Source: Alphaproteobacteria bacterium (lineage in GTDB: Bacteria; Pseudomonadota; Alphaproteobacteria; Rickettsiales; UBA8987). From it: 35,902 bases of DNA. The position numbers and the translations under genes are program-made. The notes under the pieces were generated by a model that made no database searches, was not told the origin of the DNA, and saw only the letters and a program-made list of their open reading frames with translations. The stretch lies in assembly GCA_030429625.1 (NCBI GenBank), contig JAUIFA010000008.1, positions 1 to 35,902 on the forward strand, in the 5' to 3' direction. Positions 1-35,902 of this stretch are shown piece after piece; position 1 is the first letter of the stretch, and every line of letters starts with the position of its first letter.

Positions 1-130
1 ATTGCGTTTGTAAAACAAACTTATAAATCGCTGGCGTCACTGGGCTTGCAGAGATTATCGACTTCATCGATAATCCTTAGCGCCCCGCCACGGTCGCAGA
101 TAGACTAATAAGGTGCGACTCAATACATAT
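1..130. other. Hairpin-rich intergenic segment, possible structured RNA (window edge)
   Basis: No reading frame is convincing here, but the segment is unusually rich in inverted repeats. GTTTG (6-10) pairs with CAAAC (16-20). TGGCG (32-36) pairs with CGCCA (86-90), GGGC (42-45) with GCCC (82-85), and GATTATCGA (53-61) with TCGATAATC (67-75), so these three are nested in one long interrupted stem. GTCGCA (93-98) pairs with TGCGAC (114-119). None of the stems is followed by a T-run on either strand, so this is not a plain terminator. Strand is undecided because the stems exist in both. It lies just downstream of the deaminase gene and is cut by the window start. Confidence 0.4.
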
Positions 131-155
131 ATTAGATAAAAATTGCAAGAAGTAT

Positions 156-1400
156 CTATGCCTGAGATTTTGGATTGGAAAAGCCACCGGGCAATAAACT
201 CGATATTCCAATGGTCACAAATCCAGCCAAATTTTCAGATTTTTGAGCCGAACCATTATTTGGCAAAATAATCGTAACCACGGCTGTTGGGCTATTATTT
301 TCATCTTTCGTGCTAAATTTCTTTACCCGTTCGCGCTCGTCCCCGCGCAGCGTCATCACCTCCACGCAAGATGTCTTTGAAAATTTCTCCAGCGACTGGG
401 GTAAATGCTCAAAATCAATCTTCATTTTCCACACATTAGTAATATGTGGGTTATGTAAGCCGGACGTAGCATTGGAAATAGCGGTAAAAACGGACGAAGG
501 CGTGCTGGCTTGAATCCGACTGTGCACATTGTTGCCCACAAACATGTCACCACCTTCCGTGCGCACAATAGCCACCGCCGCGGAACGAATATTGTGTGTG
601 TCTTTGGAACAGACCCGCCGCAACTCCTCCGCCATATATTTGTTCAGCTTCACAAAGAAATATGTATCTTTACTGTCAAACGAGACCTGCAATTGCATCA
701 ACGTCCCCACCCTCTCAAGACGAGAGATTTCAGCAATATCATGCGGGTTAGAAAAATAATCCAAGCCCTCACGCATCTGCTTAACAATCTCCCCATTCTC
801 ATCACTGACCCGAATAACCGAATGCGGGAACAGCATATCAATATCGCGCGTAACCACTTCATTAGGACGGACAATCAAAGCAGTATTGTCTTTTGCGTAG
901 ACCATCTCTAAATCACCCATATTTAACGGCAACATGTGTATCTTCGCCTGAGGATTGTCGAAAGAAACTTCGTGGATAAGCTCAAGACAGCTGCCACAAG
1001 GGGAGTGTCGTTTTCCCTCTTCACCCGCCCGAATTGGCTCACCATAATCACCAACATAGCCCACACCGCCCATAAACCACACATCGCTAATCTGGCTGTT
1101 ACGATCATCCCGCAATGCCTCATTAATAGCGTTACGCTCAGCACAAAAGCGGTCAATCGCCTCCCCGGTCTGCAAATTAACACTCACATAAGAACGCCCG
1201 TCTGAAGTACGGATGATCGCCGCAGCATGAAAATAGGTTTCATCGTCAATAGCATTTTCCCGTACCACCGCCAAAATTTTATTAATTTGATTCAGCTGGA
1301 CAGTGCTGTCTTCCATCTCAGAAAGATAGGCAATATCACGATTGGATATGCCGCCTTTAACAACCAATTGCTTAATGGATTGCAGATTCATCATTGCCAT
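156..1400 (-). CDS. Two-domain cytidine deaminase-like protein
   Basis: This is a 414-residue zinc-dependent cytidine/nucleoside deaminase-like protein. The N-terminal domain (about 55-180) has the family signature: a CAERNA motif with C86 and catalytic E88, and SPCGSC with C135 and C138, which would bind zinc. Residues about 270-380 look like a second copy of the fold. An AAxxIxRTxxG segment at about 273 aligns with AAAIIRTSDG at 59, and VWKM at 323 with VWFM at 107. In the second copy the zinc and catalytic residues are replaced (TPSSVFTAI where CAERNAI is expected). A catalytic plus a degenerate domain resembles the E. coli Cdd layout, but this protein is longer. The likely role is pyrimidine salvage; the real substrate is unknown. 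The first ATG lies only 2 nt from AGGGG, so the ATG at 1394 or 1391 is a better start. lipB diverges 46 nt away. Confidence 0.8.
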   Translation of the reverse strand: MAMMNLQSIKQLVVKGGISNRDIAYLSEMEDSTVQLNQINKILAVVRENAIDDETYFHAAAIIRTSDGRSYVSVNLQTGEAIDRFCAERNAINEALRDDRNSQISDVWFMGGVGYVGDYGEPIRAGEEGKRHSPCGSCLELIHEVSFDNPQAKIHMLPLNMGDLEMVYAKDNTALIVRPNEVVTRDIDMLFPHSVIRVSDENGEIVKQMREGLDYFSNPHDIAEISRLERVGTLMQLQVSFDSKDTYFFVKLNKYMAEELRRVCSKDTHNIRSAAVAIVRTEGGDMFVGNNVHSRIQASTPSSVFTAISNATSGLHNPHITNVWKMKIDFEHLPQSLEKFSKTSCVEVMTLRGDERERVKKFSTKDENNSPTAVVTIILPNNGSAQKSENLAGFVTIGISSLLPGGFSNPKSQA

Positions 1401-1446
1401 TACCCCTATTTACCTATAGACAGCATAGCATACTTACCTTAATAAA

Positions 1447-2076
1447 ATGTTAATCATGCAGTGGAAAAGTAGCACAGAACCGGTTTTATATCCTGAAGCG
1501 CTGGATTTTATGCAACAGCGTGTGGAACAAATACATAAAGGAACGGCAGAGGAACTGGTGTGGTTGCTGGAACATCCACCTTTATACACGGCCGGCACTT
1601 CCGCCAAAACCCAAGATTTGATTGACCCAAAACGTTTTGATGTATTTGAAGCAGGACGTGGCGGGGAATATACCTATCATGGTCCTGGTCAACGCATTGC
1701 TTATGTGATGCTCAACTTGCGTCAACGTCAGGAAACACCAGATATCCGTAAATTTGTTACCAATCTGGAGCAGTGGATTATTAACACACTGGCACATTTT
1801 GGGATCACCGGAGAACGTCGCGAAGGGCGTATTGGTATTTGGGTGACTGACGGTCAGCAAGAAGATAAGATTGCCGCACTTGGGGTAAGAATTCGCCATG
1901 GCATCACCTTTCATGGGATTTCTATCAATCTGAACCCTAAACTTGAGCATTTTTCTGGCATTGTGCCATGCGGTATCTCACAGCATGGTGTTACCTCGTT
2001 TGAAAAACTTGGTATTCACGCCACAAGAGAAGATTTAGACAATATTCTTCAGAAAGAATTTGTTACTATATTTTAA
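1447..2076 (+). CDS. lipB: Octanoyl-[acyl-carrier-protein]:protein N-octanoyltransferase LipB
   Basis: LipB moves octanoyl groups from acyl carrier protein to the lipoyl domains of enzymes such as pyruvate and 2-oxoglutarate dehydrogenase, the first step of lipoate attachment in the cytoplasm. The 209 residues are normal for the family. The signature [12 protein letters not shown] is at 71-82 with H78. The catalytic pair is present: K141 in KIAALGVR and C175 in GIVPCGIS. No clear Shine-Dalgarno precedes the first ATG, and an in-frame ATG three codons later (1456) is an alternative start. It diverges from the deaminase gene. The stop codon is directly followed by a palindromic repeat. LipA is not in this window. 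Confidence 0.95.
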
Positions 2077-2077
2077 C

Positions 2078-2157
2078 CGTCATCCCATGGCTTGACCACG
2101 GGATCTACTATCTAATAAATAACCTTCTGGATAGCGCGATCAAGTCGCGCTATGACG
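2078..2157. repeat. Palindromic interspersed repeat-like element
   Basis: An 80-bp element begins 1 nt after the lipB stop. Its ends are inverted copies: CGTCAT (2078-2083) and ATGACG (2152-2157). Inside are two hairpins. CCCATGG (2084-2090) pairs, with one mismatch, with CCACGGG (2096-2102) over loop CTTGA. AGCGCGA (2133-2139) pairs perfectly with TCGCGCT (2145-2151) over loop TCAAG. A further ATGACG at 2198-2203 after GGGCA may mark a longer, composite element. The form resembles the dispersed palindromic repeats known from Rickettsia and related alphaproteobacteria. I found no second copy in this window, so calling it a repeat family is inference. Confidence 0.55.
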
Positions 2158-2253
2158 ATAGGTAGGTTACCTTATAATGGCCAAAACCATTCGGGCAATG
2201 ACGTTTTTATAGTTTTTCTTGGATTATAACTGTGATCTGAGAATGATATGCTA

Positions 2254-2285
2254 CCAAAAAAATACCGGCACATTGGCCGGTATTT
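2254..2285 (-). terminator. Rho-independent terminator of pnp
   Basis: AAATACCGGC (2260-2269) and GCCGGTATTT (2276-2285) form a perfect 10-bp stem with a 6-nt loop. Read on the minus strand the stem is followed by a run of seven T (2260-2254), about 20 nt after the pnp stop codon. It would end the glmU-to-pnp transcript. Confidence 0.85.
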
Positions 2286-2307
2286 CTTCAGAATTCAAAA
2301 AGGCAGA

Positions 2308-4443
2308 CTAGCTGGCTTTCTTTTCTTGTTGGATTTCTTCACCAGTTTCCTGATCCACTGATTTCATGCTAAGTTTGATCTTACCTTGACGGTCAATGGC
2401 CAATACTTTGACCTTCACACGGTCACCTTCATTGATTACATCAGTGACATTCTCAACACGGCGGTTTTCCAGCTCAGAAATATGTACCAGACCTTGTTGT
2501 TTGCCGATAACGGCCACAAAAGCACCAAAATCAACCACTTTCACCACTTCACAATCGTGGTAAATAGCGCCCACTTCAGCTTCAGCCACAATGTCGTTGA
2601 TCATTTTCTCTGCAATACGGCCAGATTCAGCGTTCACTGCCGCAATACGCACCATACCGTCATCGTCAATGTCCACCGTAGCACCGGAAACTTCACAAAT
2701 CTCACGAATCACTTTACCGCCAGTACCAATAATCTCACGGATTTTATCCGTATGCACTTTCAATGAAGTAATCTTAGGAGCATAGTCATTAACATCGCCA
2801 CGAGATTCCGTCAGTGCCTTAGACATTTCGCCAAGAATATGCTTACGACCTTCTTTAGCTTGCTCTAGAGCTTGTTGCATAATTTCAATGGTAATGCCTT
2901 GGATTTTGATGTCCATTTGTAGAGAGGTAATACCTTCATCCGTACCGGCAACTTTAAAGTCCATATCACCAAGATGATCTTCATCACCAAGAATATCGGA
3001 AAGGACAACAAATTCATCACCTTCAAGGACTAGACCCATCGCAATACCAGCAATCGGACGAGAAATAGGCACACCCGCATCCATCAATGCCAGAGACGTA
3101 CCGCAGACAGTCGCCATTGAAGACGAGCCGTTTGATTCGGTAATTTCTGATACAACACGGATGGTATAAGGAAATTCTTCTTTGCTTGGAAGCATAGCGT
3201 TAATCGCTCTCCAAGCCAGTTTACCATGGCCAATCTCACGACGACCCGGAGCACGAAGCATGCTCACTTCACCCACAGAATAAGGAGGGAAGTTATAATG
3301 CAACATAAAGTGCTGTGATTTGTCACCTTCAAGCGTATCCATACGTTGTTCATCCTGACCTGTGCCAAGAGTGGCAACAACCAATGCCTGAGTTTCACCA
3401 CGGGTGAACAATGCAGAGCCATGCGTACGAGGAAGAATACCTACTTCCGCCACGATAGGACGAATTTGTGTGGTAGAACGACCATCAATACGTTTCTTCG
3501 TCCGCAACAAGTCACCACGCACCACATCTTGTTCCAGATGCTTGATCGCTGAAGTAATGTCGTTGCTGTTAGGAGCATCTTCTACTTCAGCATATTCTTC
3601 AGCCAAAGTACTTTGTACCGACTCACGAATTTCATTCAAACGAGTAGAACGTTCTTGTTTGTCCTGTAAATCATAGGCTTTACGCAAGCCTTCTTCTGCC
3701 AGCTGGCTTACACGGCTTTCAAGGGCAGAGTGATCTTTTGCTGCACATTCCCAGCGAGCCTTACCGGCTTCTGCAGCAAGTTCTTCAATCAAAGCAAGAA
3801 CCGGTTGGATGCCTTCATGGGCAAATTTTACCGCACCAAGCACCACTTCTTCTGAAAGTTCATTAATTTCAGATTCCACCATCATCACAGAGCTTTTGGT
3901 TGCTGCAACGATCAAATCCAAATCGGTTTCTTCTTCAAAACCAACTTGTGGATTTAGGTCATACTCGCCGTTGATATAGCCCACACGCGCCGCACCAAGA
4001 GGGCCGTTAAATGGAAGGCCAGAGACGGCAAGAGCCGCTGCGCCACCAACTAATGCAACAATATCAGGCTGGTTGACACCGTCATGCTCAAGCACCGTAC
4101 AAATAAGTTGAGTTTCATTTTTAAAGTTAGAATCAAACAACGGACGAACCGGACGGTCGATCAAGCGAGAGGTAAGTGTTTCATGTTCACCCGGACGGGC
4201 TTCACGCTTAAAGAAGCCACCAGGGATTTTACCCGCAGCAAAGGCTTTTTCCTGATACACACAGGTAAGTGGGAAGAAGTCGATGCCTTCTTTAGGTGTT
4301 TTAGCGGCCGTCACCACACACATTACAGTAGTACCGCCATAACGCGCCATAACTGTCGCATCCGCCTGACGGGCTATTTTACCGGTTGAAAATTCAAGCG
4401 TGCGACCTGCCCACTCAATGGATTTTGTTATTTCATTAAACAT
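2308..4443 (-). CDS. pnp: Polyribonucleotide nucleotidyltransferase (PNPase)
   Basis: PNPase degrades RNA from the 3' end by phosphorolysis and is a core part of RNA turnover, usually as a trimer associated with RNase E. The 711 residues match the normal length. Two RNase PH domains are visible; the second contains [18 protein letters not shown] near 335-355 and the catalytic aspartates in [14 protein letters not shown] near 485-498. They are followed by a KH domain (about 555-600, with [12 protein letters not shown]) and an S1 domain (about 625-695, with [19 protein letters not shown]). AAGGA about 9 nt upstream supports the ATG. It follows rpsO, the classic rpsO-pnp order, with a 174-nt leader holding long hairpins that suggest processing and autoregulation. 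Confidence 0.98.
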
Positions 4444-4474
4444 AGATTGATTTCCTTATTTTTTCAATTCATCA

Positions 4475-4561
4475 GGGAAATCTCTAAAGATCGTAAAATC
4501 ATAAAAAAGTTGCTAGACAATATTTCTATAACTGCTTTATGGTTTCACGATCCGATTTCCC
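4475..4561 (-). promoter_or_regulatory. Long stem-loop in the pnp leader (possible RNase III site)
   Basis: On the plus strand GATCGTAAAATCAT (4489-4502) and ATGGTTTCACGATC (4539-4552) can pair at 13 of 14 positions, counting one G-U. GGGAAATC (4475-4482) and GATTTCCC (4554-4561) extend the stem below an asymmetric bulge. In the pnp mRNA this forms an extended duplex about 30 nt before the start codon. In E. coli a comparable leader stem is cut by RNase III and allows PNPase to repress its own mRNA; the same job here is inference from position and shape. Confidence 0.6.
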
Positions 4562-4572
4562 ATTACGTTATT

Positions 4573-4608
4573 AAGACTCCCTTCTGTGTTTATGCAAAAG
4601 GGAGTCTT
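4573..4608 (-). terminator. Hairpin directly after rpsO (attenuator or partial terminator)
   Basis: AAGACTCCCTT (4573-4583) and AAGGGAGTCTT (4598-4608) form a perfect 11-bp stem with a 14-nt loop, starting 9 nt after the rpsO stop. In the minus direction no T-run follows, so termination should be weak; the T-run (ATTTTT) lies on the plus side. The position matches the rpsO-pnp junction hairpin of other bacteria, where it gives partial termination or protects the rpsO 3' end. Confidence 0.6.
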
Positions 4609-4617
4609 ATTTTTAAC

Positions 4618-4887
4618 CTATTTACGTAGGCCTAATTTTTTAATTAGAACGTCATAACGGTTAAAATCTTTTGCTTTAAGATAGTCCAACAAACGACGGC
4701 GACGACCTACCATAATGAGAAGGCCACGACGTGAATGATGATCTTTTTTATTGATCTTAAAATGTTCGGTTAGATTCAAAATTCTTTCTGTGAGTACGGC
4801 AACTTGTACTTCCGGAGAACCGGTATCACCATCTTTTTGAGCGAATTCTTTGACTAATTTTTGCTTTTTCTCAGCTGTAATCGACAT
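4618..4887 (-). CDS. rpsO: 30S ribosomal protein S15
   Basis: S15 is a primary 16S rRNA-binding protein of the small subunit and helps form the central domain and an intersubunit bridge. The protein has 89 residues, exactly the common length. It has the family's typical text: [17 protein letters not shown] near 20-36, then the [21 protein letters not shown] block near 45-70 that contacts rRNA. AAAGGAG 6 nt before the ATG is a strong ribosome binding site, as expected for a highly made protein. It lies 15 nt after truB, and pnp follows after a hairpin-containing spacer. Confidence 0.98.
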
Positions 4888-4902
4888 CGTATACTCCTTT
4901 TA

Positions 4903-5838
4903 TTATAGGTTAAATACTCTAATCGGTTTGATCACATGATCATCTTGAACTGAACAAATAGCAAGCAGTACGCCCTGATAAAAGGCACATACAACATCAC
5001 TATCCGGTAGATGGGCCATCGTTACCTCCAACCCATTCCTCAAACGTGTTGAGGCTTCAGAATCAAGCGGCAGTACCGGGATGTCGTCTAGTACTGTCTG
5101 AACCGGCAGCAGATAATCTGCTAACTTTTCGCACACATCTTCTTGCGAAAGTGGCGCACTATCTACCATTTTTTCTAATTTTGCAAGAGAAATTGCGTTT
5201 TTCTCGTTTAAATTCCCTACTTTAGTACGGCGCAGATATGTCACATGACCACAACTGCCCAATTTTAGGGCAATATCTCGTGCCAAAGAGCGTACATACG
5301 TTCCTTTACCGCAGGTCAGGGAAAATAAATATTCTCCTGATATGTCTGTGGGTTGCTGTAGATTTAATACCAAAGAGTCCACCCGAACAATGCGAGATTT
5401 TAATGCCACCTCCTGCCCACTACGCGCCAAATCATAGGCACGCTTTCCGTTAACCTTTATCGCCGAGAAAGCCGGAGGAACCTGCTCAATTTCTCCAACA
5501 AATTCAGGTAAAATAGCGACAATTTCTTCTTTACTAGGAATATGCTCGGAAGTTTCAACAACCTCCCCTTCAAGGTCATCCGTAGAGGTAGCCTGCCCAA
5601 ATTTAACCGTAAATTCGTAACTTTTGCTGTCGTCCATCACATAATGGACGGTCTTGGTTGCTTCGCCCAACGCAATAGGCAATATTCCACTGGCTAAAGG
5701 GTCTAACGTTCCAGCATGCCCCACTTTTTTAGCATTGGTCAAGCGTTTAACAACCGCTACGGCCTTGGCAGAACTGATATCGAGCGGTTTATCCACTACC
5801 AGCCAACCATTAATATTATTCTTATTCTTTTTCATCAA
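4903..5838 (-). CDS. truB: tRNA pseudouridine(55) synthase TruB
   Basis: TruB makes pseudouridine 55 in the T-loop of tRNAs and also acts as a tRNA chaperone. The N-terminal text GWLVVDKPLDISSA and the motif GHAGTLDPLASG, which contains the catalytic aspartate (about residue 45), identify the family. The length of about 310 residues is normal for proteins that carry the C-terminal PUA-like part. The frame opens with TTG followed directly by ATG (5835-5833). Both follow the stop of the small upstream gene without a gap (TAA-TTG-ATG), which indicates translational coupling; the ATG is my preferred start. There is no clear Shine-Dalgarno. The usual infB-rbfA partners upstream are replaced by glmU and two small genes. 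Confidence 0.95.
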   Translation of the reverse strand: MMKKNKNNINGWLVVDKPLDISSAKAVAVVKRLTNAKKVGHAGTLDPLASGILPIALGEATKTVHYVMDDSKSYEFTVKFGQATSTDDLEGEVVETSEHIPSKEEIVAILPEFVGEIEQVPPAFSAIKVNGKRAYDLARSGQEVALKSRIVRVDSLVLNLQQPTDISGEYLFSLTCGKGTYVRSLARDIALKLGSCGHVTYLRRTKVGNLNEKNAISLAKLEKMVDSAPLSQEDVCEKLADYLLPVQTVLDDIPVLPLDSEASTRLRNGLEVTMAHLPDSDVVCAFYQGVLLAICSVQDDHVIKPIRVFNL

Positions 5839-6003
5839 TTAATGCAAATCTTCAACGCCAAGAAATTTACAAAATGCCCAGAATATCTTTATTACTAACC
5901 ACAGCGCAAACAGACTACCGAAGATAATGGCAGCTCCTTCTAGCAAAGAAAACTCCATCAGCCAATCAATACACGCACCAACTGTTCCGCCACAAAAATC
6001 CAC
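5839..6003 (-). CDS. Small single-pass membrane protein (54 aa), second of a pair
   Basis: This short frame starts with GTG at 6003, 8 nt after AAGGGA, and ends with TAA touching the truB start. It encodes 54 residues: a short N-terminal part with GGTVGACIDWLM, a hydrophobic helix from about 23 to 48 (AAIIFGSLFALWLVIKIFWA), and the tail KFLGVEDLH. I do not recognise a family. It begins 12 nt after the stop of another small membrane gene and shares with it the pattern GG-x(1-2)-G-xx-ID near the N-terminus, the single helix and the size, so the two may be tandem duplicates. Tight coupling to truB on one side supports real translation. Function is unknown. Confidence 0.6.
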   Translation of the reverse strand: MDFCGGTVGACIDWLMEFSLLEGAAIIFGSLFALWLVIKIFWAFCKFLGVEDLH

Positions 6004-6015
6004 TATTTTGTTCCC

Positions 6016-6207
6016 TTACTCATGCAATAAAAAATTTTTGACCATCACAAACAATAAGATCAGCATCCCCAGCGCCGAAGCACAGAGAAAAACCTGTCCG
6101 GTTAATGGCAAATGGGAAAATAAATAGATCGCATGGTCGATAGATTTGGCATTAAGTATTGCATCAATCGCCTCACCGATACCTCCTAACTGATTCTCTA
6201 TTGCCAT
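6016..6207 (-). CDS. Small single-pass membrane protein (63 aa), first of a pair
   Basis: The ATG at 6207 overlaps the glmU stop by one base (TGATG), and GGAGG lies about 8 nt upstream inside the end of glmU, so translation is probably coupled. The 63 residues have an N-terminal amphipathic part (QLGGIGEAIDAIL near 5-17) and one membrane helix from about 38 to 58 (VFLCASALGMLILLFVMV), ending KNFLLHE. I do not recognise a family. The neighbouring 54-residue gene has the same architecture and a similar GG-x-G-xx-ID motif. Its place between glmU and truB says nothing clear about function; an envelope role is only a guess from the membrane helix. A GTG one codon upstream is an alternative start. 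Confidence 0.7.
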   Translation of the reverse strand: MAIENQLGGIGEAIDAILNAKSIDHAIYLFSHLPLTGQVFLCASALGMLILLFVMVKNFLLHE

Positions 6208-7556
6208 CACTTTCCTCCTTTTTCTTTTCTAAATTCTACCGCTCTGCCCGATTTTTCTTTTTGCTTCATTTTGTTATAAGCAACAGAATCCGACTTAACG
6301 TCCTTTATGATTGTGCTGCCAGCAGCCACCATAGCACCTTTTCCAATGGTTACAGGGGCTACCAAGCTTGAATTTGAGCCGATAAACACGCCTTTCTCAA
6401 TCGTAGTTTTATGCTTATCATACCCGTCATAATTGCAGGTTACCGTTCCCGCACCAATATTAACGTCTTCGCCTATATCCGCATCACCGATATACGTCAA
6501 ATGGCTGATCTTTGTTTCCTTACCAATTTTAGATTTCTTAATTTCCACAAAATTCCCAATCTTACATGCCTCGCCAATGTCCGCCCCTGGGCGTAAGCGA
6601 GCATAAGGCCCTACTGATGCGTTTTTGCCAATGACCGCGCCTTCAATATGTGAAAATGATTTAATCTCCACCCCTGCTTCGATCACTACATTTGTTCCAA
6701 ACACCACATTAGGATGAATCACCACACCCGATGCGATCTGTGTGTCCATGGCAAAATAGACTGTTTCCGGTGCAATCAGCGTCACCCCATTTTCCATATG
6801 TTGTTGGCGCAATCTTTTTTGTTGTATTGCCTCTGCAACGGCTCTTTCGGCTTGAGAGTTTATGCCCATCACCTCTTGTTCAGCACATTCCTCATAAGCA
6901 CAGCTATAGCCATTTTCACGCGCAATTTCTATAATATCTGTCAGATAATATTCACCTTTAGCATTGTCATTGTCCAAATCGTGAAGAAAACCACTCAAAA
7001 GATTGCTACGTACCGCAATGACTCCCGAATTACACAGCGTAATCTTTCTTTCATCAGAACTCGCATCCTTATATTCCACAATAGCATCAAGATCACCATG
7101 ACTACCGGCAATCAACCGCCCATATTCACCCGGATTTTCCGGCCGAAAACCAAGCACCACCGCCGCCAATGTGTTAGACACATCAAAACGATGCAACATC
7201 CGCAATAAGGTTTCTTGAGTGATAAACGGTGTGTCGGCATAAAGCACAAACACAATGCCTTCAAAATCATCCAACGCAGACTCTGCCACCTTTACCGCAT
7301 GACCCGTTCCCAGCTGTTCACGCTGAATCACACACACAGCATCTTTAACAACAGAGGTTAATTCCGCTTCTACCTGCCGCATATTTTCCCCAAGCACCGC
7401 AATGATTTTTTTGGTATAATTGAGTTCTGTTACCGCACCTAGCGAATGGTGTAACAAGCTTCTCCCCGCAACTTTATGCAATACCTTAGGTGTTGGCGAA
7501 CACATGCGAGTTCCCTTCCCCGCAGCAAGAATAATGGCAGCAACGTCATGACTCAT
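6207..7556 (-). CDS. glmU: Bifunctional UDP-N-acetylglucosamine pyrophosphorylase / glucosamine-1-phosphate N-acetyltransferase
   Basis: GlmU carries out the last two steps to UDP-GlcNAc, the precursor of peptidoglycan and lipid A: acetylation of glucosamine-1-phosphate and then uridyl transfer. The N-terminal nucleotidyltransferase domain has AAGKGTRM at 11-18 and PKVLHKVAG. The C-terminal left-handed beta-helix shows hexapeptide repeats, including NFVEIKKSKIG, HLTYIGDADIG and the acetyl-CoA-site text NIGAGTVTCNYDGYDK. The frame is open 30 codons further upstream to 7646, but the family start is MSHDVAAIILAAGKG at 7556, with AGAGGTG about 6 nt before it. That gives 449 residues, a normal length. 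It heads a minus-strand run through two small genes, truB, rpsO and pnp. Confidence 0.96.
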   Translation of the reverse strand: MSHDVAAIILAAGKGTRMCSPTPKVLHKVAGRSLLHHSLGAVTELNYTKKIIAVLGENMRQVEAELTSVVKDAVCVIQREQLGTGHAVKVAESALDDFEGIVFVLYADTPFITQETLLRMLHRFDVSNTLAAVVLGFRPENPGEYGRLIAGSHGDLDAIVEYKDASSDERKITLCNSGVIAVRSNLLSGFLHDLDNDNAKGEYYLTDIIEIARENGYSCAYEECAEQEVMGINSQAERAVAEAIQQKRLRQQHMENGVTLIAPETVYFAMDTQIASGVVIHPNVVFGTNVVIEAGVEIKSFSHIEGAVIGKNASVGPYARLRPGADIGEACKIGNFVEIKKSKIGKETKISHLTYIGDADIGEDVNIGAGTVTCNYDGYDKHKTTIEKGVFIGSNSSLVAPVTIGKGAMVAAGSTIIKDVKSDSVAYNKMKQKEKSGRAVEFRKEKGGK

Positions 7557-7596
7557 TAAAACACCTCTATAAACCTTGTAACTTTCTTTAACACAC

Positions 7597-7625
7597 AATA
7601 TAGTTATGTGACATATCTTGGTAAA
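7597..7625 (-). promoter_or_regulatory. Predicted sigma-70 promoter for glmU
   Basis: On the minus strand TTTACC (-35, plus-strand 7620-7625) is followed after 17 nt by TATATT (-10, 7597-7602), about 40 nt before the glmU start. It lies in the 80-nt region between glmU and the divergent rmuC. This is a sequence match only. Confidence 0.5.
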
Positions 7626-7636
7626 GGGTTTTATAA

Positions 7637-9019
7637 ATGGGCACAATAGAAATCATCCTCATCGTTGCGATTCTTATCTTTATCGGCGGAAAAGTATTTT
7701 TCTTGGTAAAATGGCTCAGCGCAAAGGCGGAAGCAGACCTTATCCGCCAGAAAATGGAAGACGCGCAAAACCTTATTGAGATGAATAAGTCTGTGTTGGA
7801 TGATGAAATCATCGCCAAAGAAAAAGCCCTCCATGAACTCAGTGATACAAAAACCCTACTCGCCTTGTCTCATCAGGAAAACGAACTCCTAAAACAACAA
7901 ATGCAGGATTGGAACAAAACCAAAGAGGAATTTTTACACATTGCACAGGCCTCTACCTCTGAAATTGGTACAAAGCTTTCCAACAAGCTTCTTGATGACC
8001 ACAAACGTGAGGCCAAAATGTCGCGGGAAGAAGGTGAAAAACGTGTCAAACAAACCACAGAAGAACTCAACAAACAGTTCAGCACTGTGTTTGAATCAAT
8101 GAAATCTTTGAATGATCAGGTTCAGGAAAATCGTTCTACGGTGGACGTAGTACGCCAATCTCTGCTTAACCCTTCTGGCGCCGGTAGCCTGTCCGAAATC
8201 ACACTGGAAAATATATTCAAGAATTCAAACCTCATTGCCAAACAAGATTACACATTACAACATTTTGTTGCCAATGGTCAAAGCGGTGGATTGCGACCAG
8301 ACGCAGTAGTTTATCTTCCCGGTAATAATGTGATGGTGGTGGACAGCAAGGCATCAAAGTTCTTTCTTGAACTGGGAGAAGCGCAAAGCGATCAGGAACG
8401 AAAAGCACTGGAAGCTCAATTAAAAAAATCAATGAATCAGCACCTTAAAGATCTGATAAAAAAAGATTATCGCCAAGCTGTTGAGCAATGTATCAAAGAA
8501 GACGGCAGAAAAGCCGATGCAAACATGGTGACATTGTTTATGTTTTTACCTACTGAGGCGGCACTTGAAAATTTACGTGCCATTGACACTAAATTTCTAG
8601 ACACAGCATGGAACAATAACATTATTCCCGTTGGCCCTACCGGATTAGTCAATGCTCTCCTCCATGCCCATTTATTGGTGTCTAACGAGCAACAGGAAAA
8701 GAACTATCAAGCCATCATTAATGAAGTCAAGGGAATGGTCAACTCTATCGCCACGCTATATAACCACGCCGACGGAATTGGGAAGAATCTTAAATCCAGC
8801 CTTAAAAAATACGACGAATTTGCTGCCTCGTTCAACAGCCGGTTTTTGTCCAAAGCTCGTAAGTTGGATAAGCTCGGACTTTCGGAAGAAAAATCTCGTA
8901 ATTTACCAGCCTTAAAACGCTACAGCATCAACGATTCAGATACGCTTATTAACATTGATTACGATGAAGATGAGGAAGAAAACAAACCACCTCTACTCAA
9001 ACAGATAGACAATAACTAA
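7637..9019 (+). CDS. rmuC: RmuC family DNA recombination protein
   Basis: RmuC proteins are thought to be nucleases that limit recombination between inverted repeats. The 460 residues show the family layout: a membrane helix at about 4-24, a long charged coiled coil from about 28 to 170, and a PD-(D/E)xK-like nuclease core. In the core RPDAVVYLPGN (220-230, with D222) is followed by VMVVDSKAS (232-240, with D236 and K238). The C-terminal part keeps a typical RmuC stretch (VGPTGLVNALLHAHLLV). AAAGGG lies about 8 nt before the ATG. It is divergent from glmU and converges on bamE with a 4-nt overlap of the coding ends. Confidence 0.92.
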   Translation: MGTIEIILIVAILIFIGGKVFFLVKWLSAKAEADLIRQKMEDAQNLIEMNKSVLDDEIIAKEKALHELSDTKTLLALSHQENELLKQQMQDWNKTKEEFLHIAQASTSEIGTKLSNKLLDDHKREAKMSREEGEKRVKQTTEELNKQFSTVFESMKSLNDQVQENRSTVDVVRQSLLNPSGAGSLSEITLENIFKNSNLIAKQDYTLQHFVANGQSGGLRPDAVVYLPGNNVMVVDSKASKFFLELGEAQSDQERKALEAQLKKSMNQHLKDLIKKDYRQAVEQCIKEDGRKADANMVTLFMFLPTEAALENLRAIDTKFLDTAWNNNIIPVGPTGLVNALLHAHLLVSNEQQEKNYQAIINEVKGMVNSIATLYNHADGIGKNLKSSLKKYDEFAASFNSRFLSKARKLDKLGLSEEKSRNLPALKRYSINDSDTLINIDYDEDEEENKPPLLKQIDNN

Positions 9020-9483
9020 TTGCCACCATTATAGCGCCCTAAATTGCCCAACAATTGTTCCATCACAGTCATACGGTTGCCCTCGGTCGGGGTTTCATCT
9101 TCAGAGATTGCAATGTTACGCCTGTCTTCTCCGCCTTTGCGTATAATATCAGTGACAATGCCATTTTCATTAAATTTTACAATCAAAATATCCTGATCCA
9201 CCACTTCTGATTTTAGATAGGCGCTGTTTTCCATTTTTAACCCAATGTAATACCAAGTATCTTCTCCAAAAGTGGAGGTGGAAGAAGGAGAACCAAGCAA
9301 ATATTGCACGTCGTTTTTATCGGTTACACCAATCTTAATCCGATCCATATTGACCGCACCGCCCTTGACATAGCCACTATTTTCCGGAGTTTTTACACAA
9401 GAAGTCGTTATCAGAACCACAAGGAACACAAGCATTACAGGCAAAATTCTTGTACTAATCTGTGCTATTTTTTTTATTATCAT
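9016..9483 (-). CDS. bamE: Outer membrane protein assembly factor BamE (SmpA/OmlA) lipoprotein
   Basis: BamE is a small lipoprotein of the beta-barrel assembly machine in the outer membrane. I start it at the ATG at 9483, preceded by AAGAAG, because a signal peptide then follows directly: MIIKKIAQ, a hydrophobic core, and a lipobox-like ITTSC with C29 as the lipid-modified residue. The mature part has the fold's marks: a G-x-T-x-xDV-xxLLGSPSSTSTF segment (51-72) and WYYI (77-80). The frame is open 26 codons further upstream, but that region would spoil the signal peptide. The C-terminal tail of about 40 residues is polar and probably disordered. The 3' end overlaps the convergent rmuC stop. 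Confidence 0.88.
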   Translation of the reverse strand: MIIKKIAQISTRILPVMLVFLVVLITTSCVKTPENSGYVKGGAVNMDRIKIGVTDKNDVQYLLGSPSSTSTFGEDTWYYIGLKMENSAYLKSEVVDQDILIVKFNENGIVTDIIRKGGEDRRNIAISEDETPTEGNRMTVMEQLLGNLGRYNGGN

Positions 9484-9525
9484 AAGAATCTTCTTATTTT
9501 TTACTGGATTATATAATATATTTAT

Positions 9526-9555
9526 ATTATAAGCACCCACCCATAACATGTTTAA
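9526..9555 (-). promoter_or_regulatory. Predicted sigma-70 promoter for bamE
   Basis: On the minus strand TTAAAC (-35, plus-strand 9550-9555) is followed after 18 nt by a perfect TATAAT (-10, 9526-9531), about 43 nt before the preferred bamE start. A position downstream of the longer frame's ATG supports the shorter start. Sequence match only. Confidence 0.5.
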
Positions 9556-9566
9556 CGGCATACGAC

Positions 9567-9572
9567 TATAAT
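9567..9572 (+). promoter_or_regulatory. Candidate -10 element for rpmF
   Basis: A consensus TATAAT lies 58 nt before the rpmF start. No good -35 is visible at the right distance, so this is a weak call made mainly because rpmF must be transcribed away from bamE here. Confidence 0.3.
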
Positions 9573-9630
9573 ATTTTTTACGTATTTGCCAATAAAAACT
9601 TATAAATTAAATTAAAAGGAAGTGGTTACC

Positions 9631-9843
9631 ATGGCAGTTCCAAAGAAAAAAACATCCAAATCAAAACGCAACATGCGTCGCTCTCACCATGCTCTTTCAT
9701 CTATTACAGTAGCTGAAAACTCCACATCGGGTGAGCTTACTCTTCCTCATCATGTTTCTTTAGACGGTTACTACAAAGGCCGTCAGGTTTTTGAAGAACC
9801 TGCCTCTGAAGCAAACGATGACACACTTGAAGAAACGCTTTAA
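9631..9843 (+). CDS. rpmF: 50S ribosomal protein L32
   Basis: L32 is a small protein of the large ribosomal subunit. The N-terminus [22 protein letters not shown] is the invariant family start, so the ATG at 9631 is chosen over a GTG three codons upstream. GGAAG lies 8 nt before it. With 70 residues it is slightly longer than many L32 proteins, and its last 20 residues are acidic ([10 protein letters not shown] onward). There are no zinc-binding cysteines, as is common in proteobacterial L32. It is followed by plsX and fabH, the widely conserved rpmF-plsX-fabH order. The DUF177 (YceD) gene often found before rpmF is absent. Confidence 0.95.
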
Positions 9844-9868
9844 TACATACCATCTGATTTTAAGATCA

Positions 9869-9896
9869 TTGCAAAATTAAAGGCATTTGCTATAAT
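9869..9896 (+). promoter_or_regulatory. Predicted sigma-70 promoter for plsX
   Basis: TTGCAA (9869-9874), a 16-nt spacer and a perfect TATAAT preceded by TTTGC (9891-9896) lie in the 93-nt gap between rpmF and plsX, 40 nt before the plsX start. It would let the lipid genes be transcribed independently of L32. Confidence 0.6.
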
Positions 9897-9936
9897 GCCC
9901 GCTTTATGTCTTATTGTCTAAATTTGAAGGGGTTTT

Positions 9937-11037
9937 ATGTCTGGTAATTTATTTTCCAAACGTGTTACGATTGCTCTCGACGGCATGGGCGGGGACAATG
10001 CCCCAGAAATTGTGGTAGAGGGTGCCAGTCTGGCCTTAAAAAACCATGACAATGTCAGATTCATCATTTTTGGAGATAAAAAAGTTCTCCGTCATCTCAT
10101 CGAACAATATCCTAATGTGCGCGACGTTACTAAGCTTGTGCATACGGACGAAATGGTATTGGATGACGACAAACCCTCCTATGCCCTACGCCGTCGTAAT
10201 AATTCCAGCATGCGTCTGGCCATCAAAGCAGTTAGAAATGGCGAAGCCGATGGTGCAGTTTCTGCTGGAAATACTGGTGCACTTATGGCCATTTCAAAAG
10301 TTATGCTCCGTACTTTACCTGGCATTGAGCGTCCGGCCATTGGCGGTATTATTCCTACCAAGGGTGAACCTTGTGTGATGTTGGATTTGGGTGCAAATGT
10401 CAATTGTGATGCGGATAATTTATTTGAATTCTCAGTGATGGGAGATGCATTTTCGCGGGTGATTTTTCAAAAGGAGAATCCCTCCATTGGTCTGCTAAAC
10501 ATTGGTACAGAAGAAGTCAAAGGCAACGAAGCCGTCAAAGCAGCAGCCAACATGCTGCGCGAGAGTGATCTGGATCTAAATTTCTACGGCCATATTGAAG
10601 GGGATGATATTGGTGAGGGCATAGTGGACGTGGTGGTCACTGATGGCTTTACCGGCAATGTTGCTCTGAAAACTGCCGAAGGCACCGCAAAAATGTTTTC
10701 ACATTTCCTTAAAGACGCACTTAAATCCTCCCCCATTGCCATGACAGGGGCGCTTTTGGCGCGCACGTCCCTACAAAAATTCAAAGACAGGTTAAATCCC
10801 AGTCTCTATAACGGCGCAATGTTTTTAGGACTCAATGGCATTGTGGTTAAAAGCCACGGCGGAACGGATGCCCTTGGTTTTGCTAACGCAGTTGGGGTTA
10901 CTATTGAACTGGCAAAAAATGATATTAACAAACATATTGTCAATGAGATGATTCAATCTGGACACATTCCCCCGGAAGACGATATTGAGCTGGACGATCT
11001 GGATGACATTGAAGATCTGGATGATCTGGATGACTAA
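9937..11037 (+). CDS. plsX: Phosphate acyltransferase PlsX
   Basis: PlsX converts acyl-ACP to acyl-phosphate, the acyl donor that PlsY uses to start phospholipid synthesis on glycerol-3-phosphate. The N-terminus carries the family motif ALDGMGGDNAPEIVVEGA (13-30). Other conserved text includes SAGNTGALMA, LDLGANVNC and a late GIVVKSHGGTDALGFANA. AAGGGG lies a few nt before the ATG. Compared with usual lengths of about 330-350, the 366 residues end in an extra acidic tail, EDDIELDDLDDIEDLDDLDD, built from repeated Asp-Leu/Ile units. The tail lies outside the catalytic fold. It precedes fabH; gpsA, which supplies glycerol-3-phosphate, is elsewhere in this window. Confidence 0.96.
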   Translation: MSGNLFSKRVTIALDGMGGDNAPEIVVEGASLALKNHDNVRFIIFGDKKVLRHLIEQYPNVRDVTKLVHTDEMVLDDDKPSYALRRRNNSSMRLAIKAVRNGEADGAVSAGNTGALMAISKVMLRTLPGIERPAIGGIIPTKGEPCVMLDLGANVNCDADNLFEFSVMGDAFSRVIFQKENPSIGLLNIGTEEVKGNEAVKAAANMLRESDLDLNFYGHIEGDDIGEGIVDVVVTDGFTGNVALKTAEGTAKMFSHFLKDALKSSPIAMTGALLARTSLQKFKDRLNPSLYNGAMFLGLNGIVVKSHGGTDALGFANAVGVTIELAKNDINKHIVNEMIQSGHIPPEDDIELDDLDDIEDLDDLDD

Positions 11038-11082
11038 TCTTATTTAACTGTCTGCTTTATAAATAAACTAAGGAAGCACTCT

Positions 11083-12054
11083 ATGATACGATCTACCTTT
11101 ATTGCCTCCGGTGCTTACCTTCCGGAAAAAATACTGACGAATGCGGATCTTGAACAGATGGTAGATACAAACGATGCTTGGATTACTGAACGTACAGGCA
11201 TTAAAACCCGCCACATTGTGGCTGAGAATGAGATGACTTCAGATCTGGCCACCAAAGCTGCCCAGCAAGCGCTAAAGAATGCAAATATAACGGCGGATGA
11301 ATTGGATCTGATTATTCTTGCCACCACCACTCCTGACAATACTTTTCCCTCCACCGCTTGCAAAGTCCAAGCCAATTTGGGAAATAAAACATGCCCTGCT
11401 TTTGATATTCAAGCCGTATGCACCGGTTTTATCTACGCTCTGGCCACGGCCGATAATTTTATTAAATCCGGACAATATAAAACAGTGATGGTAATTGGTG
11501 CGGACAGCTTATCCCGCATTGTCGACTGGAACGATCGAGGAACATGCATTTTATTTGGTGACGGTGCTGGTGCAGTCATTTTGCAAGCAAAAGAACAGCT
11601 AGGCACTAATCAGGATACAGGCATCTTATCAACCCATTTATATTCTGACGGATCAACCCGTGACTTACTCTACGTTGATGGCGGAGCAGCGCAGACAAAT
11701 GGTGAAGTTGGTAAATTACGTATGTTGGGCACAGAAGTATTTAAACATGCTGTTTCCAAACTTGTACAATGTTCCAAAGAAGCATTGGAACATAATGATT
11801 TTACCATTGAGAACGTAGATTGGATTATTCCTCACCAAGCCAACCAACGCATTCTGGAGGCTACTGCTAAAAAGTTGAAAGCACAGGACAAACTTATTTC
11901 TACGGTTAGGGACCATGCCAATACCTCGGCAGCCTCCATTCCATTGGCAATAAACAGCGCCATACATGACGGAAAAATTAAAAATGGCGATTTGCTTGTC
12001 TTACAGGCCATTGGGGGCGGTTTAACCTGGGGATCTTGCCTAATAAAAATTTAA
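11083..12054 (+). CDS. fabH: 3-oxoacyl-[acyl-carrier-protein] synthase III (KAS III)
   Basis: FabH starts fatty-acid synthesis by condensing acetyl-CoA with malonyl-ACP. The 323 residues are a normal length. The catalytic triad is intact: C113 in AVCTGF, H251 in IIPHQANQRI and N280 in DHANTSAASIP. The C-terminal glycine-rich IGGGLTWG is typical. AAGGAAG lies about 8 nt before the ATG. It follows plsX by 45 nt, presumably in one transcript, and is followed by ihfA after 88 nt. Confidence 0.97.
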   Translation: MIRSTFIASGAYLPEKILTNADLEQMVDTNDAWITERTGIKTRHIVAENEMTSDLATKAAQQALKNANITADELDLIILATTTPDNTFPSTACKVQANLGNKTCPAFDIQAVCTGFIYALATADNFIKSGQYKTVMVIGADSLSRIVDWNDRGTCILFGDGAGAVILQAKEQLGTNQDTGILSTHLYSDGSTRDLLYVDGGAAQTNGEVGKLRMLGTEVFKHAVSKLVQCSKEALEHNDFTIENVDWIIPHQANQRILEATAKKLKAQDKLISTVRDHANTSAASIPLAINSAIHDGKIKNGDLLVLQAIGGGLTWGSCLIKI

Positions 12055-12077
12055 TCGTAAAAAGTGATACTTTAAGA

Positions 12078-12106
12078 TTGACTAACATATTGAATATGGT
12101 TAGTTT
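12078..12106 (+). promoter_or_regulatory. Possible promoter or operator upstream of ihfA
   Basis: TTGACT (12078-12083) is followed after 17 nt by TAGTTT (12101-12106), a good -35 with a poor -10. The spacer contains an imperfect inverted repeat, CTAACATAT and ATATGGTTAG. It may be a promoter or a protein-binding site; the call is weak. Confidence 0.3.
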
Positions 12107-12142
12107 ATCGACCCAACTGCTGAAAAATAAGAGGGTAACCAT

Positions 12143-12430
12143 ATGACAAAAACCATAACACGTGCCGATATAGCTAGCGCTGTATACGAACAATTAGGAA
12201 TTTCCCACGCTGAATCGTCTGATATCGTCGATACTATTATCGAAGAAATTGTTTCTACCCTTGCAAAAGGAGAAGAAGTGAAGCTTTCGTCTTTTGGTAC
12301 ATTTGAAATTCGTCAGAAGAAAGAACGTATTGGTAGAAACCCAAAAACCAAGAAAGAAATTCCAATTACTGCACGTAGTGTGGTGACGTTCCACGCCTCA
12401 AATCTTTTAACCAAAAGAGTAAACTCTTAA
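12143..12430 (+). CDS. ihfA: Integration host factor subunit alpha
   Basis: IHF-alpha pairs with IHF-beta to bend DNA sharply and shapes promoters, the origin and recombination sites. The 95 residues have the HU/IHF fold: N-terminal helices ([14 protein letters not shown] onward), [28 protein letters not shown] with the beta-arm and its tip proline in RNPKT, and a C-terminal [18 protein letters not shown] 7 nt before the ATG supports the start. The alpha-type call rests mainly on the fabH-ihfA-merR gene order typical of alphaproteobacteria. The merR gene follows after 13 nt, so the two are probably co-transcribed. Confidence 0.93.
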
Positions 12431-12443
12431 CGGAAGCAGATTA

Positions 12444-12893
12444 GTGGAAACAGATCAAGTCAAAAGAACTAAGAGCGCAAACGCGCTACGCACCATTGGT
12501 GAAGTGTCAGAATATTTAAATTTGCCAGCGCACGTTCTTCGTTTTTGGGAAAGTAAGTTTTCTCAGATAAAGCCCATCAAACGTCGAGGCGGCCACCGTT
12601 ATTACCGGCCTGAAGATATTGATATTTTGCGGGAAGTGCGATCGCTTCTTTATGACCGTGGATATACGATTAAGGGGGCACAAAAATACCTGAAAGACAA
12701 TAACGGGAAAAAGGATATAGGTAATGATGTTATTGTCGGTGCGGATAATGGTGGTATTTCTACACCCCCTGTTCATGTTGGTTCTGAAAATCATTTTGAG
12801 CAGACTGAAAACAAAAAACGTTTAAAGCGTATCCTAAATGAGCTTGTGGAAATAAAACAAATGCTCAACTCAACAGACGAACAGAACCTGTAA
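12444..12893 (+). CDS. MerR family transcriptional regulator
   Basis: This 149-residue protein begins with a MerR-type winged helix-turn-helix (about 14-82): [20 protein letters not shown], then [16 protein letters not shown], then [11 protein letters not shown]. The short C-terminal part (about 90-149) has no cysteines or obvious effector domain and ends in a helix ([17 protein letters not shown]) that could dimerise. The target is unknown. A gene of this type follows ihfA in many proteobacteria, so it is a conserved neighbour rather than a metal regulator. The start is GTG, with GGAAG about 8 nt before it. It ends 2 nt from the end of the convergent XRE gene. Confidence 0.9.
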
Positions 12894-12895
12894 CT

Positions 12896-13264
12896 TTATT
12901 CAGCAATCATTGCTCTTATAATATGCCGTACCGCCTCCTGCTTGTCCGACGTATCAATGGCCTGAAAATCTTTCATAACCTCAATACAAAGACGCTGCCT
13001 ATCAAGTTTCTCCTTAGACACATCCTCCTGAACATCTTCAAAGAAATAGGCCACCGGTACATTAAAGAATTTTGCCACCTCATGCAATCTGCTGGCTGAT
13101 ATACGATTGATACCATTCTCGTATTTCTGCAATTGCTGATGTGTTACCCCTATTATACAGCCAACATCCTGACGGGTTTTCCCCGACGATAAACGTAGCT
13201 CATATATTTTCCGGCCAATATTCTTATCAATATTGTTTGCCGATTTTACATTACCTTTTGTCAT
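12896..13264 (-). CDS. XRE family helix-turn-helix regulator
   Basis: The 122-residue protein carries a Cro/CI-type helix-turn-helix at about 15-72: IGRKIYELRLSSGKTRQDVG, GVTHQQLQKYENG, then NRISASRLHEVAKFFNVPVAYFFED. This version, with HQQLQKYENGINRISASRL, is common in alphaproteobacterial chromosomal regulators. The C-terminal part is helical without a known sensor domain. AGGGG lies about 8 nt before the ATG. Its upstream region is AT-rich with an inverted repeat about 165 nt away. It is alone on its strand between merR (convergent) and the pilin-like gene, so its targets cannot be read from context. Confidence 0.9.
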   Translation of the reverse strand: MTKGNVKSANNIDKNIGRKIYELRLSSGKTRQDVGCIIGVTHQQLQKYENGINRISASRLHEVAKFFNVPVAYFFEDVQEDVSKEKLDRQRLCIEVMKDFQAIDTSDKQEAVRHIIRAMIAE

Positions 13265-13427
13265 AACTTAACCCCTAAGATCGTTTCACTGCACTCTTAG
13301 TTGCATAAGCCATGCCAAAAATTGAATAAAACAGAGGTTTTAGAATAATATACTTATATAACAGTCGATTATCCATTATATAAAAATAGCATAAAATATA
13401 TCAGAAGTTGTATAAGTATTTATAAAT

Positions 13428-13462
13428 GTATCATAATAATACTAAAAGTTTCATTATGATAC
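13428..13462. repeat. Perfect inverted repeat between the pilin-like gene and the XRE gene
   Basis: GTATCATAAT (13428-13437) and ATTATGATAC (13453-13462) are perfect inverted copies separated by 15 nt, 20 nt downstream of the pilin-like gene's stop. In the minus direction the following sequence is AT-rich (ATTTATAAATAC) without a pure T-run. It may be a weak terminator for the upstream operon or an operator for the XRE gene. The rest of the 217-nt gap is AT-rich with TATATAA-type palindromes and nothing else I can name. Confidence 0.45.
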
Positions 13463-13481
13463 AGTTTAGCAATCCTCAGAG

Positions 13482-14534
13482 CTATAGATTTATGCCAATA
13501 TAGATACGGCAGGTCTTCTCTGTATTTTCTAAATTATACTTACCGTCCTTGATACACAAACTTTCCTGTGCACCAGAATTAGCTGAAAGAACGCCCAAGG
13601 ACCCATCACCTTTTTCTGAAACAGGAGAGCCATCATCAAGGAAACTATCAATTTGCTGAGCCTGTTTTGGTGTCAGCGCCCCACCATCTATTTTATCCTT
13701 GTTGATGGTGGCAATCATTAACATATTCTTGCCAGATTCGTCCTGAGAACGGACATAAATTGGCATCACAATAACATTTTCCAATCCGATATTGGGAACA
13801 AGTTTAGACAAATCAACATTATCCCAGTCGATGTTTTTTTCTATTTTATTAAGCTTTATCAGCCCCACACTGGCCAGATGCTGCCAATACATGACCGATT
13901 CTGTGATGTCCGAAATTTTACCGTCCCCATTACCTTTATAAACATCCTCCTTAACATCAGGAATGTTAGTGATGTCCCCAGCAATATCTCCGTATGTGTT
14001 GTAAAACTCCAACCCAGCTTTTTGTAATACCTTGATTTCCTGAAGCAGTTTAACGACATCATCGCTATATTGCTCATCTTCTACCATGTATTCTTCAATA
14101 GGAAAGGCCTTAACAATATCGTTGTTTTCTGTATTACTAGTATTTTCTGTTAACGCAGTAGCACCTTTAATGTTAGAAACATTCGTATCATTTTTTAGTA
14201 CGGCCTGACGGGTTGCTTCCGGCAATAGAGGTTTTTCAAGGAGAATAGGTTTAAAAGAACGTACAGTAAAATTGCCCGAAGAAGGATTGATATCATCATA
14301 AATATTAATTACATTATGACGGTCTTCCACCTCGTTCATTCCATAGATAAACGAACCTTGTGATGACTCAGACGACGCATCATAACCATCATCATGCATG
14401 TTACGCAGGCCTGTAGGGTCCACTTCAATGCGCGAATCATCCACATCCTCTTCCATCTGCTTCATTGAGACGGCAAGCGTCACCAACATAATTAGGATAA
14501 GAACAACGGAAAGCGGAATATTTTTATTAAACAT
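13482..14534 (-). CDS. Membrane-anchored protein with a type IV pilin-like C-terminal domain
   Basis: The 350 residues (from the ATG at 14534; a GTG three codons upstream is possible) begin with one membrane helix (about 7-23) and continue with a long acidic, probably flexible linker (about 25-150). The last 190 residues resemble the globular part of type IV pilins and pseudopilins: a helix with LEFYNTYGDIAGDITNIPD, then GNGDGKISD (201-209), then ESVMYWQHLASVGLIK. Near the end, QQIDSFLDDGSPVSEKGDG is followed by a cysteine pair (C327, C342) around a YN motif. The GNGDGKISD stretch also resembles a calcium loop. The N-terminus lacks the G-F-T-L-x-E prepilin motif, so it is probably a fixed membrane anchor. 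It follows holC by 25 nt. Function is unknown; the pilin link is by pattern. Confidence 0.65.
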   Translation of the reverse strand: MFNKNIPLSVVLILIMLVTLAVSMKQMEEDVDDSRIEVDPTGLRNMHDDGYDASSESSQGSFIYGMNEVEDRHNVINIYDDINPSSGNFTVRSFKPILLEKPLLPEATRQAVLKNDTNVSNIKGATALTENTSNTENNDIVKAFPIEEYMVEDEQYSDDVVKLLQEIKVLQKAGLEFYNTYGDIAGDITNIPDVKEDVYKGNGDGKISDITESVMYWQHLASVGLIKLNKIEKNIDWDNVDLSKLVPNIGLENVIVMPIYVRSQDESGKNMLMIATINKDKIDGGALTPKQAQQIDSFLDDGSPVSEKGDGSLGVLSANSGAQESLCIKDGKYNLENTEKTCRIYIGINL

Positions 14535-14559
14535 CTCTCTCACCAGTTAAAGTTATCCC

Positions 14560-15015
14560 CTAACCTGCTTTCTCCCACCTGCCCTTATCATCCTGCTTCC
14601 AATAGGTTAGGTCAAGCTTTTCTTTTGATTTGTAGTTTTTCCACCTTTCTCTGGCCGCACTAACCTCTGTTGCATCATGGCCATTAAAAATATCAAGGCA
14701 GCGATCAAAGGAGGTAATAAAAGAATAATCACCCGCCCCACCCACGGACACAATAAAATCAGCCCCGTTTAGATTTTCTACCTCACAGGTTACATAAACT
14801 GGCTGTCTTTGTGCGTTGCCACTCTGATTCGTACCATGGGGAAGGAACGATTCTGCCTTATACGTCCAAAGAGCTTTGTCCACCTCTTTGACCTGCCCCT
14901 CGTCTTTGAGCAAAACAATCGCCTTGCTTCCCTTGGCCAGTATTTTTTCCAAAAGCTGGGGCAATGCCTGTTCTAGAGGCGTTCTCGTTAAATGATAAAA
15001 ACTAACCTCTGTCAC
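14560..15015 (-). CDS. holC: DNA polymerase III chi subunit
   Basis: The chi subunit links the clamp loader of DNA polymerase III to single-strand-binding protein. The family start VSFYHLTRTPLEQALPQLLEKIL is preceded by VTE, so I choose the GTG at 15015 (151 residues) over the longer frame reaching into pepA. Conserved features are KAIVLLKDEGQVKEVDKALWTY, FLPHG, and the late DRCLDIFNGHD with a C-terminal W-K-x-Y block. It starts 7 nt after the pepA stop. The pepA-holC order is also found in E. coli, where valS follows; here the next gene is the pilin-like protein instead. Confidence 0.92.
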   Translation of the reverse strand: MTEVSFYHLTRTPLEQALPQLLEKILAKGSKAIVLLKDEGQVKEVDKALWTYKAESFLPHGTNQSGNAQRQPVYVTCEVENLNGADFIVSVGGAGDYSFITSFDRCLDIFNGHDATEVSAARERWKNYKSKEKLDLTYWKQDDKGRWEKAG

Positions 15016-15022
15016 AACCAAA

Positions 15023-16519
15023 CTACACTTCGTAATGCTCAGCAACAAGCTTGTCTAACAATCTAACACCCCATCCTCTTGCTCCCTCAGGAGTTAAATC
15101 ATCAGGTGTACTTGCCCAGCATACACCGGCAATATCAATGTGACACCAAGGGGTATCATTCACAAATCTTTCAAGGAACTGCGCCGCAGTAATGCTTCCC
15201 GCCCCTTTCATATTGCTAATATTCTGTATGTCAGCGACTTTAGAATCCATCTGTTTGTTATATTCCTCACCCATAGGAAAACGCCAAACACGGTCACCAA
15301 TATCCTCACCAACACGGTACAACCTTTCGGCAAGCTCATCGTTATTGGAAAAAATCCCCGCACGATGCACCCCAAGAGCAATGACCATGGCTCCGGTTAA
15401 CGTTGCTAAATTGATCATAAATTTTGGCTTAAACCTGTCCTGCGTGTACCACAACGCATCGGCCAACACCAAACGGCCTTCTGCGTCTGTGTTAAGGTTT
15501 TCAATTGTTTGCCCTGACATTGAGGTCACAATATCCCCAGGCCGCGAAGCCCCTCCACCGGGCATATTTTCAACACAACCAATAACACCAATGGCATTAA
15601 CGCGAGCTTTACGGCTGGCAAGTGCTTTGATGGTACCAACAACCGTAGCCGAACCGCCCATGTCATATTTCATCTCGTGCATATTCAAACCCGGCTTCAA
15701 AGAGATCCCACCTGTATCAAATGTCACACCCTTGCCCACAAAAGCCACAGGCTGACCACTGTTTTTTGCTGCCCCATTCCATTGCATCACCACAAGCTTG
15801 GATTCTTTCTCACTTCCTTGACCAACTGAGAGCAATGAGCCCATGCCAAGCTTGGCCATTTCCTTTTCACCCAATACTTCAACTTTAACTCCTAATTCCT
15901 TGAGTTCTTTGCATTTTTCTGCATATGTTTCTGGATACAAAACATTAGGCGGTTCTGAAATAACATCACGGGCAATAAACACACCCTCAGCCACAGACTG
16001 ATAGTTTTTGTACTTAGATTTGGCCTCTTTGACAGAATCAAGAACAATGGAAACTGACTTTAAAGAAGGTTTGTCTTCTTCTTTTTGTTTGGTAAAATAC
16101 TTATCAAAACGATACCCTCTTAGATTGATACCATAAGCAATGTTCGCCGCAACAAAATCAGGAGCAAACCCGCCAATTGTGCCTTCCACACAAACGGAAA
16201 CAGCCGAAATCCGCTCGCCATCAAGAAAACTGTATATTTTGCCTCCGAGTTTTTGAATATCCAATTCATTCTTAACTCCCGATTCAGAATCACCCAGACC
16301 ACAAAGAATTATCTGCTCAACATCTCCTCCACTGGCAGAAAAAACACTAAGCATTTTGCCAAGATCCGCCTTATATCCAGAGCTTTCTATCGCCTTAGTG
16401 ACTGCCCCACCAGACTGATTGTCTATCGACGAAAGTGTACTTGACAAAGCAAGTGACTCATCAATAAAAAACAATGTTTTCTTCTCTAATTCTGAAATCG
16501 CATTGAAACTGATATCCAT
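15023..16519 (-). CDS. pepA: Leucyl aminopeptidase (M17 family)
   Basis: This cytosolic two-metal aminopeptidase removes N-terminal residues from peptides; in E. coli PepA also binds DNA. The 498 residues match the family. The C-terminal catalytic domain shows VGKGVTFDTGGISLKPG with K263 and D268, D286 in KYDMGGSA, and the signature NTDAEGRL (343-350) with D345, E347 and R349, so all metal ligands and the catalytic residues are present. The N-terminal domain (1-160) is less conserved, as usual. AAAGGGG lies 5 nt before the ATG. It heads a minus-strand run with holC and the pilin-like gene and diverges from lptF across a 168-nt AT-rich gap. Confidence 0.97.
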   Translation of the reverse strand: MDISFNAISELEKKTLFFIDESLALSSTLSSIDNQSGGAVTKAIESSGYKADLGKMLSVFSASGGDVEQIILCGLGDSESGVKNELDIQKLGGKIYSFLDGERISAVSVCVEGTIGGFAPDFVAANIAYGINLRGYRFDKYFTKQKEEDKPSLKSVSIVLDSVKEAKSKYKNYQSVAEGVFIARDVISEPPNVLYPETYAEKCKELKELGVKVEVLGEKEMAKLGMGSLLSVGQGSEKESKLVVMQWNGAAKNSGQPVAFVGKGVTFDTGGISLKPGLNMHEMKYDMGGSATVVGTIKALASRKARVNAIGVIGCVENMPGGGASRPGDIVTSMSGQTIENLNTDAEGRLVLADALWYTQDRFKPKFMINLATLTGAMVIALGVHRAGIFSNNDELAERLYRVGEDIGDRVWRFPMGEEYNKQMDSKVADIQNISNMKGAGSITAAQFLERFVNDTPWCHIDIAGVCWASTPDDLTPEGARGWGVRLLDKLVAEHYEV

Positions 16520-16687
16520 TTATTCCCCTTTATGACAATTTGCTAATAAGCATCACCGTTGAAAAAAAACAACCCTGAGCTTACATGTTAACAACCTAAA
16601 TATAGACTTACCTTAGTACATATTCTATAAATCAAATACAAGCATTTACTTAAGGGTAGTTAATTATATTTTTCTCAGTTTTATCTT

Positions 16688-17800
16688 ATGAAGCTTTATA
16701 GCAAATATATTATCGCAAAAATTGCTGGCCCGGCGGCATTAATCTGCATATCTCTTACAGGAATTGCGTGGCTAGTAAATTCCCTTAAATATCTAAAATA
16801 TATTGTTAATAGTGGTCTTAATATGACCACTTTCTTATATTTATCTTCCTTAACGCTACCCTCTTTATTCTGGATTACCGTCCCTCTTTCCCTATTTCTT
16901 GGTGTGATGGTAGGCTATAACAGACTGTCAACCGACAGTGAACTTTCTGTATTAAAAGGATCAGGATTAAGTGCGTATATGATTGCTAAGCCTGCGCTAA
17001 TTTTTGCTCTGTTAATTACCCTATTGAGTTATGTACTGTCGCTTTATCTGCTACCGACTTCCTACCGAGCATTTAAAGACATGGAAAGCCTAGTGCGAGA
17101 CAAACATGGAGCCGCTCTTTTACAAGAAGGAGTGTTTAACGCACTTTCAAAGGGATTTACCTTCTATTTTCGTGAACGTGATGAACAGGGAAATTTTCGT
17201 GGCATTTTGATTCACGACAATACCAATAAGGACAAAACCATTACTTTTATGGCTCAAAATGGCTATCCTATTGCGGGGCCAAACGGAGAACCACGCCTGA
17301 TGACCTATAATGGTAATGCGCAAGAGGTCAACCTAAACAGCAATGAATTGTTGCAGACCGAATTTGAAAGCCACGTCATTGATTTGAAATTTTTTACCCA
17401 GTCTTTTAATAAAAAACGTTGGCGAGAGGCGGAAGAACGTTATTTAGACGAATTATTCTACCCCAACGATACGGAAGACCGACTATTGCAAAAACTCAGA
17501 GCGGAAGGTCATCAGAGGATTGTCTGGCCTTTGTACAACATCCTGCTGACCATCATTGTACTTTTTGCTTACAATACAGGACAATATAATCGTCGTGGAC
17601 AAAGCAGAAAAAACCTTACCTGCATTGTTATTTCCACCGTCTTTTTTATTACCGGCTTGTTGTTAAAATTCATCGTTGCAGGAAATGCCGCCTTTACTTC
17701 CCTGATGTATGTTGTTGTTTTAGCATCCATACTCATCAGCCTGTACCTATTGTTTAGGCGACAGGGCAGAGTTGTACCACAAAATATGTTGGGGATATAA
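16688..17800 (+). CDS. lptF: LPS export ABC transporter permease LptF
   Basis: LptF pairs with LptG in the inner-membrane LptB2FG complex that extracts LPS and pushes it toward the outer membrane. The 370 residues have the YjgP/YjgQ layout: three N-terminal membrane helices (about 12-125), a periplasmic jellyroll-like part (about 130-275), and three C-terminal helices (about 280-358). The cytoplasmic text GYNRLSTDSELSVLKGSGLS near 75-95 is the coupling-helix region that meets LptB. No Shine-Dalgarno is visible before the ATG. It is the first gene of the run lptF-lptG-lptD-surA-rsmA. LptB, LptA and LptC are not in the window. Confidence 0.94.
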   Translation: MKLYSKYIIAKIAGPAALICISLTGIAWLVNSLKYLKYIVNSGLNMTTFLYLSSLTLPSLFWITVPLSLFLGVMVGYNRLSTDSELSVLKGSGLSAYMIAKPALIFALLITLLSYVLSLYLLPTSYRAFKDMESLVRDKHGAALLQEGVFNALSKGFTFYFRERDEQGNFRGILIHDNTNKDKTITFMAQNGYPIAGPNGEPRLMTYNGNAQEVNLNSNELLQTEFESHVIDLKFFTQSFNKKRWREAEERYLDELFYPNDTEDRLLQKLRAEGHQRIVWPLYNILLTIIVLFAYNTGQYNRRGQSRKNLTCIVISTVFFITGLLLKFIVAGNAAFTSLMYVVVLASILISLYLLFRRQGRVVPQNMLGI

Positions 17801-17803
17801 TCA

Positions 17804-18925
17804 ATGCGTATCCCTTTGACTTTATCCTTCTACATCATACGGCAGTTTCTTTTTAGTCTGGCCATCATCTTTTTGACGATAGGCAGTCTAATCATCATCA
17901 TAGACATATTGGAGCTATTGCGCCGATCTGCGGACAAGGATGTCGCATTTTATTTGATTGTTCAAATGGCTTTGCTTAAATTTCCTCAAGTTGGGCAGCA
18001 GATTGTACCTTTTGCAATTCTAATTGGCTCAATTATGACCTTTGGCAAGCTAGCCAGAACCAACGAGTTGGTTATTTTACGCAGTGCGGGTGTGTCTGCT
18101 TGGCAGTTTCTTGCCCCAGCCATTCTCACTGCCTTCTTGCTTGGTGTGGCAATGATCGTCATTATTAACCCACTTTCAAGCGTGATGATCTTAAAATATG
18201 AAAAAATGGAAAGTAAACATTTGTACGGCAAAAACAACTTTCTTGAAATTGCCAAAACCGGTATTTGGCTGCGTCAAAAAAACACACTGTATGACAACGC
18301 AAAAATCCGGGGAGAAACCATTATCCATGCGGATGACTTTGAAAACAGCCAGCAAAACGAAATTATTCTTAACAATGTTATCATTTTTGTGTATGGCGAA
18401 AAGGACAGTTTCATTCGAAGAATTGATGCAAAAAGGGCACAGCTTCTTGATGAATTCTGGCACTTAAATAACTGCATTATTACCGAGCCAAACGGAAAAA
18501 CCAGACGCTATGATGAATATTTCTTAGAAACAAATTTGACCGTTAAAGACATTCATAATAGCTTTGCCGCACCAGAAACCATTTCCTTCTTTGAGTTACC
18601 TTATTTCATAGAAACCATGAAAAAATCTGGATTTTCTGCGCTTTCTCACAGCTTATACTGGCACAAAATTCTTTCCAGCCCATTGTTTTATGTTGCCATG
18701 ATTTTAATCGCCTCCCTTTTTTCCCTACAACACACACGCAAAGGAGGAGCAGGCATATTAATTACCTCTGGCATTCTCTCAGGCTTTCTGATATATTTCT
18801 TGGCCAATCTGATTTTCTCACTTGGATTATCGGGCAGTATTCCTATTCCTCTTGCAGCATGGACCCCTGTTGTGGTAAGTATGCTTATAGGGATAGGGTT
18901 GTTATTACATATAGAGGATGGGTAA
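17804..18925 (+). CDS. lptG: LPS export ABC transporter permease LptG
   Basis: LptG is the second permease of the LPS extractor. The 373 residues repeat the LptF layout: helices at about 8-120, a periplasmic domain (about 130-280) with FLEIAKTGIWLRQKN at its start, and C-terminal helices (about 285-370). The coupling-helix text GKLARTNELVILRSAGVS is typical. It begins 3 nt after lptF and overlaps the start of lptD by 8 nt, so the three are almost certainly co-translated. SALSHSLYWHKILSSPLFYVAMILIA resembles the usual LptG stretch before the last helices. Confidence 0.94.
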   Translation: MRIPLTLSFYIIRQFLFSLAIIFLTIGSLIIIIDILELLRRSADKDVAFYLIVQMALLKFPQVGQQIVPFAILIGSIMTFGKLARTNELVILRSAGVSAWQFLAPAILTAFLLGVAMIVIINPLSSVMILKYEKMESKHLYGKNNFLEIAKTGIWLRQKNTLYDNAKIRGETIIHADDFENSQQNEIILNNVIIFVYGEKDSFIRRIDAKRAQLLDEFWHLNNCIITEPNGKTRRYDEYFLETNLTVKDIHNSFAAPETISFFELPYFIETMKKSGFSALSHSLYWHKILSSPLFYVAMILIASLFSLQHTRKGGAGILITSGILSGFLIYFLANLIFSLGLSGSIPIPLAAWTPVVVSMLIGIGLLLHIEDG

Positions 18926-21113
18926 TTTGAAGTACTCTTTTGGTAATGTAAAAAATAAATTTCAGTCTATTCGTGCCGGTGCGTTCTTAATAACATGCGC
19001 CGTTTTTGCTTTGCCAGTGTATGGTGCTGGTTTGCAGTCAGTTTCCAATAAGCCTGCTGAAGTCGAAGCCGATCAGCTTGAATATCTTGAAAAAGAAAGC
19101 AAAATTCTTGCCTCTGGCGATGTTAGGATTACACAGGAAGGTCGCCTTCTTGAAGCTCAGAAAGTTTCTTACGATCAAAATAATGCGCTTATCAGTGCTG
19201 AAGGAAAAATTCATTTTCAAGATTTAAACGGAAATAATTATTACGCTGACTCGGTAGAAATGAACGATCAGCTCAATAAAGGAAAGATTCATAACTTAAA
19301 CGGAAAGCTTTCTGACAATGCTTTAATTTCTGCGGATGAAGGTATCCGTGAAAGTGATAAAGTAACCATATTGCACAATGCGGCGTATACACCGTGCAAA
19401 GTCTGCGCTAAAAAACATGGGGGTGAACCTCTATGGAAAATCACTGCCGATGAAGTTAAAATTGATGAAGATGCACAGCGTGTGACTTATGACAATGCGG
19501 CATTGAACTTCTTCGGAGTACCAGTTCTTTACACACCTTATCTCTCGCATGCGACTCCTGATGCTGACCGCAAAAGCGGGTTTATGGTTCCTTCTTACAG
19601 CAACGTTAGCACGCTTGGTTTTACTCTAAAAACTCCATACTATATTAACATTGCCGAGGACAAAGACGCAATGTTTGAACCGATTTTTACCACGGAAGAG
19701 GGCATCATACTCTCAGGAAGTTACCGACATCTTCTCTCCAGTGGCTCCTATGAGTTACAAGGCAGTATCACCAACCCAGACAAACGCGACACATTTGGCA
19801 ACCCTATCCAAGGACATGAAATACGTGGACATATTCAAGGACAAGGGCATTTTGCTATCAACGACAAATGGAGTTGGGGATTTGATGGAAAACAAGCTTC
19901 AGACGACACCTATCTCCGCCGTTATAAGTTTGGTAACGAAGATCATTTAGTGTCAAAAGCCTATGTGAATTATTTTGATGATCGTGATTATATTGGCACC
20001 GAAACGGTTTACTTCCAAGGATTACGAGCCAACGATGATCCTGAAACAACCCCATTAGTATTGCCTATCTCCAACGCCCATTTTGAAAGCGATCCGATGA
20101 TGTGGGGTTCTCGTGTGACATACGATGCTAATGTGCTCGCCTTAAGCCGTGACCGAGGCATTGAAAGTCGTCGTATTACTAATAATGTAGGCTGGAACGT
20201 CCCATATACCACCGATAATGGCCATGTGTTTGAGGCACGCACCAGTGTCCGTGGAGATATTTACCATGTGGACGATGTGGTTGATGGTAGCTTGCTTAAA
20301 GACGGCTATACTGGCCGAATGATTCCGGAAGCAGAAATTGATTGGTCGTATCCCCTAGCTGGAAAAAGTGGCAATACGGATGTGTATATTGAGCCTGTGG
20401 CTAATTTTATTATCAGTCCAAATGGTGGGAACCCAAATAAAATTCCTAATGAAGACAGTAATGTGATTGAACTTTCAGACACCAACTTATTTTCCAATAA
20501 CCACTTTACCGGACTGGATCGGGTAGAAGGTGGTGCACGAACCAATTATGGTGTCCGCGGACGTGTAAACAACGATATGGGCGAAGTCAGCTTTCTTGCC
20601 GGACAAAGCTATCGTGCCACAAGCGACGAAAGTTTTACTGAAGAAAGCGGCCTGAATGATAACTTTTCTGATTATGTTGGACGTGTCAGCGTTGACAATA
20701 ATAACGGCGCACGTGTGAATTACCGCTTCCGTGTGGATAAGGATGACTTAGTTCTAAGACGCAGTGAAGTCAATGGTACATTAAGTTTTGATAGATTTTC
20801 TATCAGCAGCACTTACGTAAATATTGACGAGTTAAACAATAGCTTTGATCGCAATGAGATTGCCGCCGCAGCCAGAGTCAATCTTGACAATAACTGGCAC
20901 ATGATTGTCGATGGGCGTCGTGACCTTGCCGAAGGGCAGCGTAACGGACAGGATGTAGGTGGCTGGCGCAGTACGGGATTTGGGATTGGCTATGAAGATG
21001 AATGTATCATTGTTAAGACCACCATGCGTCGTGATTTTGTACGTGACCGTGACATCGAACCTTCCACCACATTTATGCTTCAGGTTGCGCTTAAGAATCT
21101 CGGTAACATATAA
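18918..21113 (+). CDS. lptD: LPS assembly protein LptD
   Basis: LptD is the outer-membrane beta-barrel that, with LptE, inserts LPS into the outer leaflet. The 731 residues start with a signal peptide (hydrophobic core about 20-34, cut probably after VYGA). The OstA jellyroll follows (about 45-155), with repeated strands such as EADQLEYLEKESKILASGDV. The pair C160/C163 in TPCKVC and the lone cysteine in YEDEC near 692 are the likely disulfide residues. The rest is barrel. The ATG overlaps the lptG end. Its stop overlaps the surA start by one base (TAATG). SurA, encoded next, is the chaperone LptD depends on in E. coli, which makes the operon functionally coherent. Confidence 0.94.
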   Translation: MGNLKYSFGNVKNKFQSIRAGAFLITCAVFALPVYGAGLQSVSNKPAEVEADQLEYLEKESKILASGDVRITQEGRLLEAQKVSYDQNNALISAEGKIHFQDLNGNNYYADSVEMNDQLNKGKIHNLNGKLSDNALISADEGIRESDKVTILHNAAYTPCKVCAKKHGGEPLWKITADEVKIDEDAQRVTYDNAALNFFGVPVLYTPYLSHATPDADRKSGFMVPSYSNVSTLGFTLKTPYYINIAEDKDAMFEPIFTTEEGIILSGSYRHLLSSGSYELQGSITNPDKRDTFGNPIQGHEIRGHIQGQGHFAINDKWSWGFDGKQASDDTYLRRYKFGNEDHLVSKAYVNYFDDRDYIGTETVYFQGLRANDDPETTPLVLPISNAHFESDPMMWGSRVTYDANVLALSRDRGIESRRITNNVGWNVPYTTDNGHVFEARTSVRGDIYHVDDVVDGSLLKDGYTGRMIPEAEIDWSYPLAGKSGNTDVYIEPVANFIISPNGGNPNKIPNEDSNVIELSDTNLFSNNHFTGLDRVEGGARTNYGVRGRVNNDMGEVSFLAGQSYRATSDESFTEESGLNDNFSDYVGRVSVDNNNGARVNYRFRVDKDDLVLRRSEVNGTLSFDRFSISSTYVNIDELNNSFDRNEIAAAARVNLDNNWHMIVDGRRDLAEGQRNGQDVGGWRSTGFGIGYEDECIIVKTTMRRDFVRDRDIEPSTTFMLQVALKNLGNI

Positions 21114-22054
21114 TGCTCCACAAATTCATAACATATGTAACCTTGTGCGCTATATACATTGTTTTTGTCTCTCCTGCCTTGGCTGAAGACAAATATAACA
21201 TTGCCGCTGTCGTCAATGGAGACCCTATTACCACCTTTGATTTGAACGAACGTATGGATGTTATTATTGCCACTTCCCGATTGCAGGATTCTATACAGCT
21301 ACGCCAGCAATTGGCACATCAGGCGTTACAAACATTGATCAATGAGAATCTACAACGCCAGAATGCTGAAAAATATAACATCAAAGCCAGTCAAGAAGAT
21401 ATAAATTTTGCCATTGCGGATATTGAGCGACGGAACAATCTTCCTGCTGGTGGGTTTGCGGCTTTTGCGTACAACCAACGCCTCACCGAAGAGGCGTTAA
21501 TTTCCCAGATTCGCGCGCAAATCATCTGGAAGAAAATTTTAACCAATGTCTTACGTCCTAAAATTTACGTGAGTAAATTTGAGATAGAGGATAAAATTTC
21601 TCAGCTAAAATCATCTAAGAGTAATGTATATGAAGTCCATCTTTCAGAAATTCTTTTACCTTTTGATAAAGAAAGCAGCCAGAAAACCATTGATTTTGCC
21701 ACAAAACTGATTACTGAAATTGAAAATGGAGCTGATTTTGGCAACATTGCCAAACAATTTTCCCAAGGCAGCACTGCCGCAGACGGGGGTGCGATTGGAT
21801 GGTTACCACAAGAACAACTCTCTGGACAGCTGAAAGAACTAGTTATAGCAACAAAAGATGATAACTTAATTCCAAAACCTATTGCCAGTGAGGATGGTAT
21901 CCGGATCGTCAAGCTGGGAAAAAGACGCTCAGTGGAAAAAGAGATTGATCCTCAAGCCATAGAAAATATGTTAATTCAGCAAAAGATGGAACTTGAATCC
22001 AAGCGTTACATGAAAGAATTACGCTCTAAGGCTTTTATTGAAGTTAGAATCTAG
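21113..22054 (+). CDS. surA: Periplasmic chaperone / peptidyl-prolyl isomerase SurA
   Basis: SurA escorts outer-membrane proteins through the periplasm. A signal peptide (MLHKFITYV onward, cut after ALA near 24) is followed by AAVVNGDPITTFDLNERM, the standard start of the chaperone domain. One parvulin-type domain (about 170-265) contains VYEVHLSEILLPF and the signature GADFGNIAKQFSQGSTAADGGAIGWL split over 234-260. At 313 residues it has one parvulin domain, not two as in E. coli SurA; the single-domain form is common in alphaproteobacteria. It overlaps lptD by one base and precedes rsmA by 3 nt. The pdxA gene often found between surA and rsmA is missing. Confidence 0.92.
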   Translation: MLHKFITYVTLCAIYIVFVSPALAEDKYNIAAVVNGDPITTFDLNERMDVIIATSRLQDSIQLRQQLAHQALQTLINENLQRQNAEKYNIKASQEDINFAIADIERRNNLPAGGFAAFAYNQRLTEEALISQIRAQIIWKKILTNVLRPKIYVSKFEIEDKISQLKSSKSNVYEVHLSEILLPFDKESSQKTIDFATKLITEIENGADFGNIAKQFSQGSTAADGGAIGWLPQEQLSGQLKELVIATKDDNLIPKPIASEDGIRIVKLGKRRSVEKEIDPQAIENMLIQQKMELESKRYMKELRSKAFIEVRI

Positions 22055-22057
22055 TAC

Positions 22058-22939
22058 ATGTGTAGTTTTTCTTTACATGACGAGGCCATTAATACTTTAC
22101 CCTCCTTGCGTAACACGGTTGATAATTTTGGACTTTCTACCAAGAAATCGCTCGGCCAGAACTTCCTTTTTGACCTAAACCTAACCGATAAAATCGCACG
22201 TGCTGCTGGTGATCTTTCCACTGCCACAGTTATTGAAATTGGCCCCGGCCCTGGTGGATTAACCCGTGCCCTATTGTTGAATCATGCCCAAAAACTTATC
22301 GTCATCGAGCGTGACGAAAGAGCCATCCCTATACTCAAACAATTAAGGGATATTGTTGGAAACCGCTTATCCATTAATAATGAAGACGCGTTAAAAATAG
22401 ATTACACCACACTAGTAAAGCAAGCGGGCGGAACTCTCCCTTATAAAATTGTTGCCAATTTGCCCTACAATATTGCCACGGAATTACTCTTTAAATGGTT
22501 GGATCATATCGACGACATAGACAGCATGACATTGATGTTCCAAAAAGAAGTAGCACAACGCATTGCGGCCAAACCAGGGGAAAAATTGCGCGGGGTAGTT
22601 TCAGTGTTAGCACAATTTTATTGTGAGTGTATTGTTGTGTTTGATGTAAACCCAAATGCGTTCTTTCCACCACCCAAAGTCATCTCTTCAGTTATTCATA
22701 TAAGAAAAAAAACTACTCCCTCTTCCATAGAGATTAGTTTTTCTCAGTTAAAACATGTGACAAAAACTCTCTTTCAACAACGACGTAAAACTCTACGAAG
22801 AAGTGCAAAAAATCTTTGGCCGGATTCAGAAAAACTATTAGAAATGGCGGCCATTGACCCACAAGAACGGCCAGAGAATTTATCGGTTGAAGATTTTTGT
22901 ACTATTGCGAAGCATCTTGCCGAGCTACAGAAAGGATAA
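22058..22939 (+). CDS. rsmA: 16S rRNA (adenine(1518)-N(6)/adenine(1519)-N(6))-dimethyltransferase
   Basis: RsmA (KsgA) dimethylates two adjacent adenines near the 3' end of 16S rRNA late in small-subunit assembly. The N-terminal text KKSLGQNFLFDLNLTDKIA (29-47) and the SAM-binding motif IEIGPGPGGLTRAL (59-72) are diagnostic. The catalytic motif NLPYN is at 134-138, followed by FQKEVAQRIAAKPG. The 293 residues are a normal length with the C-terminal helical domain complete. It closes the LPS-transport operon. Its last 38 nt overlap the end of the oppositely directed ligase-like gene. Confidence 0.96.
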   Translation: MCSFSLHDEAINTLPSLRNTVDNFGLSTKKSLGQNFLFDLNLTDKIARAAGDLSTATVIEIGPGPGGLTRALLLNHAQKLIVIERDERAIPILKQLRDIVGNRLSINNEDALKIDYTTLVKQAGGTLPYKIVANLPYNIATELLFKWLDHIDDIDSMTLMFQKEVAQRIAAKPGEKLRGVVSVLAQFYCECIVVFDVNPNAFFPPPKVISSVIHIRKKTTPSSIEISFSQLKHVTKTLFQQRRKTLRRSAKNLWPDSEKLLEMAAIDPQERPENLSVEDFCTIAKHLAELQKG

Positions 22940-24110
22940 GAAACGCAATCATTCCTGTGGCTAACCACCATGGTTGCCACACACCAAATCCTACCAGCCC
23001 AACCGCAACATAGGCTATAATACCTGCTATATAGGCGGACTGCTTACATAATATATTTTGTACTTTTGCTGCCGTTTTAATGAGTAGAAATAAAAAGGCG
23101 GCAAATAATCCTACGCCTACTATGCCTAACTCCAGCCATATTTGTACAACGCTGTTATGCGGGTGCAAGGGAAGATTGACCCAGTGCGAGGGCGCTTCTA
23201 TTTCTTTTGTTTTAATCAAATCATTAGCACCTTCAACATATCGAGATCCATACACACCACGCCCAAGAAGAAAGGTCTCCTGAGCCTTATTACCCGCAAA
23301 TTCCCAGATAAAAAGCCTATGAACGGCACTCTCAGGGAGATTGTTATATTTTAACGCCAAAGGCTCCGCTTCCATCTGACTAACACAGAACAGGTTAAGA
23401 ATGATCCCCAAAACCACCATATAGGACATAATTATCTGTCCGTATTTTTTAAACATCATCACAAAAACAAATACTAACGAAGAAAGAATATACGCAAGAA
23501 TTGCCGATTGACTTAACTGCTGACTCACAGCACCGCCTAAAATCAACCACATGGCAATGACAAGAATTTTGCGTTGTCTACGGGTCATTCCAAGGTGCGA
23601 CAAACTTACAAAGAACGGCCAAAATAACACCACCATAACACACGCACCGCGATTTAAATCGTGCATGTAAAACTGACTGCTGAGAATATTATTTACATAT
23701 TCCCCAAGAAAGCCCTGACTCATTACCTCTTCTAAAAAAATCAGTACACTTAGTGTGTAAATAATGACAAATGCTTTTGAAAGCACTTGTTTGTGTACAC
23801 CACCCAACAATATAAGCTGTTTGTACGCAACATAACATAAAGCTGATAGCCCAACTATTCTGCCCGCCATTAAAAGTGACGCACCGATGTTGCTTGCCCA
23901 CAGGCAAGAAACTACTATCCACCCCAATCCTAATAATATTACCCTAGGAAGGCTGCCTTTAGGCGGCTTTATATGTGTGTAAGAGGAGGCAAAAAATAAG
24001 GCTGGCAAGGCCAACAGCACCAATGCCGGAGCCATCACCAATCCCGCCCATAAAGACATAGGAATAGCCACAGCAAGTGCAAAAATGAAACTGTATGCAA
24101 TAATGGGCAT
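22902..24110 (-). CDS. O-antigen ligase-like polytopic membrane protein
   Basis: The 402-residue protein is mostly hydrophobic, with about 10-12 membrane helices and one larger periplasmic loop near 245-320. The loop ends in LPLHPHNSVVQIWLELGIVG (313-332), the His-Asn ... Glu-x-Gly pattern of the Wzy/WaaL (O-antigen ligase/polymerase) superfamily, with H316, H318 and E328. WaaL joins O-antigen to lipid A-core in the periplasm; a Wzy-type polymerase or another glycan ligase is also possible. No other glycan genes are nearby. It starts 4 nt after gmk, so the two are probably co-transcribed, and it overlaps the 3' end of rsmA. Confidence 0.78.
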   Translation of the reverse strand: MPIIAYSFIFALAVAIPMSLWAGLVMAPALVLLALPALFFASSYTHIKPPKGSLPRVILLGLGWIVVSCLWASNIGASLLMAGRIVGLSALCYVAYKQLILLGGVHKQVLSKAFVIIYTLSVLIFLEEVMSQGFLGEYVNNILSSQFYMHDLNRGACVMVVLFWPFFVSLSHLGMTRRQRKILVIAMWLILGGAVSQQLSQSAILAYILSSLVFVFVMMFKKYGQIIMSYMVVLGIILNLFCVSQMEAEPLALKYNNLPESAVHRLFIWEFAGNKAQETFLLGRGVYGSRYVEGANDLIKTKEIEAPSHWVNLPLHPHNSVVQIWLELGIVGVGLFAAFLFLLIKTAAKVQNILCKQSAYIAGIIAYVAVGLVGFGVWQPWWLATGMIAFLILSVARQDASQ

Positions 24111-24114
24111 TGTA

Positions 24115-24753
24115 TTATTTCAGCAAATTGGTGATAAAGTCGGTCAATCCATGCTGTCTGATACGTTTTTTACGCTCAGCATTGAGAATTGATTTTACAG
24201 AGGCAAGGCTTTCTTCCACATCATTATTCACAATTACATAGTCATAAGCCAGCCAGTTGCTAATTTCATTAGCAGCTTTGGCCATACGTCCGGCAATGAC
24301 TTCTTTAGAATCCTGTCCACGACTGTGCAACCGGCGTTCTAACTCTTGCATTGAAGGAGGCAGAATAAAAATACTGACCAAATCTTCCCTACGGTTTTTG
24401 GCAAGTTGCTGTGTTCCTTGCCAATCAATGTCAAATAGCACATCCCTACCTCGTTCCAAAGCATGTTCCACCATTTTTTCTGGCGTTCCATAAGAATTAC
24501 CAAATACTTCCGCACATTCAAGCAGTTCGTTATTGGCCACCATTTTGCTAAACTCCGCCTGATTGACAAAGTAATAATCTTTGCCTTCAACTTCGTTAGG
24601 ACGACGCGGGCGAGTGGTTACAGAAATGGACATTTCAAGATTATTATCCTTTTCCAGCAGAAGACGAGAAATGGTTGTTTTGCCCGCACCAGAAGGCGAA
24701 GAAAGCACAAACATAAAGCCTCTGCGTTTTATTCTCGTATTTCCTTGTAACAT
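24115..24753 (-). CDS. gmk: Guanylate kinase
   Basis: Guanylate kinase phosphorylates GMP to GDP. The P-loop SSPSGAGKTT is at 18-27, followed by the GMP-binding text SVTTRPRRPNEVEGKDYYFV and VLFDIDWQGTQQL. I choose the ATG at 24753 (212 residues), which has GGGG a few nt upstream, over a TTG nine codons earlier. The length is normal. It diverges from the SDR gene across a 59-nt gap and is followed closely by the ligase-like gene. Confidence 0.96.
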   Translation of the reverse strand: MLQGNTRIKRRGFMFVLSSPSGAGKTTISRLLLEKDNNLEMSISVTTRPRRPNEVEGKDYYFVNQAEFSKMVANNELLECAEVFGNSYGTPEKMVEHALERGRDVLFDIDWQGTQQLAKNRREDLVSIFILPPSMQELERRLHSRGQDSKEVIAGRMAKAANEISNWLAYDYVIVNNDVEESLASVKSILNAERKKRIRQHGLTDFITNLLK

Positions 24754-24812
24754 AACATCCCCAGCTATACTATACGCCAATTACATCAACATTATACGCA
24801 AAAACATAAGAA

Positions 24813-25601
24813 ATGTCGCCTATAAAAATAAAACCACCCCAAACTATCCTTATCACTGGCGCTAATAGCGGCTTGGGTAAAGCTCTGGCCATAGGCTATG
24901 CTGCGCCCGGAATCAATCTGTGTCTTGGTGCGCGGGATGAGGAACGTCTGAGAGAAGTTGCCGCCTTATGCAGAACAAAGGGCGCTTATGTGAAAGCTGA
25001 TACAATCGACGTCACCAATAAACTAAAAATGGCACAGTGGATAAACGATTGTGACGCAACCTTTAAAATTGATCTGGTTATTGCCAATGCTGGGATTTCT
25101 GCCGGCACTGCCAGCCATAAAAATAATAGTGGAGAAAGCCCCCAACAAGTACGGGATATCTTTGCTGTGAATATGGACGGAGTTCTCAATACTATACTAC
25201 CTACCATCCATAAAATGCAGGGAAGAAAATCTGGCCAGATTGCTATCCTTAGTTCGCTAGCGTCTTTCCGTGGTATGCCAAGCTGTCCGGCTTATTCAGC
25301 CAGCAAAGCCGCAATCCGTGCCTATGGAGAAGGATTGCGTGGACAATTGAGAGAACATCATATTGGAGTCACGGTTGTTTGCCCAGGCTATATCAAAACC
25401 CCAATGACAGACGTAAACCAATTTCCTATGCCACTGCTGATGGAGGCAGAAAAAGCCGCCCAGATTATCATCAAGAAATTAGCTAAAAACCCAGCCCGCA
25501 TTGCCTTCCCCAAACGTTTTTATTGGCTGATAAGTTTTCTTGGCTTTTTACCACCATGGATGACTGACCCCCTCTTCAATCGCCTACCTAAAAAAGGCTG
25601 A
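24813..25601 (+). CDS. Short-chain dehydrogenase/reductase family protein
   Basis: This 262-residue oxidoreductase has the classical SDR marks: cofactor motif TGANSGLGK (15-23), NAG (92-94), an active-site serine around 147-148 in AILSSLA, and YSASK (161-165) with Y161 and K165. The basic residue in GARDE after the second strand suggests NADP(H). The C-terminal part (about 235-262, RFYWLISFLGFLPPWMTD) is hydrophobic and may associate with membrane, as in SDRs acting on lipid-like substrates. The substrate is unknown. The Shine-Dalgarno is weak. It stands alone, divergent from gmk and convergent with the AsmA-like gene. Confidence 0.9.
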   Translation: MSPIKIKPPQTILITGANSGLGKALAIGYAAPGINLCLGARDEERLREVAALCRTKGAYVKADTIDVTNKLKMAQWINDCDATFKIDLVIANAGISAGTASHKNNSGESPQQVRDIFAVNMDGVLNTILPTIHKMQGRKSGQIAILSSLASFRGMPSCPAYSASKAAIRAYGEGLRGQLREHHIGVTVVCPGYIKTPMTDVNQFPMPLLMEAEKAAQIIIKKLAKNPARIAFPKRFYWLISFLGFLPPWMTDPLFNRLPKKG

Positions 25602-25632
25602 AGCCCCCCAAACGTTTTTATATATTTTTAAA

Positions 25633-28600
25633 TTAGCCGGTACGGCTGAAGAAAATATCTTTCCAGTAATCAATAACAGTTTCCTCGCTCCACTCTACCT
25701 CAGGATCTAAAATATTACCCTTGATTTCCATGGTTAAAGGAATGTCTTTTACCAAAGCACGAATCCACATATCCGATTTTAAATCCATTTCCCAAGTTGG
25801 TAAATCAATCCGTCCGGTGATTGTGGCTTTACTGAAAGCCTTATCAGTAACATAAGCGTTACTAAACAAAGCACTGCCATTAATGAATTTTAGCTGCCCG
25901 GAAATATAATCTACCCCGACATAGCCTTTACTAAGACCAATTTTTGTCCAGTATTTTGCCTCTTTGGCCGTATTGAGTGTTCCAATACGTTCCGAAAGAA
26001 GTTTAAAGTTTGCCCCCTTAAACACTGTACCACGTAAAGCAAATTGCATCTTACCTTCAAGAGAGCTTACCCACTCCCTCATATTAAAGCCATTCATGCG
26101 AATTGTCCCAGTAGAACTAAAACGACCCACCATATTTTTACCGTTACCAAAGAATTTATCGGCAAATTTGCGTAAGTCCATATTTTTTGCACTCACCGTT
26201 ACATTAAGGTCAGGACGTGATTCAATATCCATGTAACCTTCAAGCTTCAAAGTGCCATCAAATATATTACCCCTAATACGCTCAAATGATAGCCTGTTAT
26301 CCGCCACCTTAAACTTACCCCATATGTTTTCTACTGTATATCTAGGGCTAATAATCTTATTAATTTTAAAATCCATCATCCCATTAAAGATGCTAAATAA
26401 TGTTAAATTAAAGGTATGATTCGAAAAATATGCAGGATTCTTTGCTGCTTCCGCTTCCTCTACGGTATCTTTAATGTCGAGTATCTTTTTATACACGTCA
26501 ACATCGAGTTCATCAATACGCAGCCGAGTGTCCACAATGGGGGTTAGTTTGGAATTATCTATTTCCATATCAAAATCCACCGCACCATTTCCCAGAATAA
26601 AGTTTAGTCCTGAAAAACTAAATTTTGTATCCACATAATTTAATTGGCCGGTAAGGTCTTTGATTTCCTGATCGTTAAACATCAAACGCTTAATATCAAG
26701 ATCCACATTGAATTTATCGTAGACAACACCAAGACGTCTTATCCAGTCAAAAAACGCATAATTTTTTATGCCTTTACGAATCACCGAGTCATCACGCTCA
26801 AAATGAGTATCAAACAACCGACTTGCATCAAACTCTTTGGCTTTAATGTCCAGATTAACAATCATTTTATTTTCTTTGGACAAAGAAAGGCTTTTATCTT
26901 TTCTTGAAATACTTAAATTTCCGGTAACATCAAAACCATCACCCGAGATAGAATAATTATTTAAGAATATGTCATCACCAGCAATAGAAAATTCTGAACT
27001 AAAATTAAAAATATCCTGTGTACTCTTATTGAGAATATCCTCTCTTAAATTTACCCAACCAAGAAGGTTCTTGCCTAATTTGCCCTTCGTTTTTACAGAC
27101 CCCATAAACAATTTCTCATTGGTATTTTTGTCTGTTTGTAGCGCACCGTTTAGGATAATGTCCATATCACCGGAAACACTCTTAAACTTCATCATCCGGA
27201 TGGTGATTTTATCCCGATTGAATATGCCATCCACTCCGATATTACTGTATATGTCTCCGTCGTATTTCAAGTTATCGACTTTTGCATTAATATCAAAAAC
27301 AGTGTCAGACGGCATTCTGTTTAAAAATTTACTAAACGTAATGGCAGTGGTTTTTTCTTCGTCCTCATAATACTCCTCAATACCTTTATCCCGATCAAGA
27401 TCAACATTCTTTACATCAAGATTAACCTTCGCCTGCGTAATATTAGAAATTTCAGCATCTAAGGATAAGGTCGCGTTCAACTTATCTGAAGTTACTTCCA
27501 AATTATTTGATTTAAGAATATTATCGGTAAGGCTTAAATCACCCTTTATGTTACCATATTCTCCAGACAGAAACGCATATGCCACACGGCTTGAAAGGCT
27601 TTCATCACCGTTATTAAACAGGTTTGATGGCTTATCTTCACCGCTATTATTAACCCGTCCAACAACATCTCCCTGAACATTGAGCCTATCATTGTTATAC
27701 ACAACATCTGCCGCATAGCTCACATCAAAACTACTGCCTTGCAAAGAAAATAATAAGTTTGATGGTTCCTTATCCGTTATTTTCGTCAATAAAAATTCGT
27801 AGGAAATATCTGCCTTACTCTTCTCCGAACCAAGCACACCGCTTATATCAAACGGACCATAATAAGAGCCAGCCGACACATTAGAACTCTGAAGGGAAAC
27901 CGATCTTTCTGTTGGGCTAATTTTATTACCGGTTAAAAGAGTAATTTGAGCATTGGAAAGTATAAGGCTATTAACATCAACATATTGGCTAAAAATATCT
28001 TCTATTTTAAAAACCCTACGTCTTGATTGCTCTATATCAAAATTCCAGTTAGGCTCTTCTTCATTAAAATATTCCAAATATATTTTTGGCCGGATAAATT
28101 CCATACGCACAATGCTGACACTACCAAAGATAAGTTTAAACAAGGAAGGAGTTAACCTTACCTCCTCCACCTCAAGCATGTTGGTGCTAATGCCCGTTCT
28201 TGCGTTTCTAAACTTAATGTCTTTAAATATAAATTGTGGTGGGAAAGGCACGTAATCAATGTCACCATCAATCCTGAGTTCCCTGTCCGTTGCATCACGT
28301 ACAATCTTCTGCAATTCCCCGCGATTGGATTCAATGTTAATCAATGTAATCGTTGCGTAAACCAACGAGGCCATCATCAAACCAACGATGAACAACAAAA
28401 CCTTTCCTATACGAGATTTTGCTTTCTCATATTTTTCCATTCGGATGATTTGTTGTGTTCTTCTGGCGACATTAAGGGTAGAACTTCCAGCTTCTTTGAC
28501 AGATTTATAAAACTTTTTCTTTTTAATACGGGCAGCTCTTTTTCTTTTTTTGTCTTCTTTCTTAGAAATATTACTGACCAAAATACTGTCAAAATCACCA

Positions 28601-29001
28601 TACTCACGGTTATGTGCATCTGGTGCTTTACTCACACCGTACGATATGGCATTATCTTCCTGATCTGAAGCAGATTTTTCTTTATTGTTTTTATCAAAAA
28701 CCGCGGGTTTTATTTCTTTAGGAGCGTCCGTTTTCTCGTAAATATCAACATCAATATTCTCTGCAATGCTATGTGCAGTATGATCTTCTTCCCCGGAAAC
28801 ATTTTCCACAACCGCAGCACCCGCACGCTCAAGCCGGTTTTTTTCTATTTCCTCTTCTTTTTTCTGCTTCTGTTTTTCAAGCTCTGACTTGGTGACAATC
28901 TCCTCATGCTCAATCTCATCAAGCGTTGAGGAAAGTATTTCACTTAGCTCAAGACCAACCTGATCGTCATCCAACATAGATTCTTTATCATCAAGTGACA
29001 T
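25633..29001 (-). CDS. Large AsmA family protein with cytoplasmic N-terminal extension
   Basis: AsmA-like proteins are inner-membrane-anchored, mostly periplasmic, and are now linked to moving phospholipids between membranes. The single membrane helix is at about 198-222. After it comes family-typical text, with RELRIDGDIDYVPFPPQFIFKD near 244-265, a long beta-rich repeat region, and an AsmA C-terminal part (about 930-1100) with GTVFKGANFKLLSERIGTL and a DLPTWEMDLKS stretch. At 1122 residues it is a long member. Unusual is the roughly 195-residue cytoplasmic N-terminus: acidic, with a charged coiled-coil patch (about 36-60) and a strongly basic stretch (about 148-166) just before the helix. 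It diverges from ctrA across 408 nt. Confidence 0.85.
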   Translation of the reverse strand: MSLDDKESMLDDDQVGLELSEILSSTLDEIEHEEIVTKSELEKQKQKKEEEIEKNRLERAGAAVVENVSGEEDHTAHSIAENIDVDIYEKTDAPKEIKPAVFDKNNKEKSASDQEDNAISYGVSKAPDAHNREYGDFDSILVSNISKKEDKKRKRAARIKKKKFYKSVKEAGSSTLNVARRTQQIIRMEKYEKAKSRIGKVLLFIVGLMMASLVYATITLINIESNRGELQKIVRDATDRELRIDGDIDYVPFPPQFIFKDIKFRNARTGISTNMLEVEEVRLTPSLFKLIFGSVSIVRMEFIRPKIYLEYFNEEEPNWNFDIEQSRRRVFKIEDIFSQYVDVNSLILSNAQITLLTGNKISPTERSVSLQSSNVSAGSYYGPFDISGVLGSEKSKADISYEFLLTKITDKEPSNLLFSLQGSSFDVSYAADVVYNNDRLNVQGDVVGRVNNSGEDKPSNLFNNGDESLSSRVAYAFLSGEYGNIKGDLSLTDNILKSNNLEVTSDKLNATLSLDAEISNITQAKVNLDVKNVDLDRDKGIEEYYEDEEKTTAITFSKFLNRMPSDTVFDINAKVDNLKYDGDIYSNIGVDGIFNRDKITIRMMKFKSVSGDMDIILNGALQTDKNTNEKLFMGSVKTKGKLGKNLLGWVNLREDILNKSTQDIFNFSSEFSIAGDDIFLNNYSISGDGFDVTGNLSISRKDKSLSLSKENKMIVNLDIKAKEFDASRLFDTHFERDDSVIRKGIKNYAFFDWIRRLGVVYDKFNVDLDIKRLMFNDQEIKDLTGQLNYVDTKFSFSGLNFILGNGAVDFDMEIDNSKLTPIVDTRLRIDELDVDVYKKILDIKDTVEEAEAAKNPAYFSNHTFNLTLFSIFNGMMDFKINKIISPRYTVENIWGKFKVADNRLSFERIRGNIFDGTLKLEGYMDIESRPDLNVTVSAKNMDLRKFADKFFGNGKNMVGRFSSTGTIRMNGFNMREWVSSLEGKMQFALRGTVFKGANFKLLSERIGTLNTAKEAKYWTKIGLSKGYVGVDYISGQLKFINGSALFSNAYVTDKAFSKATITGRIDLPTWEMDLKSDMWIRALVKDIPLTMEIKGNILDPEVEWSEETVIDYWKDIFFSRTG

Positions 29002-29111
29002 AGTATCTCTTTAAAACCTATTAAAAATAAAATATATTAAACCCAGTCATCATAATGATATTCTATGATTTGTATAGTATTTTATGCCACTGTAATATAT
29101 TTGTAATATAA

Positions 29112-29168
29112 GGTAAAAATATTAACTATTTACCCCCACAAACTTACCATACAGCAACGAAAGGTAAG
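29112..29168. promoter_or_regulatory. Four alternating GGTAA/TTACC half-sites
   Basis: GGTAAA (29112-29117) and TTTACC (29129-29134) form one inverted pair, CTTACC (29143-29148) and GGTAAG (29163-29168) a second, in mirror orientation. They lie between the AsmA-like gene and the ctrA TTAA array. The arrangement looks like an operator for a dimeric regulator, but no family can be named. Confidence 0.3.
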
Positions 29169-29250
29169 TATTGCATTTTGGCCATTTATACGGTATACAC
29201 AACCTTCAAAGCCGTATTTATTTATGTTCATTTATTGCCTTACTAATATA

Positions 29251-29317
29251 TTAACAAATTATTAATTGACATTTCCTAATTATTAATAAATATTAATAAA
29301 GATTAATTAAAGATTAA
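29251..29317 (+). promoter_or_regulatory. Array of TTAA half-sites upstream of ctrA (CtrA boxes)
   Basis: TTAA occurs at 29251, 29262, 29283, 29293, 29303 and 29314, so neighbouring copies are 10-11 nt apart, with one gap of 21. Two pairs match the known CtrA box TTAA-N7-TTAA exactly: 29251-29265 and 29303-29317. A consensus -35, TTGACA (29266-29271), directly follows the first box. In Caulobacter CtrA both activates and represses its own gene through such boxes; autoregulation here is inference. The wider 408-nt gap (29002-29409) is very AT-rich. I see no GANTC methylation site in it. Confidence 0.6.
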
Positions 29318-29409
29318 TATTTACATTTTAATTTAAATATGATAAAATTTTACCAATATTATTGTTTAGTAAGGAACAATAACTGAATTTTTTATTTTTG
29401 GAGTTTTTC

Positions 29410-30123
29410 ATGCGTATACTTCTTGTTGAGGATGATCCGTCTACATCTCGCTCTATAGAGCTTGCACTTGCTGCCGAAGGCATTGTGTGTGATACTGCTG
29501 CTCTTGGTGAGGAAGGCTTGGAGCTAGGACAAATTTATGATTACGATCTTGTCATACTAGACATGATGTTACCAGACATTGATGGCTTTGAGGTACTGAG
29601 ACGCTTCCGGGCAAATTCAATTAAAACTCCTGTGCTGATTCTTTCTGGGCTTACCGGCTCAGACAGTAAAATCAAAGGTCTTGGTATTGGTGCGGACGAT
29701 TATGTGACTAAGCCATTTAATCGTGGTGAATTAGTAGCACGTATACAAGCGATTGTTCGTCGCTCAAAAGGTCATTCGGAGTCTACGGTTCGTTGTGGAA
29801 AATTAAGCATTAACCTTGATGAACGTACTGTTGAAGTAGATGGTAAACAGTTACACTTAACAGGCAAAGAATATAGTATTCTTGAGCTTTTAATGCTCCG
29901 CAAAGGCACTCCTCTTAAAAAGGAAATGTTCTTAAACCATCTATACGGTGGAATTGATGAGCCTGAGTTAAAAATTATTGACGTGTTTATCTGCAAACTT
30001 CGCAAGAAAATACAGGTAGCTTCTGGTGGCGACAACTACATTGAAACATTGTGGGGGCGTGGCTACATTCTTCGTGATCCTAGCGAAGTGGAAATGTCTG
30101 AAAAAGAAACAGTGGACGCGTAG
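29410..30123 (+). CDS. ctrA: Cell cycle response regulator CtrA
   Basis: CtrA is the master transcription factor of the alphaproteobacterial cell cycle, phosphorylated through CckA-ChpT. The receiver domain starts [20 protein letters not shown] and has the phospho-acceptor D51 in [10 protein letters not shown] and K101 in YVTKPF. The OmpR-type DNA-binding domain has [47 protein letters not shown] and [12 protein letters not shown], closely matching CtrA as I know it. The ATG at 29410 has GGAG 6 nt upstream; a TTG four codons earlier is rejected. The 237 residues are slightly longer than Caulobacter CtrA and end in TVDA, not the Ala-Ala degron. A TTAA array lies upstream. The next gene is a SixA-like phosphatase. 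Confidence 0.95.
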
Positions 30124-30169
30124 CATATTTACTATGTTGCTCTAAACACAATATTATCGCGGGGGAAAA

Positions 30170-30694
30170 ATGAAGCGATTATTTGTTCTTAGGCACTCCA
30201 AAGCCGGGCAGACAAATAAAAAAATTCTTGCTGACCATGAACGCCCTTTGACACAAAAAGGCGTTGAGGTTGCCCATCTGACAGGGCAATATATGCACAA
30301 TTGCAACTATCATCCTGATCATATTGTCACCTCAAACGCAACACGAGCAATTGAAACTGGTGACATTGTTTTGCAATATCTTCCGGACAATATAGAGCGA
30401 GAAGTCAGTACAAAGCTTTATTTGGCCGATTCTGACGATATTTTTAAATTCATAAACGGTTTTGTTGAAGATTCTGTGAGTAACCTTCTTATCATTGGTC
30501 ACAACCCTGGCCTACACTATTTTGCTATGGACTTAGCCGGATCGGGCGATAAAAAGAAATTCCGTGAAATGCGTACAAACTTTCCACCACGCTCTCTGGC
30601 CGTATATAACATTGATGTCACCAGCTGGGCAGACGTAACTTCGCAATCGGGCGAGTTAATTGATTTCCATATTACCACCGCTAAATCCGTATAA
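30170..30694 (+). CDS. SixA-like phosphohistidine phosphatase (histidine phosphatase family)
   Basis: The 174-residue protein is a compact member of the histidine phosphatase superfamily. R8 and H9 in VLRHSKAG, R59 in SNATRAIETG and H111 in IIGHNPG make up the catalytic set; the short form without an inserted cap resembles SixA. In E. coli SixA removes phosphate from histidine of a phosphorelay or PTS protein. It lies 46 nt after ctrA on the same strand, so a role in dampening a phosphorelay is tempting but only inferred. GGGGG about 5 nt before the ATG is a strong ribosome binding site. It converges on hdaA. Confidence 0.85.
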   Translation: MKRLFVLRHSKAGQTNKKILADHERPLTQKGVEVAHLTGQYMHNCNYHPDHIVTSNATRAIETGDIVLQYLPDNIEREVSTKLYLADSDDIFKFINGFVEDSVSNLLIIGHNPGLHYFAMDLAGSGDKKKFREMRTNFPPRSLAVYNIDVTSWADVTSQSGELIDFHITTAKSV

Positions 30695-30715
30695 AACCTA
30701 CAGAAATAAACCTAC

Positions 30716-31354
30716 CTACAATATGTCCCGAATCAATGGGATGGTAATATTACGTTTTTCTTCTAGAGATTTGTTATCTATTTTTTCTACCAACATTTGC
30801 ACTGCAGAAAACGAACGCTCAACTCTGGCAATGATATAATCAATGGCTTCAATACTGATGGATAATTGGCGATCTGAAAAATTTTTTAGAAGAAACATCC
30901 GCAATAATTCATCGTCTGGCGCACCAATGGCAATGGATGTCATTGCCGAAAGTCTAGATCTTAAATCTGCTAATTTAATTGTATTCTGTGCTGGAGAGTT
31001 TTTATCTGTTACCAATAAAAATCCTCCTGATTGTTGTATTACATTGTAAATATGGAAAAGAGCATTTTCGTCTTTTAACTCTGAAATATTTTCAATAATA
31101 TAAGCTTTAGATCCATCCACACCCTCAACAACCAACTCTTTGGAATTTAGAAACTGTGCTTGGCTCATGTTCTGCCATATGTTGGCCAGATGGGTTTTTC
31201 CACATTTATGTTCTCCGTATAAAAATAGGAAATGTGTCTGCCATTGTGGCCATGCACTAATGTAATCAAACGCTTCCTGATTAGACGAAGACACAAAGAA
31301 ATTATCTCTGGCATAATCTGGATCATGCGTAAAATCTAAGGCAATCTGCCCCAT
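30716..31354 (-). CDS. hdaA: DnaA regulatory inactivator HdaA
   Basis: HdaA binds the sliding clamp and stimulates ATP hydrolysis by DnaA, preventing over-initiation. I start it at the ATG at 31354, 1 nt after the upstream gene's stop, giving 212 residues. The frame continues upstream inside the permease gene but the family starts here. The N-terminal QIALDF (3-8) is a clamp-binding motif. The AAA+ core has a Walker A-like GEHKCGKTHLA (47-57), a degenerate Walker B (AYIIENISEL), and a sensor-2-like C-terminal part. It is the last gene of a run with a DUF2066-like protein and a PerM-type permease, a grouping I know from other alphaproteobacteria. It converges on ctrA-sixA. Confidence 0.9.
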   Translation of the reverse strand: MGQIALDFTHDPDYARDNFFVSSSNQEAFDYISAWPQWQTHFLFLYGEHKCGKTHLANIWQNMSQAQFLNSKELVVEGVDGSKAYIIENISELKDENALFHIYNVIQQSGGFLLVTDKNSPAQNTIKLADLRSRLSAMTSIAIGAPDDELLRMFLLKNFSDRQLSISIEAIDYIIARVERSFSAVQMLVEKIDNKSLEEKRNITIPLIRDIL

Positions 31355-31355
31355 A

Positions 31356-32459
31356 TCAACCCTTTTTGTTTGATTTTTTCGCGGCAGTTTTTTTGGTCTT
31401 TTTGCTACCATACAAACCACCATTAATATACAATCCTACGGCAAAGCGAGAGAGAACCCCCACCACAGCAGTTACCGGAATAGCAATAAGTACTCCAACG
31501 AACCCAAAGAGAGAGCCACCTGCGAGCAAGCCAAAAATAATCCAGACAGGATGTAAGCCAACCTTATCCCCAACCAATTTTGGAGTAACAAAATTACCCT
31601 CAATAAATTGGCCAACAACATACACCGCTATGACCGCACCTATGGATTGGATGTCTCCACCATATTGGAAAAGTGCTACGATAATGCCCGCTGTCATCCC
31701 AATAAACATGCCCACATAAGGGAGAAAAGCCAAAATCCCTGTAGCAATACCAATAAACATACCAAATTCAAGCCCAACGAAAGAAAGGCCAGCACCATAA
31801 AATACTGCCAACATCAAACACACATTGCTTTGTCCGCGAATAAAGCCAGAAAGGGTCTGATCAATAATGGAAAGTTGTTCACGAATTACTTTGGCATTAT
31901 CCCGAGGAAACCAGCTGTCTATCTTTGCGGTTATTCGATCCCAATCCCTAAGCAGAAAAAAAGATACGATAGGACTGATGAAAATCAGGGAAATCATATT
32001 AAGAAATGCTCCACCAGACTGTACTATGTTACCAAGTATGTCCCCGGCTACTTTTAGAATATTACCCGAATAACTGCTGATAATTTCCTTGGCCTTTTGC
32101 TCAGAATCAACCGGAAGAATCTCCATTGCTCTCTGATATAAATAACCATATTTTTCTTCTATCCACGCAACATAATCGGGGAACTTCGCTACGAAGGCTG
32201 CAAATTGATCAAACAATGCCGGCAAAACAAAAGCCGCCAGAATAATCACCACACCAAAGAATCCTAATATGATTGTTGCCGCACTGGCAGAACGTGATAA
32301 TCCAACTGTTTCAAGTTTATCTGCAGCAGGATCAAGAAAATATGCCACCAATAACGCCACAATAAATGGCAACAATATATTACTCACCGCGCATAAGAAA
32401 AAAATGACAGCAACACATAGCCCTATCCAAAAAATCGCCTTTTCTTTTATTCCAATCAT
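31356..32459 (-). CDS. AI-2E/PerM family permease
   Basis: The 367-residue polytopic protein has the AI-2E transporter family layout: two or three N-terminal helices (about 10-85), a more polar periplasmic part (about 90-150), and a block of helices with the family text FLPYVGMFIGMTAGIIVALFQYGG and VGQFIEGNFVTPKLVGDKVGLHP (about 250-320), followed by GLLAGGSLFGFVGVLIAIPVTAV. Substrates of the family are uncertain; members export signalling molecules or act as ion antiporters. The C-terminus is a lysine-rich tail (KKTKKTAAKKSNKKG). Its stop is 1 nt before hdaA and its start 1 nt after the DUF2066-like gene, so all three are tightly coupled. Confidence 0.9.
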   Translation of the reverse strand: MIGIKEKAIFWIGLCVAVIFFLCAVSNILLPFIVALLVAYFLDPAADKLETVGLSRSASAATIILGFFGVVIILAAFVLPALFDQFAAFVAKFPDYVAWIEEKYGYLYQRAMEILPVDSEQKAKEIISSYSGNILKVAGDILGNIVQSGGAFLNMISLIFISPIVSFFLLRDWDRITAKIDSWFPRDNAKVIREQLSIIDQTLSGFIRGQSNVCLMLAVFYGAGLSFVGLEFGMFIGIATGILAFLPYVGMFIGMTAGIIVALFQYGGDIQSIGAVIAVYVVGQFIEGNFVTPKLVGDKVGLHPVWIIFGLLAGGSLFGFVGVLIAIPVTAVVGVLSRFAVGLYINGGLYGSKKTKKTAAKKSNKKG

Positions 32460-32460
32460 A

Positions 32461-33246
32461 TTATTTAACCTTCAAATACCACTGATTATCCTGTTTAAAT
32501 ATTTTTATACCACCTGCGTCTAAAAGTCGTCTAAATTCTTCAATATTACCTTCATGGTATAATTCAACTTCAACATTATCGTAAGTAATCTCTTTGGTGG
32601 CAAAGGGTTTTATCATTTTAATTTTCTCTAAAATCTTTTTTACTCTCAACCAATCTGAAATATTGCCTACCTCAATTTTAGCCAAAAATGGTGTTATTTT
32701 TTTATAATCATCCAGCGGTAAAACTGTCTCTACTGCTTTTGGTATTTTATATGTTTTGCTTAATTTAAGCGCAGAATCATTGGCTGCACTGTAAAGCAGG
32801 CCGGCAATAGATTCCCCCGCAAGACGATTGTAAGTTAGTCGCTTGTTTGATAAATGGCTTGGGTCTAAAGTAGAAAGATACACATCAACCGTATAATCAT
32901 CAAAAACTGCTTTGGCCACAATCACCGACGACGACGCATATTTATCCATCATAAATAACAGCTTTTTTGTGTCCATATTTGCAATGTCTTTGATATCTAT
33001 AGCCGCTCGATCGCCCATATCTCCTTCAGGCAAAATAATGGGTAACTCGGGATGATTTTCTAACAATGTGTGCCATGCCATCATCCAATAATTTGAATTG
33101 TGCCACAGAATGGCCTGATCCCCATCGCTAAATATGGGTAAAATTAATATTTTACCTTCTCTGGGGTTCTCAAATGCATAACTGTTCGAGATCAATATGA
33201 CGCATATTGATAATGCCAGTAATAATGTTTTGAACACACGAACCAA
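32461..33246 (-). CDS. Secreted DUF2066-like protein
   Basis: The 261-residue protein begins with a clear signal peptide (hydrophobic core about 6-20, cut probably after SYA near 24), so it is periplasmic. The text ILILPIFSDGDQAILWHNSNYWMMAWHTL (33-61) resembles the start of the DUF2066 family, which has no known function. A middle alpha/beta part and a C-terminal part with VGNISDWLRVKKILEKI and a final FKQDNQWYLKV follow. The start is TTG with AAGGAG 6 nt before it; a GTG three codons on is an alternative. It heads the run with the permease and hdaA; its neighbours give no further clue. Confidence 0.75.
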   Translation of the reverse strand: MVRVFKTLLLALSICVILISNSYAFENPREGKILILPIFSDGDQAILWHNSNYWMMAWHTLLENHPELPIILPEGDMGDRAAIDIKDIANMDTKKLLFMMDKYASSSVIVAKAVFDDYTVDVYLSTLDPSHLSNKRLTYNRLAGESIAGLLYSAANDSALKLSKTYKIPKAVETVLPLDDYKKITPFLAKIEVGNISDWLRVKKILEKIKMIKPFATKEITYDNVEVELYHEGNIEEFRRLLDAGGIKIFKQDNQWYLKVK

Positions 33247-33319
33247 ACCACTCTCCTTCTTCTCGGTTCGCTAATATAACAGTGAGAAAGAAAAAGGAAA
33301 GGGGGTAAAATATAAAAAT

Positions 33320-34291
33320 CTAACTCTCTTTAATAAGCTTAGTGATGGTACGTTTAATATCCTCTTTACCATGAACAATGCGATTAACCGCATTGCAAAT
33401 AGGCAATTCAACGCCTAGCTTCTTTGCCAGTTTTACCACCGATTCCGACGAAGCAATCCCCTCTGCTACGGTGTTGCGTTTGCTTAATATATCTTCTAAA
33501 GACGCACCTTTTCCAAGCGCATAACCCAATGAAAAATTACGCGATTCCTGAGAACTGGCCGTCAGGATCAAATCCCCTACGCCACACAGTTGGGTCAACG
33601 TATCGGGATTGCCGCCCTTGGCCTCACAAATACGTTTCATCTCACGTACACCACGTACCATTAATGCCGCCTTAGCACTTTCCCCAAGGCCAGAACCTTC
33701 GGCAATCCCACAGGCAATGGCAATCACGTTTTTGACTGCGCCACCAATTTCTGCACCAATTATGTCATGAGTGGGGAAAATTTTAAAACTATCACTTTCA
33801 ATCGCTTTACGGACTTTTTTGATAATATCATCTTCTTTTGCCGCCAACGTTGCGGAAGCCGGAAGACCACGCGCTACCTCACTGGCAAAAGTAGGACCTG
33901 AAAGCACGGCTATCGGATTGGGCAAAATGTTCTCAACCACTTCGTTCATCATTAACAGTCGGTTTTTCGTTACCCCTTTACTGCACAAAACAAGGATAGA
34001 ACTATCCGTCATCCCCAACTCTGCCATTTTCTGGCAGGTAGGTTCTAAAAACTGTGCCGGAGTGACCATAAAAATAATCTTACTTTTAACCACATCCTGC
34101 AAATCATCCGTGGCACTGATCCGACTATCAAGCTTGATACCTTTTAAGAAAACCCTATTTTCATTATGTTTATTGATCGAATCAACTACTTCTTTTTCAA
34201 GTGCCCACAATGTCACATCATGACCAGCCCGCGCTACTGCTGTTGCAATAGCCGTTCCCCAAGCACCTGCCCCAATTATAGATATCGTCAA
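33320..34291 (-). CDS. gpsA: NAD(P)-dependent glycerol-3-phosphate dehydrogenase
   Basis: GpsA reduces dihydroxyacetone phosphate to sn-glycerol-3-phosphate, the phospholipid backbone. The nucleotide-binding motif IGAGAWGTAIA is at 6-16, the conserved LSGPTFASEVARGLP at 130-144, and the catalytic lysine K187 in GGAVKNVIAIACG. The 323 residues are a normal length. The start codon is TTG (34291), supported by AGGGG 7 nt upstream and by the N-terminal family text directly after it. It lies 73 nt before the DUF2066-like gene on the same strand and diverges from acnA. Together with plsX in this window it covers the entry to phospholipid synthesis. Confidence 0.96.
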   Translation of the reverse strand: MTISIIGAGAWGTAIATAVARAGHDVTLWALEKEVVDSINKHNENRVFLKGIKLDSRISATDDLQDVVKSKIIFMVTPAQFLEPTCQKMAELGMTDSSILVLCSKGVTKNRLLMMNEVVENILPNPIAVLSGPTFASEVARGLPASATLAAKEDDIIKKVRKAIESDSFKIFPTHDIIGAEIGGAVKNVIAIACGIAEGSGLGESAKAALMVRGVREMKRICEAKGGNPDTLTQLCGVGDLILTASSQESRNFSLGYALGKGASLEDILSKRNTVAEGIASSESVVKLAKKLGVELPICNAVNRIVHGKEDIKRTITKLIKES

Positions 34292-34404
34292 TATAATTCC
34301 CCTTATGTAAATAACATCTTCATTATCATAACTGGAATTCGTGTTTTTCTCAATTATTACTTAATGTTATGCAGATAAAATATACAAAACTTCTTATTAT
34401 CCTA

Positions 34405-34433
34405 TTGTTAAGCCCTTTAAAATTAGGTATAAT
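34405..34433 (+). promoter_or_regulatory. Predicted sigma-70 promoter for acnA
   Basis: TTGTTA (34405-34410), a 17-nt spacer and a perfect TATAAT (34428-34433) lie 67 nt before the acnA start. The resulting leader would contain an eight-codon reading frame. Confidence 0.6.
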
Positions 34434-34456
34434 GGCCAACTGGTGGAGAGATTTCT

Positions 34457-34483
34457 ATGTATGTGGGTGAATTAAATTATTAG
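34457..34483 (+). CDS. Possible leader peptide MYVGELNY upstream of acnA
   Basis: An eight-codon frame, ATG to TAG, lies between the acnA promoter and the acnA start. GGAGAG ends 6 nt before its ATG, a better ribosome binding site than chance would usually give. It ends 16 nt before acnA, and the acnA Shine-Dalgarno lies in that gap, so translation of the two could be coupled. The peptide has no run of one amino acid, so a classic attenuation mechanism is not evident. It may be only chance. Confidence 0.3.
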   Translation: MYVGELNY

Positions 34484-34499
34484 GTAAGGAGCTAACCAC

Positions 34500-35902
34500 A
34501 TGGTTGCAGGTTTAAACGTAAAGAAATCACTTCAGGTCAACGCTAAAGATTATAGCTATTACAGCTTACCGGAGGCTTATAGTCAGTTGGGCGAAGATTT
34601 ATCCCGCCTGCCTTATTCCATGAAGGTTCTACTTGAAAATTTATTGCGTAACTTAGACGGAAAAACCGTTAAAGAAGAAGATATTCGTGCTATCTGCGCA
34701 TGGCTAAAAAATAAGAAATCTGACGCGGAAATTGCTTACCGTCCGGCACGCGTATTGATGCAAGATTTTACCGGTGTTCCGGCGGTGGTAGATCTTGCCG
34801 CCATGCGTGATGCGGTCAACAATCTAGGAGATAATGCACAAAAAATTAACCCACAAGTACCAGTAGACTTGGTCATTGACCACTCGGTCATGGTAGACAA
34901 ATTTGGTACTGGCAAATCTTTCTCCGAAAATGTGCAAATTGAGATGCAACGCAATGGTGAACGGTATAAATTCTTAAAATGGGGGCAGACGGCATTTGAA
35001 AACTTCAGAGTTATTCCACCGGGAACCGGTATTTGCCATCAGGTCAATCTGGAATATCTAGCACGTGTAATCTGGTCTCGTGAAGTGGGCGGTGAACTGG
35101 TCGCCTATCCTGACACCTGCGTGGGCACAGACAGCCACACCACCATGATTAATGGTCTGGCCGTTTTGGGCTGGGGTGTAGGTGGAATTGAAGCTGAAGC
35201 CGCTATGTTAGGTCAGCCTATCTCCATGTTATTGCCGGAAGTTGTTGGGTTTAAACTCACCGGTAAGTTAAAAGAAGGCACCACCGCGACAGATCTTGTG
35301 TTAACCGTCACCCAAATGTTGCGTAAACATGGAGTGGTAGGAAAATTTGTTGAATTTTATGGTGAAGGCATTGAACATTTATCACTGGCAGATCGTGCCA
35401 CCATCGCCAACATGGCACCTGAATATGGCGCCACGTGCGGTTTCTTCCCAATTGACGACGAAACCATTAAATACATGAAGCTTTCTGCCCGTGATGCAGA
35501 CGACATTGCCCTAACCGAGGCTTATGCCAAAGCACAAGGCATGTGGCACGATCAAAGCAGTGCTGATCCGGTCTTTACCGACACGCTGGAGCTGAATGTT
35601 TCCACCGTAGAACCTACCATTGCCGGACCAAAAAACCCGCAAGACAAATTATTGCTTTCGCAAGCTTCAAGCGCTTTCTTCGAAGGGTTTAAAGAGCTAA
35701 TGGACAAAGGCAATACAGGAGATAACGTTGTTCCCACTGCTGGGGACGACCTTGACCCTAACAAAGACCAACTGGCCAAAACCGTGGCGATGGACACCAG
35801 CCACGCCAATCCAAATTCTGAAGTCGCTGTTGATGATTTTACACTTAAACATGGTGATGTTGTTATTGCGGCCATTACCAGCTGTACCAACACGTCGAAC
35901 CC
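34500..35902 (+). CDS. acnA: Aconitate hydratase AcnA (5' part, cut by window end)
   Basis: Aconitase interconverts citrate and isocitrate in the TCA cycle using a 4Fe-4S cluster. The frame runs from the ATG at 34500, with AAGGAG 8 nt upstream, to the window end without a stop: 467 codons of an expected about 890-900. It contains DHSVMVDKFG near 125, PPGTGICHQVNLEYLARV near 180, and CVGTDSHTTMINGLAVLGWG near 210. The last visible segment, AAITSCTNTSN, includes C462, the first cysteine ligand of the iron-sulfur cluster. The sequence is of the AcnA/IRP1 type rather than AcnB. A good promoter and a tiny upstream frame precede it. Confidence 0.96.
   Translation, partial: MVAGLNVKKSLQVNAKDYSYYSLPEAYSQLGEDLSRLPYSMKVLLENLLRNLDGKTVKEEDIRAICAWLKNKKSDAEIAYRPARVLMQDFTGVPAVVDLAAMRDAVNNLGDNAQKINPQVPVDLVIDHSVMVDKFGTGKSFSENVQIEMQRNGERYKFLKWGQTAFENFRVIPPGTGICHQVNLEYLARVIWSREVGGELVAYPDTCVGTDSHTTMINGLAVLGWGVGGIEAEAAMLGQPISMLLPEVVGFKLTGKLKEGTTATDLVLTVTQMLRKHGVVGKFVEFYGEGIEHLSLADRATIANMAPEYGATCGFFPIDDETIKYMKLSARDADDIALTEAYAKAQGMWHDQSSADPVFTDTLELNVSTVEPTIAGPKNPQDKLLLSQASSAFFEGFKELMDKGNTGDNVVPTAGDDLDPNKDQLAKTVAMDTSHANPNSEVAVDDFTLKHGDVVIAAITSCTNTSN

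Follow-up and report, generated by a model that had tools for sequence, protein, structure and literature searches.

CtrA is the central cell-cycle regulator of the Alphaproteobacteria, and its self-activation is best known from Caulobacter, which has GcrA and CcrM. Regulators of the OmpR/PhoB family bind rows of half-sites about 11 bp apart, as in the tandem pho boxes of PhoB, although these differ from the sites described below in both regulator and motif. P2 of Caulobacter ctrA is described as TTAA-N6-TTAA plus one half-site and P1 as having a single half-site (PMC3751295), and CtrA shuts P1 via the half-site at -10 and opens the strong P2 via the box at -35 (PMC11264516, PMC3751295). The same P1 is activated by GcrA and needs hemimethylated GANTC (PMC3751295). 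Autoregulation of ctrA has been described in Caulobacter (PMC3751295) and in Hyphomonas neptunium (PMC7200025), with the CtrA consensus published as TTAA-N7-TTAAC (PMC7200025), and a comparative study predicts control of the ctrA promoter by CtrA for most members of an alphaproteobacterial cluster, where this self-control is isolated from GcrA, CcrM and DnaA (PMC2877005).

Rows of CtrA sites are also found at target genes. Caulobacter pilA is repressed from upstream CtrA sites (PMC11264516); it is a target gene and not ctrA, and its four CtrA sites in series are uneven and degenerate in their native form. Three CtrA sites set 6 bp apart at pilA gave the lowest activity, less than half that of the native promoter, whereas three site copies at native or 31-bp spacing gave above-native activity (PMC11264516). 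On our reading of text and legend, the 6-bp construct, called P1(3X), comes close to the array reported here with six half-sites at about 11, 10, 11, 10 and 11. Six CtrA half-sites, with one pair 6 bp and one pair 7 bp apart, are likewise described for the ctp promoter of Agrobacterium tumefaciens (PMC11264516), a pilin promoter unlike that of ctrA and compared here by description only.

The promoter analysed here resembles that of Caulobacter ctrA in its half-sites before ctrA, in one box at a candidate -35 and in a further half-site over a candidate upstream promoter. Unlike that of Caulobacter it has six phased half-sites and no GANTC; moreover, GcrA was not found and the cut-off for the RAMA domain was not reached. 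The initial annotation had called it denser than its Caulobacter counterpart, which is right for the ctrA promoter itself, but multi-site CtrA promoters (pilA, Agrobacterium ctp) are known, as cited above.

The ctrA locus and its half-sites

The window, by which we mean the whole stretch of 35,902 nucleotides that was analysed, belongs to a genome of 1.84 Mb in 12 contigs, which its ctrA and its relatives place in the Alphaproteobacteria. The product of the gene behind the array matches the NCBIfam equivalog NF045991 at 391.9 bits (cut-off 350), confirming that the gene is ctrA as first annotated. It combines a receiver domain (PF00072) with an OmpR/PhoB-type DNA-binding domain (PF00486, residues 145-221). 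All 83 aligned orthologues have the phospho-acceptor D51, and the DNA-binding domain has a median identity of 0.78-0.79, so that the locus encodes a CtrA with a conserved phospho-acceptor and DNA-binding domain, as a CtrA-controlled promoter would need. ChpT, a member of the CckA-ChpT-CtrA relay, is also encoded in this genome (G000:C10:230413-230772; 44.9 bits against a cut-off of 22.9) and is present in 40 of the 55 genomes sampled from the order. A sequence search for solved structures gave no CtrA–DNA structure; its matches at E <=1e-25 were other response regulators and, for CtrA itself, only the receiver part (4qpj).

The intergenic region 29002-29409 (GC 21.6%) is common to ctrA and the divergent AsmA-family gene, and its subregion 29241-29340 around the array has 9% GC. 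Behind ctrA lies a gene for a SixA-like phosphatase, which reaches 57.4 bits with TIGR00249, under the cut-off of 74.5; as judged by eye, starts of similar phosphatases adjoin ctrA in some relatives. An HdaA-like DnaA regulator also lies near ctrA, in the stretch 30170-31423, under the NCBIfam cut-offs and over that of Pfam for the Hda lid.

The initial annotation had reported six TTAA at spacings of 11, 21, 10, 10 and 11 nt on one face of the helix, two exact CtrA boxes and a TTGACA directly after the first box, and we could confirm all of these. Counted from the first half-site the offsets are 0, 11, 32, 42, 52 and 63, each later one falling within 0.5 base of 1, 3, 4, 5 or 6 turns of 10.5 bp. 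Half-sites with 6 or 7 nt between them, the spacing taken to mark a CtrA-controlled promoter, are thus present. In total 29002-29409 holds 13 TTAA. Four start nearer to the divergent gene (29011, 29021, 29037 and 29122), and three that the first description had missed (29307, 29328 and 29333) lie near the array and out of phase with it.

A half-site motif was derived from the TTAA pairs at 10 nt (50 pairs) and 11 nt (61 pairs) in ctrA promoters other than that of the window. In these pairs TTAA is preceded by A or G in 72-88% and followed by C or T in 64-78%, giving RTTAAY, and the spacer between half-sites in the other genomes is variable and AT-leaning, with no fixed A-tracts. Of the 13 TTAA in the intergenic region, RTTAAY retains the six phased ones and the isolated one at 29122 and rejects the other six, including 29307, 29328 and 29333, so that near the array the sites failing the motif are the out-of-phase ones. 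The initial annotation, made without this motif, could not have been aware of such an agreement. As RTTAAY is palindromic, the orientation of the half-sites cannot be read in the array.

In number the two N7 boxes are unremarkable, since TTAA-N7-TTAA occurs three times in the window and 2.4 would be expected by chance; two of the three occurrences are in the ctrA promoter. A tandem repeat of the 10-mer ATTAATAAAG underlies the 3' half of the array and leaves the two distal half-sites outside. As part of the array is this repeat, the sites within it need not be independent in origin, and repeat expansion could have created part of the array spacing.

Table 1. Coordinates of the array, its candidate control elements and the genes discussed in the text. 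Plain numbers are positions in the window; a dot marks features given without a strand.
Feature	Position	Strand	Details
Six helically phased RTTAAY half-sites	29251..29317	.	starts 29251, 29262, 29283, 29293, 29303, 29314
Isolated RTTAAY half-site outside the array	29122..29125	.	half-site scan
Distal CtrA box, N7 form	29251..29265	.	TTAA-N7-TTAA; also among the refined-motif matches of this genome
Two overlapping N6-type boxes	29283..29306	.	TTAA-N6-TTAA-N6-TTAA
Proximal N7 box	29303..29317	.	second half-site (29314) adjoins or coincides with candidate -35
Imperfect tandem repeat of 10-mer ATTAATAAAG, 3.7 copies	29282..29319	+	Tandem Repeats Finder
Candidate upstream promoter, P1-like	29266..29294	+	TTGACA, 17 nt, AATATT; consensus scan, 10/12
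Candidate downstream promoter, P2-like	29314..29348	+	consensus scan, 10 and 9 of 12
ctrA	29410..30123	+	response regulator CtrA, 237 aa, ATG at 29410
AsmA-family gene, divergent from ctrA	25633..29001	-	PF05170
SixA-like histidine phosphatase gene, directly after ctrA	30170..30694	+	PF00300 over cut-off
VirB2 pilin, VirB3 and second VirB2 pilin genes	L252:3481-4086, L262:1572-1877, L267:1117-1464		contigs 5 and 6 of the same genome
Asp/Glu racemase-domain genes	L115:2472-3785, L265:188-1456, L270:1545-2999		same genome

Phasing against chance and in related promoters

In order to compare the phasing with chance we used 5000 dinucleotide shuffles of 29002-29409 and counted chains with steps of 10, 11 or 20-22 nt. 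The number of TTAA is ordinary (13 seen, 11.1 in the shuffles). A chain of six, in contrast, appeared in one shuffle of 5000 (p = 0.0002) and five pairs at 10 or 11 nt in two (p = 0.0004), with p = 0.03 for the 11-nt pairs alone. Periodicity at 10.5 nt over all 13 TTAA (p = 0.04) is weaker than the chain result, and the most conservative figure for the chain, from nine TTAA placed uniformly in 29241-29340, is p = 0.0056. When the motif was narrowed to RTTAAY, a chain of six occurred in none of 10,000 dinucleotide shuffles, where the longest chain was three, and was equally absent from 10,000 second-order Markov sequences. AT-rich composition does not account for the phasing, and the shuffle test that the initial annotation had named as a possible refutation has come out in its favour.

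We then compiled ctrA promoters from relatives, defined as the 250 nt before the ctrA start whatever gene stands upstream. From the 55 genomes of the same order that were searched, 52 gave a match at E <=0.001, and the 43 with a CtrA-grade match (E <=1e-60), the genome of the window included, were used and 12 left out. Two loci (L119 and L130) start at a non-start codon, which offsets their upstream windows by a few nt. In a second search 97 of 142 genomes matched at 1e-60, and as two of them (G000 and G028) were already in the first set 95, from other orders, remained. Of their loci 88 were read (G056, with an internal stop, was left out, as were G071, G072, G078, G123, G143 and G148 for being distant, partial or over a size limit) and one (L132) was dropped for its short upstream sequence, giving 87 promoters. 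With a third set of 13 named ctrA promoters, mostly from sphingomonads, the collection comprises 143 promoters, and all counts from it treat the sequences as independent although they are related by descent.

In the 42 same-order promoters other than that of the window, TTAA is the only AT-only tetramer that is clearly enriched over dinucleotide expectation (282 seen, 199 expected, z 7.3); ranked by ratio, ATTA follows with z 2.6. The 21 promoters from loci with a GC of at least 0.43 show a larger ratio (134 against 77 expected) than all 42. Pairs of TTAA at 11 nt number 28 where 7.1 are expected (z 8.0) and those at 10 nt 17 where 7.2 are expected (z 3.7). A distance of 21-22 nt, the gap in the window array, would support a skipped half-site; its excess in these 42 promoters is not significant. 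Runs of at least three half-sites at 10 or 11 nt are present in 8 of the 43 same-order promoters (0.65 expected). A run of four is found in two of the 43, namely in the window and in G016 (spacings 11, 10 and 10), and these are also the two among all 143. The remaining 111 kb of the same loci, used as control DNA, shows no excess (six pairs at 10 nt and five at 11 nt, with a mean of 6.8 per distance). Among sequences with at least four TTAA, 26 of 38 ctrA promoters and 5 of 51 control tiles contain a run of two, while a run of three is seen in 7 of these 38 promoters and in none of the 51 tiles.

Outside the order, a pair at 10 or 11 nt is present in 47 of the 87 ctrA promoters (12.9 expected) and a run of three in 5 (0.54 expected), while no run of four was found there. 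The mostly sphingomonad set has a pair in 3 of 13 (1.2 expected) and no longer run. Half-sites and their spacing are thus enriched in orthologous promoters beyond what composition gives. TTAA pairs are also in excess at some further distances. In the order this is so at 28 nt (16 pairs against 6.6), in the other orders at 20 and 23 nt, and in the mostly sphingomonad promoters at 29 nt (10 seen, z 10.9), the last not being independent as the members of that set are close relatives.

The enrichment of the same word with the same 10/11 spacing in orthologous promoters makes it very probable that the phased sites are half-sites for CtrA. The phasing also beats the shuffles, and together these two lines make an autoregulatory operator of ctrA at 29251-29317, bound by CtrA, by far the most likely reading of the array.

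Candidate promoters and the direction of control

A consensus scan of both strands of the region gave 10 promoter matches against 4.9 (sd 2.5) in shuffles. The TTGACA at 29266-29271 would be the -35 element of the upstream candidate, the -10 region of which is covered by the half-sites at 29283 and 29293. The downstream candidate exists in two versions, one with TTTACA at 29320 and a TAAAAT ending at 29348 that is preceded by TG, the other with TTAATA at 29314 and TATGAT ending at 29343. A fixed distance between box and -10 was also looked for by eye over the 143 promoters and given up as nothing clear emerged: of the 53 anchors in the order at most 4 share a distance (41 nt, followed by 3 at 20 nt), and elsewhere no distance reaches 3 of 62. 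Without a clearly preferred place for the -10 element downstream of the boxes, the assignment of either promoter is weak.

From these elements a model can be drawn in which up to three CtrA dimers would sit side by side on the six half-sites, on one face of the DNA. At low CtrA~P the upstream promoter at TTGACA 29266 would give a basal transcript. Rising CtrA~P would fill the array cooperatively and thus act as a threshold switch; the filled half-sites at 29283 and 29293 would cover the -10 region and shut the upstream promoter, and CtrA~P on the box 29303-29317 at -35 would drive the downstream promoter with its -10 ending at 29343 or 29348. The P1-off, P2-on logic of Caulobacter ctrA would then be repeated without detectable GcrA and CcrM. 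What we infer here is that CtrA~P binds and does so cooperatively, that both promoters exist and in which direction control runs, and the filaments that the initial annotation had suggested are inferred as well. By analogy to Caulobacter this particular repress-then-activate arrangement of two promoters is the one that we favour, although we put it slightly short of an even chance.

The same operator might instead act mainly as a brake, with negative feedback keeping CtrA constant, and a filled array would then hold CtrA near -35 without productive contact to RNA polymerase. This would overlap with the model above and is rather unlikely as the main role, although several observations point to it. 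The candidate promoter at 29266 lies under the array, and at pilA the sites 6 bp apart brought activity below half the native level and the upstream sites repress (PMC11264516). As contiguous CtrA sites at this spacing lowered pilA transcription, activation by the array is uncertain, and the 'strong' autoregulation of the initial annotation is not borne out by the nearest construct described, the tandem CtrA sites of pilA, which lower expression. Against a mere brake speaks that CtrA activates the Caulobacter P2 from the box at -35, where the proximal box of our array also stands relative to its candidate promoter, and that the three pilA sites exceeded native activity at wider spacing (PMC11264516, PMC3751295).

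Beyond the direction of control, the array could be an artefact of chance and mutation in AT-rich intergenic DNA, left by a 10-mer repeat that slipped and contains TTAA by coincidence. The low GC of 20-22%, the ordinary number of TTAA and the 3.7 repeat copies would fit such an origin, but the shuffles fail to give the chain, the repeat does not reach the two distal half-sites, and relatives with higher GC at the locus and unrelated spacer sequences, such as G016, keep the same spacing while control DNA does not, which makes this explanation very improbable. Phased AT-rich DNA may also have another role: it could bend intrinsically, act as an UP element or be bound by a nucleoid-type protein that reads TA steps, such as one of the MucR family. 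The 9% GC of 29241-29340 and short A runs in the repeat with the same 10-nt period agree with this, whereas the other genomes keep RTTAAY with a variable, AT-leaning spacer instead of fixed A-tracts and the half-site fits the CtrA consensus given in PMC7200025, so that we see very little room for it either. That the array mainly controls the divergent AsmA-family gene is the least credible proposal, as it lies within the shared intergenic region but 250 nt from the start of that gene and 93 nt from that of ctrA, and the promoters of relatives, taken from the ctrA start whatever stands upstream, share the signal.

Methylation partners and further CtrA-type sites

We return to the reading as an autoregulatory CtrA operator and to its setting in the genome. 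GcrA was found in none of the 55 genomes of the order sample, that of the window included, in a search in which the Caulobacter control was positive and the Sulfolobus control unexpectedly positive too. The RAMA domain, a marker of the CcrM type, was over the cut-off in none of the 55 and absent from the genome of the window, again with a positive Caulobacter control; one weak match below the cut-off came from G026. No GANTC is present in 29002-29409, the nearest ones at 28979 and 29637 both lying within genes, and thus the initial statement that control by CcrM methylation is not evident here is upheld. A Caulobacter-type P1 under GcrA and CcrM would combine GANTC in the promoter, GcrA and a RAMA-domain CcrM, none of which we could detect. 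The two N6_N4 methylases of this genome are fusions with a ParB_N domain (L161:883-2235 and L162:1453-2640), which makes a CcrM of unusual build unlikely. One of the two fusions adjoins a gene for the large subunit of a phage terminase, and on account of this neighbour at least one of them probably belongs to a prophage. In the window GANTC is found somewhat less often than in shuffles (86 against 111, sd 8.7), though no RAMA-domain protein was found in the genome.

A search of the genome for other phased arrays, as the initial annotation had proposed, showed that the triple pattern is not enriched (6 matches at 4 places against 9 in the control). One of these places away from ctrA (C6:68471-68506) holds a run of four TTAA at 11, 10 and 11, and a run of four is therefore not unique to ctrA within this genome. 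The plain count of TTAA-N6/7-TTAA was discarded as genome-wide support for this genome (171 against 236 in the reversed control), whereas it lies above the control in two relatives of the same order (78 against 45 and 94 against 53). With the refined pair motif the genome gives 71 matches against 49 for the reversed control, four of the 71 being in the ctrA promoter. We inspected 45 distinct sites from the 50 listed of these 71, excluding the four in the ctrA promoter and one at window position 1439. By raw count from this list, 38 of the 45 lie outside open frames of at least 80 aa, and 31 of those 38 are within 100 nt of a mechanical start. Among the genes behind the inspected sites are those for two components of a type IV secretion system, VirB2 and VirB3, along with genes for citrate synthase, a receiver protein, a prepilin-like protein and three racemase-like proteins.

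Refined CtrA-type pairs stand before the genes for a VirB2 pilin (95 nt), VirB3 (57 nt) and a second VirB2 pilin (76 nt), and their presence suggests that CtrA may control a type IV secretion system in this organism. A CtrA-type pair also lies 16-56 nt upstream of each of three genes for distantly related Asp/Glu racemase-domain proteins, and before the one at L115:2472-3785 four TTAA follow in a row at 11, 10 and 11. Another dense cluster, with three CtrA-type pairs within 58 nt (L116:1944-2001; contig 6, 179943-180000), is flanked by an exonuclease III-like gene, named by eye, and a gene for an unknown protein of 131 aa.

In the literature searched, mostly outside subscription papers, we found no report of a phased array of six half-sites at ctrA. 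As far as this search shows, what is new is the length and phase of the array, in an order of which 55 sampled genomes show neither GcrA nor an over-cut-off RAMA domain. It is conceivable, if improbable, that this order lost GcrA and CcrM or never had them and that the array with its cooperative row of CtrA~P times ctrA in place of the methylation clock. If this were true, the number and phase of the sites would set a sharp, possibly bistable, threshold for CtrA. The locus is a natural case in which to study if CtrA can be timed by its self-binding alone and if in-phase sites in a row have an activating or a damping effect, and RTTAAY at 10/11 nt offers a usable predictor of CtrA targets in a little-studied group.
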